64,000 nucleotides of DNA from Erwinia pyri (GTDB lineage: Bacteria; Pseudomonadota; Gammaproteobacteria; Enterobacterales; Enterobacteriaceae): positions 62,001 through 126,000 of the forward strand of contig NZ_CP132354.1 in the NCBI RefSeq assembly GCF_030758455.1, given 5' to 3'. Position numbers and translations under genes: made by a program. Positions 1 through 64,000 of the stretch are shown here, in pieces. Every line of letters begins with the position of its first letter. Position 1 is the first letter of the stretch. A model generated the notes under the pieces. It was not told the origin of the DNA. It saw only the letters and a list, made by a program, of their open reading frames with translations, and ran no database searches.

Positions 1-795
1 TATCAGCAGGACATTACCCGTTGTTTCTGTCATGACGATCAACATAGCCAGGCAGGACACAAAAACGGGAACGGGTGAAAATTCCGGCATGCCAAAAGAG
101 AAGGGCATACTGATACCAATCCATGCCGCGTTACTGATAGCTGAAAAGTCGGTTAAGCCAGCTGTTAAAGCGATCAATGTTCCGGCCATCATGCCGGCCA
201 GAATGCTGAAGTTTCTGATAACACCACGCGTTTTACAGTAAAAGAACAGGGTGATTACTAAAGTAGCCAGACCGAGTAGTAAGTTGGACGGACTGGCAAA
301 GTCAGGCGCATCTGGATTTCCTCCTCCAATCCAGATGGCCGCTGCAGGCATAAGCGAAATACCAATGATGGTTATCACGCACCCAATCACCACCGGCGGG
401 AAAAAGCGGACTAACCTGCTGAAAAGCGGGGCTGTCAGGACGGTAAATAATCCACACGCTATGGCGGAGCCAAAAACAGTTGTGATCCCATACTCCTGGC
501 CAATCATGGCCATAGGCGCCAGCACGATAAATGAACATCCCTGAATAAGGGGTAGCCTTCCGCCAAAACGACCTATGCCGACAGACTGAAGCAGCGTGGC
601 CAGTCCGGATGTAAGCAGACATGCGTTAACGAGCGTAATCGTCTCAGCCCCGTTTAAGCCCATTACCGAAGCAAGGATCAAAGGCACCGTTACCGTACCT
701 GCGTACATAACGAGTACGTGCTGGAATCCCAGCGAAGCTATCCGCCTGACACTCAGCGAGCTTTCAGGTTTTTTCTCTGCAATTGACGTTGCCAT
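1..795 (-). CDS. NCS2-family purine (xanthine/uric acid type) permease, C-terminus beyond window
   Basis: This is an inner-membrane nucleobase:cation symporter of the NCS2 family. The frame is open from an ATG at 795 to the window edge (265 codons) and starts MATSIAEKKPESSLSVRR. The paired Gln-His of the family is at residues 25-26 (GFQHVLVMYAGTVTVP), followed by long hydrophobic helices. Near the cut end an acidic residue in VMTETTGN fits the substrate-site helix. A good ribosome site (AAGGA, six bases upstream) supports the start. The gene diverges from the LysR gene at 901, which probably regulates it. Substrate choice between xanthine, urate and uracil cannot be settled without the missing half. 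Confidence 0.85.
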   Translation of the reverse strand, partial: MATSIAEKKPESSLSVRRIASLGFQHVLVMYAGTVTVPLILASVMGLNGAETITLVNACLLTSGLATLLQSVGIGRFGGRLPLIQGCSFIVLAPMAMIGQEYGITTVFGSAIACGLFTVLTAPLFSRLVRFFPPVVIGCVITIIGISLMPAAAIWIGGGNPDAPDFASPSNLLLGLATLVITLFFYCKTRGVIRNFSILAGMMAGTLIALTAGLTDFSAISNAAWIGISMPFSFGMPEFSPVPVFVSCLAMLIVMTETTGNVLLI

Positions 796-900
796 AAACA
801 TCCTTAATCGCGTTTTAACATCAGGAAGCTCACTGTATAAGTAAAAAAATGATACAAGTAAGTGAACTGTTTTCAGGAAAATTGAAAGCCGGGAGCTATT

Positions 901-1815
901 TTGAAATATTCATTGGAACAACTTATGATGTTTGAGCAGGTAGCCAAGTCAGGATCATTTTCTTCTGCTGCGCGTCAAATGAAAAAATCCCAGTCGTCGG
1001 TAAATATGGCGATGAGCAATCTGGAAATCGAACTGAACGTTACGTTGTTTGAACGAACGCCAAGGCAGGTGCGACTGACATCAGAAGGGGAAGTTCTCCG
1101 GGAATATGTCAAAACAATACTGGAAAGATGCCATGCTTTCGATCGACGCGTGACGGCATTTAACCGGGCGATTGAGAGTCATGTCAGTCTTGCCATTGAA
1201 CTTCCTTACGTCATCATTGCGCCGGTTCTATATGAATTCTCTATGACCTTTCCTGAAGTAGATATACATATCAGAGAGCCGTTTTGGGGCGATGTGGGGG
1301 CAATGGTCAAAAATGGAGAGGTGGATCTGGGTATTGCCCTCTCACACTCGGTTGAAAGCGATAAAATTCAGTTTGCTCAACTGGGTAAGATCGTCATGGT
1401 GCATGTTGTCAGCGCTGGCCATCCTCTTGCTCAACAAATCCCTGTTTCTTTTGCCGATCTGCACAACTGGCGACACATCACCTTTGGCTTACAGGAGAAA
1501 AAAATAGCCACAACAGAATATTTAGGCAGTCCTATGCTCTGGCGGGTAGAAAGCTATAGCGCCATGCTTGACGCGGCGCTTGCTGGTCTGGGATGGGCTT
1601 CGCTTCCGCGTGAATTTGTTAATCGTGAATTGCGCGCAGGGACGTTAGTTGAATTACGGCAGCAGGAGTATCCCTTCACGGACTGGATTGTTGGTGTTGA
1701 TTTACTGTGGTCAAAACAAGCTAAAGCAGGAAAAGCTCAGGAATGGCTTCGCAACCGTTTAGTTAAGCATAAAATTTTTGAGCAGGATAACGCGGGTAAC
1801 AGAACAACACTGTAG
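901..1815 (+). CDS. LysR-family transcriptional regulator
   Basis: This is a DNA-binding regulator with an N-terminal winged HTH (about residues 2-60; FSSAARQMKKSQSSVNMAMS is the recognition region) and a C-terminal substrate-binding fold. Its 304 residues are normal for the family. The start is TTG at 901, supported by GGGAG five bases upstream; no ATG lies near the conserved N-terminus. It is divergent from the purine permease with about 105 bp between the two starts, so a shared control region and a role in purine uptake are the simplest inference. The ligand is unknown. Confidence 0.88.
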   Translation: MKYSLEQLMMFEQVAKSGSFSSAARQMKKSQSSVNMAMSNLEIELNVTLFERTPRQVRLTSEGEVLREYVKTILERCHAFDRRVTAFNRAIESHVSLAIELPYVIIAPVLYEFSMTFPEVDIHIREPFWGDVGAMVKNGEVDLGIALSHSVESDKIQFAQLGKIVMVHVVSAGHPLAQQIPVSFADLHNWRHITFGLQEKKIATTEYLGSPMLWRVESYSAMLDAALAGLGWASLPREFVNRELRAGTLVELRQQEYPFTDWIVGVDLLWSKQAKAGKAQEWLRNRLVKHKIFEQDNAGNRTTL

Positions 1816-1964
1816 TCATAAAATGAAGGCAATGGCGTCGCATAACCGGGTCAGAGGGCAGGAAAAAAGGCCAAGCCGACAAAGAAGGCTGGCCACGCTA
1901 CGCGAATGCTGAGGATCGAGCAGGGGTGTCACATCATAATTCGCGTAGCTAACAGAGATGAGTT

Positions 1965-3299
1965 TCAGCTTCCCCAGTGGCTTTTTAAATAACTAACCGC
2001 TTCCTGGGTTTGAGGCTGGTTGAGATAGTTCTCCCGGAACAAAATGGTGCCGTTGATTTGCGGCACAGACTTATTCAAATCGAGCTGCCTTTTTAATTCC
2101 GGTACGCCGCCCTGTATCGTCCAGGCTGGCTCATTCTTTGACGGTTCGCCTACTTTGTACAGGGCAATGCCAATGTAGAGACGGGTGTTTGTAGGTTTCA
2201 CCACATCAGCCCACCATTGTGCCAGCACATCATAACGCGCCGCTTCACGCGAGAAGGGCCAGTAGAGCTGTGGGGCAATATAATCAAGCAAACCCTGCTG
2301 TACCCAGCGTCGGGTATCCGCATAGGCTTCATCATAAGCTGCCGCACCCCGCGTATCAGATCCTGCCGGGTCATGCGACAGGTTGCGCCATACGCCCGCA
2401 GGACTGACGCCGAATTCAACATTGGGTTTCAGCTGTTTAATGGTGCGCGAAACCTGTTCAATCAACTGCTGAGTGTTGTACCGTCGCCAGTCCGCTTTTG
2501 AGTCAAATCCCTGGCCATATTTTTTGAAGGTCAGACTGTCATTCAGGGCGGAGGCAGGGGTCTCGGCATAAAAATAATCATCAAACTGCACACCGTCCAC
2601 AGGGTAGTGCGCAACCACCTCAGCCACGATACTGGTGATCCAGTCTCGTGCTTCCGGGATGCCAGGGTCGAGTACAAAACGCTCGCCTGCGGTACGGATC
2701 CAGTCGCGATGCAGTACAAATACGCTGGCCGGATGCAGCGAAAGTGTGCGATTGAGTTCAGTAACGGTTGACGGTTTGGTGTTGACGGATACGCGATAGG
2801 GATTAAACCAGGCATGAACCTTCATGCCACGCTTATGCGCCTCATCCAGCATGAACTTTAGCGGATCGTAACCCGGGTCCTCACCAATTTTCCCCATCAG
2901 CATATCTGACCATGGCAAAATCTTTGATGACCACAGGGCCGTACCATCGGGTTTCACCTGGAAGAACACCGCATTGATACCGAGACTTTTAAGCCTGTCC
3001 AGCTTATCCGTTAGCGCTTTTTGCTGTTGGCTGATGCGGATATCCGCACGGTTGGCATTCACCGACGATACCGGCGGCCAGTCCAGACGGGAGACGGTCG
3101 CCAGCCAGACGCCGCGCACCGGTTCCTGATTTTGCGCTGATGGCTGTGGAAGAGGTTGTTTAGCCACAGGGGGAAGCGGGGTGACCAGAGATTTAGGGGG
3201 TTCGGAAGAGCAACTGGCAAGTAAAACACCAGTGGCAACAATTACGCCTGACTTTTTAACGGAAGTTAAAAAGGAAAATACACGAGAACTGGCGATGAT
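1965..3299 (-). CDS. GHL10 (DUF187/YddW-like) glycoside-hydrolase-like lipoprotein, start codon unclear
   Basis: The protein is related to family-10-like glycoside hydrolases (YddW type), predicted to act on cell-envelope glycans. Conserved stretches are RGVWLATVSRLDWP, VHAWFNPYR, VDGVQFDDYFY and DYIAPQLYW. The first standard start in frame is a GTG at 3167, but that would remove an obvious lipoprotein signal. The frame continues upstream through two lysines, a hydrophobic stretch and the lipobox LLASC, with the lipidated Cys codon at 3210-3212. The frame is open back to a TAA near 3358 with no ATG, GTG or TTG before the signal. A GGAG lies just ahead of tandem ATC codons at 3299 and 3296. 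Either a rare ATC start is used or the true start codon was mutated. Confidence 0.8.
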   Translation of the reverse strand: MIASSRVFSFLTSVKKSGVIVATGVLLASCSSEPPKSLVTPLPPVAKQPLPQPSAQNQEPVRGVWLATVSRLDWPPVSSVNANRADIRISQQQKALTDKLDRLKSLGINAVFFQVKPDGTALWSSKILPWSDMLMGKIGEDPGYDPLKFMLDEAHKRGMKVHAWFNPYRVSVNTKPSTVTELNRTLSLHPASVFVLHRDWIRTAGERFVLDPGIPEARDWITSIVAEVVAHYPVDGVQFDDYFYAETPASALNDSLTFKKYGQGFDSKADWRRYNTQQLIEQVSRTIKQLKPNVEFGVSPAGVWRNLSHDPAGSDTRGAAAYDEAYADTRRWVQQGLLDYIAPQLYWPFSREAARYDVLAQWWADVVKPTNTRLYIGIALYKVGEPSKNEPAWTIQGGVPELKRQLDLNKSVPQINGTILFRENYLNQPQTQEAVSYLKSHWGS

Positions 3300-3360
3300 A
3301 AACTCCGGTTCTTTCTGATGGTCGCTGAAAAAGAAACATTCTCTTATTATTTGAATTTAA

Positions 3361-3714
3361 GTCAATAAACAGGTGCTCAGGCGAAGGCGGATTAACCTGA
3401 TGAGAGAAGCAGGAAGTTGTGCCCATAGGCTTTATTTAACATAAGATTACTTACCCGCACAGCCGCAAGCGCCCTCAGCACGGTTTCGTGGCTTCAGGTA
3501 ACCTTTCACCGCCCGTATCGCCTTAAAATGCCCTCATGGATTTTGCGCACGTGCATGGCGGGCGGTTAGAACAAATATCTAAAGCCAATACGCCATTTAA
3601 GCATAAATTCATCACACGTTAGTTAACGTGTGATTTGCTACTTCAGCTTCATCACCAGGCGATCTAAAACGGACACATAGTCCGCTATGAGCTGTGAGTT
3701 CAATCGATGTAGAT
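3361..3714. other. Intergenic region with no supported gene
   Basis: No open frame with a credible start or family signature was found. The only distinct structure is the inverted repeat at 3611-3634. Confidence 0.5.
3611..3634. repeat. Perfect 11-bp inverted repeat
   Basis: The arms ATCACACGTTA and TAACGTGTGAT are separated by GT. No long T-run follows, so an operator or a remnant of a mobile-element end fits better than a terminator. Confidence 0.5.
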
Positions 3715-3812
3715 TCAACCTGTCAACGCAACACGCTTTCCAATTATCTCTTTCGGTGTTTTGAACTTCAGTGTCTTTCTCGGTCTGTTGTTTAGTTGGG
3801 CTGTGATCCAGC
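3715..3812 (-). pseudogene. IS30-family transposase, C-terminal remnant
   Basis: Translation of the minus strand gives AQLNNRPRKTLKFKTPKEII followed shortly by VALTG and a stop at 3715. This is the typical C-terminus of IS30-type transposases (N-N/R-R-P-R-K-x-L-x-F/Y-x-T-P). Only about 30 residues remain. The upstream part is replaced by phage baseplate sequence, so the element is dead. Confidence 0.75.
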
Positions 3813-3825
3813 TCCTGCTGGGTGT

Positions 3826-4082
3826 ATTGGGCAAGACATGTCTTTTTGGGGAAGTGACGGGCTGACCTGCGTATGGCCGTATTCTACCGTAGCGATACTG
3901 ATCGCCTCACTGATACATGTAGGTTTTAAAACCCCTTCAGGCACACCGTCCCGAAGCATCATTGAGCGCAGTTCAGCTTCAACGGCATAGCGGACTTCTT
4001 CAGTGTCCGGGTTAAGACGGATTTGAAAATCGACCACATGCGGCATCGGAGCAAAGACGTAAATATCAGCCCCGGCTACCAG
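3826..4082 (-). pseudogene. Phage baseplate J (gp47/YmfP-like) fragment
   Basis: The minus-strand frame reads VAGADIYVFAPMPHVVDFQI, then RLNPDTEEVRYAVEAELRSM and RDGVPEGVL, ending ISEAIS. This matches the central part of phage baseplate assembly protein J / Mu gp47 relatives. Both ends are missing: the 5' side joins an HNH-endonuclease fragment and the 3' side joins IS30 sequence. It is a piece of a decayed tailed prophage. Confidence 0.7.
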
Positions 4083-4292
4083 TTCGTTTTATCCCAGAAC
4101 AACTTCTGAGCCTTTGCAATCTCTTTCGGCTTCCCGCCTTTCAGTGCTTCCTTCAACCTGTGAGGCTTGATGTGACCCACAACGGTTGCTGGTTCTGCCC
4201 TGCTTCAGGCACATCTTACAGAGAGGGTGAGACTTCAGGAATGTGAGCCTGGTTTTGTCCCTGCGGCTGTTATAGATGCGTGCCTCGAACAT
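4083..4292 (-). pseudogene. Phage-type HNH endonuclease, frameshifted and truncated
   Basis: The start is ATG at 4292. The first frame gives LKSHPLCKMCLKQGR, the zinc-knuckle half of a small phage HNH nuclease. The second half (HIKPHRLKEALKGGKPKEIA, then KAQKLFWDKTNW) is in another frame after a shift near CLKQGR. The usual VDHIKPH reads VGHIKPH, so a conserved Asp is also lost. The coding region stops abruptly where baseplate sequence begins at about 4080. Such HNH genes normally sit beside the terminase in phages. Confidence 0.7.
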
Positions 4293-4308
4293 ATTCACCC
4301 CAATAAAA

Positions 4309-4326
4309 AACCGCCCGTAGGCGGTT
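4309..4326 (-). terminator. Rho-independent terminator (minus strand)
   Basis: The stem AACCGCC/GGCGGTT has a four-base loop and is followed on the minus strand by TTTTATT. It overlaps the stop of the gene at 4325-4546. A near-identical hairpin followed by TATTGG and GTGAATATG is found at 6947-6962. Confidence 0.75.
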
Positions 4327-4546
4327 ATATTTCTGACTGATACTTTCTGGGATTTTCAAAGCAAACAGGGCATGGATTAGCACAAGGATGCAATACCCTT
4401 GATACCTTAACCGCATCGCCTTCGTGGTAAAAAGTGCCTAAAAATTGTCGGCTGGCTCTTAACGGAAGCGAAACACACTCTTCAGAGTGAATACGAAAGT
4501 TGGCATTGTGCTGTGTCAGTAGTGCAATGTAATAAAATTTTGGCAT
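4325..4546 (-). CDS. Small conserved hypothetical protein, Cys-rich C-terminus
   Basis: The product is 73 residues: MPKFYYIALLTQHN, then FRIHSEECVSLPLRASRQFL and a C-terminal CANPCPVCF cluster that could bind metal. A purine-rich AGAAGAG lies upstream of the ATG and a terminator follows directly. It resembles small accessory proteins found on enteric prophages and plasmids, but I cannot name a family. The surrounding prophage debris suggests phage origin. Confidence 0.55.
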   Translation of the reverse strand: MPKFYYIALLTQHNANFRIHSEECVSLPLRASRQFLGTFYHEGDAVKVSRVLHPCANPCPVCFENPRKYQSEI

Positions 4547-5285
4547 ATTTTTTCTCTTCTAATTTGTGCCCAGAAAATTTAGAACTAAATCAGGAAAATA
4601 AAATACGGCCTTACCTATCTTTTCGATAACCATTAACTATCTAATTTATTTTCATAGCTTGCCGTTAACCCTTATCGGAAGAGCTATCGCCATACATCCC
4701 CCAATTTATCGCTAATACCCGTTGCGCACTGGAATTGATTAACTGTCAGCATTTGAACCTCCGTTAACCCCTTCAATACCTACTCGCCTGCGAACAGAGG
4801 AGAAGAGAAGAGCACATTAACGCCGATATATCCGACGAATGCAGACAACGTCCAGCATAATTCCGGCGGAAACGTCCAGCCGAATATCGTGCATATTGCC
4901 GTTAGTGTTGGCTGAGCAAAAAACAAAGGATTCCACACATCGCCGCACCGGTGAGCCGGTCACGCCATATGGTTTCCTGTTCCGCGAGGTTGTGAGGGTT
5001 GACATAACGAATGCCAGAATTGAGTAGTCGACCTCATTGCGGTGATTTGCCAGCCTGGCGAGCATTCCGCCAGGTTATCAGGTCTGTCCGGGATACCCAC
5101 CTCTCTTTCAGGCGGCTGCATGTGTTTTTAAAAGGGTAAAGTTCGCCTACCACTACACAGGGAAATCAAGGGGGGAGTTGATTGGCAGGGCCAAAACTGG
5201 AATAAAAAAGGTCGCTCTGATGGCGACCTTCTTGAATATAGCGAGGCGGAGTTTGCATCCACTGAGTTTAGTCGGCTTGACGGCT
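4547..5285. other. Intergenic region without a supported gene
   Basis: Two overlapping opposite frames exist at about 4820-5065, but neither has a convincing ribosome site or recognisable sequence. The stretch from 5100 to 5285 contains no clear feature. Confidence 0.4.
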
Positions 5286-5567
5286 TTAGCTATCTGCTAT
5301 CTCCTTATAATGCAGATCAGCATGGAAATTTTCATAACCACCAAGAGGCATTAGTCGCCTGATGAAAACACCTCCGCGCATTGTTTTGTTTCCCTGAGTT
5401 GTCACTAGACCTGCCTCACACTTCACGTACCAGGCAGGAGCGACTTCGTTACTGACATCACTTTTGCTGGGGCCTAAATAAATTAAAAGCTCAACAATCT
5501 TTCCGATGTTTTCTGGGACGTTAGCAGAAACAATCACCGCCAAATCACCGACCTGCAGCTTACTCAT
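5286..5567 (-). CDS. Small hypothetical protein with KOW-like start
   Basis: The product is 93 residues starting MSKLQVGDLAVIVSANVPEN. The opening (VGDLAVIV...NIGKIVEL) looks like the SH3-like KOW fold used in small phage and plasmid proteins, and the C-terminus has GGVFIRRLMPL. The ATG at 5567 is preferred over an upstream start because AGGGA lies about eight bases before it. The function is unknown. Confidence 0.6.
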   Translation of the reverse strand: MSKLQVGDLAVIVSANVPENIGKIVELLIYLGPSKSDVSNEVAPAWYVKCEAGLVTTQGNKTMRGGVFIRRLMPLGGYENFHADLHYKEIADS

Positions 5568-6037
5568 CAAAGTTTCCCTATAGCTTAGAAATGTCAGTCT
5601 TAAAAAAACACCTCTATTATACAAGGCTTTGAAATAATGAGAATGGCTATCGCTATGAATATAATAAATTCCTATACCCGTATCCAGCCCGGTATCGGCT
5701 GTTATCGTTTGTAAGTAAAAGAAAGCTCAAAGTGCTGCAGAAAACATATCAGCTTTGTTATAAAGCCTATGAGCTATCAATCGCATGACACTGCCCTGTT
5801 AGGTATCACAACGGTAAAGAGTACCGAGTACATTTAAGCCAAGTCCCTTTAGGGAAGTTCTCTTACCTGTTGTGTAGATAAGAAAAAAAACCGCCGGAGA
5901 GAGGTTTAAATAATTAAGTTGTGTGAATTCGTAACCACTCTTAGCACAATACCAGGCTAAATTCGTAATGAATAGCCCCTAAGCAACTTTAGTTGTCTGG
6001 CAATACTCGAATCGCCACGGATAATCCAGACACTTTC
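5568..6037. other. Intergenic region without a supported gene
   Basis: AT-rich sequence with no credible frame. At 6007-6033 there is a stretch (CGAATCGCCACGG...CAGACAC) that resembles 24474-24500 and looks like an IS3-type terminal remnant. That reading is tentative. Confidence 0.35.
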
Positions 6038-6108
6038 GAGCCGTTGTGAAGTGGCTCTCAGCTTAACGCGCTCGTGATTGAGCTGGTTATGCTGCCACTA
6101 CAGTGCTG

Positions 6109-6240
6109 CTATTTAATTATTGGATGGCGATGGTTGAGATCAATGCCAGTTAATTCTTCCTTGCGCTTGTCATAGTCCCAGCCCGGGTCGGTGAAGACAG
6201 TATCAGCACGCTGAAGCTCAGCGACATGCTGAAGAAACAT
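6109..6240 (-). pseudogene. Small phage reading frame, degraded copy
   Basis: A 43-residue frame reads MFLQHVAELQRADTVFTDPG, then WDYDKRKEELTG. The copy at 23640-23804 keeps a longer C-terminus (FDRNHRQSLIEGQRSLAA), so this one has lost sequence near 6115-6140. No family is recognised. Confidence 0.4.
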
Positions 6241-6419
6241 GCCATGTGGTGATCAATGTGCCGGGTCTGCATTGCAGTGATAGCCATATCCATCAACCAG
6301 TTAATTATTGCTGACACTTTGTGATTCTACTTTTGCATAAAATTTACACATCACGCTATCGCTATCCGACCCTGTTAAGATTATTCTTAAATCCACCTTC
6401 ATGTATTAAGTTTGAGGCT

Positions 6420-6650
6420 ATGCCAGTATTACAATTGATATGTCCAGGATGCGGATGTGACCGGTTTACTTCATCTGCAAAATCTTCCAGAGATGAATCC
6501 GTTGCCAGTATCCGGTGCGAGAAATGTTCTGCAACGGTTCCTGTCGATGATGTCGTCTGGTACCAGGATGAGTTCATCGCTCCAGCCCTTCAGGCGCTGG
6601 AAGACAACGTTTCTTTCACCAACGCTTTTTACCTTATTCCAGGGTCATAA
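6420..6650 (+). CDS. Small zinc-ribbon protein (phage-type)
   Basis: The product is 76 residues. Two Cys pairs (CPGCG near the N-terminus and RCEKC about 28 residues later) form a likely zinc ribbon, followed by a conserved VPVDDVVWYQ stretch. The ATG at 6420 follows TTGAGG. A paralogue with the same cysteines is at 23975-24205. The hairpin GGCGCA/TGCGCC lies just downstream (6661-6680). It is probably a prophage accessory protein that binds nucleic acid or protein; the function is unknown. Confidence 0.65.
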   Translation: MPVLQLICPGCGCDRFTSSAKSSRDESVASIRCEKCSATVPVDDVVWYQDEFIAPALQALEDNVSFTNAFYLIPGS

Positions 6651-6691
6651 TTCATCATCAGGCGCACTCGCAAATGCGCCCTGTGATGACC

Positions 6692-6928
6692 TTAGCAATC
6701 GTCTTCCGGCAGAGTTACAGTTCGACATGCTGACATGCAAGCTTTCTGCATTTCGGTATTCGCCATGGCCATCCACCGTGGAACTGCGCCTGTTTCTTTT
6801 GTAGTGTCCAGCAGGGTAAGGAAATGGCGGCTTATATCCCTGAGCCGGTTCATCTTATCAGTCCCGTCGTGTGAAAGTGTCCGAGCCCCCTTAACGGTGC
6901 AGCTGCCCTGGGATTGTTCTTCGCTCAT
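6692..6928 (-). CDS. Acb2/Tad1-like hairpin protein (candidate anti-CBASS/anti-Thoeris sponge)
   Basis: The product is 78 residues starting MSEEQSQGSCTVKGARTLS. The pattern RTLS...MNRLRDISRHF...PRWMAMANTEMQKACMSACR matches phage Acb2/Tad1 helical-hairpin proteins, which bind cyclic nucleotides and so block CBASS or Thoeris signalling. The conserved RW and (M/A)CR regions are present. The start at 6928 has GGAG upstream, just after a terminator hairpin. A frameshifted relative is at 24247-24472. The family call rests on pattern recognition; ligand and activity are not shown. Confidence 0.65.
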   Translation of the reverse strand: MSEEQSQGSCTVKGARTLSHDGTDKMNRLRDISRHFLTLLDTTKETGAVPRWMAMANTEMQKACMSACRTVTLPEDDC

Positions 6929-6946
6929 ATTCACTCCAATAGAAAA

Positions 6947-6962
6947 ACCGCCCGTAGGCGGT
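6947..6962 (-). terminator. Rho-independent terminator (minus strand)
   Basis: The stem ACCGCC/GGCGGT has a TACG loop and is followed by TTTTTCT on the minus strand, just upstream of the acb2-like gene. Near-identical to the hairpin at 4309-4326. Confidence 0.7.
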
Positions 6963-6971
6963 GCTTTTATG

Positions 6972-7687
6972 TTATGAATTTTCATGTTTTTTGAGCTTGT
7001 TATGCAGTGCCAAACAAATCACACCAACACCTATAAATGTCAGGAATCCATATCCAAGCAAATGAAACAACCATATCCCTGCAATTCCTCCAGCCAGAAA
7101 TGACAATAAGGTGAATGAATGTAGCCGGAGTCTTTCAAGATAAAGTGGAGCATCTTTTGGAGACTCCTTTCATCTTAGCACATCGAAGAGCGTGGCCAGC
7201 TCTATACCGATGTCCGTAGATGTTCCTGATATATGAGTTGTCCTTACACGCGCATTAGATATGCGAGTTACGACGGCATTCTGTAAGCCCATTAGAAAAC
7301 TCAGGCACAAAATAAGTAATACTTCAGGCGAAAGCGGAGCCAGCCAACTCTCAACAATACCCAACAAAACCAGCCCCACACCTTCAATAATAATGTTGAA
7401 AGCGTACACCGACCGGTTGTTCTTTCTGCGTCCTGCATTAATAAGGATTGTGGAAAATGCAGAGCCGGCAATGAAAATGCATACGATAAACAGAAAAAAA
7501 TGCCAGATGTAAAGTTGATTTTTGCAAGTTGATCCGACAGTGAAGAAACGTTACCGGTCATATTGGCAGAAAAAAAACCTACAATTTCAAATGCTGCTGT
7601 ATTCAGGGCTCCAGCAACGGCAGCGAGCGTACAAGCGAGTTGTGTATCTGCAACGTTACTACGAGAATTCTCAGTGCTGATTAACAT
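6972..7687 (-). pseudogene. DUF1275 (YoaK-like) membrane protein, frameshift plus stop
   Basis: Three pieces align in order to a DUF1275 membrane protein of about 240 residues. The first is CTLAAVAGALNTAAFEIVGF with FSANMTGN; the second is GLQNAVVTRISNARVRTTHI, then TSTDIGIELATL; the third is a C-terminal hydrophobic stretch ending LALHNKLKKHENS. A one-base shift lies in a run of seven T (about 7495-7501). An in-frame TGA (probably a former TGG) follows FDVLR near 7170. The homopolymer shift could be a read error, but the TGA is independent evidence of decay. Confidence 0.75.
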
Positions 7688-7888
7688 GTAACCTGCTTTG
7701 TTCAACTAGGGTAAACACATGATCTGCTCATTTCTAATCAGTAACAAGATGAAAAATGCACACAAAGATTTAATAGGTAACCCTTACTACGTTGTACAAC
7801 GCTTTCTGAATTCAGATGGATCTGCTTCCAGATGCGTAATATATTGTCGGGAAATTCTGACCTTCTATCCGTCGATAAATTCCACCTG

Positions 7889-8160
7889 TCAGGCGCTTCG
7901 CGAAATATGCCGCGGCCTTTTGGAGAATGGTAAGTGCCTCTTCCTTCTCTGCCAGTTGACGCTTCAGGCAGGCAATTTCAGCAGCCTGTTTGTTTTCCCT
8001 GTTGAAATGGTCATTTGCTGCTGTTTGCTGCGCCAGTTATAGCACTGTGACTCATACAGGCTGATTTTTCGCGCTGCGGCGACCACGCCATTACGCTCAG
8101 CCAGTTTGAGGGTTTCGTCATGCATTTGGGCATATGCTGCTTACGGGCCCTGCTCTGTTC
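7889..8160 (-). pseudogene. IS3-family OrfA transposase remnant
   Basis: On the minus strand HDETLKLAERNGVVAAARKI, then SLYESQCYNWRSKQQQ, and in another frame IACLKRQLAEKEEALTILQK, match the HTH and leucine-zipper regions of IS3-family OrfA. At least one frameshift separates the halves, and neither orfB nor terminal repeats are present. Confidence 0.75.
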
Positions 8161-8344
8161 CCGTTACGATTTGTACCCGGGAAGAGCGAAAACTATATTC
8201 CAGTATCATGCGGCGCTTTGCGCCCGGACATAAGATATATTATCCTGACCGGGTAGCGGCTATTGATTTCTCTCTTCACAGATCCGCACATGACAGGCTT
8301 TTGGGCATACTTTCTGCGCAGCAATGACCATCTCTGGAGCACAG

Positions 8345-8731
8345 ATGTTCGATCTCAGGTCTTATACGATTTTGCTTAATGAGGCATTTGATACTGGCTA
8401 TCATAACGATGATCTGTACAGGCTGCTGCAGGCCTTTCTGACCGGCGAGAATGAACCGGTCAGAGTGGTCACTGCTGATACCTCTGAACTCCACCGCACA
8501 CTGAATAACAATCGTGTCATGTATGCTTTCACTTGCATAATGGGCGGCAGCGTGCGCCTGAATACCTGTTTTCGTCAGCAGGTTACTCACCTGGGCAGGG
8601 TTGACTTCTCTCTGCTGACCACACAGGAAGGTCTCTGCCTCGGTATCCGGTTTGACGGTGTGGTTGCCTGCGCCGTCAGTCCTGACGGGAAGGGAACCAC
8701 TGTTTCAGCGCTCCCACAGGTGAGACACTGA
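8345..8731 (+). CDS. Hypothetical protein next to the EAL cluster
   Basis: The product is 128 residues starting MFDLRSYTILLNEAFDTGYH, cytoplasmic by composition, with no transmembrane segment. The ATG at 8345 has CTGGAG five bases upstream and is preferred over the upstream ATG at 8324. I do not recognise a family. It is followed after 25 bp by a secreted-protein gene on the same strand and probably forms an operon with it, convergent with the EAL gene at 9293. Confidence 0.55.
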   Translation: MFDLRSYTILLNEAFDTGYHNDDLYRLLQAFLTGENEPVRVVTADTSELHRTLNNNRVMYAFTCIMGGSVRLNTCFRQQVTHLGRVDFSLLTTQEGLCLGIRFDGVVACAVSPDGKGTTVSALPQVRH

Positions 8732-8756
8732 TGATGCCGTGCCTTTATGAGGATCC

Positions 8757-9209
8757 GTGCTGCTTATGACCCGACAGGCCTTACCGTATCGTAAATTTAT
8801 TCTGGCTATTGCAGGCGTTGCTCTTTGCGGCGCGCTGCTTCAGGCACGCGCGGACGGGCGTCTTGTGTCGGCTCTCAGCATCACGCTGGTCTCTTCAGAG
8901 CCCGTGGCCTTCATGAGAATAAGCTGTATGGGCGGAGAGTCCCTGTTCATTTCTGTGGAATTTCCGGCAGGCTCTCTCAATCCGGACGCGCTCAGGGTGC
9001 CAGGTGCAACCGGTGCTGACACGCGCTGGATAACGAGTGGTGACACAGGACGGTCCGTAAACATTGTGTATTCTGCCATGCCACGGGCACTCCTGAGGCG
9101 GCTTGCAGCCGGCAAACCGGTGAAATATGTGTTTACCGCCGGGCAGTATGCTTTTGATACGCGGGGGCTGCAGGGCTGGCAGCGTAACCTGCCAGCTGCA
9201 TGCAGATGA
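8757..9209 (+). CDS. Hypothetical exported protein
   Basis: The product is 150 residues. The N-terminus MTRQALPYRKFILAIAGVAL ending near LLQARADG is a clear Sec signal peptide with a likely cleavage at ARA-DG. The mature part has two cysteines (RISCMGGES and the C-terminal AACR) that could form a disulphide. GTG at 8757 follows GAGGATCC; the ATG at 8766 is an alternative. The family is unknown. A periplasmic partner for the neighbouring signalling proteins is conceivable but not shown. Confidence 0.6.
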   Translation: MLLMTRQALPYRKFILAIAGVALCGALLQARADGRLVSALSITLVSSEPVAFMRISCMGGESLFISVEFPAGSLNPDALRVPGATGADTRWITSGDTGRSVNIVYSAMPRALLRRLAAGKPVKYVFTAGQYAFDTRGLQGWQRNLPAACR

Positions 9210-9241
9210 GCGGGAGAACAGAAAAAGCCAAACGCGGTTAA

Positions 9242-9268
9242 AGTTATCCACAGAAATGGTGGATAACT
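9242..9268. repeat. Perfect 10-bp inverted repeat containing a consensus DnaA box
   Basis: The arms AGTTATCCAC and GTGGATAACT flank a 7-base loop between two convergent genes. The left arm with the next base gives TTATCCACA, the consensus DnaA box. There is no T-run, so it is a weak terminator candidate. Confidence 0.5.
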
Positions 9269-9292
9269 GCTGTACAAACGGCCTGAGACCCA

Positions 9293-11062
9293 TCACTGCA
9301 TGCGCAACAGCAGACGGGTGATGTCGGTAACTGACAGTGGCCGCGAATAATAATATCCCTGCCCCTGGTCGCAGCCAGCCGCTGTCAGCACGTCTGCAGT
9401 TGCCCGATCCTCAACGCCTTCGGCAATGACGGTATACTCAAGTTCTTTAAGCATGCGGATGATGTTAGTGGCGATGGTACGGCTGCGGCTGTCGACGGCA
9501 ATATCGCTCACCAGCACACGGTCAAGTTTGATAATGTCCAGTGGCATCCGGTGCAGGTAGCTGATGTTGTTGAAACCCGCGCCAAAATCATCGAGTGCAA
9601 TCCTGAACCCGCGTTCCCTGAGCGCCAGCAGCGCCGCAACCGCCCCTTCTTTCTCCACTATTTTTTCCGTTTCCAGACATTCAATATCAAGAAGTGCCGG
9701 TGCCAGTCCGGCCTGCCTCATCCCCTCAGAAAGAGCGGCAGCAAAACCATCGCGTGAAAAATCACTCTCGCTGAGATTCACGGAGACCGGCACGGCACAG
9801 CCAGCCTCCTGCCAGCACGCCAGCTGCGCCATAGCGGTCCGTATGACCCAGTCAGCAAGCACGGCGTGCAGACGTGTACGGGCAGCGGAAGGCAGGAAGG
9901 CGTCCGGAGAAAGCATACCGCGCGTCGGATGTCGCCAGCGGATAAGGGCCTCCAGACCGGTCAGTTCGCCCGACTTAAGGGATATTTTGGGCTGGTAAAC
10001 CAGACAGAGTCCGCTCCCGCCGTGCAGAGCAGTCGCGAGGTCATGCATCAACCGGAACTCCCCGTTACGGTGTCCGTCGGTGAGTGCATCAAAGCTCCGT
10101 ACGCCGCTGCCGGAGGAGATGGCCTCATGTAGCGCACTGGTCGCACGACGAAGCCCTTCCTGCGCAGAAACGTCAGCCGGAGTGAAACACGCCTCACCGA
10201 CATTAATTGTCAGATCAACAGCAATACCCTCTTCTATCTGCGCCGTGACGCCCAGTAACCGCGTACTGAGGATAGCGGCGGTCAGCGGACAGGTCTCTTC
10301 AGTCAGCACGGCATAGCGTCCGGAAGCAACGGTATACAGCTTGCCCCCGGTCGGCAGGCTGAGACGCAGGGACAATAGCCTGCCGACGTCCCTGAGCAGG
10401 GCTTCGACCGGCAGCATACCCAGTGAGCGTTCCAGCTCGCTGGCTTTATGCATATCAATACAGTCGATAATCATCAGCCGCAACCGGTCAGCGCCACACA
10501 TTACCGCTCTGTGCTGCAGTTCACGTATCAGTGCCTGACGGTTGGGCAGACCGGTGGCCGCATCCGTAAAGCCGGCTGAATGCCAGGTCTCCAGAAATGC
10601 CATCACCAGACCGGCCAGTTGCTCAAGTATTCTGCGTTGACGTGATAAAAACCGGTGCGGTCGTGTATCGGTGACACAAAACGTACCCAGAAGTATCCCC
10701 TCAGCGGTCCGCAGCGGGGCGCCGGCATAAAAACGGACGTAGGGCTCCCCCGTGACAAGAGGATGATCTGAAGATCGCGGATCCTTAAGCATGTCAGGAA
10801 TAATAACGGTTCCTTCGCTCTCCATAACATAGCGGCAAAACGCGTCTTTACGCGGAACCCTCCGGACGGGGATATTCTGAGAGGCAGTAATGTACTGCTG
10901 GCTGTCATCCAGCACTGAAATGAAACTGCCCGGCATACCCAGAGACTCCGCAGCAAGATGCACAAAATCATCGAGGATCGCATCCCGGCTTTCGTCAGGC
11001 GTGCGCAGTACCCTGACGGCCTCCAGACGTTGCGCTTCGTCACCATTCAGATTAACAAGCAT
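9293..11062 (-). CDS. GAF / degenerate GGDEF / EAL cyclic-di-GMP phosphodiesterase, copy 1
   Basis: A soluble 589-residue protein. The GAF domain spans about 20-165 (PGSFISVLDDSQQYITASQN, FCRYVMESEGTVIIPDML). The GGDEF-like domain spans about 170-330, with ASGRYAVL in place of the GGDEF loop, so it is not a cyclase. The EAL domain spans about 335-585. EAL motifs look complete: EALIRW, SVNLS, IECLETE, LDDFGAG, IKLDR, AEGVED and QGYYYSRPL. It should therefore hydrolyse c-di-GMP. The ATG has AGGAG six bases upstream. It diverges from a close paralogue at 11767-13611. No sigma-28 promoter was found for this copy. Confidence 0.9.
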   Translation of the reverse strand: MLVNLNGDEAQRLEAVRVLRTPDESRDAILDDFVHLAAESLGMPGSFISVLDDSQQYITASQNIPVRRVPRKDAFCRYVMESEGTVIIPDMLKDPRSSDHPLVTGEPYVRFYAGAPLRTAEGILLGTFCVTDTRPHRFLSRQRRILEQLAGLVMAFLETWHSAGFTDAATGLPNRQALIRELQHRAVMCGADRLRLMIIDCIDMHKASELERSLGMLPVEALLRDVGRLLSLRLSLPTGGKLYTVASGRYAVLTEETCPLTAAILSTRLLGVTAQIEEGIAVDLTINVGEACFTPADVSAQEGLRRATSALHEAISSGSGVRSFDALTDGHRNGEFRLMHDLATALHGGSGLCLVYQPKISLKSGELTGLEALIRWRHPTRGMLSPDAFLPSAARTRLHAVLADWVIRTAMAQLACWQEAGCAVPVSVNLSESDFSRDGFAAALSEGMRQAGLAPALLDIECLETEKIVEKEGAVAALLALRERGFRIALDDFGAGFNNISYLHRMPLDIIKLDRVLVSDIAVDSRSRTIATNIIRMLKELEYTVIAEGVEDRATADVLTAAGCDQGQGYYYSRPLSVTDITRLLLRMQ

Positions 11063-11766
11063 TTTTTCTCCTGGAGTAGTAGTGGTTAAGCAGACGCTCA
11101 GAGATACCGTTGCCCGAATATTTACTGGCTGGTCCGGGGCATCAGCACGCCAGTAGGCCTCATGTTTAGGTGAAAACCGCAGGGAACAGTTACAGCTTAT
11201 ACTGGCCGCAACACAATGGTTATCGATCCCTTATTGTACAGATGTTACTGAATTTAATAAGAATACCACTACTCCTGGCGTTCCGGCTCGTCAATGTTAT
11301 TCACCTGTAATGACCTTAAAAATTTTTCTACTTAACAGTGTTGGTTTGAGCTCAGGACCGGCCGTCATAATGGCATGGGCGGCTATGAGTTTCCGGCCTT
11401 GTCTTCAGTTTATGTATCAATGCGCTCCATAATACCGATACAGTCCGGTCAGGCAGGACCAGCGCGGCCCCGTCCGGAAGCACCCGCTGAAAAATCTGCT
11501 GTTGAGCGGAATTTCGTTTTGCCGACTGTCGTTCCGGATGTGGGGGCATGCCTGGTCGTAAAATTTTCCTGTCACCAGCCGATAACCTGACTGAGAATCA
11601 TACAAGTCTCCTTAAGAGACATCAGTACGGCCCGTCGGCAGCGGTTTTCTGCCAGCGATCTTACCAGTATTTCTGGCAATGTCAGTCTGTTCCTCGTCTC
11701 CCGGGGAGCAGTACAGCACCTTGCTTTTTGCAGCGCAGCTGCGCCAACAACAGGCTGAAACTATCC
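11063..11766. other. Divergent intergenic region between the EAL paralogues
   Basis: About 700 bp separate the two divergent starts. The only clear signal is the sigma-28-type promoter at 11559-11585. No credible gene lies inside, although the frame of the downstream EAL protein is open from 11548. Confidence 0.6.
11559..11585 (+). promoter_or_regulatory. Sigma-28 (FliA) promoter for EAL copy 2
   Basis: TAAAATTT, 11 bases, GCCGATAA. The consensus is TAAAGTTT-N11-GCCGATAA, so 7 of 8 and 8 of 8 positions match with exact spacing. Transcription would start near 11592, giving a leader of about 175 bases before the ATG at 11767. Confidence 0.75.
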
Positions 11767-13611
11767 ATGCTTATCAATCTCAGTGGAAATGAGGCACAGC
11801 GGCAAAAAGCCACTGACGCGCTCAAAATGCCCGACGACAGCCGGGATGCCATATTAAAACAGTTTGCCTGGCTTGCCAGCGAGTCGCTGGGGATCCCGGG
11901 CAGTTTCATCTCCGTTATTGATGAACATCATCAGTTCGTACGGGCTGCGCATAATTTCGCGTTATGCCGGACGTCGCGGGAAGATGCGTTCTGCCGTCAT
12001 GTGGTGGACAATGGAAATGTTATGATTGTGCCCGATACCCTGCTTGATCCGAACTTCGCTACGCATCCGCTGGTCGTTGCCCCGCCCGGCATCCGGTTTT
12101 ATGCCGGCGCACCGCTGGAAAATCGCGAAGGTGTCATCCTGGGTACCCTGTGCGTGACGGACCGGAAGCCACACAGGTTCCCGCGTAAAAAAGTCAGAAT
12201 GCTGACAACACTGGCACGCCTGGTGATGGCATTTCTGGAGACCTGGCATTCAGCCGGCTTTACGGATGCGGCCACCGGTCTGCCCAACCGTCAGGCACTG
12301 ATACGTCAACTGCGGCTCCTTGCCACTGATGCTGATATCGTTCCGCTTCGCCTGACGTTAATTGACTGCATTGATATGTCCCGTGCTTATGAACTGGCGC
12401 GTGCACTGGGTATGACGCCGGTGGAAGCGCTGCTGCGCAACATCGGTACCCTACTGCGGGACAGACTGGCGCTGGCGCCAGCCGATGTGCTCTATGCCGT
12501 GGCCACCGGCCGTTATGCCATTCTGGCTCCGGCAGACGACCGTTTCTCAGCACAACGCGTTGTCGAAGAGCTGCGCGACGTCATCGCCCGTCCTGAGGAT
12601 GGTGTGGCGATGGACCTGACCATTCATACCGGTGAAGTCTGTTTTGAACCCGCTGTGCTGCCGGCGCAGGAGGTGTTACGGCGTGCGGTCAGCGCGCTGC
12701 ATGAGGCCATCAGCCTGCATGTCGGTGCGCGGGAATTTGATGAGTGCAGTGATATCCGGCGCAACGGTGATTTCAGGCTGATGAACGATCTGGCCGCGGC
12801 CCTGAAAACCGGGACCGGTGGTCTCTATCTGGTTTACCAGCCAAAGATTTCTCTTCGGGGCGGTCACCCTGTGGGTTTTGAAGCGCTGATCCGCTGGCGG
12901 CATCCGGTGCGGGGTGAGCTTTCCCCGGCGGAGTTCCTGCCTGCGGCACAGTTCACCAATCTGATGGACAGATTAACCGACTGGGTTGTCGCCGAGGCGG
13001 TTCGCCAGCTGAAGCGCTGGTCTGATGACGGTCGTGCCCTGCCGGTGTCGGTCAATGTCAGTGTCAGTGACCTTGCCCGTAGTAACTTTGTCAGCATGCT
13101 GCATACCCGGATAAACGGCGCTGGCCTGCCGGCGTCTCTGGTGGGCATTGAATGTCTGGAAACAGAAAAGGCCACGGAAAATCCGGCAGCCCTGGCGAAC
13201 ATGGAGCGACTCAGGCGGAGCGGTTTTCGAATTTCTCTGGATGATTTCGGTGCCGGCTACAGTAATATTGGTTGTCTACGGCAGATGCCGGTTGATGTTA
13301 TCAAGCTTGACCGGGCACTGGTTGCCGGTCTGACGACCGATCCCGGCAGCCGCATTATCGCCGCCGCCGTTATCCGCATGCTGAAAGAACTGAACTATGT
13401 GGTGGTGGCCGAGGGCGTGGAAGACCGGGAAACGGTGAGTTTGCTTGATGATTACGGGTGTGACCAGGTACAGGGCTTTTACTTTTCCCGCCCGCTGACG
13501 CCGACAGAACTTGACAGCTGGCTCCTGCAACAGACACCCCCTGCAGGTAAGGTTCCGCTACCGGCCTCCGGCGGTTGTTTACTCCCCGCCTGGCGGGATC
13601 CCGCTCCCTGA
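11767..13611 (+). CDS. GAF / degenerate GGDEF / EAL cyclic-di-GMP phosphodiesterase, copy 2
   Basis: A 614-residue paralogue of the 9293-11062 product with the same order of domains. The GAF domain has PGSFISVIDEHHQFVRAAHN. The GGDEF-like domain has ATGRYAIL at the active loop (inactive as cyclase). The EAL domain keeps FEALIRW, SVNVS, IECLETE, LDDFGAG, IKLDR, AEGVED and QGFYFSRPL, so it is a probable phosphodiesterase. The start at 11767 (MLINLSGNEAQRQ) aligns with copy 1. The open frame upstream to 11548 crosses a sigma-28 promoter and is rejected as coding. Expression with the flagellar regulon would make it a motility-promoting enzyme analogous to PdeH. Confidence 0.9.
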   Translation: MLINLSGNEAQRQKATDALKMPDDSRDAILKQFAWLASESLGIPGSFISVIDEHHQFVRAAHNFALCRTSREDAFCRHVVDNGNVMIVPDTLLDPNFATHPLVVAPPGIRFYAGAPLENREGVILGTLCVTDRKPHRFPRKKVRMLTTLARLVMAFLETWHSAGFTDAATGLPNRQALIRQLRLLATDADIVPLRLTLIDCIDMSRAYELARALGMTPVEALLRNIGTLLRDRLALAPADVLYAVATGRYAILAPADDRFSAQRVVEELRDVIARPEDGVAMDLTIHTGEVCFEPAVLPAQEVLRRAVSALHEAISLHVGAREFDECSDIRRNGDFRLMNDLAAALKTGTGGLYLVYQPKISLRGGHPVGFEALIRWRHPVRGELSPAEFLPAAQFTNLMDRLTDWVVAEAVRQLKRWSDDGRALPVSVNVSVSDLARSNFVSMLHTRINGAGLPASLVGIECLETEKATENPAALANMERLRRSGFRISLDDFGAGYSNIGCLRQMPVDVIKLDRALVAGLTTDPGSRIIAAAVIRMLKELNYVVVAEGVEDRETVSLLDDYGCDQVQGFYFSRPLTPTELDSWLLQQTPPAGKVPLPASGGCLLPAWRDPAP

Positions 13612-13963
13612 GTTGCCTGGCGGGAGCGGACCCTACGGAAAAACCGCGCCGGTTTTCTGGTAAGGTTAACTGTTATCACCCCACCAACAGCCGCTTGTCA
13701 GCCCGGGAGCAGGCTCATAAACGGGCCTGAGCGGCAGGAATGATTGCCGGTGCGTGAGAAAGTTGTCAGGGCTGAATTGAAAAAAGTTTTATCTCCGTTC
13801 ACTGCTTACCGGACAGTAGATGAGTGGCATTATCCTGACCCCAATGATGCTGCTGACCGTACAGCCCCTTTCCCTGCGGGATGATAGGCATGCTTGTTAT
13901 CGCAGGCTGACTCATACAACGGACTGAAATCCGGGCATCGCACAGCGCGGATTGGTATACAGT
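13612..13963. other. Intergenic / decayed upstream part of a diguanylate cyclase
   Basis: No intact frame. It lies between EAL copy 2 and the membrane-GGDEF pseudogene and may hold the lost N-terminus of the latter. Confidence 0.4.
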
Positions 13964-14697
13964 GTGGTACAGAAACGTAACGTTAAGTTTATAAGCACAT
14001 TCTGGTTTATTATCGCCCTCCTGGCCCTGACCATTGTGCTGCCTGGTTTGCTACCATCCGGATAGCCCGGCCTTTTGAGCATCTGACCACATCCAGCAAT
14101 GGCAGGGATAACGTTGCCATTCTCAGGACACTCGCGGGCATCGCCTCCTTATACGCGGAGGCAGAGCGACTTCGCGGTGTCCTGGCCTTCCATGTACAGC
14201 TGATATTGATACAGGTCTGGTTCTCAGTGATGGAGCGATGACCAATTCCCTGTCCGGCCTGAAGAACCGTCATGGCTTCAGCGTCCGGAATCAGGTATAT
14301 CCTCAGATCGGTATGCACAGCATCATTGCCATCGATATAGATCACAGCGACAGCTGCCGATACCATGCCAGCGACAGGGTGCTGTTCAGTCTGGCGGCGT
14401 TACTTCGTTTCCTGAGTCGCAGTGGTGAGGTGGTGCTTCGTTTCGGCGGTGAAGACTTAATATTTTTTCTGTCTCACACCGTTGTTGCGGGAGGGCTGAT
14501 GCTCGCGAAATGTGTTCGCCAGACCGTTGCAGCACTGACCTTCCCGCATGCGGAGCGCGTTATTCACCCGGCAGGGGGCCGGTGATGATATGGAGAGACT
14601 GTTACGCCGGGCGGGTGAGGTGTTCTACAGGGCGGAAAAAGAGGGACGTATCGTGTCATCGCTGATGGATATGCGCGCAGAAATAGATGACGGTTAA
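13964..14697 (+). pseudogene. Membrane HAMP-GGDEF diguanylate cyclase, multiply frameshifted
   Basis: Pieces in different frames line up in order. First is a transmembrane helix (NVKFISTFWFIIALLALTIV). Next is a HAMP-like linker (IARPFEHL...AEAERLRGVL). Then a GGDEF domain opens with SLSGLKNRHGF, continues IAIDIDH, and has RFGGEDL at the active loop (normally RFGGDEF/EEF). The final piece is RRAGEVFYRAEKEGR. At least three shifts or stops separate them. If whole, it would be a c-di-GMP synthase opposing the two EAL proteins; now it is dead. Confidence 0.75.
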
Positions 14698-14898
14698 CAC
14701 CGGACGCAACGCTTCTGATGTGGTATCCGCCGGTACGGTAAACCGTACCGGCCTGCCAGAAAATTGACATGCTCCGGATACAGTTTAATATTTTTGATGC
14801 GTGCCCGCAGTCTCGCACCTGTGATAATACCGCACTTCAGCGAGGCGTTGCCCCCTCTTTCGCTGAAAGCCGTCGCCGAAGCGGACAAAGGAGTCTTT

Positions 14899-15132
14899 TT
14901 GGATAAACAGGTATCTCATTTTCCCGTCGCTGTGCAGACTAACATCCGTGAGCTCCGTCTGGCTGCAGGTCTCTCGCAGGAAGCAGCGGCTGAGCGTTGT
15001 GGCCTTAGTCTGCGTGTCTGGCAGACCAAAGAATCTGTATCAAAACCCGGGCTGCTGAGCCAGGCAGAATATGAAATGCTTCTGTTACTGGCCGGGTGTC
15101 ACCCTTATTACCCGTTACACAGTGTTCACTGA
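14899..15132 (+). CDS. Small Xre/Cro-type HTH protein
   Basis: The product is 77 residues. VQTNIRELRLAAGLSQEAAA with ERCGLSLRVWQ is a Cro/C1-like helix-turn-helix. Start is TTG at 14899 because AAGGAG lies five bases before it; the upstream frame to 14764 has no ribosome site. It sits between the decayed cyclase and the sigma-28-controlled chemoreceptor and may regulate the signalling cluster. The target is unknown. Confidence 0.6.
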   Translation: MDKQVSHFPVAVQTNIRELRLAAGLSQEAAAERCGLSLRVWQTKESVSKPGLLSQAEYEMLLLLAGCHPYYPLHSVH

Positions 15133-15267
15133 CATAGTTAAACCAGTCAGGTGACATCAGTAACAGCAAAAAAACATATTTTCAGCGACTTAAAAGCGGC
15201 TGGAAGACTGTGGCGAATGGATGTGCAAGATCACAATCTGATAAGGACGCTAATTTGTAAATTAAAT

Positions 15268-15294
15268 TAATGTTATTTTTCTGTATGCCGATAA
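15268..15294 (+). promoter_or_regulatory. Sigma-28 (FliA) promoter for the chemoreceptor
   Basis: TAATGTTA, 11 bases, GCCGATAA: 6 of 8 at -35 and 8 of 8 at -10 with exact spacing. It lies about 72 bp upstream of the receptor ATG at 15366. Confidence 0.75.
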
Positions 15295-15365
15295 CTGTAA
15301 TAAGCATGCCGGGCCTGAGAATATCACGCCTTAAATGTAATAATCATTGTACAATCAGAGGCTCA

Positions 15366-17306
15366 ATGCATATGAAACGTCTCAGTATCGGCAGTTATTT
15401 TATGGACCTGAAAGTCAGAACAAAACTCGGTCTCAGTTTTTCCATTGTCATTGGGGCTTTAATTATTACGGCCCTTGTCGCTTCAGGTTGCCTTGATACC
15501 ATTCAGGATAACTCTGCCCGTCGAAGTTTGACTATAGAAATGAACAGTACATTCGGTAATGCCCGTCTCAATCGCACTTTATACCAGTATACGAATGAGC
15601 AGGAATACGCCGATAAAAACGCGGAGGCTCTTAATAAATTGCAAGTCCAGTATCAAAAACTTACCGAATTTAGCTGGGATGTAGAAGGTAAGAAACACCT
15701 CAGCGATATTGAATCAGCAATGAAAGCTTATGGAATACAAAGAAATATATTAGTTGATTACATGCAGCGGATGATGGAACAGGCGGCAAGATTGCAACAA
15801 TTTAAATATCTCAGTCTTGCAAAGGAAATGGACCTGCTCGTTGAAAAAAATGCACCAGACCCGACAACTGCAACAGATCTACAGCGTCTTTCGTCTCAGC
15901 TCAAAGAAATAAACATCCTGATTATTGCTTTTACAAAAGTCCCTGACGGTAAAGGACTTAAAACGTTAATTACCGCACTTGGGGCTGCCAAAGATACCGT
16001 GAACTTTCTCAATAATAAAAATATACCAATCTTATCTGCTGTTACCGCCCCAACGCAGGATGTTCTTGGTAAGGTTTTACAGATGATATCCCCTTTCGAA
16101 ATATTATGGTCTGAACATCACCTGGCGGCAAAAACTCTTGTTAAGAAAGGAGAGGCATTCGACGCCTCACTTTCAAGAATGTTTGATTACCAAAAGGAAG
16201 TATCTGCAGATTTTATTCGAATAGCACGCGTAAAAATAGGATTAATATCTTTAGTTGCCGTCATTCTTAGTGTATTATTCGCATGGCGTATAACGCTGAG
16301 TATTACTCAGCCGCTGTCTGATACCCTTGCTGTAGCACGTAAGATCTCCACTGGGGATCTAAGCCAGACTGTTATTTCGGAGCGTAAAGATGAGCTCGGA
16401 TTATTAATGAATGCAGTCAACAGCATGAGATCGAAACTGGAAGAAATTATTAGTAACGTTCGCAACGGTGTGTCAAACGTCAACAATGCTGCTTCTGAAA
16501 TAGCTATGGGTAATGAAGATTTGTCTTCACGGACCGAAGAGCAGGCTGCAGCTGTTGTACAGACGGCGGCAAGTATGGAACAGCTTACATCGACGGTAAA
16601 ACTTAACAGCGAAAATGCGATTTATGCCAGTCAGCTTGCCAGTGAGGCATCGTCACAAGCCACCCAGGGCGGTATGGTCGTCAGCGGTGTTATTAATACA
16701 ATGGACCAGATCAGGAAAAGTTCCTCCCGTATTTCAGAAATAACCCAGGTAATTAATGGTATTGCTTTTCAGACAAATATATTGGCTCTGAACGCTGCCG
16801 TGGAAGCTGCACGGGCCGGGGAAGGTGGTAGAGGGTTTGCAGTCGTTGCAGGGGAAGTGAGAAATCTCGCTCAGCGAAGCGCCATTGCTGCAAAAGAGAT
16901 TGAAAGTCTTATCAAGGATTCGGTCAGTCAGGTTAATTCGGGCTCGGCCCAGGTCGATACAGCAGGCAGAACGATGCAGGGTATCATTCATTCCGTTGGA
17001 CAGGTTAATGATATCATGAAGGAGATAGCCACCGCCTCGGATGAACAAAACCGTGGAATTAGCCAGATAAGTCAGGCGATGACTGAGATGGATACAACCA
17101 CCCAGCAAAATGCTGCACTGGTCGAACAATCCGCTGCAGCAGCCGGTTCATTACAGGAAGAGGCAGCGCGGTTAGAAAAAGCGGTATCATTTTTCAGAAA
17201 CTATGCACCCAATATATCTGTGGAACCTTCTTTTGCCCGACAAGAATTGCCCGTACCCCATAAAAAGATCTCCTCTGTCTCAGATAAACACTGGAAAGCA
17301 TTTTGA
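15366..17306 (+). CDS. Methyl-accepting chemotaxis protein
   Basis: An inner-membrane chemoreceptor of 646 residues. TM1 is at about 21-43 ([18 protein letters not shown]). A long helical periplasmic sensor follows (about 44-289), then TM2 at about 290-311 ([15 protein letters not shown]), HAMP, and the cytoplasmic signalling coiled coil. The tip is canonical: [20 protein letters not shown], then [20 protein letters not shown]. The extreme C-terminus is HWKAF, matching the xWxxF tether that recruits CheR/CheB in enteric receptors such as Tar and Tsr (NWETF). ATG 15366 follows AGAGG. A sigma-28 promoter precedes it. The ligand is unknown. Confidence 0.93.
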
Positions 17307-17774
17307 GTGAGGTGCCAGCCCAGTGAGATTCAACAGTGAAAAAATATGCTTAATATATTTTTTAGATAGCTTGTGATTCAGGTAAGAAATTTTTATTTTT
17401 CAGGTGGGCAAAATCTATGACACTAAAGCCTTGACGACTGTAGTGACAAACTTAATCTGCCCACCTGACAGTAATCTCTAAAGCGTATTCCCCTCGCCTC
17501 AATCGCTCACCTTGAGCGATACAAAAAATCATTCTTTGACCTTGTCCGTAATAAAATTTAACGAGGTGATTCGATTGTCTGGTTCTCTGAAAAGTAGCTA
17601 CAACCTGTATTATTTACACCTGTGATTAGAGTGAGGAAAGAAAGAGAAAAACGGTTTCTGAGCCGGCTGCCAAACCGTCCGGATTCTGTAGTGCCTGAGC
17701 CATGAGCCATGAGCCATGAGCCATGAGCATTGTATGAATGACCCTGGCCAATTGTTTATTTTACATTAAATAAA
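17307..17774. other. Intergenic region with an inverted repeat and a short tandem repeat
   Basis: No gene seen. CAGGTGGGCA (17401-17410) and its perfect complement TGCCCACCTG (17458-17467) enclose 47 bases, possibly a small element remnant. Four tandem CATGAGC units occupy 17701-17728. Confidence 0.5.
17701..17728. repeat. Tandem repeat of CATGAGC (four units)
   Basis: Four exact 7-bp units, with a partial fifth (CTGAGC) before them. Non-coding position between the chemoreceptor and the MFS terminator. Confidence 0.8.
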
Positions 17775-17800
17775 ATGTGCCCGGCTTGAACCGGGCACAT
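17775..17800. terminator. Bidirectional rho-independent terminator
   Basis: The stem ATGTGCCCGG/CCGGGCACAT (10 bp) has a CTTGAA loop. It ends the minus-strand MFS gene six bases after its stop (TTTTATTT follows on the minus strand; TAGTTTTT on the plus strand). Confidence 0.85.
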
Positions 17801-17805
17801 AGTTT

Positions 17806-19005
17806 TTAGACAAATCTGTTTCTGCCTGCCTGCCATGCAAAATAAGCCTGAACCAGGGAAATCAGAAGCATACACATGAGGGTGGAACCCCAGGTACGGG
17901 TATGGCCATGCAGTATGCCTGCGAGGTAGGGCCCCAGAGCCCCAATCAGATAACCAATGCACTGTGCCTTACCGGACAGCTGACCCGCCTGGCTGTGTTC
18001 CCGGGCTCTCAGTCCAAAAAGCGTAAGACAGGTGACCATAGACATACCCGCGCCGATTCCTGCAAGGACAAGCCATATTACTGAAAAGTCAGGCATCATC
18101 AGAAGACCAGCAACGCCGGAGGTGATGAATAATGAACATACCACCCCCAGCAAACGCTGATCCTTCAGACGGGCAATGAATACGGCAGTGGAAAGATTAG
18201 CGACTACGGCAACGGCCTGATAGATGAACAGATGGAAACCTGCCGCAGATGAGCTGACGCCATGTTCATTCGCCATTGAAGGATACCAGTCAATAAGCGT
18301 GTAAAACACCATCGTATGCAGGGCCATAAACATTGAAACGTACCATGCCACACCGCTTTTCCAGACAGAGCGTGTACCCTGCACAGTAGATTTCACGGGT
18401 GAGTCAGCTTGATCATCTGCTCTCGCGCATACTTTCATCCACACGATAAGAGCAAGGGCTGCAGGTATTACCCAGATACCCACTGACACTCTCCATGTCG
18501 TACTGCTGAGTTCTGACAACGGGGCGGCAATACCGCTTGATAACGCTGCGGTCAGAGCCATCGTGGCAGCGTACAGCCCTACACAGCGTGCGGCATGATC
18601 CGGGAAATCCCGTTTGACTAATGGCACAACCAGGACGTTCGCAACGGCTATGCCCAGACCGATAAGGGATGTCCCTGTCCATAACCCCATGACTCCGAAG
18701 AACGAGCGCGTAAGACATCCTGCAGCGATTAACGCAAGCGCGGCTAAAAGAGCTTTCTCAAGGCCTGTTTTGCGGGTGAGCACGGGCGCAAAGGGGGAGG
18801 CAAGGGCAAAAATAAGTAAAGGCAGCGCGTTAAGTAATCCTGTGTAGGCACCTGTTAAGTTAAACGAGGCTGCAATCTCATGAAGAACCGGCCCCACAGC
18901 GGTTATTGGCGCTCTCAGGTTAGACGCTATAAGCAGAACACCGATGAAGGTCAATGAAAAAAGGGGATTTTTAGCGAGAGAGTTCTTATCTGATATGACA
19001 GACAT
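17806..19005 (-). CDS. CynX/NimT-family MFS transporter
   Basis: A 12-helix major-facilitator transporter of 399 residues. The N-terminal GVLLIASNLRAPITAVGPVL and the following NLTGAYTGLLNALPLLIFAL are typical of the cyanate/2-nitroimidazole (CynX, YeaN/NimT) branch. ATG at 19005. A strong terminator follows. The family exports or imports small anionic or nitro compounds; the substrate here is unknown. Confidence 0.85.
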   Translation of the reverse strand: MSVISDKNSLAKNPLFSLTFIGVLLIASNLRAPITAVGPVLHEIAASFNLTGAYTGLLNALPLLIFALASPFAPVLTRKTGLEKALLAALALIAAGCLTRSFFGVMGLWTGTSLIGLGIAVANVLVVPLVKRDFPDHAARCVGLYAATMALTAALSSGIAAPLSELSSTTWRVSVGIWVIPAALALIVWMKVCARADDQADSPVKSTVQGTRSVWKSGVAWYVSMFMALHTMVFYTLIDWYPSMANEHGVSSSAAGFHLFIYQAVAVVANLSTAVFIARLKDQRLLGVVCSLFITSGVAGLLMMPDFSVIWLVLAGIGAGMSMVTCLTLFGLRAREHSQAGQLSGKAQCIGYLIGALGPYLAGILHGHTRTWGSTLMCMLLISLVQAYFAWQAGRNRFV

Positions 19006-19501
19006 ACTGAGTCAACCCTGCAAATACGATGCGTTGATATGATCGTAATTTATGCGTTGGTTGACGTTAACGCTTACGCAATTCAGATAGGCTGAAATGT
19101 CTGACGCAGAGGGTACCGAAGCCATTCCTTACTGTCAATACACGCGTCTGCGATGATACTTTTCATGTATTGAAACCTGCACCTCCGGACCTTATGGGAA
19201 TGCTCTTTATACCGGTGCTCACGAATTTTGTGTACAGATCCCCCTCTGTGAAATTCCAGACAGGTTTGTGAACGTCATTGAGAAAGTTATGACCTCCCAC
19301 AAAGGGGAAGGTTTTAATCAATATATCTCTGCACCACGTATACCATTTTTTGTAGCGCAGTTTTCCTGGTAAGCTGAGCATCCGGTTTTTCTTGCAGTGG
19401 GCATGATCAGTTCAGGATGATGCAAGACAATTTTCAGACTGTTCATGTTTGCAACGCTTACCTGAGTAGTTAGAATCTGGTTTTTTATGGGGACAGACGC
19501 T
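19006..19501. other. Intergenic region with a possible protein fragment
   Basis: A plus-strand frame without start codon (about 19149-19370) reads SGPYGNALYTGAHEFCVQIP and ends FFVAQFSW. It has protein-like composition, but I do not recognise it; probably a gene remnant. Confidence 0.3.
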
Positions 19502-19849
19502 ATGAAAAATGTGGTGCTGAGCATGCTTGCTAAAATTTCACATATTGATGCAAACATGAAACAGCTGACTGCTCGTATTGAGGCACAGTCCCTGATGATC
19601 AGTGCGCTTGTTCTGGCTGTGAGCAAGCATGGCGGCGTAACAGAGATGATTGAAAACGCTAATAAGGCCATCAACACGGTAATTGACTCAGCTGAATCCG
19701 ACGCATTGCTTAAATCAGACGCGACAATTTTGTTGGGCGAATTACAGGGCCTGCTGACTATCTCCAGAGCGGTCGATAATGCGGATGATGAAATTAACCG
19801 CGAAGTTCTTGATGAACTGACTGGTTCTGCATATCCTGGCGGACATTGA
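19502..19849 (+). CDS. IraP-like anti-adapter protein (RpoS stabiliser)
   Basis: The product is 115 residues. The N-terminus MKNVVLSMLAKISHIDANMK with QLTARIEAQSLMISAL follows the E. coli IraP pattern (MKN, coiled coil, Q/R-x-EA stretch). IraP binds the adapter RssB and so protects sigma-S from ClpXP. The protein is longer than chromosomal IraP (about 86 residues). ATG 19502 is preferred over 19487 because GGGGACA lies before it. A horizontally acquired IraP would raise the general stress response of the host. The family call is moderate. Confidence 0.6.
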   Translation: MKNVVLSMLAKISHIDANMKQLTARIEAQSLMISALVLAVSKHGGVTEMIENANKAINTVIDSAESDALLKSDATILLGELQGLLTISRAVDNADDEINREVLDELTGSAYPGGH

Positions 19850-20471
19850 AATATCGGGCGGTAATGAACCGGATTTTAAACGCGCATATTTTAATCGGAC
19901 AGTTGTGCTCCATTCTTACTGCGGTTAAGCCGGCAGTACAGGTTCATCCCTGCCCTTTACCCGCCTCTGAGCATCTCTGCCATGACAGGATGCATTTCGC
20001 AGGCCCGGCAAAGTTGAAGACCATCACACATGTTGTCAGCGCAACTGGCAGTAAAGAACGAGAGAATCTGCCATCTTGACGGGCGAACCAGCAGAGAAGC
20101 TCAGAATAACTCGTTATTCCCGAGCTCACAGCACAAAGCGGACATTAACATCAAAATTTTAAGGCTTTTAATTTCCCGGCGTTGCCGGCTCAGATGGCGC
20201 GCTTTCAGATCAACCCCAGCAGCGGGCCAGCAGCAGCGCGTTCACTGGCCATAGAAAGGTTCGGCCGCTGAGGACAGGGCTGGCAATGATGCTTCATGTT
20301 TTCACGCCCGCTGGCCCGGGTAGCAAGGCGGCTCAGGCATGTCCAGTATCTGTAACAGACCTCGCCAGCGATAAAGCCTGGCATCACCAGCCCAAACTGT
20401 TATAAAACAGCGTTGAAAATATAGACTGTAATATATATTCTTTATAAATTGTAATTCATAAAGGTGGGCCT
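19850..20471. other. Region without a supported gene
   Basis: Short opposite-strand frames exist, but none has a credible ribosome site or recognisable sequence. Confidence 0.4.
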
Positions 20472-20831
20472 GTGTGGATTGTTGAAACCACGGATTTGTT
20501 CTCTGAATAGTTGGAAGAGCAGTACAGGGCAATGCAGCTGGACGTTATTGCCGCACTGAATCTTCTGAAGCAGGACGGTCCATACCTCGGGCGGCCGCAT
20601 GTCGATACGCTGTACGGCTCGAAAATCCCCAACATGAAAGAGCTCAGAGTTCAGAGCAACGGCCGACCTGTAAGAGGATTCTTTGTATTTGATCCCCTGC
20701 GCAAAGCCATCATCCTTTGCGCGGGTAACAAAGAAGGCGCTGATGAAAAGCGTTTCTACAAAACCATGATTAAAACGGCTGAAAGCGAGTATCACCGACA
20801 CCTGGACCAACTGAAACGGAGTGGAAAATGA
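20472..20831 (+). pseudogene. HigB-type (RelE superfamily) toxin interrupted by an amber codon
   Basis: From GTG 20472 the frame reads VWIVETTDLFSE, TAG, LEEQYRAM, then LGRPHVDTLYGSKIPNMKEL, GFFVFDPLRKAIILCAG and KRFYKTMI. This is the complete HigB/Gp49-like toxin fold (about 119 residues), with an amber codon at 20508-20510 where related proteins have Trp (LFSEWL). The downstream part stays open. Unless the stop is suppressed or a downstream start is used, the toxin lacks its first strand. Its stop overlaps the antitoxin start (ATGA). Confidence 0.8.
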
Positions 20832-21127
20832 AAACGCTGGATGATCTGATGGCTGATTTGACACCCCAGGAACTGACTCAGGTGAATGATAAAGTTGCAG
20901 AAATGCGGCTTGATTCTCAGTTGTATAAACTTCGCGAGGCACTGGCTAAAACGCAGAAGCAGCAGGCAGAAGCTATGGGGATCGCACAATCCTCCGTGGC
21001 GGCTATCGAAGGGCGTGGCGAGGATCTGAAAATCGCGACGCTCAAACGATATGTTGAAGCGCTCGGCGGCCAGCTAACTATCGGTATCAATATGCCCGGT
21101 GGCGAGCACGTCGATTTCACACTCTAA
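20828..21127 (+). CDS. HigA-type Xre-family antitoxin
   Basis: The product is 99 residues with an HTH (TQKQQAEAMGIAQSSVAAIE, then GRGEDLKIATLKRYVEALGG) in the C-terminal half and an N-terminal toxin-binding part. It overlaps the toxin gene by four bases, the usual toxin-first HigBA order with translational coupling. The protein looks intact even though the toxin carries a stop. It likely represses its own operon. Confidence 0.85.
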   Translation: MKTLDDLMADLTPQELTQVNDKVAEMRLDSQLYKLREALAKTQKQQAEAMGIAQSSVAAIEGRGEDLKIATLKRYVEALGGQLTIGINMPGGEHVDFTL

Positions 21128-21821
21128 CTGTCCCCCGTAAGTGTGGTCGCCTGGCGATACGGTGTCCCCCGTAAAAGCTGGGGCTAACGTACCGGTTATT
21201 CCCCAGCGCCTGCGCTTCCTCTCTCCTTAGCTCTGTCTCACGGTCTGCTTTCTTTACTTAATGCTGCTGTGCGACAGCTGCTCCTCTTTCGCTGCCGGTG
21301 GCGCTGTGCGGCGCTGTAACTTATGCAATGAGCGGCTGGCAAAAAATCCCGGTAAATGGCTTCCAGGGTTTTATCAATCTGAAAATTACGGGCTGGGTGG
21401 GCATTTCCATTACCCGCCGAGTGGTCCCGATGTCTAGCATGCGCGAATCTATGTGCTGCTGTTATGCGCCGTGCTGCTGGCGATGCTGTTGTAGCATAGA
21501 ATTTTTAGCTGCTAACAGGTATGCTGTTGGTTCTTTCCGGCTCTGCCGGGCTTAACTGATGAATGCCATGCCGAGTACAGTGGATCAGGCAGCGTACCCT
21601 GACCAGAGTGGGCGTGTCATGCAGGTGCGGCAATGAAGAAAAACCGCTTTCAGGCAGAAAATAATGCTGAATACGGATTGACTCCTTGCGCGCAAAATCA
21701 GCCGTATTGGGTCATGGCGAGCTCTGGGCAGCATGGTGGCAACTCAGATATGAGGAAGGAGCGGAAGTTTACAATTGCTCCTACAGTTGATGAAGGCATT
21801 AATAACATCGCGATGTATCTA
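21128..21821. other. Region without a supported gene
   Basis: Frames at about 21298-21555 and 21633-21884 lack ribosome sites and look non-coding (the first is rich in Cys and Trp). Nothing else recognisable. Confidence 0.4.
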
Positions 21822-22037
21822 TCATCGGAGAGCAGGCCATTCTTTCCTTATAGCCTGTGCGGCATCTCGGAGCACTCCCTTTAGCCTGATGTCCCCTACT
21901 CTTTGCCTTTTTGACTCCAGATAGTGCAGTATATTCTCCCGACTTAGGGGAATCCCCTCCCGCATAATCATAATCACAGCCTCACCCAGCTCAGTCTCAA
22001 TTAAAGCGGCCCTTTCTCCATTCCTGACAGGTTTCAC
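21822..22037 (-). CDS. Small protein resembling YmgB/AriR biofilm regulators
   Basis: The product is 71 residues from GTG 22037. The pattern ELGEAVIMIMREGIPLSREN with ILHYLESKRQ resembles the helical YmgB/AriR family (small regulators linked to RcsB, acid resistance and biofilm). A weak GAGAG lies upstream. The match is by pattern only; it could equally be an unrelated small plasmid protein. Confidence 0.4.
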   Translation of the reverse strand: MKPVRNGERAALIETELGEAVIMIMREGIPLSRENILHYLESKRQRVGDIRLKGVLRDAAQAIRKEWPALR

Positions 22038-22271
22038 AGCTGGCTCTCAATTTTGCGAAATCCTGACCATATCACGGGCCGTGCTCCTGAACTATATCCG
22101 TGAGGCTCAACTAATGGATCATTAAGGCTAACCTAACTCCTGACCAGAAAAATCTGAAGTTTGCAAACGTGAGAATATCCCTACAGTAATCGCCATTGGT
22201 GCCGGTTAGGTTAGATAAACTACACAAGCAGATGATCGCATGTGTAGTGCAAGAGTAATTTTGATTCCTTT

Positions 22272-22296
22272 CCCGACCATGACGGTCGGGCTTTTT
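22272..22296 (+). terminator. Rho-independent terminator
   Basis: The stem CCCGACC/GGTCGGG is followed by CTTTTTG. Confidence 0.8.
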
Positions 22297-22558
22297 GCGT
22301 GATTTACTGGCAATTAAATTGCATAACATGCCTTATCGTCACGATAAAAATTGCTGGCTTTCCAAAGATTACCAGGCTGATATCTTCCGCATGCGTGTTT
22401 CTTTTGTACGCGGATTTCTTTGCTATTCTGAACTTCAGAAGCTGGCCTTTTAGCCGGTTTTTTATACCTCGGTCTGCACATTCTAGCTGACCTGTCTGCG
22501 GACTACTAAACTTACATCTCATGCACAAGCACCTGTAGAGATGCGGTGTCCGAAGCTT

Positions 22559-22580
22559 GCCCCGTCGCCGGGGCTTTTTT
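22559..22580 (+). terminator. Rho-independent terminator
   Basis: The stem GCCCCG/CGGGGC has a TCGC loop and is followed by six T. Confidence 0.8.
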
Positions 22581-22639
22581 GTCGGTAACCGGGCTTATCT
22601 GGTCATGAGATATCATCTGACGTATTTGCATCAATTCAG

Positions 22640-22848
22640 CTAAGAAGTACATGATACTTCTTCCGTAAAGGTAGAGCTTCCGCCTTTTCACTCGTTGCTC
22701 CATCGATATCAACTGCGTCTTGCAGGGTGTCTCGCCGCAAACTCGCTTCCGTTAACAGCACATCCTTCATAGATAAATTGGCATTGATTGCGGCTTTCTT
22801 TTGAATAGAATTTTCCCCAATGCCGCCAGAACAAACAGATGCACTCAA
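22640..22848 (-). pseudogene. Phage tail-fibre assembly protein fragment
   Basis: The minus-strand frame contains LRRDTLQDAVDIDGATSEKA and RKKYHVLL, the typical C-terminal part of caudoviral tail-fibre assembly chaperones (LQDAVD...AT..E...W.KYRVLL). The N-terminus is missing and the last residues are changed. It lies directly after a decayed tail-fibre gene, the usual order in phages. Confidence 0.65.
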
Positions 22849-22849
22849 G

Positions 22850-23339
22850 CGGAATACTGAGCCACCAGTGTTCGCGCGGGACTGGGTATAACGTTTCCGT
22901 CCTTAACCGTCCCGGCGCCCTCTTCAGAGCCCATAGGCCTGCAGGTTTGTGAACAATCCTTTGGCAAGCCCCCTACGGCTCCGCCTGCACCGAAAGATGC
23001 ATAACCGGATCCTGCCTGATCCCGCCCCCCCCGCCACAAAGGCATTCAATGATAATTTTTTTGTCCCTGGCATTGGTGTGTAATTACCCGATAATATGAA
23101 AATCTGTGCATTCAAAAGAACCCAGCATCTATTAGTGATTTCATTGCTGCCAGTAGCTGAATAATGCTGTCTTTACTTAAAGATAATCCGGCAGCTGCCA
23201 TCTATTCCAGGACTGAATCGAAAAAGTCAGCATCAAGGGCAGTCGGAAGCTCACCTGTCTGAGGCTCCCCGCCTGTAAAGCCATTTTTGCCCGCGCCAAA
23301 TTTGTCCGGCTGCGCGGTAGATGTGTCTACGCGATACAT
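22850..23339 (-). pseudogene. Phage tail-fibre protein, internally deleted and broken
   Basis: From ATG 23339 the frame reads MYRVDTSTAQPDKFGAGKNG then FTGGEPQTGELPTALDADFF, the standard start of Mu/P2-like tail fibres. An in-frame TAG follows DSVLE, after which LSLSKDSIIQLLAAMKSL continues the family pattern. The middle is gone. A C-terminal tip piece (FILSGNYTPMPGTKKLSLNA, then glycine-rich sequence in another frame after a run of G near 23025) follows. This is a prophage relic. Confidence 0.75.
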
Positions 23340-23639
23340 TGTTACTCCAGGTATCTGAAAATAACGTAAGTATGGGAAGGTGCCAGCTTGTAGAGTGTGC
23401 ATTCTGCAACCGTGTCGCCCTAGGTGCGGAGATTGTCGTTGCAGTTTCTGATAGCTGTCATGAGGGGTATCTGTGTAACGGTCGGCATACTCACCTGCCA
23501 GTAGTAACGCCAGTCATCGCTGTAGAGAGAGTCAGGCAGTCAAAAAGGCATGTGAACTGGCTTTTTTTCTAACCGGTTATGGTCACTGAGAGCCGTTGTG
23601 AAAGTGGCTCTCAGCTTAACGCGTTAGTGATTGAGCTGG

Positions 23640-23804
23640 TTATGCTGCCAGGCTGCGCTGTCCTTCAATCAGTGACTGGCGATGGTTGCGATCAAACATG
23701 CCAGTTAATTCCTCCCTGCGCTTGTCATAGTCCCAGCCCAAGCCGGTGAAGACAGTATCAGCACACTGAAGCTCAGCGACGTGCTGAAGATATATGCCAT
23801 GTGG
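23640..23804 (-). pseudogene. Small phage reading frame without start codon
   Basis: The frame SPHGIYLQHVAELQCADTVF continues to GWDYDKRREELTGMFDRNHR and stops at 23640. It is the better-preserved relative of 6109-6240 but has no start codon in this copy. Unknown function. Confidence 0.4.
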
Positions 23805-23974
23805 TGATCAATGGGCCGGGTCTGGATTGCAGTGATTGCCATACCTATGAACCAGTAAAATGTGGCTGACCCCTGATAATTCCATTTTTGCACAAAATTT
23901 ACGCATCACTCTATGGCCAAACGACGCCGTTAGGATTATTCATAACTCCACTACCATGGATTAAGTTTGAGGCT

Positions 23975-24205
23975 ATGCCAGTATTACAATTGATATGTCC
24001 AGAATGCGGATGTGACCGGTTCACTTCATCTGCAAAATCTTCCAGAGATGAATGCGTTGCCAGTATCCGGTGCGAGAAATGTTCAGCAACGGTCCCTGTC
24101 GATGATGTTGTCTGGTACCAGAATGAGTTCATTGCTCCAGGACTTCAGGCGTTAGAAGACAACGTTTCTTTCACCAGTGCTTTTTACCTTATTCCGGGGT
24201 CATAG
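23975..24205 (+). CDS. Small zinc-ribbon protein (phage-type), second copy
   Basis: The product is 76 residues, nearly identical to the 6420-6650 product: MPVLQLICPECGCDRF, then IRCEKCSATVPVDDVVWYQ. All four zinc-ligand cysteines are kept, and one extra Cys appears (RDECVAS). The same TTGAGG lies before the ATG. Retention of an intact frame beside a broken acb2 copy suggests it is either recently duplicated or under selection. Confidence 0.65.
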   Translation: MPVLQLICPECGCDRFTSSAKSSRDECVASIRCEKCSATVPVDDVVWYQNEFIAPGLQALEDNVSFTSAFYLIPGS

Positions 24206-24246
24206 TTCATCATCAGGCGTACTCGCAAATGCGCCCTGTGATAACC

Positions 24247-24472
24247 TCAGTAATTGCCGTCCGGCAGAGTTACAGTTCGACACGCTGACATGCAAGCTTT
24301 CTGCATTACGGTTTTCGCCATGGCCACCCACTGTGGGTCTGCGCCTGTTTTTTAACAGTATCCAGCAAGGGAATGAAAATGGCGGCTTACATCCCTGAGC
24401 CGGTTTATCTTGCCAGTCTCACCGTGTGAAAGTGTCCAATACCCTTAACGGTGCTGCCGTCCCGGGGTTTTT
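24247..24472 (-). pseudogene. Acb2/Tad1-like gene, frameshifted and 5'-truncated
   Basis: Pieces in three frames recover KINRLRDVSRHF, WVAMAKTVMQKACMSACRTV and TLPD, aligned to the intact gene at 6692-6928. At least two indels are present, and the first about 10 codons are replaced by a sequence resembling an IS3-type end. Confidence 0.7.
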
Positions 24473-24503
24473 TGAATCGCCACGGGTTTAACGGACACCT
24501 CTG

Positions 24504-24692
24504 GAACGCACCAATGAACGCAGACATGAAGCTAAGCTCAAAGGCATACGATTCGGCCGCAAACATACCATAAACAGGGCTATCGTTCTCGCACTCCATA
24601 GCAAAGGATCCGGGGCAATTCCAATTTCACGTCAAATTGGAATTGCGCGATCAACCGTCTATAAAATTATCTCTGAAGCGAGAGAAGAATAA
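24504..24692 (+). pseudogene. Serine resolvase (TnpR) C-terminal stub
   Basis: The frame [20 protein letters not shown], then [17 protein letters not shown] and TAA, is the end of the catalytic domain plus the DNA-binding HTH of Tn3-type resolvases and invertases. The N-terminal catalytic part with the active Ser is absent. Together with the 38-bp end at 26401-26438 it marks a broken Tn3-family transposon around the SDR/TetR pair. Confidence 0.75.
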
Positions 24693-24821
24693 TTAATGCT
24701 CTGGATAATATCAAAATACGCCCTAATTATCTTAGAGTACTGTATCCAAAAGCGTTCGCGACACCAAGAACGAAAGAAAGGGGGGACGAATCTCCCCCGG
24801 CCAGCAAAAAAGTGATCCGTA

Positions 24822-25565
24822 TCAAACAGCTACGTAGCCGCCATCTACGAACAGTTCTTCACCGCCGACAAAGCTGCTTTCATCAGAAGCCAGGAACATG
24901 ACCGCCTTTGCAATTTCTTCGGTTCTGGCGAGCCTGCCGAATGGGATCGCTTGCTGCATCCACGCTTCCGAACCTTCATTGTTTTGCAGATAGGTCTGCA
25001 TCGCGGGGGTCAACACCATTCCAGGAGAAACGACATTTACCCGGATACCCTGACTTTTCAGATCGGTAGTCCATGTGCGCGCAAGCGAGCGGATCGCCGC
25101 CTTCGTTGCACTATAAATGGAAAGATTTGCAAAACCCTTGCTGCCTGCACCTGAGCCGGTCAGGATGATGCTGCCGCCAGCGGTCATCAGCGGCAGCGCT
25201 TTCTGCACGGTGAAGACAGTCCCTTTCACGTTAATGCCGAACACACGATCAAAGTGTTCTTCCTCAATGCCACCAATCGGTGCTGATTCCGATATTCCTG
25301 CGTTGGCAAAAACCATATCCACACGGCCTTTTTCCTGCTGAATCTGCGCGTACAGGCGATCAAGGTCAGCCAGATTACTGACATCGCCTTGTACGCCCAC
25401 GACACCGTACCCGATTTCCTTTAAGGCTTCATCCAGTCGGTCTTGCCGGCGACCAGTGATGTAGATGTGAGCGCCTTGCTCGGCGAAGGATTTGGCAGTG
25501 GTCAGACCGATGCCGTCCGTGCCGCCAGTGACGAGCACCACCCTGTTCTCAAACCGTTTTGTCAT
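24822..25565 (-). CDS. Short-chain dehydrogenase/reductase
   Basis: A classical SDR of 247 residues, an NAD(P)-dependent oxidoreductase. It has the cofactor motif TGGTDGIG near the N-terminus, NAGIS, a catalytic Ser in LTGSGAGS and the YSATK active site, plus the C-terminal GGEELFVDGG. ATG 25565 (MTKRFENRVVLVTGG) fits the family start; an upstream TTG at 25589 is less likely. It diverges from a TetR gene with a 92-bp gap holding an inverted repeat, so it is probably repressed by that regulator. The substrate is unknown. Confidence 0.88.
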   Translation of the reverse strand: MTKRFENRVVLVTGGTDGIGLTTAKSFAEQGAHIYITGRRQDRLDEALKEIGYGVVGVQGDVSNLADLDRLYAQIQQEKGRVDMVFANAGISESAPIGGIEEEHFDRVFGINVKGTVFTVQKALPLMTAGGSIILTGSGAGSKGFANLSIYSATKAAIRSLARTWTTDLKSQGIRVNVVSPGMVLTPAMQTYLQNNEGSEAWMQQAIPFGRLARTEEIAKAVMFLASDESSFVGGEELFVDGGYVAV

Positions 25566-25587
25566 GTCGCTTACTCGCTTTCGTTTC

Positions 25588-25632
25588 AAATGGAGGGTTG
25601 TTCCACTTATTATATGGAGCTATCCTCCATTT
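25588..25632. promoter_or_regulatory. Putative TetR operator between SDR and regulator
   Basis: AAATGGAGG (25588-25596) and its perfect complement CCTCCATTT (25624-25632) flank the shared promoter region, with an internal ATATGGAG repeat. Confidence 0.5.
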
Positions 25633-25657
25633 ATAAAGTTGCAGCGAGACCACGATT

Positions 25658-26212
25658 TTGACCGATGAAACAACTTTAAGGGCCGACGCCCAACGAAACA
25701 GAGAGCGCATCCTCGCAGCCGCCGAAGAAGTGTTTCTGGAGAAAGGCGCTAGCGCCTCCTTGGACGATGTTGCGAGGTGCGCCGGAGTCGGCATCGGCAC
25801 GCTGTATCGGCGCTTTCCAACACGCGAAGATCTGTTGGCTACGGCCTACAGCCCCCGCTTCCTCACTTTTGCAGAAAACAGCCGTGCCCGAGCTGCAGAA
25901 CTTGGCCCATTAAACGGCTTGCAAGCCTATTTAGAAGAACTGGTTCAACTCACGACTGTCTATCGCGGCCTTGCGTCCTCACTAGGCACTGTTCTCCAGA
26001 TCGGAACGCCGGGTTGCCTCGCAACGAGTGCGGAAGGGGGGCGTCTTCTTGACCAGGCTCAAAAGCTGGGAGCTATTCGGCCTGATGTCACCTTTGGCGA
26101 TCTGGTGTGCATTGCCACGGCCATCTCACTGTGTGCCGAGAACGACATTTCGCCGAAAACACGAATCTCGCATCTGGTGAATCTGTTTGTAAATGGAGCG
26201 GTGGTGAAGTGA
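25658..26212 (+). CDS. TetR/AcrR-family regulator
   Basis: The product is 184 residues. The N-terminal HTH is RILAAAEEVFLEKGASASLD with ARCAGVGIGTLYRRFPTRED; the C-terminal part is a ligand pocket of the TetR_C type. The start is a TTG at 25658, no ATG fitting better. It is divergent from the SDR gene, a common arrangement in which the regulator represses both genes until a toxic substrate binds. Confidence 0.88.
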   Translation: MTDETTLRADAQRNRERILAAAEEVFLEKGASASLDDVARCAGVGIGTLYRRFPTREDLLATAYSPRFLTFAENSRARAAELGPLNGLQAYLEELVQLTTVYRGLASSLGTVLQIGTPGCLATSAEGGRLLDQAQKLGAIRPDVTFGDLVCIATAISLCAENDISPKTRISHLVNLFVNGAVVK

Positions 26213-26400
26213 AGCTAAATAAAAAATTACTCAGATATCTTTCTGAATGGGCATTACACTTTTTTGTGGCGTGATAATTGTCGGCTAATAGTTGATATCA
26301 TTTTCAGGGTAAGCGTCGGTAACCTTTAATCTATATCCCTTAACGTGATTTTTTGTTCCACTGAGCATTAGTCGTTTAAATACTAACAATGAATTACATT

Positions 26401-26438
26401 CTTAGCGTACGTATTCGTTCCATTGGCCCTCAAACCCC
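26401..26438. repeat. 38-bp Tn3-family terminal inverted repeat (element to the left)
   Basis: It reads CTTAGCGTAC at the inner end and CCCC at the outer end (26438). It matches the repeat at 45426-45463, in opposite orientation, at 36 of 38 positions. The ends GGGG and GTACGCTAAG with GGAACGAA between are typical of Tn3-family ends. The body of the element would lie left, towards the resolvase stub and the SDR/TetR genes. Confidence 0.8.
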
Positions 26439-26971
26439 GAGTAGCAATTGCACAGGCACTCTTTCATGAACATGGCTATGATGCAGTCAGTATTGCTGAT
26501 CTGACTCAGGCGCTGAATATCAAGCCGCCAAGTTTTTATGCTGCATATGGCAGTAAGGTTGGGCTGTATGAACGGAGCCTGGAGCGTTATGCGCGGGAGA
26601 GTGCGCTTCCCCTGAACAAATTATTATCAACTGATAAAACTGTTGTGGAAGGCGTGGAAGGTTTGCTGGTAGCAGCCGCCAGACAATATGGCCTTCATAA
26701 ACATCAGCGAGGATGCCTTGTTACCGAAGGCATGCGGGCAGATGACAAAGATGCCCGTGAAGTGGCATGCAGGCTGGCCAGACCGGGAATTACAGCTATA
26801 AATGACTGGCTAATGGCCGTGTGCCCGGAGTCAGCAGACTGTCTTACAGACTTTATCGTGGTAACGCTGAAAGGATTATCTGCTGCTGCGTATCAGGGCA
26901 TGCCACAACGCAGACTGGTAGAAACGGCAAAAATAGCTGCACAGGTTGTAGCTACACATATCAATCCCTGA
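26423..26971 (+). CDS. TetR-family regulator with transposon-derived start
   Basis: The product is 182 residues. HTH: ALFHEHGYDAVSIADLTQAL, then KPPSFYAAYGSKVGLYERSL, of the branch that usually begins with about 10 more residues. The only available start, TTG 26423, lies inside the 38-bp Tn3-type repeat, so residues 1-6 (MALKPR region) are transposon-encoded. The original N-terminus was cut by the insertion. Whether it is still expressed and functional is uncertain. No adjacent target gene is obvious. Confidence 0.7.
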   Translation: MALKPRVAIAQALFHEHGYDAVSIADLTQALNIKPPSFYAAYGSKVGLYERSLERYARESALPLNKLLSTDKTVVEGVEGLLVAAARQYGLHKHQRGCLVTEGMRADDKDAREVACRLARPGITAINDWLMAVCPESADCLTDFIVVTLKGLSAAAYQGMPQRRLVETAKIAAQVVATHINP

Positions 26972-27274
26972 TGAGAATTCAGTCAAACTACTCATTGCTG
27001 CAATGGAATGAAATTTTTTATTTTAATAAAAAAGTCTGAATTTCATTGTCTGATAAAATGAGCTGACGGAGTAGAGGGGGCGTTTGGGGAAGGTTCAACA
27101 TTGTACAGCAGGCCTATTTTCTGAGCTGCTGTAGCTTTAGTAATGGGTGTACGCCAATACCAGAAGTTTGATTTCCAACAGTACGAAAAGGCATGTTTTC
27201 GTACTGTTGAACTTTAAACCCCTGGCACATTTAAGCGGAACGCAGGTTATATGTGAGGAAAGAACGTGATATCA
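26972..27274. other. Intergenic region with strong hairpins
   Basis: No gene seen. It contains a T-rich/A-rich palindrome at about 27013-27032 and the 14-bp inverted repeat at 27176-27209. Confidence 0.5.
27176..27209. repeat. Perfect 14-bp inverted repeat (hairpin)
   Basis: CAACAGTACGAAAA, loop GGCATG, TTTTCGTACTGTTG. It lies downstream of the minus-strand LysR gene at 27275 and the plus-strand TetR gene, so it could act as a bidirectional transcription stop. Confidence 0.6.
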
Positions 27275-28132
27275 CTATAATCCTAAGCCAACTTCTTTCA
27301 ATATGATAGCTATAGCATTTGAAGCATGCACAACTAAGGGATCATTACGACGATCCGGGTGCTTGGCTATCCAAATATCAAGACTAAGCATTGACTCGTC
27401 AACCTCGAGCTTAACCAGACGCTTATCTTTATCTGCAAGGAAACATGGCAAACCTGCAATACCCACGCCGGAGCAAACAGTTTCATACTGATGACTGAGA
27501 TCGGTCATCTCACATAAAACACGTTTATCACCAATTATTTTATCCAGCCATTGCTTATTTTCAAAGTTGGTAACGCGTTCAGGATAGGCTATGAACTCCC
27601 ATAATTCAGGTGATTTAAGATGGTAGTAATTACTTGCGGCATATAGAGCAAAATCCATTTTTCCAATTTTTTTGATTATATCCGTGTCTTTAATTCCTGG
27701 AGATAATCTGACGGCAAGATCTGCCTCGAGTCTGGACAGAGAAACAAAATGGACATCACTCAGTATCGATATAAGGACTTGGGGCAATTCCTGAGATAAT
27801 TTTAACATGTTAGTAGCAAAGAAATGTCTGGCAAGAACAGGTGGTGCGGAAATAGTCACCTTTTCTCTTTTTTGTTTATTTGCAACTGACAGACGCTCTA
27901 TTTTAAACGTACAGGCTTCTATCTCAACGGCTTCTGCAAGAATAATCTGCCCTTGTGCCGTCAACCTTGCCTCACGCGGGAGTCGCTCGATAAGCTTCGA
28001 TCCAAGTTCAGCCTCAAGTGACATCAGACGGCGGCTTACCGTTGCCTGGTCAACATCCAGGGCCTTTGCGGCCCCTGATAGCGTACCGGATCTGGCTATG
28101 GCAACAAAAAAACGAATATTTTCCCAATTCAT
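27275..28132 (-). CDS. LysR-family regulator of the DHA2 exporter
   Basis: The product is 285 residues. MNWENIRFFVAIARSGTLSG is a typical LysR HTH start, with VDQATVSRRL as recognition helix, and a periplasmic-binding-like effector domain follows. It diverges from an MFS exporter at 28235 with a 102-bp shared region, suggesting control of that exporter. AT-richer than its neighbours. Confidence 0.88.
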   Translation of the reverse strand: MNWENIRFFVAIARSGTLSGAAKALDVDQATVSRRLMSLEAELGSKLIERLPREARLTAQGQIILAEAVEIEACTFKIERLSVANKQKREKVTISAPPVLARHFFATNMLKLSQELPQVLISILSDVHFVSLSRLEADLAVRLSPGIKDTDIIKKIGKMDFALYAASNYYHLKSPELWEFIAYPERVTNFENKQWLDKIIGDKRVLCEMTDLSHQYETVCSGVGIAGLPCFLADKDKRLVKLEVDESMLSLDIWIAKHPDRRNDPLVVHASNAIAIILKEVGLGL

Positions 28133-28234
28133 TATGTATGCACTTTTGCGTGGATAGTGTGCGTATTTTAGTATTTATACATGTTCTGGCAAGACCTATC
28201 ATGACGTTAGTTTTTTAATTGCTGGATAGACATA

Positions 28235-29605
28235 ATGTCAAAGTACACCCCTTCATTGATAGCCATACAGCTCGCCACCTGCATGGGTTTCCTCGTGGTT
28301 CAACTCGATGTGAGCGTAGTCAATGTTGGCCTGGGCTCCCTTAAAAATGCCTTCAATACCAACCTTACTGGTCTTCAGTGGGTGATTAACAGCTACGCAT
28401 TGGTGTTTGCAGCGTTGCTGATTATTGGAGGATCTTTTGGAGATAAGTTCGGGGCGAGAAACATTTTTACCTGGGGATTCGCCCTATTTACGGTGGGTTC
28501 CATCGGGTGTGGCCTTGCCAATAGCCTGTCTGTGCTCATTGCTCTGAGAGGAGTCCAGGGAATGGGGGCAGCCCTGCTTGTGCCGACTTCGCTGACACTG
28601 ATCAGACTGTCATTTACCGACCCGTCCATGAGAAGGACCGCAGTAGCCACCTGGGGGGCCTGTGGGGGGATAGCCTTAGCTGCGGGGCCAGTTTTGGGCG
28701 GCATTTTAATTCAGTATTTCGGATGCCGCAGCGTTTTCCTCATTAATGTGCCACTGGGCTTACTCGCGATTTTCCTTATTTTGCGTTCAGCTCCGCCATC
28801 GCCACGGGTAGATAAAAAAGTCGATGGATTGGGCCAGGGAACGATTGCGGTATGCATTGCGGCATTAACCTATGGATTAACTCAGTCAAGCTCTGAGGGA
28901 TGGACCCGGGGGCCTGTAGCCATGATGGCCGTTGCGGCGATATTTTTAGTGCTATTTATCCTGATTCAAAGGCGCGTTGCGTCCCCTATGTTGCCCCCGC
29001 GCCTGGCTAAAAATAAAATTTTAGCCACCACCGCGCTCTGCGGCGCGATAATCAATCTGACCTTTTATGGCACGGTCTTTGACCTGAGCATCTATTTCCA
29101 GAGCATTCTTCATTACGATGCAATCAAAACGGGACTGTCTTTTATTCCTTTAACGGCTGTGCTGACAATTTCTACAATGGTGTCCACGCGAGTAGCAAAA
29201 AAAGTCAGCGATATCCGGATCATCACTACCGGCTTTAGTGTTCAGATAGACGGATTTATTTTGCTTTCCCAGTTAACAGAGTCCAGCTCTCTGTGGTTCC
29301 TGAACGGTACTCTCATGATGGTCGGTATTGGCAGCGCAATGTCTGTGCCTTCAATTACCAATTCTATGCTCTCTTCTGTATCTCAGGACGACGCGGGAAT
29401 GGCTTCTGGTCTGATGGCATCTGCAAGACAAATTGGTGGCGTCATTGGTGTGGGCCTGTTTGGTGCCATGATTGCCCACAGTGACCCGCGTTCATTTTCA
29501 ACCGGTATGGCCTACGGTATGTGGTTATCTGCGTTTTCTTTACTGATGTGCATAGGTATTAACGCCCTGGTATTACGTCGGGAAAAAGTGCAGCTAAAGG
29601 CCTGA
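28235..29605 (+). CDS. DHA2 (EmrB/QacA-type) drug exporter
   Basis: A 456-residue inner-membrane proton/drug antiporter with about 14 helices. Markers: QLDVSVVNVGL in TM1, GGSFGDKFGARN between TM2 and TM3, LRGVQGMGAALLVPTSLTLI in TM4 and GPVLGG in motif C of TM5. It probably extrudes hydrophobic or cationic toxicants. Divergent from its likely LysR regulator and followed by a cupin gene on the same strand. Confidence 0.9.
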   Translation: MSKYTPSLIAIQLATCMGFLVVQLDVSVVNVGLGSLKNAFNTNLTGLQWVINSYALVFAALLIIGGSFGDKFGARNIFTWGFALFTVGSIGCGLANSLSVLIALRGVQGMGAALLVPTSLTLIRLSFTDPSMRRTAVATWGACGGIALAAGPVLGGILIQYFGCRSVFLINVPLGLLAIFLILRSAPPSPRVDKKVDGLGQGTIAVCIAALTYGLTQSSSEGWTRGPVAMMAVAAIFLVLFILIQRRVASPMLPPRLAKNKILATTALCGAIINLTFYGTVFDLSIYFQSILHYDAIKTGLSFIPLTAVLTISTMVSTRVAKKVSDIRIITTGFSVQIDGFILLSQLTESSSLWFLNGTLMMVGIGSAMSVPSITNSMLSSVSQDDAGMASGLMASARQIGGVIGVGLFGAMIAHSDPRSFSTGMAYGMWLSAFSLLMCIGINALVLRREKVQLKA

Positions 29606-29712
29606 CAGGCTGATTATGCAACGTATCCATTATTTTTAATCATTCGGATTGCATGCCGGAAAACAGTTTTTTGTAAAATGTAATCAAGTTCATCACAAAT
29701 AGGGAGCGATTT

Positions 29713-30117
29713 ATGTCTACTCATTCTAAAGAACAAACTAACCAAACGTCTGAGTTTGAATCCGAAGGTGTAAAATCGGAAGAGCTGGTAAGTAGTGGTA
29801 GGGCATGGAACGGTAAAGCTTACGAAAAGTATCTGGAAGGCAAGCCACATTTAACCGTCATGAAAATGCACTTTGAGGCAAATACTACTTTGCCCTGGCA
29901 CACTCACCCGATGCCTAATGTTGCCTATATTATTTCTGGGTCGCTAACGATTGAAGACAAAGAGACGGGCGAAAGCCGAAAATTTACCGCGGGTGAAGCG
30001 TTTAACGAATCTGTTGATGATGTACACCGCGGTTTTACCACTGACGAACCGGTCGAAGTGATCATTACTTATGCCGGCGTTGAAGGGCAGGCGCTCTCAG
30101 AACCCTATAAATCTTAA
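29713..30117 (+). CDS. Single-domain cupin protein
   Basis: The product is 134 residues. The metal-binding cupin motif 1 is LPWHTHPMPNVAYIISGSLT and motif 2 is SVDDVHRGFT. Such small cupins bind a metal with His residues and act as isomerases, dioxygenases or sensors. AGGGAGC precedes the ATG. A strong terminator follows at 30133-30160. Confidence 0.85.
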   Translation: MSTHSKEQTNQTSEFESEGVKSEELVSSGRAWNGKAYEKYLEGKPHLTVMKMHFEANTTLPWHTHPMPNVAYIISGSLTIEDKETGESRKFTAGEAFNESVDDVHRGFTTDEPVEVIITYAGVEGQALSEPYKS

Positions 30118-30132
30118 TCCAGGATTCATACA

Positions 30133-30160
30133 AAGCATGCCCTCATTGCATGCTTTTTTG
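30133..30160 (+). terminator. Rho-independent terminator after the cupin gene
   Basis: The stem AAGCATGC/GCATGCTT has a CCTCATT loop and is followed by T residues. Confidence 0.85.
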
Positions 30161-30174
30161 ATCGCATTGAGTTT

Positions 30175-30980
30175 CTAACCAATAAGGGATCTGGCCCATG
30201 ACGGATGCTTTGCCAGACGATGGTTAATCTCATGAATTGCCCGTAAACTTCGCTCCAGCTTACGGTAAATATCCCCTCCGTAGTCCCATCCCAGCACCCC
30301 GATGCTGCCAGCATAACCCATGCGATTGAGTGCAGCGATTATGGCAGAATTATCCAGTTCACCGCAGTCCGGGGCTCCATCGTCGCCACTCCACCCCAAC
30401 CCAACGGAGACATTGCACTCCCGGAAAGCACGACCTGCATCAACCAGGGTTTGATGGCATCAAGCCGCTGTTCAAGCTGACCTTCTTCGCTGGCAAACCA
30501 GTGATAGCCATTAAAAGACGCGCCCAAACAGGGATGGTTAAAGTCCTCGCAAAGTTCAATAACCTGTGACGTGGTCTGTGTGACATGCCTTAAATGCGGG
30601 TACAACGCAATTCGCAAGCCGCGTCGCTCGGCAATAGGCAAAATGGACTGGATAAAGTTCTTGATCGCGCCCATGCCGTTGAGTGTCGTTTGAACAGCAA
30701 GCTCTATCAGTTCAACCCCTTCCACCGTCTCAATGATGCGCCGCAGCACCGTATCATTACGCCCCTCATGAAGCACCAGATACAGACCTGCAATCTCTAA
30801 ACCATGTTGCGCTTTAACCCTGGGTAATAAGGCCAAATCGGTATACGGCGTACCTCCCCATGCCGATACGGTAATCCCGTCATAACCCAATTCGGCCAGC
30901 ATTTCACATTGGGAATGAAATTCATACACGCCCATTGATGAGTAAAAAAATGAGTCCAGCGCATGAACAGGATGGATCAT
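30175..30980 (-). pseudogene. Sugar-phosphate isomerase/epimerase (TIM barrel), frameshifted, copy A
   Basis: From ATG 30980 (GGAG upstream) the frame reads MIHPVHALDSFFYSSMGVYE to SPLGWGGVA, then loses frame near 30390-30400. The rest (GELDNSAIIAALNRMGYAGS, IGVLGWDYGGDIYRKLERSL) continues in the next frame. The whole is an AP-endonuclease-2-type sugar isomerase of about 268 residues and a paralogue of 30997-31796. The C-terminal third is separated from the rest by one base. Confidence 0.8.
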
Positions 30981-30996
30981 ATAAACTCCAGGGAAA

Positions 30997-31796
30997 TTAA
31001 TAAGAGGATGGCGTCATCACTGACCAGTCGGGATGAGCTGCAAGACGCTTTTCCATTGAACGGAATGCCGCTTGTGAGCGCTGTAAATTGCCATATACGT
31101 CGCCCCCCATGCTCTCCCAGCCCATTACGCCATAGCATCCGTGATACTCACGTCGTTCGAGCGCGCCCAGTAATACAAAGTTATCCATTTCGCCTTCGTT
31201 TAAGGGTTCAATGGTTGCAACACCGCCCCAACCCAGTGGAGAAAGTCGTGTTCCGGCAAGATTAACTTGTCGAAGCCAGGGCATGACCGCATCAAGTCGT
31301 TGTTCTAAGTCCCTCTCCTGGTTCGCATACCAGTGGTAACCGTTAAAAACAATGCCCAGATTAGGATGATCAAACTCTTCACATAAAGAGATGGCCTCCG
31401 ACGTAGTCTGCATGCCATAGCGCACATGGGGATACAACGCGATATCAATGTCCCGCTGCTCACAAATCGGTAAAAGCCGTTCGAGCATTCTTTTGTCGGC
31501 ATCTTTAACGTTCTCACCGGAATGCAGTGCCAACTCAATGCGTTGTGTGCCCTCAACCGACTGAACGATATTGGTCACAAAAGACTTAAGGCCCGGGCGA
31601 TAAATCATATAAATAGCGCCAATGTCGAGACCCCATTGCGGTTTTACCCTCGATAAGGCCGACAGCTCCTTACTCCATGCCGATACCGTCAGCCCCTGAT
31701 AGCCCGTTTCTGCCAGCATCTCGCACTGGACATCAAGGGGATAAGTGCCCATTTGGTCTGGAAAATAAAGTCCATGTGGTGCAGTGGATGTTCCAT
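30997..31796 (-). pseudogene. Sugar-phosphate isomerase/epimerase (TIM barrel), copy B, N-terminal frameshift
   Basis: The strong ribosome site AGGAGG and ATG 31796 open the frame MEHPLHHMD, but the conserved body (MGTYPLDVQCEMLAETGYQG ... SPLGWGGVATIEP ... GCYGVMGWE) is in another frame that starts at ATG 31752 without a ribosome site. A single base near 31765-31785 separates them; in the body's frame the missing link reads HGLYFPDQMGTYPL. The first ATG overlaps the stop of the upstream monooxygenase (TAATG), so the genes were translationally coupled. A short product from 31752 (251 residues) is possible. Confidence 0.75.
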
Positions 31797-32791
31797 TATT
31801 GACCTCCTGAAATATGGCTCGGGAAGTGAGGCAACAGGTGTTCGCCGAGTTCGTCGATCACTTCTGAGGCAGGACGACGCTGGGTTTTGAAGTGAAGCGC
31901 GACGTGCGAGACGCCCTGCTCTTGCTGGCGTAACCAAAGTTCCCGCAGTGCATTTCGCCCCGCACGTAATACGCGTCCCGGCTGCAGCGGCATGTCAGGG
32001 TCACGGTCAAGATCAAACATTGTGCCATAGCCGTAGGGTTTAAAAATGTCGGTGCGGGAGGCGCTTCTCCACCTGTCAATGATGGCCGGAATGCGCTGGG
32101 GATCTGCGATATAAGATAAAATTCCGTCGGTATTTTGCGCGGCCCATTCAGTTGTTTGTCCCGCGTGACCTATCACCAGCATCGGCAATCTTTTACCCGC
32201 AGGTTTGGGTATCAAATCGATATTGCCTTGCAGATTTCCGTAGAAACGGGATTGATGAACCGGCCAGCTCTTTTCTGTTACGGCACGAATAATGGCGTGC
32301 GCATCCCGGAAACGTTCGCCACGATTTTCAAACTCCAGGCCAAATGCCGGATATTCCACAGGCCTGTCACCGGTCGCCAGCCCCAATAAGAGTCTGCCAC
32401 CCAGAAGCTGATCAACGGTCGAAGCCTGTTTCGCCACAATCAGCGGATCGCGCAGTGGCAGGACAATACCTGCTGTACCTATGGCGATATCGCGGGTGAT
32501 TGCCGCCAGATAACCTGCATAGGCGAGAGGATCCAGTACCTGACCGACATCCCCAAAATTAGGATCGTAGAAAGGCACATCGCGCAGCCAGATTGCAGAA
32601 AAACCGGCCTCATCGACTTTGCGCGCCATCTTCGCGTGGTCTGCCAAAGTTGGACCTACGCTGTTCGGGTAACTTTCAAGAGGTGCAATAAAACCGAAGG
32701 TTAGATGGCCGGGTTTGAAGACTCGGGAATAACCTTGATGCTTTGCCAAATCGGCTTGCATTGGCGAGTAATTTGAACACTCAGACATCAT
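31796..32791 (-). CDS. Luciferase-like flavin-dependent monooxygenase
   Basis: The product is 331 residues of the LLM class (F420/FMN-dependent TIM barrel). Features: HLTFGFIAPLESYP at strand 1, EAGFSAIWLRDVPF, a cofactor region GTAGIVLPLRDPL, GGRLLLGLATGDRP and FENRGERF. GGAGA lies upstream of tandem ATGs. It is the first gene of a coupled minus-strand operon with the two isomerase copies, suggesting oxidation and rearrangement of one small substrate. Divergent from the LysR gene at 32934, its likely regulator. Confidence 0.88.
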   Translation of the reverse strand: MMSECSNYSPMQADLAKHQGYSRVFKPGHLTFGFIAPLESYPNSVGPTLADHAKMARKVDEAGFSAIWLRDVPFYDPNFGDVGQVLDPLAYAGYLAAITRDIAIGTAGIVLPLRDPLIVAKQASTVDQLLGGRLLLGLATGDRPVEYPAFGLEFENRGERFRDAHAIIRAVTEKSWPVHQSRFYGNLQGNIDLIPKPAGKRLPMLVIGHAGQTTEWAAQNTDGILSYIADPQRIPAIIDRWRSASRTDIFKPYGYGTMFDLDRDPDMPLQPGRVLRAGRNALRELWLRQQEQGVSHVALHFKTQRRPASEVIDELGEHLLPHFPSHISGGQ

Positions 32792-32933
32792 ATTCTCCGG
32801 TAAAAATGAGGAAACATCGGCCTTAATGCCTTATTTCTCTCTTAAGGCTAAAATTTTAAATTTCTTCTAACCAAAGAAAAATAGGCTTATATTCTCAACA
32901 TAACGGAATATTAGGATGTAATTGAGGGGTGTT

Positions 32934-33839
32934 ATGGCAATGGACTACTTCGGCGCGCTGGGCGCTTTTGTGCACGCAGCTGAGACCAGAAGTTTTACCG
33001 AGTCGGGACGCAGGCTGGGAACTTCCTCCTCGGCCGTTGGCAAAGCCGTTGTGCGTCTGGAGGAGGAGTTAGGGGTACGTTTATTTCATCGTTCAACCCG
33101 GGCAATCACGCTAACCGCCGAAGGCCAACTCTTTCAGGCCCGTTGCCAAAAGATCCTGGCGGACTTTGACGTGGCTCGCGCAGAGCTGGTTCAGGCTAAA
33201 GTCGGTCCGCAGGGCAAGCTCCGCGTGGCTTTGCCTCAATTAGGAAGCCATCTGATGCCTTACCTGGTCGAGTTCCAGCAGCGCTACCCGCAGATTGAAC
33301 TGGAACTGGATTTCAGCGATCGATTGGCTAACGTGATTGATGAGGGTTTTGATGCGGTTCTGCGCATAGGCATGATCAATGATTCCAGGCTGACTATTCG
33401 CCAGTTAACGGGATATAAACATCGGCTTGTCGCCTCGCCGGATTATTTATCCCGAAATGGCGTCCCCTTGACGCCAGACGATTTAAAATCGCATGCCTGC
33501 TTACGTTATCGCTTCCCAACCAGCGGCAAATTAGACGTATGGCCATTGGTTGAAAACGGGGTGATTCTGCATCTTGAACTGCCGCAATCCGCCATCGCCA
33601 ACACCATTGACTCACTCTTTGCTATAGCGGAATCGGGGATCGGTATAGCACTGCTACCCGATTTCATGGTTGAAAATTCAATTTCATTCGGGAGTCTACA
33701 GGCCGTGCTGAATGATAATGTTCATGATCATCGCAACGTCTGTATATTATGGCCATCCAGTCGTCAACAATTGCCCAAGATTAAAGCTTTTGTTGATTTT
33801 ATCGTTTCGCGGCTGCGTTCCGGCAAATCGTGCATTTAA
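32934..33839 (+). CDS. LysR-family regulator of the monooxygenase operon
   Basis: The product is 301 residues from ATG 32934 (GAGGGG upstream; an upstream TTG is rejected). N-terminal HTH: FTESGRRLGTSSSAVGKAVV. The C-terminal effector domain is of the large proteobacterial CrgA/aldehyde-quinone group. Divergent from 32791 with about 140 bp between. Its last codons overlap those of the convergent ChaC gene. Confidence 0.88.
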   Translation: MAMDYFGALGAFVHAAETRSFTESGRRLGTSSSAVGKAVVRLEEELGVRLFHRSTRAITLTAEGQLFQARCQKILADFDVARAELVQAKVGPQGKLRVALPQLGSHLMPYLVEFQQRYPQIELELDFSDRLANVIDEGFDAVLRIGMINDSRLTIRQLTGYKHRLVASPDYLSRNGVPLTPDDLKSHACLRYRFPTSGKLDVWPLVENGVILHLELPQSAIANTIDSLFAIAESGIGIALLPDFMVENSISFGSLQAVLNDNVHDHRNVCILWPSSRQQLPKIKAFVDFIVSRLRSGKSCI

Positions 33840-34510
33840 GCTTTCCCTCTCAAAATGGCACGTTCTTCAAGCTCAACGATAAGCTCATCAATATATTCAT
33901 CCTGAATCCCCCAGGCACCAAGAGTTGTCGCCAGTTGGGTAATGTATTCCGCATTGGTGCCGATATAGCCAGTGGCGGAGAATGCTAATTCTGCAACGGT
34001 ATAGGGGGAACTCTCTGGCTCGTAAAACGGGTGATTAATCTTTGATACAAAAGCCAGCGCATCAACTTGAGTACCATCTGCCAAAACCACTTCTGACCAC
34101 ACCGGGCAATAAAGGCCGGTAATCATCTCGCGTATCCATATTATGGACAGTTCTCGTTCAAGGTCGGTGTCCGCCAATCTGAAGGCTATGCCGTCTGTGC
34201 AGCCCCCCACATCCAGTGATAGCATGCGACCAGGATGCTCGGGAGTCGCCCTGCCCGAGGTCAGGCGAATACAGAATCGGCGTTGCCAGCCTTTCAACTG
34301 CGCGCGCTGCATTTCTTCAATGGTAATCAACGGGTTCCACATCAAAGAACCATAGGCAAACACCCACACGGGCTTTTCCGCTACGCGATTCATTAAGACT
34401 GACTGCATCGAAAGATAGATTTGATCCATGCTCCACAACATCCCAGCAGGGAATAATCGCTGATGTGTACTGACATATTTGCCACTGAGGATATTTTCGC
34501 GGGTTAACAA
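33836..34510 (-). CDS. ChaC-family gamma-glutamylcyclotransferase
   Basis: A glutathione-degrading enzyme (releases 5-oxoproline and Cys-Gly). The fold signature VWVFAYGSLMWNP is clear, and FYEPESSPYTVAELAFSATG fits the catalytic region. I choose TTG 34510 (LLTRENILSG) because GGAG lies seven bases before it and it matches the family N-terminus; an ATG at 34567 has no ribosome site. About 224 residues, the normal length. It fits the glutathione-linked theme of the region. Confidence 0.85.
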   Translation of the reverse strand: MLTRENILSGKYVSTHQRLFPAGMLWSMDQIYLSMQSVLMNRVAEKPVWVFAYGSLMWNPLITIEEMQRAQLKGWQRRFCIRLTSGRATPEHPGRMLSLDVGGCTDGIAFRLADTDLERELSIIWIREMITGLYCPVWSEVVLADGTQVDALAFVSKINHPFYEPESSPYTVAELAFSATGYIGTNAEYITQLATTLGAWGIQDEYIDELIVELEERAILRGKA

Positions 34511-34567
34511 TTTTATACTCCATTGAGAGGGGGAAAGCATCAAGTGCACTGAATGCCGGAAACTCAT

Positions 34568-34996
34568 AAGTAGTCAATGATAACTTTCTATAAAGTTGAT
34601 AAAAATAATCTAGTATTCACAACACTTCGGAAGTTAAGGATGAAGTACTATAGTTGAAGTTTATTTCATGCGGCTTGTATGAAAGTCACTAACATTAATG
34701 TTTATGATAAAATAATATAAACAACCACTGGATTTAAAATAAATAATTCAATATTTAATTATCTAATGATTATTCAATTATAAGGCGGTAGGTTAGTTCG
34801 TGTTTAGGCACAATGCACCAGCATGGAGAGAAGAGGGTGTCTTATTTGCGTCACAAGCATAAATAGTTAAATTCATGGGATTAAAAAACAGGGAAATGAA
34901 GCTTTCCTTTTTTTCTGTGTAGAGGCATTTTGCCAGTTAAAAGTTTTAGAATAGTAGTTATTTACATCTTTTCATCTGTCACATCAGTATTCAGTT
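34568..34996. other. AT-rich intergenic region
   Basis: More than 400 bp of unusually AT-rich sequence with no supported gene, a likely binding ground for H-NS-type silencers. Confidence 0.45.
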
Positions 34997-34999
34997 ATG

Positions 35000-35023
35000 A
35001 AAAAAGCCTACGCATGCAGGCTT
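35000..35023 (-). terminator. Rho-independent terminator (minus strand)
   Basis: The stem AAGCCT/AGGCTT has an 8-base loop and is followed by TTTTTTC on the minus strand, ending the hydrolase operon. Confidence 0.75.
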
Positions 35024-35074
35024 CTCAATATAATTCTTGAGCAGTGTTACGATAGGAATAATATATCTTCTGCC

Positions 35075-35971
35075 TTATTTACTATACAAAAAGGGTTTAA
35101 TACACGCCCATACCGCATCGAAATTCACTGCAAAAGCAGGATGTGGGGCATCAGGAATGATGGCCAGTCGCGCATTTGGCAACATTTTATAGGCAGCGAT
35201 CACTGTGTCCAGCGGTGCATTAACATCCTTTTCACCTGCCATAACAAGTACAGGGGCATGGATTTCTGCAAATAGCGATTTACCGATAGTAGTCTGATCG
35301 TATTCTTGATTAGCTTGTTTAAACCATTCTTTCATTTTATCAGGCTTTGGGCGGATATCCGCCTGTTCTGCCCAGTATCGCGGGTCAAGGTCAATAATCG
35401 ACTGTAAGGGTTCACTACGATCCTTACGCCCACCCTGTACAAACCCCATTTTCCATTCGCCTGCACCAATTGCGACCAGCTTATTGATCTGCAATGGGTA
35501 ATCGGCTGCAAATTGATATCCCGTGTAAGCGCCATCACTAAAACCAATAATGTCAGTTTTTGAAATTCTTAACGCAGAAAGTACCTCATGCAGATCCTTA
35601 GCCTTTTGCTTGTAACCAGGCAGAACTGTGCCGATGTCCGATTTACCATGTCCACGCGTATTCACCAGAATGACGAGATGGTCACTTTTGAGTTTGTCAG
35701 CAAACTGGCCCATTTCTGCCATAGAACCAACTACCCCCCCGTGCAAAAGCACCACGGGTTCACCGGAACCATAGACCTCATAATATAATTTAGCATCACC
35801 AGACTGCACATAATGACCAGCTTTAGTATTGTTGCCGTAAGGGGTAGGGCTTTGATAGCTATTCGACTGTTGTCCGAACCAGTGCAAAGGTTCATTAGGC
35901 TGCATTTCGGCAGCCTGTACTGAAATTGAAGACATGCAAAGTGCTATAAGAGTGGTAAAAGTTTTATTCAT
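35075..35971 (-). CDS. Exported alpha/beta hydrolase
   Basis: The product is 298 residues. The signal peptide MNKTFTTLIALCMSSISVQA probably ends at QA-AEM, so it acts in the periplasm. The hydrolase fold shows the oxyanion HGG (VVLLHGGVVG), nucleophile elbow GFSDG, acid Asp in GEKDVNAP and catalytic His in DAPHPAF. Last gene of the minus-strand set tautomerase, ABM monooxygenase, glutaredoxin 2, hydrolase. The substrate is unknown (ester, lactone or aromatic). Confidence 0.88.
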   Translation of the reverse strand: MNKTFTTLIALCMSSISVQAAEMQPNEPLHWFGQQSNSYQSPTPYGNNTKAGHYVQSGDAKLYYEVYGSGEPVVLLHGGVVGSMAEMGQFADKLKSDHLVILVNTRGHGKSDIGTVLPGYKQKAKDLHEVLSALRISKTDIIGFSDGAYTGYQFAADYPLQINKLVAIGAGEWKMGFVQGGRKDRSEPLQSIIDLDPRYWAEQADIRPKPDKMKEWFKQANQEYDQTTIGKSLFAEIHAPVLVMAGEKDVNAPLDTVIAAYKMLPNARLAIIPDAPHPAFAVNFDAVWACIKPFLYSK

Positions 35972-36031
35972 TAAGATACTCCTCCTGTTTAGATTGGGAG
36001 CATAAACACCTGTGCAGAAGAGGTGGCAGGC

Positions 36032-36679
36032 TCAGATTGCAATATCATCATTGAGACTGACCTGGGATCTTAAAGACATCTCTCTTCGCCATGCATCAAT
36101 CTGTGGCGGCCACTGAATCCCTTTAACGATGGATAATGAGCGCAGCAGCGGGAAAAGACGAATATCTGTGAGCGAGAAATGTTGGGTGTCTCTCTCTTGC
36201 TGTGTGAACAACAACTCAAGAACGTCAAGTTGTGCATTCATTTCATTAACCATTATTCCACTTTGTTCCAGCAAGCGCGGGAAGGGACCGAAAACGGCTT
36301 CTTTCTTGTTGACGAAATATTGTCTCGCCGCATCCGGTCGGAATTCTTCAAAGTCTGAGTTTGCCCAGCGCGGGATCGCCAGCGGATAAATCAGTTTTGT
36401 TGCTTCTTCCATCCAGGCTTCGATTGCTGAATTGTCAGGCACTTCCAGGACAGAAGAACCATAGGTCTCATTAATGTATTTGACGATTTCCAGGCTTTCA
36501 CCAATCGCTTCATTGCGTTCAGTGATGAGGATGGGAAGCATTTTTTTGCCGATGAGACGCGTTGGCGTTTCTTCATCACCGTTAGGCAAAGTTATGATTT
36601 CACACGCAACATCTTTCAAGCCAAAAATCATGCGTGAACGTACGCAGAACGGGCAATGATCGTATACATAAAGTTTCAT
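36032..36679 (-). CDS. grxB: Glutaredoxin 2
   Basis: A GST-fold glutaredoxin that reduces disulphides with glutathione. The start MKLYVYDHCPFCVRSRMIFG carries the active CPFC at residues 9-12, the E. coli enzyme having CPYC. Later conserved parts are KMLPILI, GESLEIVKYI and the C-terminal helical domain (PLAIPRWANSDF). 215 residues, as in E. coli. ATG 36679 is chosen by alignment; an earlier ATG at 36697 adds six residues. An accessory copy, probably in addition to the chromosomal gene. Confidence 0.88.
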   Translation of the reverse strand: MKLYVYDHCPFCVRSRMIFGLKDVACEIITLPNGDEETPTRLIGKKMLPILITERNEAIGESLEIVKYINETYGSSVLEVPDNSAIEAWMEEATKLIYPLAIPRWANSDFEEFRPDAARQYFVNKKEAVFGPFPRLLEQSGIMVNEMNAQLDVLELLFTQQERDTQHFSLTDIRLFPLLRSLSIVKGIQWPPQIDAWRREMSLRSQVSLNDDIAI

Positions 36680-36712
36680 AGCAGAATCTTTCATCATCTT
36701 TAATGTAAAAAA

Positions 36713-37069
36713 TTAACGTGTAAACCCATCGAAAGGTTTCATATACACGGCACCAAACGGATCTAATCGCTTGCGAATTTCAGCATCGGGTTCGCCATAA
36801 ACTGTCAGACCGGTAATGGTGACCAAAGAGAGAAAGGTTTCGGCAAAAGGTGCGAACGTGTGGTCAACATGGCTCACCACATCTTCCTGACGGTAACGCT
36901 CGACGATGTGTGCAGTTTGCTGATCTTCACTGACGCTGTAGACGTAGCTAAGCGTGCCAGGTTCTTTACTGGTGGCTTCCACCACGCGTGAGACTAATTC
37001 TTTAAATGCAGGGAATTGTCCGTCATTAACGGCCAGGTTAAAAACACATGTGATTTCATTTTTCATCAT
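36713..37069 (-). CDS. Antibiotic biosynthesis monooxygenase (ABM) domain protein
   Basis: The product is 118 residues with a dimeric ferredoxin-like ABM fold: FNLAVNDGQFPAFKELVSRV, EPGTLSYVYSVSEDQQTAHI, ERYRQEDVVSHVDHTFAPF. The start is chosen at the tandem ATG 37069/37066 with TGGAG upstream, not the longer frame to 37159. The family oxidises quinols and aromatics or acts as accessory isomerase (YgiN-like). It sits between a tautomerase and glutaredoxin 2, pointing to quinone or electrophile handling. Confidence 0.85.
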   Translation of the reverse strand: MMKNEITCVFNLAVNDGQFPAFKELVSRVVEATSKEPGTLSYVYSVSEDQQTAHIVERYRQEDVVSHVDHTFAPFAETFLSLVTITGLTVYGEPDAEIRKRLDPFGAVYMKPFDGFTR

Positions 37070-37190
37070 AATCTCCAGAACTAGGGAAGCAGGCAAACGT
37101 GCAAAGAAGAGAGGGAGACATTCACCGCAAGAGGAATATGCCGTTATGCACTGGAGCATAACGGCGAATTTGACACAGGTGCGCTGCTGG

Positions 37191-37388
37191 TCAGCCTGAT
37201 TTTTTCAGTGTCTCAGCAAAAATCTCACCTGAGATGGCCCAGTTATCGGTGGTGACGTCGTTGAAAATGACATACACATACTGCGGATCAACTTTGGCAT
37301 GGGTTGCGATAGCTTCAGTCACCGCTTTAGCGATAGCAGGTTTAGCATCATCACGACCATCGAACATCTGAATATTAACTACTGGCAT
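37191..37388 (-). CDS. 4-oxalocrotonate tautomerase family protein
   Basis: The product is 65 residues. After Met removal Pro1 (MPVVNIQMFDGRDDAKPAIA) is the general base of tautomerases. KAVTEAI and VIFNDVTTDNWAISG also fit the family. ATG 37388 follows an AGGTC-type ribosome site. First gene of the minus-strand operon, just downstream of the LysR gene at 37510-38430. Confidence 0.88.
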   Translation of the reverse strand: MPVVNIQMFDGRDDAKPAIAKAVTEAIATHAKVDPQYVYVIFNDVTTDNWAISGEIFAETLKKSG

Positions 37389-37509
37389 GGTAGACCTCTT
37401 CATGAGTTGAACAACTGTCAGAAGACCTGACGTTGAAGAAATCCTACACTGCTACTGAAAGTGGATAAACAAGCTAAAAGGGGACAGAGTGTAAACCTGT
37501 ACTCTACAA

Positions 37510-38430
37510 TCATTCGAATGCTTTTTGTGCGGCTAGTGCGATCAATTCATCAATGATAAAGCGCACACCCGGCAACAGATGGCGCGCGCGCGGCCATATC
37601 ACATTGAGTTCGGTGGGAGCAGGATTACAGGCAGCAAGCAGCGGCACTAACTTACCGTTCTGTATGTGTGGCCGCAGTAATGCTTCGGGGAACTGAATCA
37701 TACCGGCTCCGGCAATGCAGGCATCAATCATTGCATCGCCATCACTGATTTGATGAAAAGGCGCGGGTTTATGTCTGATGTCCTTCCCATGCTCGTCACG
37801 GATAAGCCAGTTAAGCGGAGCTCCACCGCGCCAGGCCAGAATACAGCGGTGATGCGCCAGATCGGCCAGCTTTTCAGGTGTGCCGTAACTAGAAATATAG
37901 TCGGGAGACGCGCAGATAATAAGATGCTGATCGTTCAGTTTACGGGCGATGAGTTCGGCAGTGTTTTTCACCGGACCAAAGCGGATGGCGAGGTCGAAAC
38001 CAATATCCAGCGGGTCAATGATGCGGTCGTTAAAAATGATGGTCAGCTTCAAATGCGGATAGCGTTTTGTCATGTCCATAAGCACCGGCATCATCACCGA
38101 GCGGCCAAATGCAGCGGGCAGATCTATCCTCACTGTGCCAGTAGGTTCCGTAAGCTTTGAGCGCAACGCCAACTCTGCCATTTGCAGGGTTTCGAGCGCA
38201 CTCTGGCAACTTGCCAGATACGCTTCACCTTCGGTGGTCAGGCTGATTTTACGCGTTGTGCGATGAAACAATGAAATGCCGAGATTATTCTCAAGTCTCT
38301 GAATACTCTTGCCAATTGCCGATTTTGACACGCCAAGTTGTTCAGCCGCTTCGGTGAAGCTACTTGAATTTGCGGCCGTCACAAAGTGGACAATACTGCT
38401 GAAAGACTCGGTCGAAATCACTGCTGTCAT
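37510..38430 (-). CDS. LysR-family regulator
   Basis: The product is 306 residues. HTH: FTEAAEQLGVSKSAIGKSIQ. The effector domain contains VRIDLPAAFGRSVMMPVLMD. Same strand as, and upstream of, the tautomerase operon with about 120 bp between, so it may be the regulator of that operon, though the pair is not divergent. Related to the regulators at 32934 and 41629. Confidence 0.88.
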   Translation of the reverse strand: MTAVISTESFSSIVHFVTAANSSSFTEAAEQLGVSKSAIGKSIQRLENNLGISLFHRTTRKISLTTEGEAYLASCQSALETLQMAELALRSKLTEPTGTVRIDLPAAFGRSVMMPVLMDMTKRYPHLKLTIIFNDRIIDPLDIGFDLAIRFGPVKNTAELIARKLNDQHLIICASPDYISSYGTPEKLADLAHHRCILAWRGGAPLNWLIRDEHGKDIRHKPAPFHQISDGDAMIDACIAGAGMIQFPEALLRPHIQNGKLVPLLAACNPAPTELNVIWPRARHLLPGVRFIIDELIALAAQKAFE

Positions 38431-38984
38431 CGTGGGTGCCTGAATGAAAATCAGAGGGCTACTTTACAGTAAAGTCGAAGCGCAAAACAGCGCACACAAA
38501 AAGCAATCAGCAGGAAGGAAACTGGCGCAATGTGGAAAGTAGACAAGTTGAATGGTGAATAACCTGTTCGCTATTTTCATGAATCTTTCTTTTCAGACGT
38601 ATTTTAGAGAGCAAGCTTATCATTGCCAGTCAGAGCCGGAATAATCAGGTCAACAAACAATAAAGCAGGGCACTGACATGGTAGTTTTCGTTTTAAGCCA
38701 CTATATCTGCTCGTCGCTCAATACTGCCCCTGGCTTTCCCTGAGGGTACTTAGTGCCTGTAGCGGACTAACTAATACCCTGACGCATCAGAAACGCGGAA
38801 GCCTGTCAGTTCGCCTGACTCCGCAATTATCCTTTTTCTCGTATTTGTTTATATAATAATCACATGCCATTACTAAATGGTGCCCGTATATGACAGTTCA
38901 AATAAATTTCCTGATTGTTTCTTAAGAGAAATAAATTTACAGGCACGTGTCTTGTAGACTTTTTCCTCTTATTTAAATGTAAAT
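38431..38984. other. Intergenic region upstream of frmR
   Basis: No supported gene. AT-rich in its second half, leading into the FrmR-type operator. Confidence 0.5.
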
Positions 38985-39006
38985 ATACTATACCCCCCTA
39001 CAGTAT
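38985..39006. promoter_or_regulatory. FrmR-type operator
   Basis: ATACTATA, CCCCCC, TACAGTAT: the interrupted palindrome with a C-run recognised by CsoR/RcnR/FrmR proteins. A second half-like site (ATATACCCCC) lies at 39011-39020. Both are between the promoter region and frmR. Confidence 0.8.
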
Positions 39007-39046
39007 GAAGATATACCCCCTCCCACTATCCATAAGGTGAACGCCT

Positions 39047-39322
39047 ATGCCACATACACCAAAAGAAAAGAAGAAAGTCCTTGCTCGCGTTAAACGTGTA
39101 CGCGGTCAACTGGAAGCACTGGAATTGGCCCTGGAACGTGGGGATGACTATAGTCCGGTGCTTCAACAAATTTCTGCTATACGGGGCGCAGTAAACGGTC
39201 TGATGGCGGGAGTGTTGGAAAGTCACCTGCGGGAAGAACTCAAAAGCGTTAATACCACAGCAGAATCGAGAGATGCATCAATTGATGACGCCGTTTCACT
39301 GATAAGGACGTATCTGCGCTAA
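39047..39322 (+). CDS. frmR: FrmR-like formaldehyde-responsive repressor lacking the sensor cysteine
   Basis: A 91-residue CsoR/RcnR-family repressor in the standard position ahead of frmA. Pro2, His60 and Glu64 are present (MPHTPKEKKK; GVLESHLREE). The formaldehyde-reactive Cys35 of E. coli FrmR is Tyr here (RGDDYSPVLQ; codon TAT), and the protein contains no cysteine at all. In E. coli the signal is a Pro2-Cys35 crosslink, so this protein should sense differently, poorly, or something else. The operator type is conserved, so repression is expected. Confidence 0.88.
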   Translation: MPHTPKEKKKVLARVKRVRGQLEALELALERGDDYSPVLQQISAIRGAVNGLMAGVLESHLREELKSVNTTAESRDASIDDAVSLIRTYLR

Positions 39323-39370
39323 TTAATCAATATCCTGGACAGGATGCAGAAGCAGCCTGTCTGTGCCTAA

Positions 39371-40498
<1,128 letters not shown>

Positions 40499-40521
40499 TC
40501 GCTTTTATCCCAGAGCTGAAG

Positions 40522-40552
40522 CGTGCTGGCTTATATTCAGCAGCACGTTTTT
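40522..40552 (+). terminator. Terminator between frmA and gfa
   Basis: The stem CGTGCTG/CAGCACG is followed by TTTTT. It may attenuate read-through into gfa. Confidence 0.75.
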
Positions 40553-40575
40553 ATATTATCAATAAGGAAACTGCC

Positions 40576-41151
40576 ATGGCTCATATCAACCTGCACCCTG
40601 CAATTAATAATGGTTTCAAACCAGCGGACGAAAACTTTTCTGGCGGGACATTGAAGTGTCATTGCGTCCGTCATCCAGTTGAAGTTATCGTTCAGGCCCA
40701 AACGATGCACAATCATGCCTGTGGATGCAGCAAATGTTGGAAACCTGCAGGTGCGACTTTCGCGATAATCGCGGTAGTTCCGCGCGAAAAAGTGAGTGTT
40801 ATTGCCAATCCGGAAAAACTCAAGATTGTTGATGAAAGCGCTACTATTCAGCGTCACGCCTGTAAAGAATGTGGTGTGCACATGTATGGTCGTATCGAAA
40901 ATAAAGACCATGCTTTCCACGGTCTGAATTTCGTACATACTGAGCTTTCTGAACAGTCAGGCTGGGCGGCTCCTGCATTCGCGGCCTTTGTTTCTTCAAT
41001 TATTGAAAGTGGTGCTCCGGTATCACAGATGGATGAGGTGAGAAGCAGCCTGAACAAGCTTGGCCTGGAAACCTATGACTGTTTGTCTCCTGCATTAATG
41101 GACGTGCTGGCAGCGCACACCGCTAAAGAGAAAGGCACATATCACGCCTGA
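40576..41151 (+). CDS. gfa: S-(hydroxymethyl)glutathione synthase / GFA-family zinc protein
   Basis: The product is 191 residues. Zinc-binding cysteines are arranged as in glutathione-dependent formaldehyde-activating enzyme: [13 protein letters not shown] and ACKECG. The family is described as accelerating addition of formaldehyde to glutathione, supplying the FrmA substrate. AAGGAAA precedes the ATG. It replaces frmB, which is not present in the window. Confidence 0.9.
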
Positions 41152-41628
41152 AAATTTTGTATAAAAAACAGGTGAAAAGTGGAATTAAAATAGAGACGGG
41201 CATGATTACTTTAACCGGCCAGGAGAAACATTGCTCGCCGGTAGGCGCTTCAGCATTACGAATGTCCCTGAATATACGCACGCCTGCATGAAATATGCGC
41301 CGTAGTGTGTCTTTTGCCGCGTTCAATTACGTGCCCGTTTAATTCTCCCGCACCGCGGCATGTACCGGATAAAAGGCATTCAGGTACCGGACTTGCAGGC
41401 GTTCTTCGGGGTACGCAGTGGTAATTTGCCAGCCATGCATAATACCTGTCAGATAACATTAAATGCAGATTAATTTATATGACTACCTTAAATTAAGTAA
41501 GTAACGAGAAAAACGGGCGCACTGGGCAGGTTTTATAAACACTGTATTTGTTAGGCTCTTTTTTGTAGGACTTGCCGGTTAATTTGCTATGGTAGCTGAC
41601 AGAAATTTGACGCTCAGTGGACAGGAAG
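41152..41628. other. Intergenic region
   Basis: No supported gene between gfa and the next LysR gene. Short minus-strand frames lack ribosome sites. Confidence 0.45.
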
Positions 41629-42543
41629 ATGGAAAGACTCGACTGCGATCGCATGTTTATTGCCGTGATGGAAACAGGCAGTTTTACCGCCGCCGCACAA
41701 AGGCTGTCGACCAGCCACGGCCAGGCATCCAAACTGATCACCCGACTTGAGAATGAACTGGCCGTCAGCCTGTTCAGCCGCAGCACCCGGTCCTTAAAAC
41801 CCACTGAAGTTGGTCTGGCCTATTACGAACGTATTCGCCCCTTGCTGGCAGAATATGATGCGCTGAATGATGACGTTCTTAACGCCTCTAAAACCCCCTC
41901 TGGCTTATTAAGGATCTCGGCCCCGGTCACCTTCGGTTCGACCCAGCTCACCGGGCATCTGATTGCTTTTGCCCGCCGTTATCCTGATATTGAGCTGGAT
42001 GTCAGCTTTGCTGACCGCCTGGTAAATGTGGTTAATGAGGGCTTCGACTTAACGCTGCGTATCGGCAATCTCACTGACAGCAACCTGATAGCACGTAAGC
42101 TCTGCAATATACGCATCGTGATGGTCGCGTCAAAAGCTTACCTGCAGCAGAAAGGCAGCCCGACACACTGGGACCAGCTTTCTCAACATGACTGCATTGT
42201 GGATACCAACTTCCGGGATCCCTTTGTCTGGCCATTCCTCGACGAAACACGGGCGTTGCATGTACAGCCAGTCCGGGGGCGAATGAAGTTCTCCAACGCG
42301 GAAGTTTGCCTGCGTGCAGCTCTTGAAGGATTGGGTATTGCGCGACTACCTGCTTTTGTAGCTGGTGAAGCACTGCAAAGCGGGTCGGTTGTACCGGTAC
42401 TTTCCCGTTATGAGGCCCCGCCGCTCGGCCTCTATGCTGTTTATCCGCCGGCGAAATATCTTGCGCAGCGTTCCCGGGCATTCATCGATTTTCTGGCGGA
42501 GTCATTTGCTGGCCAGCCGAAGTGGGAAGAGAACTGGCTATAA
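41629..42543 (+). CDS. LysR-family regulator
   Basis: The product is 304 residues from ATG 41629 (MERLDCDRMFIAVMETGSFT), AGGAAG just before; a GTG at 41617 is the alternative. HTH: AAQRLSTSHGQASKLITRLE. The effector domain is of the CrgA-like type (VDVSFADRLVNVVNEGFD pattern). Same strand as the following doxX-ghr-esterase operon, so it probably controls that operon in response to quinones or related electrophiles. Confidence 0.88.
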   Translation: MERLDCDRMFIAVMETGSFTAAAQRLSTSHGQASKLITRLENELAVSLFSRSTRSLKPTEVGLAYYERIRPLLAEYDALNDDVLNASKTPSGLLRISAPVTFGSTQLTGHLIAFARRYPDIELDVSFADRLVNVVNEGFDLTLRIGNLTDSNLIARKLCNIRIVMVASKAYLQQKGSPTHWDQLSQHDCIVDTNFRDPFVWPFLDETRALHVQPVRGRMKFSNAEVCLRAALEGLGIARLPAFVAGEALQSGSVVPVLSRYEAPPLGLYAVYPPAKYLAQRSRAFIDFLAESFAGQPKWEENWL

Positions 42544-42640
42544 TTTCCATTTTGGAAATAAACATGCTCTTTCTGTCAGGATAATCACCACATCAGAAAA
42601 GTAGTACCTTTCTCTCATCAACTAATGAGAGGAATAGACA

Positions 42641-43048
42641 ATGTTCGATCACCGCACCACACCTTATGCAGCACTCATCATGCGCCTGGCTTTAGGCATT
42701 CTGTTTCTGGCGCATTTCGGCCTGAAGTTTTTTGTCTTTACGCCAGCGGGCACCGCAAAATTCTTTGCTTCCCTGGGACTGCCCGGCGGTCTTGCCTATC
42801 TGACGATGACCGTTGAACTTGTCGGTGCTATTGCGCTGATCCTTGGCGTTTATACCCGCGTGGTTGCCGTAGTGCTGATCCCTGTTCTACTGGGTGCTAT
42901 CGTCACAGTACATGGCCCGGCGGGCTTTTTCTTCACTAACCCGAACGGCGGCTGGGAATTTCCGGCGTTCTGGATCGTGGGCCTGGTTGTGCTCGCCTTA
43001 ACCGGTGATGGTAAATACGCGTTAAAACCCACTTCATTCAAAGGTTGA
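42641..43048 (+). CDS. DoxX-family membrane protein
   Basis: The product is 135 residues with four predicted helices (LIMRLALGILFLAHFGLKFF, MTVELVGAIALILGVYTRVV, VVLIPVLLGAIV, FWIVGLVVLALTG). DoxX proteins occur with thiol-redox and detoxification enzymes. GAGAGG precedes the ATG. First gene of a tight operon with the glutathionyl-hydroquinone reductase. Confidence 0.88.
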   Translation: MFDHRTTPYAALIMRLALGILFLAHFGLKFFVFTPAGTAKFFASLGLPGGLAYLTMTVELVGAIALILGVYTRVVAVVLIPVLLGAIVTVHGPAGFFFTNPNGGWEFPAFWIVGLVVLALTGDGKYALKPTSFKG

Positions 43049-43058
43049 GGAAGGCACC

Positions 43059-44027
43059 ATGCTGGTTAACGGAAAATGGACGGCAGAATGGCATCCGGTG
43101 CAGGCCACCGATGAAAAAGGCGGCTTTGTGCGTCAGACCTCAAGTTTTCGCCACTGGGTAACGCCAGACGGCGCTGCAGGTATCACCGGTGACGCGGGCT
43201 TCATCGCAGAACCCGGGCGGTACCACCTTTACGTGGCGCTGATTTGTCCCTGGGCTTCCCGCACGCTGATTGCCCGTAAACTGAAGGGTCTGGAAGACGT
43301 GGTCAGCGTATCGGTTGTCGAACCCTGGCTGCTGGATGAAGGCTGGCATTTTGGCGACTATCCGGGTGCTGACCGGGATAGGCTGAATAATGCTGAATGG
43401 ATACATCAGCTTTATACCCGGGCAGATGACACGTTTACCGGGCGGGCAACGGTTCCTGTGTTATGGGACAAGAAAACTCACACGATCGTGAACAATGAGT
43501 CTGCCGATATCGTACGTATGTTTAACAGTGGGTTTGGCGATCTCGCCCGGACGAATATTGACCTCAGTCCAGCTTCGCTTCAGAGCGAAATTGAAAGTCT
43601 GAATGCCGAAATTTATCCCTTACTGAATAACGGCGTCTACCGTGCGGGTTTTGCCACCACGCAGGTCAGTTACACTGAAGCCGTAAAGGATGTGTTCGGT
43701 ATGCTGGATAAGCTGGAACTCCGGTTTGCTGACGGACGTGATTTTTTATGTGGTGATGCATTTACCGAAGCTGATATTCGCCTGTTTGTCACGCTTATCC
43801 GTTTTGACGCGGCTTATTATGGCCTGTTCAAGTGCAATCTTCGCCAGCTCAGGGAATACGCTCATCTTGACCGTTACACCCGTCGGGTCCTGACGATACC
43901 CGGTATAAGCAGCACGGTGAATATTGACCATATCAAACAGGGGTATTATTCAATCCGCGCCCTGAACCCTGCCGGTATCGTGCCCGAAGGGCCTGATATG
44001 CGTGCTTACGCATTAGAGGAAAAATGA
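43059..44027 (+). CDS. Glutathionyl-hydroquinone reductase (YqjG/Xi-class GST)
   Basis: The product is 322 residues. The active cysteine lies in LICPWASRTLIARKLKG (Cys63). The preceding RYHLYVA and later FTEADIRLFVTLIRFD are family hallmarks. It reduces glutathionyl-hydroquinones to hydroquinones with glutathione. 10 bp after doxX, and it overlaps the next gene by four bases, so co-translation is likely. Confidence 0.93.
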   Translation: MLVNGKWTAEWHPVQATDEKGGFVRQTSSFRHWVTPDGAAGITGDAGFIAEPGRYHLYVALICPWASRTLIARKLKGLEDVVSVSVVEPWLLDEGWHFGDYPGADRDRLNNAEWIHQLYTRADDTFTGRATVPVLWDKKTHTIVNNESADIVRMFNSGFGDLARTNIDLSPASLQSEIESLNAEIYPLLNNGVYRAGFATTQVSYTEAVKDVFGMLDKLELRFADGRDFLCGDAFTEADIRLFVTLIRFDAAYYGLFKCNLRQLREYAHLDRYTRRVLTIPGISSTVNIDHIKQGYYSIRALNPAGIVPEGPDMRAYALEEK

Positions 44028-44638
44028 TGAACAGGGATCTGATTGTCCTGTTACACGGAGTGGGCAGCCGGGGCAGTGATTTGCAAGCGGTGGCGGAACA
44101 CTGGCAGCAGGCGATGCCCCATGCCTTCATCGTTTTACCGGATGGCCCGTCTGTCTTTGACATGGGCCCAGGCTTTCAGTGGTTCAGTGTGAGTGGTATT
44201 ACTGAAGAGAGCCGTCCGGCGCGTATAGCCGCGGCCCGTGAAACGTTTGATTCAACGTTAACTGACCTGTTCAGGGAACTGGGCATTAATCCTGTAAAGG
44301 ATCGTGTTGTGCTGGCAGGCTTTTCCCAGGGGGCGATAATGGCTATGGATGCGTTAGTTCGGGGAGGCTATCCGTTTGCGGGCGTTGTGGCTTTCTCGGG
44401 ACGACTCGCATCCCCGCAACCATTACAGCCCATTGCAGGTTCTAAGGCATTATTGATTCATGGTAAATCCGATCAGGTGATCGGCTGGACTGAAAGTCAA
44501 AAAGCGGCTGAGGCACTCTGTGCAGCAGGGGTTAAGGTTGAACTCAGCCTTGAAGAAAACGTATCGCATACCATTACCGTCGCAGGCATCAGAACGGCAA
44601 CCAATTTCATTAATAAACTGTTCACCCCGGATGCCTGA
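44024..44638 (+). CDS. Carboxylesterase/phospholipase-type alpha/beta hydrolase (YpfH-like)
   Basis: The product is 204 residues. LIVLLHGVGSRGSDL gives the oxyanion loop and VVLAGFSQGAIMAMD the nucleophile Ser101. Acid and base are expected in HGKSDQVIG and ENVSHTI. Overlaps the reductase stop. It possibly cleaves thioesters or esters formed during quinone or aldehyde detoxification; this is inference from context. Confidence 0.88.
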   Translation: MMNRDLIVLLHGVGSRGSDLQAVAEHWQQAMPHAFIVLPDGPSVFDMGPGFQWFSVSGITEESRPARIAAARETFDSTLTDLFRELGINPVKDRVVLAGFSQGAIMAMDALVRGGYPFAGVVAFSGRLASPQPLQPIAGSKALLIHGKSDQVIGWTESQKAAEALCAAGVKVELSLEENVSHTITVAGIRTATNFINKLFTPDA

Positions 44639-44915
44639 TAAATATCCGGCATGGCACTGAAGGTCGCGCCGGATGCTTTCTCTGTCTCCTGCCCATGCAG
44701 GCCCAACTTAAGCAATTCAATATCGTTGCCGGCGCGCGATGAAACGCCGTTGACGCTGCACGGCTATAAACAGCACCGGTGCGTAGTGGTTCATTGCTCA
44801 GCTTCTTTCACCAGAATCCCCTGGCGCAATGAATACCCGGTTCGGTTATTTTCCTGGCTATACTCCGGTTTGCCCACCTAAAACGATCTACCTATTCGAT
44901 TTTTGGACGCACATT

Positions 44916-45380
44916 ATGAATGAATTCGAATTTTCTGTTTCAGCGCATCAGACCCAGTTTTTATGGGCATCCGCCGGTGTATCAATTACGACTGCGGCAG
45001 GTTACGACGATGTTTTAAAAAAAATAGTCACGAGCGGGCAGCTGGGTTCCTATGCGCTTGAAATGATGATATATCTGACCGAAGAAATTATCGAAGCGGA
45101 TAAAAGGCTCATACCGGTCAATGGCAATGCTACCAGTCAGGACGATCTGTTGTGTACGCTCAGTAACCGGTATTTTAACGGCGCTAATCTTATTACTGAT
45201 ACGGAGATTGAATCGGTATTCAACCGACTTGCTGACAGTGTTTCGTATACAGCCCGCGCATGCACGCCAGAAGAACTGACACAGGTAGCTTACTTAGTTT
45301 TCATTCGGGAAATGGCTCATCATCTGAGCATTCAGGCTATAAGCCTGAAAACGGAGAAAATGCTGAAAGATTCCCTATAA
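44916..45380 (+). CDS. Hypothetical helical protein
   Basis: The product is 154 residues starting MNEFEFSVSAHQTQFLWASA, soluble, mostly helical, with no signal peptide. Weak ribosome site. ATG 44916 is preferred to 44829 because the upstream 29 residues look non-coding. I do not recognise the family. It lies just before the 38-bp Tn3-type end at 45426. Confidence 0.5.
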   Translation: MNEFEFSVSAHQTQFLWASAGVSITTAAGYDDVLKKIVTSGQLGSYALEMMIYLTEEIIEADKRLIPVNGNATSQDDLLCTLSNRYFNGANLITDTEIESVFNRLADSVSYTARACTPEELTQVAYLVFIREMAHHLSIQAISLKTEKMLKDSL

Positions 45381-45425
45381 AATCAAAAAATGCGATTAGC
45401 AGTACATTCTGGCTCCATCGTACAG

Positions 45426-45463
45426 GGGGTTCGAGGGCCAATGGAACGAAAACGTACGCTAAG
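45426..45463. repeat. 38-bp Tn3-family terminal inverted repeat (element to the right)
   Basis: GGGG at the outer end (45426) and GTACGCTAAG at the inner end, 36 of 38 identical to the repeat at 26401-26438 in opposite orientation. The element would extend right across the methyltransferase/helicase/GIY-YIG genes. No tnpA is present in that direction before the unrelated one at 57023. Confidence 0.8.
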
Positions 45464-45558
45464 AGATTAATTAATTGTTTATATTGAAATTTAATGTACT
45501 TACTGCCCCATTTAAAATGAGCTACTTTAGAAGCCTAAAAATTCATTTGTCTGTATTG

Positions 45559-45600
45559 TTACCGGGACTTGACTCTCAGTGGAGCTACAACTCCCGGTAA
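45559..45600. terminator. Inverted repeat at the end of the defence-like operon
   Basis: TTACCGGGA and TCCCGGTAA (9-bp arms, 24-base loop), three bases after the GIY-YIG stop. No T-run; could be a terminator or an element boundary. Confidence 0.45.
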
Positions 45601-45603
45601 CGT

Positions 45604-46713
45604 CTAAAGCTTTTTCTTCTGCACTATCTTGCCCGTAGTGTTATCCATCCGGTATTCAGAGATGGTGCCGTCCAGAATGTATTTGATAACAGCTTGTACC
45701 GTGGCCAAAGGGCTATGAAACCACTCTCTGGGCGTGTAGGTACTGCCGTTAACCGCCCTTAGCGTAATATTAAGGCGCTGCTTGGCTAGGAAGCCATGCA
45801 CAAGTGCTTCAAGCCTGTTGGCATTCATGTTGAAGCATTGAGTGGTAAAAACAATCCTAACCGGCGCCTCAAGAAAGGTTCTGTCTTTGGCGGCATTCTC
45901 GATCCTTTTCTCCACAGTGGTCTCGGTAAACCCTATTTTGTAGAGATCACGGATGTAAGGTGTAAGTGCAGGATCTGTACTCCTGGTTGCCAGCACGTAG
46001 ACGAACCCACTCGGAACAGGCGCATCACTGGGTATCAGTTGCTGACTATTAAGTTCCACCTTACGCCCTTCCTTGTCACGAACAAGGCCCTGGGTCAGGG
46101 ACTGGTAGAGCATGTTGAGTTCAGTCCCATTCTCAAACACCAGATGCAGGCGGGCATTATAGGTATCGTACTGCTCAAGCCGCTCACCTGCACGATGAAC
46201 ATACCCCATCACCCCGCTGAGAATAAAAAAGTCACCTTCCTGGAATTTGTGCTCATTACGATAACGAATAAAGGAAAATACCCCATCCCGAAATCCTTTA
46301 TGTACTCGCGCGAACAAGGGAGAAAAACGTTCAAAGTCGGGGCAAGGCTGACGCCTGGCAATCTCATCAGGGAGGTCCTTCTTACCAACGGGAACATGCT
46401 TGATAGTGAAAATTTCAGGGGCATTAAAATCCAGCAAACCTAAGTCATCATCAGCAAAAATATCGTCCAATGAGGTTACCAGTTCTGACTTGCTTATCTC
46501 TGGGAGAGAAGCCAGCTCGACCTCCGGCGTTTCACTCAGATTTTGATTCACATAAGCGCCTGACAGCAGCCCATGGCGATCCCTCTCACGCAATATCTTG
46601 TACTGTTCAGGATTTGCCCGAATTGTATTAAGCTGCCGTGTTAGTGATTTCTCACTCATTGTGGCATTTGGTGTGTTTTGCGGTGCACGGCCATAACTAT
46701 CAACAAACGTCAT
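45604..46713 (-). CDS. GIY-YIG (T5orf172-type) nuclease of a helicase/methyltransferase cassette
   Basis: The product is 369 residues. The GIY-YIG-like domain is at about 237-335: GFVYVLATRSTDP, LYKIGFTETTVEKRIENAAK and the downstream EALVHGFLA with the conserved Glu. The N-terminal half binds an unknown partner (RQLNTIRANPEQYKILRERD is typical of this family). Relatives usually start with a segment like LDDIF...FGLLD, which here lies just upstream in another frame (46710-46826). So the ATG at 46713 may be a secondary start after a frameshift. Last gene of the minus-strand cassette. Confidence 0.8.
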   Translation of the reverse strand: MTFVDSYGRAPQNTPNATMSEKSLTRQLNTIRANPEQYKILRERDRHGLLSGAYVNQNLSETPEVELASLPEISKSELVTSLDDIFADDDLGLLDFNAPEIFTIKHVPVGKKDLPDEIARRQPCPDFERFSPLFARVHKGFRDGVFSFIRYRNEHKFQEGDFFILSGVMGYVHRAGERLEQYDTYNARLHLVFENGTELNMLYQSLTQGLVRDKEGRKVELNSQQLIPSDAPVPSGFVYVLATRSTDPALTPYIRDLYKIGFTETTVEKRIENAAKDRTFLEAPVRIVFTTQCFNMNANRLEALVHGFLAKQRLNITLRAVNGSTYTPREWFHSPLATVQAVIKYILDGTISEYRMDNTTGKIVQKKKL

Positions 46714-46826
46714 GATGCTCTCGACTGGCTACCGTTCAGATCCGTGGGGCCTGTCTTGGACTTCAGAGCTATGACATCCAGTAGCCCAAATACATCTTCC
46801 GCCGCGAAAATATCGTCGAGTGTCAT
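46710..46826 (-). pseudogene. Detached 5' segment of the GIY-YIG gene
   Basis: ATG 46826 (AGGAAAAAG upstream) opens a 38-residue frame MTLDDIFAAEDVFGLLDVIA that stops in the TGA overlapping the ATG at 46713. A similar motif (SLDDIFADDDLGLLD) occurs again inside the main protein. Either a frameshift split off the true N-terminus or this is a small coupled gene from a duplication. Confidence 0.5.
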
Positions 46827-46865
46827 CTTTTTCCTAGGTTGGGTAGAGTGCAAACTGATCATGAG

Positions 46866-48875
46866 TTAGCTTCCCTGCTTTGCCATTTGCGCCTGTTTTT
46901 TGTTGCGAAGGTAGGCCAGCACTTGGGCGTAGCGCACCTCCAACGGGTCACTCGATGTCAGCTCTGGTGGGTGTTGGTGTTGGCGGGCAAAGTCTTGGAT
47001 CCGCGGCCATAGAATAGTGGCCTCATCCTCTGACACTTGGGCCTGGCTTGCGCTAACAGCATCTTGAATGGTTTTGAGCATTGCCACGGTGACTGATTTT
47101 GAGAGAATTTCATAAGCACCGTGGAATGGGTTTACTGTCTCAATCAGGTCGATATTCAAATTTTCGATGTTGATGAACTTCTCACCCATCTTCAAAAACT
47201 GCCTGCTAACCGTTATCTCATCCGGGTCGTTGACTGGGGAGGGGCCACCCACGCTATCCGCGCCTTCCGGGACATCCTTCTCATCTACCAATACTCCGTG
47301 CTTATTGATGTAAAGGCTCTGCAGGATGCCAGACCGTATCTGCTCCAGTTCATAATCCGTCAGATCAGGATACATTTTTTGGATGGTTGCGGGTAAGGCC
47401 TCCTGAGTGATTAACTCTGCTGGCAGAGTATTGGATACTGCTTCCTTAACGAGTTGCTCATTAGCCATCAGGGTCGCCATGATCTCTTCTTTATCGCCGT
47501 TAAGAATATCGAGCACCTTTTTCGATACCGGGGCCACCTTATCATCGATAATTAGCGTGTTTGGAGGGAGATCTTCTCCATTCCATTGAGAACGTGGCTT
47601 GAATTGGATGCTGGGTGCCAAGATTTGCTCCATCAACAGTGAGGTAGTGATGGCCTTGAGCATGTTGTTGACCGATACTTTCACGTCATCATCCTGGGCA
47701 TCAGGCTGTGCGATCAGGTTAGTAAACTGGGCATGCGTCTTCCCTTTGCAATCACGTGTTGCGCGGCCAATGATCTGCACCACTTCAGTCAAAGAACTCC
47801 GATAGCCGATAGTCAATACATGCTCACAATACGGCCAGTCAAATCCCTCTTTTGCCATTCCCAGGGCAATGATGATGTCTATATCGTCTGCAGTTGCAAT
47901 GTTGCGCAAATATGCCTGCACCTTGGGCCGTTCAGCCACATTGTCATCAACCAGGTTAGCGACCTTCAAAAGTTTGCCATCTCCTTTACGTTTAACCCGA
48001 TAAACGCCGGATACCGGATCTTGAGACTCCACGTCACCCAGAGCATCCAATATGGCATCAACCTCCGTGTGCTTATCTTTGGTGGACTCGCCGGAATTGA
48101 CGTTAGGGATATGGATGATGGTTTTTTTTGTGGGATCGAGCACGGAGGGCAAAGCGTTAATATAGCGGCCTTGATAAAAATGATAACCGATGCCGAGTGA
48201 TTTCAGATGTTCATAGCCGTTTAACTGTTCGTAATAGGAGTAAGACACTTTAGTAAATTGGGCTTCATCCTCTGGTAGCAAAATAGGAACGGTATCGCCC
48301 CGGAAATAGGAGCCCGTCATGGCGACAATGTGCGCATGAGGCAGCTTCATCAGCGCATCGAGTAAAGCACCTAGCCGGCTGTTTTCATCGGCAGAAACGT
48401 GATGGAATTCGTCAATGGCCACCAAACAGTAGTCAAAAATAGCCACATCCATACTGTCGAAAGCAAAGCGCAAGGTGGCAGGAGTGCAGATTAGGATCTG
48501 ACCATCACCGTGCATAAAACGACGAAAAGCGGCCACCTTTCCCTTTTCCCCTCCACCGATACAGAGGTTATTCTCAGGCTCTACCGTCCAGTCAGCAAAG
48601 AAGCCGTATTGGGTGAGAGGGGTGTCTTTAAACGAAGATCCGATGGACATTTCTGGCACCGCTACGATGACCTTACGTACCCCCTGGTTGATCAGCTTGT
48701 CCAACCCCAGAAACATCAACGCCCGCGATTTACCACTGGCAGGTGGCGCTTTAAGCAGCAGGTAGGGGCTGTTGCGCTGCTCGAACACGCGGGCCTGCAT
48801 CTCGCGTATGCCCATGGTTTTTTGTGCTGTGCTTTGCCCCGTTTGGGCATAACTGACGTTAAGTATATTTTCCAT
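46866..48875 (-). CDS. DEAD/DEAH-like superfamily 2 helicase of the cassette
   Basis: The product is 669 residues from ATG 48875 (MENILNVSYAQTGQS). Helicase motifs: Walker A APPASGKS at 43-50, DEFHH for motif II near 155, MTGSY for motif III, and QIIGRATRD for motif VI. It resembles the translocase subunits of restriction-type systems (SSL2/HsdR-like core without a fused nuclease). It sits between the DNA methyltransferase and the GIY-YIG nuclease on one strand, so the likely role is to translocate or unwind DNA for the nuclease. Confidence 0.88.
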   Translation of the reverse strand: MENILNVSYAQTGQSTAQKTMGIREMQARVFEQRNSPYLLLKAPPASGKSRALMFLGLDKLINQGVRKVIVAVPEMSIGSSFKDTPLTQYGFFADWTVEPENNLCIGGGEKGKVAAFRRFMHGDGQILICTPATLRFAFDSMDVAIFDYCLVAIDEFHHVSADENSRLGALLDALMKLPHAHIVAMTGSYFRGDTVPILLPEDEAQFTKVSYSYYEQLNGYEHLKSLGIGYHFYQGRYINALPSVLDPTKKTIIHIPNVNSGESTKDKHTEVDAILDALGDVESQDPVSGVYRVKRKGDGKLLKVANLVDDNVAERPKVQAYLRNIATADDIDIIIALGMAKEGFDWPYCEHVLTIGYRSSLTEVVQIIGRATRDCKGKTHAQFTNLIAQPDAQDDDVKVSVNNMLKAITTSLLMEQILAPSIQFKPRSQWNGEDLPPNTLIIDDKVAPVSKKVLDILNGDKEEIMATLMANEQLVKEAVSNTLPAELITQEALPATIQKMYPDLTDYELEQIRSGILQSLYINKHGVLVDEKDVPEGADSVGGPSPVNDPDEITVSRQFLKMGEKFINIENLNIDLIETVNPFHGAYEILSKSVTVAMLKTIQDAVSASQAQVSEDEATILWPRIQDFARQHQHPPELTSSDPLEVRYAQVLAYLRNKKQAQMAKQGS

Positions 48876-48960
48876 AGCCACACCTGTTTCGTGGAGGATG
48901 GGCGACGCGGCAACCGACCGCACCCATCATCTGAAATTTGTTAGTAAGCCGTGTCAGCGG

Positions 48961-51333
48961 CTATTGATTCGTCAACTTTTCATACCGTGCAAGCAGAAAA
49001 CTCAGGCGATCAGCTGCATCCCTAAAGGGCTTATCGCCATAGAGCTCCGCGAGGGTACGACCAGGGAAGTCGTCTCGAGTCAGATAGACCTCTTCAGCCA
49101 GTCGTTTCACCTCTTCACGTTGTTCTGGTGTCACTGTTGGCCAAGGAAAGGTGTTGTAAACGACTTTATTGCCATAGCTGTAATCACTTTTTAAACGCAT
49201 CGCTACTAAGCGCATCCAGTCGTTATGGAGTATCGACGTGAGGATGCCAAACTCATATAAAGTGCCATTGGGAAGGATGAAGTTTTTATTGGTAGATATT
49301 ACATTGGCATCAAAGAAACCTATAGGTACGTAAGTTCGACGCTCAGATGAAACTGATGGCACAAGAATGTAATTTCCGGAGGTTGGTTGGCTTACCTGTA
49401 TAAAAATATGTGGTTTTTCAGCCATTTTTAGTGCAGCTGGATGACCAGCTTTCAGACGTAATTGCCGAATAGCTGCTGTTTTTTTCTGTACTTCAGGCAT
49501 AGTCTGTAAATCTTCATCATTAGCATTGACCAACCACAAACACCACCGCTCCTTGGCATTCAAAAATTCAGCAGCCCCCAGTACCTTTTTGAGCCATCGC
49601 TCGGCTTGAGGTTCTTTCTTTACCAACTCATCGCGTTCTTCTCTGGTCAGGAGCAGATGACCGCCATCCGTAGGCTTATTGCCAAATAAAAGAGGTGGGA
49701 TGTTGCTCACCAAAGGCTTGCTTCTTGCGATGATAGCAATATTACGTCCTTCAACCAGATAGGGGCTGATATTGCTGACGTTACTACTATGCCATTCGCC
49801 TTCGACTCGCTGGAACAAACGTCGTGTATTTGACTGTGCAGATAGTCCGATAATAACTACATGAACCGCTGCCTTGTCACGGGCATGGTTAGCCCAGGCG
49901 AACGTCGGATAAGCGAAGTGAATATTCAACCCAAGAGCGAAAATAGGAGGCCAGAGAGTGGCCACCTGGTCACCCTGGCAGATCGAGTTGGTCGACACCA
50001 AAGCAAGTTCAGCGCGGGAATTCTTAATATACTGTGCACCTTTCCAGAACCAGCAGGCGACAAAATCTAAATAGCCTAGTGTCATCTTACCAAACACAGC
50101 CTGCATATTCATTCGCTGTTCGTCAGTACGGCCTAGCGTACCTAGAAACGGTGGATTGCCGATCACATAAACTTCATCCTCTTTACCCTTGGGACAAACG
50201 GTATGCCAGTCTAGTACCAGACTGTCACCCCCTTGGATTTTCCCCGATGAGCGTAATGGCAGCGCGGGTGGTGCATAGCCAAAGATTTGCTCCCATTGCT
50301 TGTTGAGTTGATGCTCTGCCAGCCACAGTGCCAGACGGGCAATCTCACAGGTGAAATCGTCGATCTCAATTCCATAGAACTGGTCGAGGTGGAGATTAGT
50401 GATGTTGAATCCCTGTTGTGGATCCAACTCTTGCAATGCCCGGATAATGTCTATTTCTAATAAACGCAGTGCCTTGTAGGCAATGATCAAAAAATTGCCC
50501 GAGCCACATGCAGGGTCAAAAACCTTGATGTTGCCTATTCTAACTAACGGCTTTTTAAGGCCATTGGCACTGGTACTACTCTTTTCTAGTTCGGCTCTCA
50601 AAGGGTCGGTCGAGAAACAGAGGCTGGATCACCTTCATTATGTTGCTATAAGAGGTGTAGTGCTGCCCAAGATTGCCACGCTGCTCTACGTCAATGACGG
50701 CCTGGAACATGGAGCCGAAAATATCGGGGTTAATATCACCCCAGTTCATCAAACAGCACTCCAGTAAAATCCGGCGGCCTTTCAAGCCGAGATTAGGAAT
50801 GTGCTCATCCACCGCGAATAGCCCGCCGTTAACATAGGGAAAAGCAGACATATGGTTCGGTAATTGCTTACGGAAGTCACTCTTTGGGGGACTGTTCATA
50901 ACGGCAAATAGCAAACTCAGGAAATGGTCAAGGTCACTTCCATCTTCTTCCGTGTAGCCTTGAATGGCCGCGGTAAACTGCCCTTCAGTGAAAATACCGG
51001 TATCCTCAGCAAAAAGGCAGAACAGCAGGCGAGTGAGAAAAACGTTGAGGGCATGAATATCTTCTGCACTATTCAAATTGTTATGGATTTTAATGAGGTC
51101 GAAGAGCTTGCCCATTTTCTCGGCTGCTTTGACATCAGCGGGGTGTTCACTGCCCAAGATGGCCTTTTCTAAGCCAACGAGCGGCAAAAAGAAGCTATAC
51201 TCCCGGAACAGCTCACACAACTCGATATCAAGGCGTTCCTTGGTCAGCACATCCCACGCGAGAAAACGCGTAAAATCGGTGACCATGATAAATCGGTACT
51301 TGTTTTTGCCATTGGTCGGATCGGTTTCCCCTG
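48961..51333 (-). pseudogene. N6-adenine DNA methyltransferase, frameshifted and 5'-truncated
   Basis: Two frames join near 50590: one ends IQPLFLDRPFESRTRKE, the other starts RAELEKSSTSANGLKKPLVR. The first contains TDPTNGK, MVTDFTRFLAWD and GGLFAVDEHIPNLGLKG; the second has the SAM motif FDPACGSGNFLI and the catalytic NPPF (VIGNPPFLGTLG), then a long C-terminal target-recognition region. The protein belongs to the large class I DNA methyltransferases (COG1002/type IIG-like). The usual N-terminal part is missing because the sequence ends at about 51333 against a truncated umuD. The cassette is therefore probably inactive for methylation. Confidence 0.85.
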
Positions 51334-51668
51334 CTCAGGATTACGTCGAAAAAGAACTCGACCTCAACGAACTTTGCATCCGCAGACGGGCGTCAACGTT
51401 CTTTGTTCGTGCCAGCGGCAGCAGCATGCAGGATCTCGGGCTGTTTGATGGCGATGTCATGGTGGTCGACCGTGCCGAGGAAGCGTCACACGGCGACATA
51501 GTTGTTGCTGAGGTGAATGGCGAGTTCACAGTTAAGCGCCTGCAGCTGCATCCCCGCCTCGCCCTGTTGCCGATGAATCAGGCTTACGCGGTGATTTATC
51601 CTGAGGAACTGCAGCTGCTCGGCGTCGTCACCTGGTTCTTCAACAGCACCCGGGCGCGTGGGAGGTAA
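51330..51668 (+). pseudogene. umuD: umuD-type (RumA/MucA-like) SOS peptidase, 5'-truncated
   Basis: The frame is SPAQDYVEKELDLNELCIRR ... FVRASGSSMQDLGLFDGDVM ... GEFTVKRLQLHP. The catalytic Ser (GSSM) and Lys (TVKRL) of the LexA-like dyad are present. The first about 20-25 residues, with the Cys-Gly self-cleavage site, the LexA-controlled promoter and the start codon, are gone; the DNA switches to methyltransferase sequence at about 51330. The open frame upstream to 51078 is methyltransferase DNA read backwards. umuC follows two bases later. Confidence 0.85.
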
Positions 51669-51670
51669 TC

Positions 51671-51799
51671 ATGCCCATGTTCGGACTGGCCGACGTCAAC
51701 TCCTTTTACGCCAGCTGCGAGGCGTTGTTCCGCCCTGACCTGCGCGGTAAACCTGTAGTGGTGCTCAGCAACAATGATCTGAGTGATACCGACTGTTAG
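51671..51799 (+). pseudogene. umuC: umuC 5' fragment (DNA polymerase V catalytic subunit)
   Basis: ATG 51671 after GGAGG. MPMFGLADVNSFYASCEALF matches the first catalytic motif of UmuC (DVNSFYASCE) and continues to VVVLSNND. The frame then enters foreign DNA and stops. The break falls exactly inside the codons for SNND-GCVIAR, and the rest of umuC resumes at 53900. Confidence 0.9.
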
Positions 51800-51981
51800 T
51801 AACACGGCCTTCGGATGTCCAGGTCAGTGGTAACGGTTTGACCTGCAGCTACCGATGCAAAGCTACCCTTCGGCACCAGCAGAAACCGGCCAAAAGCCCC
51901 CCCTTTATCAACAAGCTTGGCTTACCCCGAAACGGCTTGGGATTGTGCCAGCGCGAGGCAGTAGCTGCGCTGGCCTGCTGA

Positions 51982-53037
51982 TCAGCCTACGGAATACAGC
52001 GGCGCATCGATTTCATCGAACTTGCCACCGGTGATGAGATCCTTGATGCGTGGATCGTCAAGTACCGTATAAGGATAACCGCGTGGGATCGCGCTAATCT
52101 GATCGAGACGCGCTACTTGCTCAAGCGACAAGGCAACTTTTGCCGCAGCAAGGTTACTCTCAAGTTGGAGCAGCGTACGCGGGCCAATGATCGGCAATGA
52201 CCCTTTAGCGGAGACCCACGCGACGGCGATTTCACCAGGGGTAACCCCCGCCTCATGGGAAATCGCGAGTAAGGTATCAATAATCGCGCTGCGCTGCGGT
52301 GTATTCTCGGGTTGAAATCCGGCGCCGCCCCACGCGTCGTTACGACGGCTTTCCATATTTTGGTTGCGGTATTTCCCTGTGAGGACACCACCGCCTAACG
52401 GCGAATAAGCCACCACACCGAGACCTAACGCGGCTGCGGCGGAAATCAAGTCCTGTTCAGTCGCGCGCTGAACCAGACTATGCTCGACTTGAATGCCCGC
52501 GATTGGTACGGTGCCGCGCAATTCGGCGATAGTCGCGGCGCGTGCAACGCGCCAAGCAGGAAAATTGGAAAGACCGGCATACAAAATTTTACCGGCCCGT
52601 ACAAGGTCATCGAAGCCTCGCATGATCTCTTCCATAGGCGTCACGCCATCATCCACATGCGCCCAGTACAAATCGATACGATCAGTTTTGAGCCGCTTCA
52701 AACTGGCTTCAACCGATGCCACCATGGCCTGACGGCTGTTGCCTGTTGCGAGAATGCCTGAGTTTGCATCCGTCTTGACAGCAAATTTAGTTGAAATGAC
52801 AAACTCTTCCCTTCGGCCTTTCAACAAGTCGCCAACAAATTGCTCTGACTGACCATCCTGGTAGCCGTTGGCTGTATCAATGAAGTTGCCACCTGCGCTG
52901 GCATAAGTGTCGAAAATACGGCGCGCTTCATCCGGATCGGCCCCGTGGCCGCCCCAAGCCACACCGAAATTCGCCGTCCCGAGTACCAGTTCGGAAACTC
53001 GCAAGCCAGTATGCTTCCCAAAAATTTTATAACGCAT
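51982..53037 (-). CDS. Aldo/keto reductase (passenger of the umuC insertion)
   Basis: A 351-residue NADPH-dependent carbonyl reductase. Catalytic tetrad: Asp and Tyr in FIDTANGYQDGQSEQFVG, Lys in FVISTKFAV and His in DLYWAHVDD. The cofactor end is IIGPRTLLQLESNLAA. Start ATG 53037 (MRYKIFGKHTGLRVSELVLG). Divergent from the TetR gene at 53138 with tandem operators between, so probably induced by a reactive aldehyde or quinone. Confidence 0.92.
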   Translation of the reverse strand: MRYKIFGKHTGLRVSELVLGTANFGVAWGGHGADPDEARRIFDTYASAGGNFIDTANGYQDGQSEQFVGDLLKGRREEFVISTKFAVKTDANSGILATGNSRQAMVASVEASLKRLKTDRIDLYWAHVDDGVTPMEEIMRGFDDLVRAGKILYAGLSNFPAWRVARAATIAELRGTVPIAGIQVEHSLVQRATEQDLISAAAALGLGVVAYSPLGGGVLTGKYRNQNMESRRNDAWGGAGFQPENTPQRSAIIDTLLAISHEAGVTPGEIAVAWVSAKGSLPIIGPRTLLQLESNLAAAKVALSLEQVARLDQISAIPRGYPYTVLDDPRIKDLITGGKFDEIDAPLYSVG

Positions 53038-53084
53038 GTGTCACTCCTTGTTGTCGTCCCTAATGCAGCGGCGCTACAATAAAA

Positions 53085-53119
53085 GGATCAGGGATCCACA
53101 TCTTCTGGATCACCGATCC
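53085..53119. promoter_or_regulatory. Tandem operator GGATC-N3-GATCC x2
   Basis: Two 13-bp palindromes, GGATCAGGGATCC (53085-53097) and GGATCACCGATCC (53107-53119), are exactly 22 bp apart (two helical turns) in the divergent promoter of the reductase and TetR genes. They are likely binding sites for the TetR dimer. Confidence 0.65.
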
Positions 53120-53137
53120 GTTTGTCAAGGAGTGTTT

Positions 53138-53716
53138 ATGCGGGCTGATGCAAAAGAAAACTATAACCACCTGCTTGTGACTGCGCGGGCCGTCGTCGCC
53201 GAGGATGGTGCAAACGCATCAATGCGCGATATTGCTCGCAAAGCTGGGGTAGGACCTGCCACCCTTTTCCGGCACTTCCCTACGCGAGATGCGCTACTCG
53301 ACACGTTGCTGAGGAGTACCCTCGAAGAGCTGACGCGAAAGGCTGGCGTACTGGAATCTGCCTCTTCCGCTGATGAAGCGCTGGTTGCCTGGCTGCGCGA
53401 TGCGGTGGCGTTTGTTCGGATTTATAGTGGGGTAGTCACGTTGATGGCCACTGCGCTTTCAGACGCCAGTTCAGCCTTGCATGCTTCATGTGAAAACCTG
53501 CGCAGCGCTGGCACACGCCTCTTGACGCGCGCACAAGCTGAGGGAAGGGCCGACAAGAATATGACAGGCAGCGATATGTTCGCGCTGATTGGGGCGCTAG
53601 GCTGGATTGGCGATCAGGCCTCGTACTCCGCGCGCAGCGATTATCTGTTTGATGTCATCGCCAGCGCAATTCTGACAAATCGGCCAGGACGTGATGTTGC
53701 GATTGGTACGATCTAA
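53138..53716 (+). CDS. TetR-family regulator (passenger of the umuC insertion)
   Basis: The product is 192 residues from ATG 53138, with AAGGAG five bases upstream; the open frame back to 53036 is not coding. HTH: ASMRDIARKAGVGPATLFRH, then FPTRDALLDTLLRSTLEELT. The C-terminal helical pocket belongs to the group that regulates adjacent reductases. It probably represses the aldo/keto reductase and itself. Confidence 0.9.
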   Translation: MRADAKENYNHLLVTARAVVAEDGANASMRDIARKAGVGPATLFRHFPTRDALLDTLLRSTLEELTRKAGVLESASSADEALVAWLRDAVAFVRIYSGVVTLMATALSDASSALHASCENLRSAGTRLLTRAQAEGRADKNMTGSDMFALIGALGWIGDQASYSARSDYLFDVIASAILTNRPGRDVAIGTI

Positions 53717-53901
53717 CCGTATCGCCAAACCACTCCAGGCCGGACGTTCGCTTTGGGCTGATAGCTGCCTCTGACTATGGCCTTCAGGAGAAGTTTGTAG
53801 CGTGGATGGAGCTGAAGTCGTGGAAATGTTAGTAGAAATATTTATTTAAAAATCAGTAAATTAATAATAATTAATAGTTAGTCTCATTCAGATACAATGA
53901 C

Positions 53902-55071
53902 GGCTGTGTTATTGCCCGCAGCGCAACCGCAAAAAAATACATCAGAATGGGCGAGCCATGGTTTAAGATTAAAAACGAACATTATCCTGAGAAAATATTT
54001 ATATTTTCAAGTAATTACGCTCTATACCACTCAATGTCTCAGCGCGTAATGACGGCACTGGAAGAAATGACGCCGCGGGTCGAGCAGTACTCAATCGACG
54101 AGATGTTCCTGGATCTGACAGGCATCGATTCCTGCGAGGACTTTGAGCACTTTGGCCGGCGCCTGCGATCTCATGTACTGGCCACGACCGGCCTGACAGT
54201 GGGATGTGGCCTGGGCCCCACCAAAACCCTCGCAAAATCCGCTCAGTGGGCAAGCAAAGAATGGAAGCAGTTCCGCGGGGTGCTGGCTCTCATGCCGGGG
54301 AATCCCAGACGCACTCAAACCCTTCTGTCCAGGCAGCCCGTAGAGGAAATCTGGGGTGTAGGCCGGCGCATCGGTAAACGCCTTAACCAAATGGGCATAG
54401 AAAATGCCCTGCAGCTGGCCAGCGCGCCCCCCGCCCTCATCCGTAAAAACTTCAGCGTCGTGCTGGAGCGCACCGTGCGTGAGCTCAACGGCGAATCCTG
54501 CATTCCTCTTGAGGAACTGCCCCCGGCAAAACAGCAGATAGTTTCCAGCCGCTCTTTTGGTGAGCGCATCACCCTGAAGTCATCTATGCAGGAAGCGCTG
54601 TGCCAGTACGCGACGCGCGCGGCTGAAAAACTCAGAAAAGAACGTCAGTTCTGCCGTCATATTGGCGTATTCATCCGCACCTCCCCGCACGCGCAGGGAG
54701 AGATATTTTACGGTAACAGCGCCGGAGAGAAGCTCTCTCTGCCGACCCAGGATACGCGTGACATCATTGAGGTGGCCATGCGATCGCTTGACCGCATCTG
54801 GCTGGAAGGCCGCCGCTATATGACGGCGGGCATCATGCTTGATGACTTCACGCCGAATGGCGTGAGTCAGCTGAACCTCTTTGATGACAGTCAGCCGCGG
54901 GCAAACAGCGCACAGCTAATGAAAGTGCTGGATGGCATAAATCAGTCGGGACTGGGAAACCTGTGGTTTGCGCGTCAGGGGGTAGATAATGAATGGAAAA
55001 TGAAACGGGAGCTGCTTTCGCCAGCATGGACGACCCGGTGGGAGGATATTCCTGTTGCACGCGTATTGTGA
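53902..55071 (+). pseudogene. umuC: umuC 3' part (Y-family polymerase V), separated from its start
   Basis: The frame resumes GCVIARSATAKKYIRMGEPW and runs 389 codons to 55071. Visible Y-family features are VEQYSIDEMFLDLTG (catalytic SIDE), TVGCGLGPTKTLAKSAQWAS, EEIWGVGRRIGKRL and the little-finger and C-terminal regions. Joined to 51671-51778 through ACAATG it gives a 425-residue UmuC of normal length. Alone, translation could start at ATG 53947, but the first catalytic Asp would be missing, so polymerase activity is not expected. Confidence 0.9.
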
Positions 55072-55195
55072 GTGCTGGCAACCAGTTTCCTTTAGCTTCG
55101 TGAACATTGCGCTGATTTAATCCGCTGACCGTATACGATAGTAACCTGACAGAATATTATGAATATCAACTGACTTTATAAATGAGGAACTATAA

Positions 55196-55396
55196 ATGAG
55201 ATATAACCATGCGAGAGGACCCGTAAGCTTTGATATAAAGCGTAAACTGGTTGAGCTTATACAGACACATAAGGATGCAGATTCACTGGCAGAAGATATC
55301 ATTGAACTGATTGCTGTAGGCAGAAGCGATCCAGATGGTTTCCGCGCTGTCAGTACTGAGCTGGACAGGATGAAAAGCCTTGACCTGAAGAAATAA
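55196..55396 (+). CDS. Small hypothetical protein
   Basis: The product is 66 residues starting MRYNHARGPVSFDIKRKLVE; helical and charged. GAGGA lies about eight bases before the ATG. No family recognised. It lies downstream of umuC in the plasmid-like segment. Confidence 0.55.
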   Translation: MRYNHARGPVSFDIKRKLVELIQTHKDADSLAEDIIELIAVGRSDPDGFRAVSTELDRMKSLDLKK

Positions 55397-55443
55397 TGGT
55401 CAAAACCATTTTACTTAAAAGCCGGAAAACAAACCACAAATGT

Positions 55444-55457
55444 AATACACGTGTATT
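55444..55457. promoter_or_regulatory. 14-bp perfect palindrome, shared core with 56536
   Basis: AATACACGTGTATT. The core ATACA-NN-TGTAT recurs at 56536-56547. The two sites flank the minus-strand genes 55512-56510. Confidence 0.55.
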
Positions 55458-55488
55458 TCACAGGAAATACATTTGTGCGAAAATTAAA

Positions 55489-55506
55489 AACCCGCCGCAG
55501 CGGGTT
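55489..55506 (-). terminator. Rho-independent terminator (minus strand)
   Basis: The stem AACCCGC/GCGGGTT has a TGCG loop and is followed by TTTTA on the minus strand, ending the 55512-56510 gene pair. Confidence 0.75.
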
Positions 55507-55511
55507 ACACA

Positions 55512-55898
55512 TTAACCGATTCGTCGCAGCCTCGGTGAACCTGCCAGCATGCCGGACTGACGCTCAATAGCAGCCTGTGGCTTCCAGTCACTGTGATCGC
55601 GACGCTGACGTCCCGAGCCGGTCACCATTTCCCTGAGTCGTTCAACAGGCGTGCGTTGCTGCTGACCGACATACACAATACGCATGAGAGACTGCATCAT
55701 CACATTGCTTACGCTGTCAGCACTCTTCAGGCCATGACGGTCCGGGCGTGAAGCAACCAGTTCATCAAGCACGGCGCGATATTCACTGGTAAAGTCACCG
55801 TATGTCAGAGAGGCAGGGACAGAACCAGCACTGCTCACATCGGGCGCTGCCGGCCCGGCATTACGCTCAATAGCAGTTTTCAGTTTCAGTATGGCCAT
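55512..55898 (-). CDS. Hypothetical plasmid-type protein
   Basis: The product is 128 residues starting MAILKLKTAIERNAGPAAPD. The middle (FTSEYRAVLDELVASRPDRH) and Arg-rich C-terminus (SGRQRRDHSDWK) suggest a nucleic-acid-binding protein. Not recognised. It forms a likely two-gene operon with the GNAT-like gene upstream at 55950 and ends at a terminator. Confidence 0.55.
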   Translation of the reverse strand: MAILKLKTAIERNAGPAAPDVSSAGSVPASLTYGDFTSEYRAVLDELVASRPDRHGLKSADSVSNVMMQSLMRIVYVGQQQRTPVERLREMVTGSGRQRRDHSDWKPQAAIERQSGMLAGSPRLRRIG

Positions 55899-55949
55899 AA
55901 TCCCCCCTTAGTTATGTTTATTTTAGCACACAAGGTGCTCACAAAACAC

Positions 55950-56510
55950 TCAGCCATCCATCCGTTTGACTAACACCTTCGCCCGAATTTTGCAGCCACG
56001 CTTTTCTCTGTTCTCATCAGCAGCACTGAGCTTATAACCCTGCGAACGGTAAAGCGGCACAAGCGCTCTGTCAGGCTGGCTGACCATTACCGTCTGTGCT
56101 CCGTATGCCTCCGCAAAGCTTTCCGCTACGATCATCCCTACCGGCAAAAGATAACCACTGAGCGGATTCGGGAACGGGTTAGATTCGAGGTAGCGCAAAG
56201 TGACGTTGATACGGCGGCGGGATACGCGGGCAAAAAGAAGGCCGCACAATTCATCACCACACCAGATACCGACATCAATTTTGTCCCGATTCTGAACACG
56301 TCTCGCCAGCCAGTTAAAATCTATGCCCAGAAAAGCACGGTCGGGATGCTGGCGCCACGCCGGATGTACAATAGCCCAGTCATCAGGGACTATCTTATCG
56401 AGACGGATAAGATTCACCGGCAACACGTGCCCAAAGTTATCGTCGATAGTCAGGATGGCCAGCGCCAGCGCCTGTGCCCTCTTTTGCCTGTGTTCCTGAA
56501 GTGTTGCCAT
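55950..56510 (-). CDS. GNAT-like acetyltransferase domain protein
   Basis: The product is 186 residues. The segment DVGIWCGDELCGLLFARVSR followed by a long helix (GYLLPVGMIVAESFAEAYGA) and RALVPLYRSQGYKL has the order of a GNAT fold (strand, acetyl-CoA helix, final Tyr strand). The acetyl-CoA loop is not canonical (no clear R/QxxGxG/A), so activity is uncertain. First gene of the minus-strand pair, preceded by the palindromic site at 56536. Confidence 0.5.
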   Translation of the reverse strand: MATLQEHRQKRAQALALAILTIDDNFGHVLPVNLIRLDKIVPDDWAIVHPAWRQHPDRAFLGIDFNWLARRVQNRDKIDVGIWCGDELCGLLFARVSRRRINVTLRYLESNPFPNPLSGYLLPVGMIVAESFAEAYGAQTVMVSQPDRALVPLYRSQGYKLSAADENREKRGCKIRAKVLVKRMDG

Positions 56511-56535
56511 TGCGACCTCAAACGCATATCAATAC

Positions 56536-56547
56536 ATACAATTGTAT
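56536..56547. promoter_or_regulatory. 12-bp palindrome upstream of the GNAT-like gene
   Basis: ATACAATTGTAT, with a further imperfect copy (TTGTATTC...GAAATACA) at about 56553-56574. Probably an operator for the 55512-56510 genes. Confidence 0.55.
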
Positions 56548-56593
56548 TACATTTGTATTCGAATTGAAATACATATGCACTGCAATTTTTATG

Positions 56594-56999
56594 TTATGCC
56601 CGCTTTGTAAACGCGGTTTCAAGCCTCTCCACGATATCCGAAAGGTCAGGTGATACGTGACAGAATTTTTTAACGATTGCCTCTAGTACCTGACAGGCTT
56701 CTTCAAGATCCTGGTGAGTAATATCATTTCCGTGACTGCCAGCGTTCCCGACAGCCTTAAGCGCATTAATGGCTGCAGCGTCATCTCCGAACAACTTCAG
56801 CCCGCTCTCAATACGGCGGTGAAGATTGTTTGCAACAGAGACACCCATGACATCCATCAGTATCTCAAGAAGGCGTCTGATGGCATTTGCCGCTGCGGCA
56901 TTGCTAACCGTAAGCAGTGAAGAAATGACGTTCATCTGCTGCATAATTTCGGGCTGGCAGCCTGCAGGCAGCAAAAAAAGTGGCAGAGGGGGTGTAAAA
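56594..56999 (-). pseudogene. DUF4145-type protein truncated by the Tn3-family element
   Basis: The C-terminal part of a DUF4145 protein: NAAAANAIRRLLEILMDVMG, LHRRIESGLKLFG, ALKAVGNAGSHGNDIT. The frame is open up to the transposon end at 57000 (PPLPLFLLPAGCQPEIMQQM), but the N-terminal half is absent. A TTG at 56974 could start a short product. The lost half is not found to the right of the transposon within this window. Confidence 0.7.
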
Positions 57000-57022
57000 G
57001 GGGTCAGTTTGGATATCGAAAA

Positions 57023-60010
57023 TTATTGTACGTTAAGGTTGTTTTTTGACCTTTCTACTTTAGCTGGCCTCAGCCGACGAAACTTACCGGAAGCCGGTAT
57101 CCGGTTACTCTTCCAGATATAATCGCCTGTCAGATTGATGTGTTCCCAGCCTAGCGGGGACAAATGCGACAGCAGTTGCTCGTTGATCTTCACCCCTTTA
57201 CGCTTCAGGGCATCGACTGCTCTTTCCATATAGACGGTATTCCACAGCGAGATAGCTGCCGTCAGCAGCGTCAGTCCACTGGCGCGGTAGCTCTGATTTT
57301 CCGGTTTTCGGTCCCTGATTTCACCCAGCCGATGCAGGAATACCGCACGCGCCAGCGCGTTACGGGCTTCTCCTTTATTCAGTCCCGCCTGTACCCGCCG
57401 ACGAAGTGCTGGATCGCGGAACCAGTCGAGCATAAACAGCGTTCGTTCAATACGGCCAATTTCCCTCAGTGCTTTGGCAAGTCCGTTTTGCTTGGGGTAG
57501 CTGGCAAGCTTTTTCAGCATCAGGGATGCCGTCACGGTTCCCTGCTTTATCGAGGTTGCCAGACGCAGCACTTCACGCCAGTGAATTTCGATCTCTTTCA
57601 GATTCAGGCCGGTTGTTGATATCAGTGACTGAAGCGCCGGGTATTGGCCAGCTTTCCCTTTGATAAACAGCTTCTTGTCATGGAGATCCCTGATTCGCGG
57701 ACAGAACGCAAATCCCAGCAGATGCATCAGGGCAAAGACATGATCGGTGAAACCAGCGGTATCGGTGTAATGCTCCCTGATTTCCAGGTCGCTTTCGTGG
57801 TACAGCAAGCCATCGAGAACATGGGTTGAATCCCTGACCCGGCTGATTATGCAGGTGTAAAACGGGCTGTATTGATCCGAAATATGGGTATAAAACTGAC
57901 GTCCAGGCTCCTGCCCATATTTCGGGTTAACCTGCCCTGCGTAGCGGCCTGAGCTACCTGTTCTGAAATTTTGTCCGTCTGATGATGACGTTGTTCCGTC
58001 ACCCCAGAATGCCGCCAGCGGTCTTTTCCCCTGCGCATTTACCAGCTCGGCAAGAGCGGCTGAATAGGTTTCATCACGGATGTACCATGCCTGAATCTCT
58101 TCGAGTGATGATTTGGTGCTCCCGGGGCAGGCTTCTGCCATTCTGGTCAGGCCAAGATTGATGCCATCCGCAAGAATGGTGGTGAGGAGCAGGCGGGTAT
58201 CGGGACGGATAGTGTCATTTTTTATATGCGAAAAATGTCGGGTAAACGTCGTCCAGCTGTTTACCTCATCGAGAATTTCCGTGATTTTAGGTCGCGGTAG
58301 CATGCTGTAAACCAGCTCTGCCAGCGGTGAAACCTGCGCCGGAACGCAGTTATCCAGCGGAGAGACTTTTACGCCCCTGTCGGATATTTTCACATCGGGC
58401 AGTTCACCAAGGGCAGCCATGGCATTGACCTCTTCAAGTCTGGACTGAAGCAGGGTCATACGGCTGGTAATGTACTCATGATAATCAGCAGATACAGGCA
58501 GTGGCAGCGCCGGTGTGAGTTTGTCAAAGTCCTTTTCGGGTATGAGGTAATCATCAAAATTTTTGTAGCGGCGCGAGCCTTTGACCCAGATATCCCCGGA
58601 GCGCAACGCCCCCTTAAGCTCGCTGAGCGCACAAAATTCATAGTACTGCCGGTCAATACCCGCAGGTGTAATCACCACCTTGCGCCAGCTTTCAGGGACA
58701 AAATCAAGCGGCGCTGCCGCCGGAACTTTACGTGACTGCTTCCGGTACATCTCCTTGATCACAACCAGTGCATCAGCCAGAGGTTGCGCTGCCGGGGTTG
58801 CGACTAACTGTAAAGCGGACAACATGCGCGGGGCATATTTCCGTAATGTGCTGTATTTCTCGGTAATAATATGCAGCGGGTCAAAATTATTTTTTCTGGC
58901 GAGATGGCGTGTTTCCTCCAGACTGGCGACAAATTCAGGCCATGGCAGTATGTTTTCTATTGCGAGCCAGGGATCGCCACCGGAATCACGGGCATCAGAC
59001 AGCGCCTGACCGACATCGATATACTGCCTCAGTTTTGACTGGATCAGCTTTCCAGTCTGCTGAAGGCGCTCAGCCTGTGTTCTTTTGGCTTTGCTGAAAA
59101 GGCTGTTCAGCATTCGCTCATGCAGCTCAATCACTTCGTCTGTCAGTGTTGCTCTGGCTTCTTCAAGCACGCACACCAGAGTCGCATGACGCCGGGCTGC
59201 TGAAAATCGGGTCAAATCCCGGCTACTCATCTTTCGGCCTTCCCGCGCCAGTTTCAGCAACCGGTTCTGGTGAATGGCACGATCTATACCTTCAGGTAAT
59301 GCCAGCGATTCAATGCAACTGAGCCGATCAAGATGTTGCAGCACGTTCTTACCATTGATTTTACCCGGCGGTTGCAGAAGCCATGTCAGCCTGGAAGGCT
59401 GATTATCTGATGACTCAAGTAAACGATCCAGGGCATCCCTGTGAGCCGGAGTTAACGGGGCATTCAGGGTCTGAAATACGATTTTATCGCCGCCTGTCAT
59501 GGCCTCCGCACAGGTACGCTCCACGACATCAATCGCGGGGATTATCACGTTGTTCTGCCGGAGCCAGACCAGTAACTCTTCGGCCAGGAGAATGCCTTTA
59601 TCGGTGCGTGTCGCCATCGACAGCAGGTGTCTAATACAGTCATGCTGTATTTTGCCTGTGAACGCCTTTACGCCAAGATAGCGGTACAGTTCAGTTAAAT
59701 GCTCACGCCGGGTCGTTTCCCTGCCGGAAAGGTAAGCAGGCCAGAGATCCCCGGTAAGCTTTAGCCTGCTGGCGATATGCTTCAGCAGCGCATCAGAGGG
59801 TGGGATTTTTTTATCCGGGGCAAAGCCGACATTTTTCAGATAGCAAAGAAGGACGGCAAAACCAAAACGGCTGGCGGGTTTACGGTGAGCACTGATAAGC
59901 GCCAGATCATGCTCACTGAAATACTCCATTCGGGCCAGCGTTAACTCATCGTCCGGTAATGCCAGTAATGATTCTCTTTCCGACAGAGAAAGGATCTGCC
60001 TCCTTGCCAT
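57023..60010 (-). CDS. tnpA: Tn3-family transposase
   Basis: The product is 995 residues, full length for Tn3 TnpA. It has the N-terminal DUF4158-like part (SLSERESLLALPDDELTLAR) and a C-terminal DDE region (FWGDGTTSSSDGQNFRTG; GLLYHESDLEIREHYTDTAG; ARNALARAVF). ATG 60010 (MARRQILSLSERE) has GAGGG upstream and is preferred over 60052. The C-terminus runs into the left terminal repeat as usual. The frame is intact, so the protein is potentially active. Confidence 0.95.
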   Translation of the reverse strand: MARRQILSLSERESLLALPDDELTLARMEYFSEHDLALISAHRKPASRFGFAVLLCYLKNVGFAPDKKIPPSDALLKHIASRLKLTGDLWPAYLSGRETTRREHLTELYRYLGVKAFTGKIQHDCIRHLLSMATRTDKGILLAEELLVWLRQNNVIIPAIDVVERTCAEAMTGGDKIVFQTLNAPLTPAHRDALDRLLESSDNQPSRLTWLLQPPGKINGKNVLQHLDRLSCIESLALPEGIDRAIHQNRLLKLAREGRKMSSRDLTRFSAARRHATLVCVLEEARATLTDEVIELHERMLNSLFSKAKRTQAERLQQTGKLIQSKLRQYIDVGQALSDARDSGGDPWLAIENILPWPEFVASLEETRHLARKNNFDPLHIITEKYSTLRKYAPRMLSALQLVATPAAQPLADALVVIKEMYRKQSRKVPAAAPLDFVPESWRKVVITPAGIDRQYYEFCALSELKGALRSGDIWVKGSRRYKNFDDYLIPEKDFDKLTPALPLPVSADYHEYITSRMTLLQSRLEEVNAMAALGELPDVKISDRGVKVSPLDNCVPAQVSPLAELVYSMLPRPKITEILDEVNSWTTFTRHFSHIKNDTIRPDTRLLLTTILADGINLGLTRMAEACPGSTKSSLEEIQAWYIRDETYSAALAELVNAQGKRPLAAFWGDGTTSSSDGQNFRTGSSGRYAGQVNPKYGQEPGRQFYTHISDQYSPFYTCIISRVRDSTHVLDGLLYHESDLEIREHYTDTAGFTDHVFALMHLLGFAFCPRIRDLHDKKLFIKGKAGQYPALQSLISTTGLNLKEIEIHWREVLRLATSIKQGTVTASLMLKKLASYPKQNGLAKALREIGRIERTLFMLDWFRDPALRRRVQAGLNKGEARNALARAVFLHRLGEIRDRKPENQSYRASGLTLLTAAISLWNTVYMERAVDALKRKGVKINEQLLSHLSPLGWEHINLTGDYIWKSNRIPASGKFRRLRPAKVERSKNNLNVQ

Positions 60011-60059
60011 ATAATTTCCCTCATAAATTATTCGATGCGGTATTTTTAACAAAAGTGGT

Positions 60060-60177
60060 TATCGCATAAGGGTACACCCTGACGCCATAACCAAAACGTG
60101 ACGACACACAATGAATGACATAACCTATATGCGATAGATTAAATGCGATAACCTACATGCGATAACACGGTGAAAAA
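60060..60177. promoter_or_regulatory. res site / divergent tnpA-tnpR promoter with iterated ATGCGATA
   Basis: ATGCGATA occurs at 60129, 60143 and 60157, exactly 14 bp apart, and its complement TATCGCAT at 60060. These are probably resolvase-binding half sites that also place both promoters under TnpR control. Confidence 0.7.
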
Positions 60178-60819
60178 ATGTTCATCAGAGCTTATTTGAG
60201 AGCATCGACGGAAGATCAGTTCGCCGATCGTGCTAAAGAGATGCTGGAGCAGTTCGTTCAGGAGCGAGGGCATAAAATCGGCAGTTACTACCGGGAAAAT
60301 ATCAGTGGCACAAAACTTGAGCGCCCGGAACTGGAACGCTTACTGAAGGACAGTCACCAAAATGATATTTTACTGGTCGAGCAGATAGACCGTCTGACAC
60401 GTCTCAGCAACAGCGACTGGATGGCGCTAAAAAAACAGATAGAACAACATGAGCTGCGAATTGTCAGTCTTGATGTGCCCACATCATGGCAGGCACTGTC
60501 AGATAAGGACCCTTCGCAGGCCGACCCGATCACCCGCGCAGTAATAACCGCCATCAATAACATGCTTATCGATCTGATGGCCGCAATGTCACATAAGGAC
60601 TGGCTGAGCCGCCGCCAGCGGCAAAAACAGGGAATCGAGCGGGCTCATACAATTGGAAAGTACCGGGGTAAGCAAGCCGATCAGGAACGGCATCAGAAAG
60701 TCCTGTACTACCGGCAGGTAAAGAAACTGAGTATCCGGGAAACGGCGGATGCTACAGGCTACAGTGCTTCACAGGTTTGCCGGATACAAGCGCTTCATAA
60801 AAATAATGAAACTGCCTGA
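60178..60819 (+). CDS. tnpR: Tn3-family serine resolvase
   Basis: The product is 213 residues. Catalytic Ser10 in MFIRAYLRAS; the active-site arginine region is EQIDRLTRLS; a C-terminal HTH is LSIRETADATGYSASQVCRI. Resolves cointegrates at the neighbouring res and represses transcription. Divergent from tnpA. Intact, in contrast with the stub at 24504-24692, from which it clearly differs. Confidence 0.93.
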   Translation: MFIRAYLRASTEDQFADRAKEMLEQFVQERGHKIGSYYRENISGTKLERPELERLLKDSHQNDILLVEQIDRLTRLSNSDWMALKKQIEQHELRIVSLDVPTSWQALSDKDPSQADPITRAVITAINNMLIDLMAAMSHKDWLSRRQRQKQGIERAHTIGKYRGKQADQERHQKVLYYRQVKKLSIRETADATGYSASQVCRIQALHKNNETA

Positions 60820-62036
<1,217 letters not shown>

Positions 62037-62050
62037 GAGCGGAGTAAAAG

Positions 62051-63040
62051 ATGACTGACACCATTACCGTTAAAAAGGGCGAAAGTGGCTGGGGTGGCCC
62101 GCTCAACATTACCGTTACGCCCGGAAAAAAAATTGTTTACGTCACTGCAGGCACCCGGCCGGCGATTGTTGACCGTCTGAGCGAAGTCACGGGCTGGGAA
62201 GCCGTTGACGGCTTTAAAGAAGGCGAGCCACCGGTAGAAGAAATTGGCGTGGCGGTCATCGACTGCGGCGGTACGCTGCGCTGCGGCCTTTATCCCAAGC
62301 GACGTATCCCCACCATCAACATTCATGCCACCGGAAAATCTGGCCCGCTGGCGCAGTACATTACGGAAGATATTTATGTATCTGGGGTACACCCGCAGGA
62401 CATTCAGGCCGGTAACGGTGCGTCTTCATCAGTGCCTGTACAGCAGCCTGATCCTGCATCCGCAGGCAAAGGCCGCGACTATGACACCAGTAAAAAAATC
62501 ACCGAGCAGAGCGACGGACTTCTGGCGAAAGTCGGCATGGGAATGGGGTCAGTGGTTGCCGTTTTCTTTCAGGCCGGTCGCGAAACCATCGATACGGTAC
62601 TGAAAACCATTCTGCCCTTTATGGCGTTTGTCTCAGCCCTGATCGGGATCATCATGGCCTCCGGGCTGGGCGATTTTATCGCGCACGGCCTGACGCCACT
62701 GGCCAACAGCCCGGTCGGGCTGGTCACGCTGGCGCTTATCTGTTCTTTTCCGTTGCTTTCACCGTTCCTCGGCCCCGGTGCCGTTATTGCACAGGTCATC
62801 GGCGTACTGGTGGGCGTACAGATTGGGCAGGGGACCATCCCGCCTTATCTCGCGCTGCCGGCGTTGTTTGCTATTAACTCGCAGGCGGCCTGCGACTTTA
62901 TTCCCGTCGGATTGTCGATTGCTGAAGCCCGCCAGGAAACGGTCCGCGTAGGCGTACCCTCCGTGCTGGTTGGTCGCTTCCTTACCGGTGCGCCGTCGGT
63001 TCTTCTTGCCTGGGCCGCATCCGGGTTTATCTATCAGTAA
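62051..63040 (+). CDS. srlE: PTS glucitol/sorbitol-specific EIIB(C) component
   Basis: The product is 329 residues. The N-terminal EIIB part holds the phosphorylated Cys in [21 protein letters not shown] linker follows ([20 protein letters not shown]), and then membrane helices ([40 protein letters not shown]). Slightly longer than the E. coli protein in the linker. 14 bp after srlA. Confidence 0.95.
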
Positions 63041-63054
63041 GTGCAGGAGCAGTT

Positions 63055-63423
63055 ATGAAAACCGTATATGAATCCACCTTTATTTCTGTCGGGTCCTGTG
63101 CGAACGAGTCCCTGGAAGACAACTTCATCATTACCTTCGGGGAGGGTGCTCCCCAGGACATTGCGGAGTACTGCTTTATTCACCGTACGGACGTGAACGA
63201 CGGTAGTGCATTTGATGCCGGCTCCGTGCTGACTATTGGAGAACAGGAATACCCGGTTACGGCCGTTGGCAGCGTGGCCCGTGAAAACCTGCGCGACCTC
63301 GGTCATATCACCGTGCGGTTTGATGGCGCCGGACAGGCTGAGTTTCCCGGCACCGTTCATGTCGCAGGCAGTGCGCCGGCGTCAATTGAACCGGGCCAGA
63401 AGTTTCGTATGTTGAGTGAATAA
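63055..63423 (+). CDS. srlB: PTS glucitol/sorbitol-specific EIIA component
   Basis: A 122-residue cytoplasmic phosphocarrier. MKTVYESTFISVGSCANESL and LGHITVRFDGAGQAEFPGTV are typical of EIIA-Gut; the probable phosphorylated His is in LGHITV. GGAGCAG precedes the ATG. 14 bp after srlE. Confidence 0.94.
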   Translation: MKTVYESTFISVGSCANESLEDNFIITFGEGAPQDIAEYCFIHRTDVNDGSAFDAGSVLTIGEQEYPVTAVGSVARENLRDLGHITVRFDGAGQAEFPGTVHVAGSAPASIEPGQKFRMLSE

Positions 63424-63436
63424 TCAGGAGATGAAA

Positions 63437-64000
63437 ATGGATCAGGTTGCTGTAGTCATCGGTGGTGGCCAGACGCTGGGTGCTTACCTGTGCGAGGGGC
63501 TGGCTGAGGCCGGCTATAAGGTGGCGGTTGCCGACCTTAATGAAGACAATGCAAAGAAGGTTGCAGGCGCAATCAATGAGCGTCATGGCGCAGGCTGCGC
63601 GCTGGCCTTTCGGGTAGATGCGACAAATGAAGAGAGCGTGATCGCGCTGGCCCGTAAGGTTGATGCAGATTTAGGCCGGGCTGACCTGCTGCTTTACAGC
63701 GCCGGCATTGCCAAAGCCGCGCCGATCACGGAATTCGGACTGAGTGATTTTGACCTGTCACTGCAGGTGAATCTGGTGGGATATTTCCTCTGCGCCCGCG
63801 AGTTTTCAAAGTTGATGATCAGGGACGGGATCAAAGGCCGCATTATTCAGATCAACTCAAAGTCCGGCAAAGTCGGCAGCAAACACAATTCCGGCTACAG
63901 CGCGGCCAAGTTTGGCGGCGTCGGGCTGACGCAGTCGCTCGCGCTTGACCTGGCCGAATACGGCATCACCGTTCATTCGCTGATGCTGGGCAATCTGCTG
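63437..64000 (+). CDS. srlD: Sorbitol-6-phosphate 2-dehydrogenase, C-terminus beyond window
   Basis: The first 188 codons of an SDR enzyme that converts sorbitol-6-phosphate to fructose-6-phosphate with NAD. The cofactor motif is VIGGGQTLG; SAGIAKAAPITEF and the active site SGYSAAK are present, and INSKSGKVGSKHNSGYSAAK matches the E. coli enzyme closely. An ATG six bases earlier (63431) is possible; 63437 is chosen by alignment (MDQVAVVIGGG). Runs off the right edge; srlM/srlR would be expected next. Confidence 0.95.
   Translation, partial: MDQVAVVIGGGQTLGAYLCEGLAEAGYKVAVADLNEDNAKKVAGAINERHGAGCALAFRVDATNEESVIALARKVDADLGRADLLLYSAGIAKAAPITEFGLSDFDLSLQVNLVGYFLCAREFSKLMIRDGIKGRIIQINSKSGKVGSKHNSGYSAAKFGGVGLTQSLALDLAEYGITVHSLMLGNLL

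Follow-up and report, generated by a model that had tools for sequence, protein, structure and literature searches.

How does a DNA segment that encodes only two proteins, neither of them with a recombinase domain, come to sit between neighbouring codons of umuC? The question is raised by a locus of Erwinia pyri in the 64,000-nucleotide stretch analysed here (the window, whose numbering is used throughout). In it, 2,117 bp (51777-53893) interrupt umuC at its Asn-Asn-Asp codons (SNN|D), between two ACAATG copies read directly from the sequence (51771-51776 and 53894-53899). These borders agree to the base with the original prediction, which took the insert for a passenger cassette moved by a transposase encoded elsewhere and the flanking repeat for a 6-bp target duplication. 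The replicon that bears it, contig C2 of 182,370 bases, is probably a plasmid.

Architecture of the insert and its host operon

The locus comprises the following features, in which 'fingerprint' and 'footprint' are terms of the SE model discussed below.

51285..51668, plus strand: umuD remnant (Peptidase_S24) that has lost its 5' end and with it the cleavage region (Pfam/NCBIfam, five relatives)
51671..51776, plus strand: umuC 5' part, 35 codons ending in ...VVLSNN, plus a G (translation, aligned to allele L013)
51771..51776, plus strand: left 6-bp crossover sequence ACAATG, 'fingerprint' side (sequence, core table)
51777..51802, plus strand: element left end, with inverted arm ATCTGAGTGA... 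and GTTAGT at 51795-51800 (left-end alignment, 19/26 against the right arm)
51803..51981, no strand: left non-coding part, without detectable recombinase-operon remnant (lenient tblastn)
51982..53037, minus strand: aldo/keto reductase, 351 aa (PF00248, E 9.8e-72), nearest database proteins 95% identical
53138..53716, plus strand: TetR-family regulator, divergent from the reductase (PF00440 and PF21597)
53814..53893, plus strand: element right end, with GTTAGT at 53828-53833 and 53877-53882 and inverted arm 53868-53893
53894..53899, plus strand: right 6-bp crossover sequence ACAATG, 'footprint' side (sequence, core table)
53894..55071, plus strand: umuC 3' part with IMS, IMS_HHH, IMS_C and DUF4113, PRK03609 on 53947-55071 (Pfam/NCBIfam)

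The two ends of the insert (left, ATCTGAGTGATACCGACTGTTAGTAA; right, as reverse complement, ATCTGAATGAGACTAACTATTAATTA) are related inverted sequences, as had been proposed. They form an imperfect 26-bp repeat with 19/26 matching positions (binomial P 3.6e-7), and only 4 of 200,000 random position pairs with the same spacing within the window reach 19 matches. Imperfect inverted terminal motifs, which in SEs span 13-19 bp, are therefore found at the exact ends of the insert. A 22-base consensus of these ends has two sites in the window at up to three mismatches (0.00 expected), and a scan of the window found no second right or left end. The last 80 bp of the insert have 21.2% GC versus 54.0% for the whole insert, a short AT-rich 3' end like that of GInts.

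The two umuC parts, counted separately from 51671 and from the Asp codon, lie in one frame and give 35 + 390 codons, that is, the 425 residues expected. The comparison with an uninterrupted allele bore this out as well, since in L013 (Erwinia billingiae TH88 plasmid) umuC runs straight through the predicted junction. In the window, umuD is without the N-terminal (C/A)-GFPSP cleavage region found in the five relatives compared; with umuD truncated at its 5' end and umuC interrupted, the operon has been damaged twice. The proposed inactivation of an error-prone polymerase thus holds for this umuC copy, but umuD is also truncated and contig C1 of Erwinia pyri has three long umuC homologues, so that the cell need not lack Pol V. 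Contig C2 itself also contains umuC fragments at C2:599-942 and C2:145437-146063.

The surroundings of the operon show further rearrangement. At 51285-51330, umuD abuts a 5'-truncated MmeI-type restriction-modification gene on the opposite strand, and it looks as if a deletion had fused the two genes head to head. The MmeI-type gene (48961-51286) is in two frames, 48961-50601 and 50576-51286, and its N-terminal domain match begins at profile position 111 of 181. About 2 kb past umuC, a Tn3-family transposase (1009 aa) and a resolvase are found at 57023-60819.

The insert carries cargo genes only

Pfam recognised Aldo_ket_red and TetR_N/TetR_C_43 in the two genes of the insert, nothing else and no recombinase domain, in line with the predicted content of an aldo/keto reductase and a TetR repressor. 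The TetR start at 53138 is our choice, the longest open reading frame beginning at 53036. A similar divergent reductase/TetR pair lies amid other genes in Pararhizobium, which identifies the pair as cargo. Judged from its gene content, this cargo looks like a stand-alone detoxification unit, in which the reductase is divergent from its TetR regulator.

The same reductase-tetR unit was anticipated at other sites and did not turn up. No second copy at near identity was found in PLSDB (72,556 plasmid records), the insert occupies one place only in the Erwinia pyri genome, and among 147 genomes those other than its own gave partial matches only. The distant plasmid matches, among those listed, cover at most 61% of the insert and fall in the reductase/TetR genes or in unannotated DNA.

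Homologous ends dock at the same umuC codons

In contrast to the cargo, the right end of the insert has homologues. The segment 53824-53899 has matches, ending at the same umuC codon, on plasmids from Mixta, Providencia, Rahnella, Klebsiella and Pantoea (best E 4e-9; 75-81% identity among the matches listed, 20 of 180 records at E<=10). In the fetched loci carrying a right end, umuC lies behind it, except in L110. The Mixta right end retrieved 43 PLSDB records, or 40 after removal of three partial, AT-rich Borreliella matches, and these 40 include pGRT1, a described ILE carrier.

Thirty-one loci were examined. In 14 of them umuC contains both ends, one of which was identified by eye in L091 and in L092, and G319 became the fifteenth two-ended locus after its left end was fetched. 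One-ended loci (L060, L062, L090, L095, L098, L100 and L104) were excluded before the 15-locus count. Other candidates were rejected: the left-end matches of L096 and L097 are due to chance, with no umuC at the match; L105-L108 and L111 have neither umuC nor a right end; L109 has umuC fragments only; and L110 has a right end without recognisable umuC.

The ends were aligned from 15 left-end candidates (including the chance match L096) and 21 right ends, window included. A typical left end reads (core)ATCTGAGTGnTnnnnnnnGTTAGT, and a typical right end is AT-rich, about 75 bp long, with two GTTAGT-type motifs, and terminates in CATTCAGAT(core). The aligned ends have inverted arms and GTTAGT motifs in common, at the same umuC codons; the left arm of the window element is shared but weaker, with 18/26 positions agreeing with the family consensus. 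In the predicted circle, the arms mirror each other around the 6-bp core, which is the form of a tyrosine-recombinase crossover site.

The 6-bp copies themselves speak against a target duplication, as the left and right copies are unequal in 8 of the 15 comparable loci (L059, L091, L092, L094, L099, L102, L103 and G319). For this reason, ACAATG is best read as a 6-bp crossover sequence. Unequal cores are not the product of a fresh transposase duplication, although in any single locus later mutation could explain them. In the window both copies of what would be the 6-bp spacer of SEs are ACAATG, so they hold no footprint information.

When 392 family genomes (own included) were searched with the 22-base consensus and three mismatches allowed, 103 had matches, mostly with three mismatches, and the reversed control matched many too; those in G322, G319, G288, G438 and G480 are true right ends at umuC. 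With a 21-base form of the consensus, genome contigs gave three exact matches, two in Bacteroidota and one in Motilimonas; with a less strict form, viral contigs gave eight. Separately, the left end at L062:12000-12060 (Pantoea agglomerans) resembles that of the window over 32 bases at 87.5% and adjoins the apparent end of a umuC N-part; no right end was found in this locus, which is possibly a decayed close relative.

The recombinase-less relatives carry varied cargo:

L059: arsenic genes with MFS, GNAT and LysR genes
L061 (Klebsiella pneumoniae INF235): microcin B17-like cluster, L061:7337-15070
L088: one glutathione transferase, total element length 1,172 bp
L089: heavy-metal ATPase and cadR
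L091: AAA ATPase, partial defence-type matches
L093/L094: two genes, matching PADLOC OloB (E 4.8e-81) and half of OloA (E 1.8e-18)
L102: AAA_13 protein and GrpB
L103: MFS fragment and ArsR-rhodanese protein
L058: IS1 only, L058:13943-15070 (1,128 bp), both ends present, almost empty

The pair of L093/L094 is thus OloA/OloB-like (Olokun). Anti-phage-type genes recur near the site, in L093/L094, L091, L102 and the one-ended L090 (AbiE) and L104 (PtuA-like). The umuC 3' sides of L090 and L061 are 98.7% identical, but AbiE genes precede the L090 right end. Besides the Asn-Asn-Asp site, a second umuC break is seen at L059:13915-17232, after codons SSNYAL, followed by a two-integrase stretch and, further on, copper genes; a partial umuC at L058:16283-17335 begins near the SSNYAL codons. 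This break may match the second place in UmuC for which PMC4458695 describes islands.

A recombinase operon in 4 of the 15 two-ended loci

In a Providencia locus (L063), four genes without further annotated cargo lie between the ends. The first encodes a recombinase of 385 aa (Phage_integrase), the second a 522-aa protein in which this domain is absent, the third a recombinase of 613 aa and the fourth a protein of 137 aa with no Pfam match. Their order (integrase domain, none, large protein with integrase domain, small protein) is that of intA-tfp-intB-srap in SEs, a likeness in order and domains only. On these sequence features, the operon of the relatives fits better with SEs than with ginABCD of GInts, whose third protein has no catalytic motif according to PMC10214605.

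Such a four-gene operon lies between the ends in 4 of the 15 two-ended loci (L063, L092 with an IS in intB, L099, a complete element on the megaplasmid of Pseudomonas putida S12, and G319) and is absent from the other 11, window element included; as L093 and L094 carry one element, these amount to ten distinct recombinase-less elements. Absence was scored only in two-ended loci, since the one-ended L098 has a tfp gene about 21 kb upstream. The figure of 11/15 is not an overall frequency, because the right-end queries came mainly from recombinase-less elements and many tfp records fall outside the set. Indeed, 13 of the 40 right-end PLSDB records recur among the best 60 of 156 tfp records and 27 do not, many of the latter being related Klebsiella plasmids; 59 of these best 60 are at least 66% identical, and 46 of the 59, nearly all Pseudomonas, are outside the right-end set.

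For the window element, 12 operon proteins gave no tblastn match at E<=1e-5 in 46000-60000, and lenient tblastn against 51701-52000 returned at best a 10-residue match (E 0.045), so no remnant was seen. Across the Erwinia pyri genome, no tfp-like match was found in a search with a working positive control, and no intB-like match in a search without one. Among 295 family genomes (own included), the tfp protein has a full-length match in one, G319, and fragments at 24-25% in two more.

A recombinase-less relative has moved

Two of the operon-less loci allow movement to be followed. The element of L093, from a plasmid of Klebsiella oxytoca, and that of L094, from one of K. michiganensis, agree at 1761/1761 and 899/900 positions and in the right end at 76/76, which corresponds to 99.9-100% identity over 2,737 of the 2,931 bases of L093; L094 is 4,172 bases long, with about 1.2 kb of additional sequence close to its right end. 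The flanking umuD/umuC alleles, by comparison, are only 70-76% identical (215/309 on the left, 645/853 on the right). Moreover, an empty allele, L119, matches the 499-bp left flank of L094 exactly and its right flank at 1000/1000.

The cores complete the picture. That of L119 is ACAATG; in L094 the left copy is ACAATG and the right copy ACAACG, and both copies of L093 are ACAACG. In the SE model as described in PMC10214605, the 6 bp of the target stay on the left ('fingerprint') and those of the donor arrive on the right ('footprint'). The cores of L094, native on the left and of L093 type on the right, match this prediction. An identical element in divergent alleles, an empty allele and this core pattern together lead to the conclusion that a recombinase-less element of the family has moved. 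They show the precise transfer of one such relative between umuC alleles, and the move of L094 was apparently recent.

Two further pairs are weaker parallels. As far as the right end, the arsenic element of L059 (Mixta) agrees with L100 at 911/912 positions, while the flank beyond agrees at 98/143; the left side of L100, however, lies beyond the contig start. The right ends of L098 and L101 agree at 84/85 and their flanks at 528/832, but both records carry the operon upstream.

Origin of the window insert

The explanation that we favour, with considerable confidence, is that the insert belongs, as a member without recombinase genes, to a site-specific family docking in umuC/rulB and was mobilised in trans by a helper. 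A helper element in the same cell would supply the products of an IntA-Tfp-IntB-Srap-like operon, which would bind the inverted arms and exchange strands across the 6-bp core. The element would thereby circularise as right arm, 6 bp and left arm, and the circle would insert into the umuC of a plasmid, with ACAAYG within the conserved Asn-Asn-Asp codons as its target. The site, the orientation, the two homologous ends and the absence of a recombinase operon are observed; with no second copy of the window element known, its own movement in trans is what we infer. Against this explanation count, besides the missing second copy, the two identical cores and the left end, which agrees with the family consensus at 18/26 positions only; moreover, no helper operon was found in the assembled Erwinia pyri genome, and in SEs plasmid-borne intA or intB reportedly did not restore recombination by complementation (PMC10214605). 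For GInts, complementing single gin mutants is described to restore circles (PMC5385486), and the L093/L094 case argues for trans action in nature.

Decay in place, by which a complete element inserted and later lost its operon while the 2.1-kb form never moved, would make the insert similar to a CIME. That operon deletion does occur is indicated by the intA stubs of two operon-less loci (24 codons in L089, 37 in L091), and the loss of integration genes with attL/attR kept is a described outcome (PMC5704250); the lack of a second copy of the window element also fits. However, no intA or operon stub was seen in the window, although none would be expected after a clean deletion, and at least one recombinase-less element (L093/L094) moved in that form. 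We consider decay in place a possible but rather unlikely origin.

The mobile insertion cassette of the original prediction, for which an IS with the same ends would supply a DDE transposase and 6 bp of target would be duplicated, appears very improbable. Transposase-less IS-ended cassettes (MICs) exist, and inverted ends at the exact termini together with a perfect 6-bp repeat are what they would show. Yet the 22-base end consensus has only one other site in the Erwinia pyri genome, with three mismatches, and homologous ends are fixed at one umuC codon position, with a tyrosine-recombinase operon between them in 4/15 loci. This site fixation contradicts the cassette, and the unequal 6-bp copies in 8/15 loci are also against it. 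The ends belong with umuC-specific tyrosine-recombinase elements at a hotspot already described in PMC4542609, so mobility by an IS-type transposase has to be given up. What survives of the prediction is a non-autonomous unit with its own ends and without its own enzyme; full elements with homologous ends do exist in other genomes, but carry a tyrosine-recombinase operon. As for a foreign segment brought into umuC by chance or by homologous recombination between plasmids, the diversity of plasmid umuC alleles and the truncated window umuD would agree with it, but the borders are exact, the ends inverted and both of them homologous to other insertions at the same codon. Contradicted by these shared ends, it is scarcely credible.

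Beyond the single locus, we lean slightly towards regarding the Asn-Asn-Asp codons of plasmid umuC as a slot in which many cargo cassettes without recombinase genes dock, moved in trans by an SE-type copy-out recombinase. These would be cassettes of 1.1-7.7 kb with reductase/TetR, arsenic, cadmium, glutathione transferase, microcin B17-like or anti-phage-like genes, and autonomous elements would provide the recombinase. Such a system would be integron-like, with umuC as attachment site and different recombinases.

Relation to known systems

The hotspot, the full elements and the mechanism class are already known (PMC4542609, PMC5385486, PMC10214605, PMC4458695). For ILEs in rulB, the Pseudomonas umuC homologue, a repeated GAT is described where element and gene meet, followed inwards by CTGAGGG (PMC4542609, Rhodes et al. 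2014), to which GAT-CTGAGTG corresponds in the window. The target gene family is the same, the GAT is that of the Asp codon in SNN-D, and the right end is homologous (pGRT1). However, ILEs measure 9-16 kb, and their first 5 kb hold a tetR homologue besides three recombinase-like genes (PMC4542609), whereas the window element has 2.1 kb and none of these genes; its TetR has PF00440/PF21597, and the small operon protein of L063 has no Pfam match. The authors of that paper saw no repeats at the ends, whereas inverted arms are visible here.

With SEs, as outlined in PMC10214605 and PMC9345347, the window element shares imperfect inverted terminal motifs. A 6-bp spacer with a left 'fingerprint' and a right 'footprint' is seen in the relative L094 against its empty allele, and the two ACAATG copies of the window would be its equivalent. 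The window element has no intA, tfp, intB or srap; neither 'umuC' nor 'rulB' occurs in the main text of these two papers. GInts resemble it, by the account of Bardaji et al. 2017 (PMC5385486), in site specificity, 6-nt staggered exchange, hybrid att sites, a short AT-rich 3' end and variable cargo. They differ in the defining ginABCD, absent from the window element when probed with umuC-type operon proteins and Pfam. As targets of GInts, that paper names ssb and genes for an ABC transporter and a ribonucleotide reductase, but not umuC.

As in CIMEs, attL/attR-type ends are kept and recombination genes are gone; however, CIMEs are presented as decayed ICEs/IMEs in tandem with an active element (PMC5704250), whereas in the present family one member has moved on its own. 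The ICEPan umuDC islands of Pantoea ananatis also lie in umuC of Erwiniaceae, and ICEPanBD442, after UmuC position 37, is near the window site; yet these islands are about 11 and 13.7 kb long and the others lie at UmuC position 88 (PMC4458695).

The claim that no element of this composition had been described therefore falls for the full-length relatives (ILEs) and stands for the cargo-only forms: no open-access title or abstract on recombinase-less umuC members or their movement was found. The recombinase operon is the defining part of GInts (PMC5385486) and the search handle for SEs (PMC10214605), and recombinase-keyed searches will miss cargo-only elements. The comparison of L093, L094 and L119 amounts to an experiment made by nature, the precise movement of an element that has no recombinase genes, and trans-mobilisation is thereby open to a direct test with two short ends and one operon.
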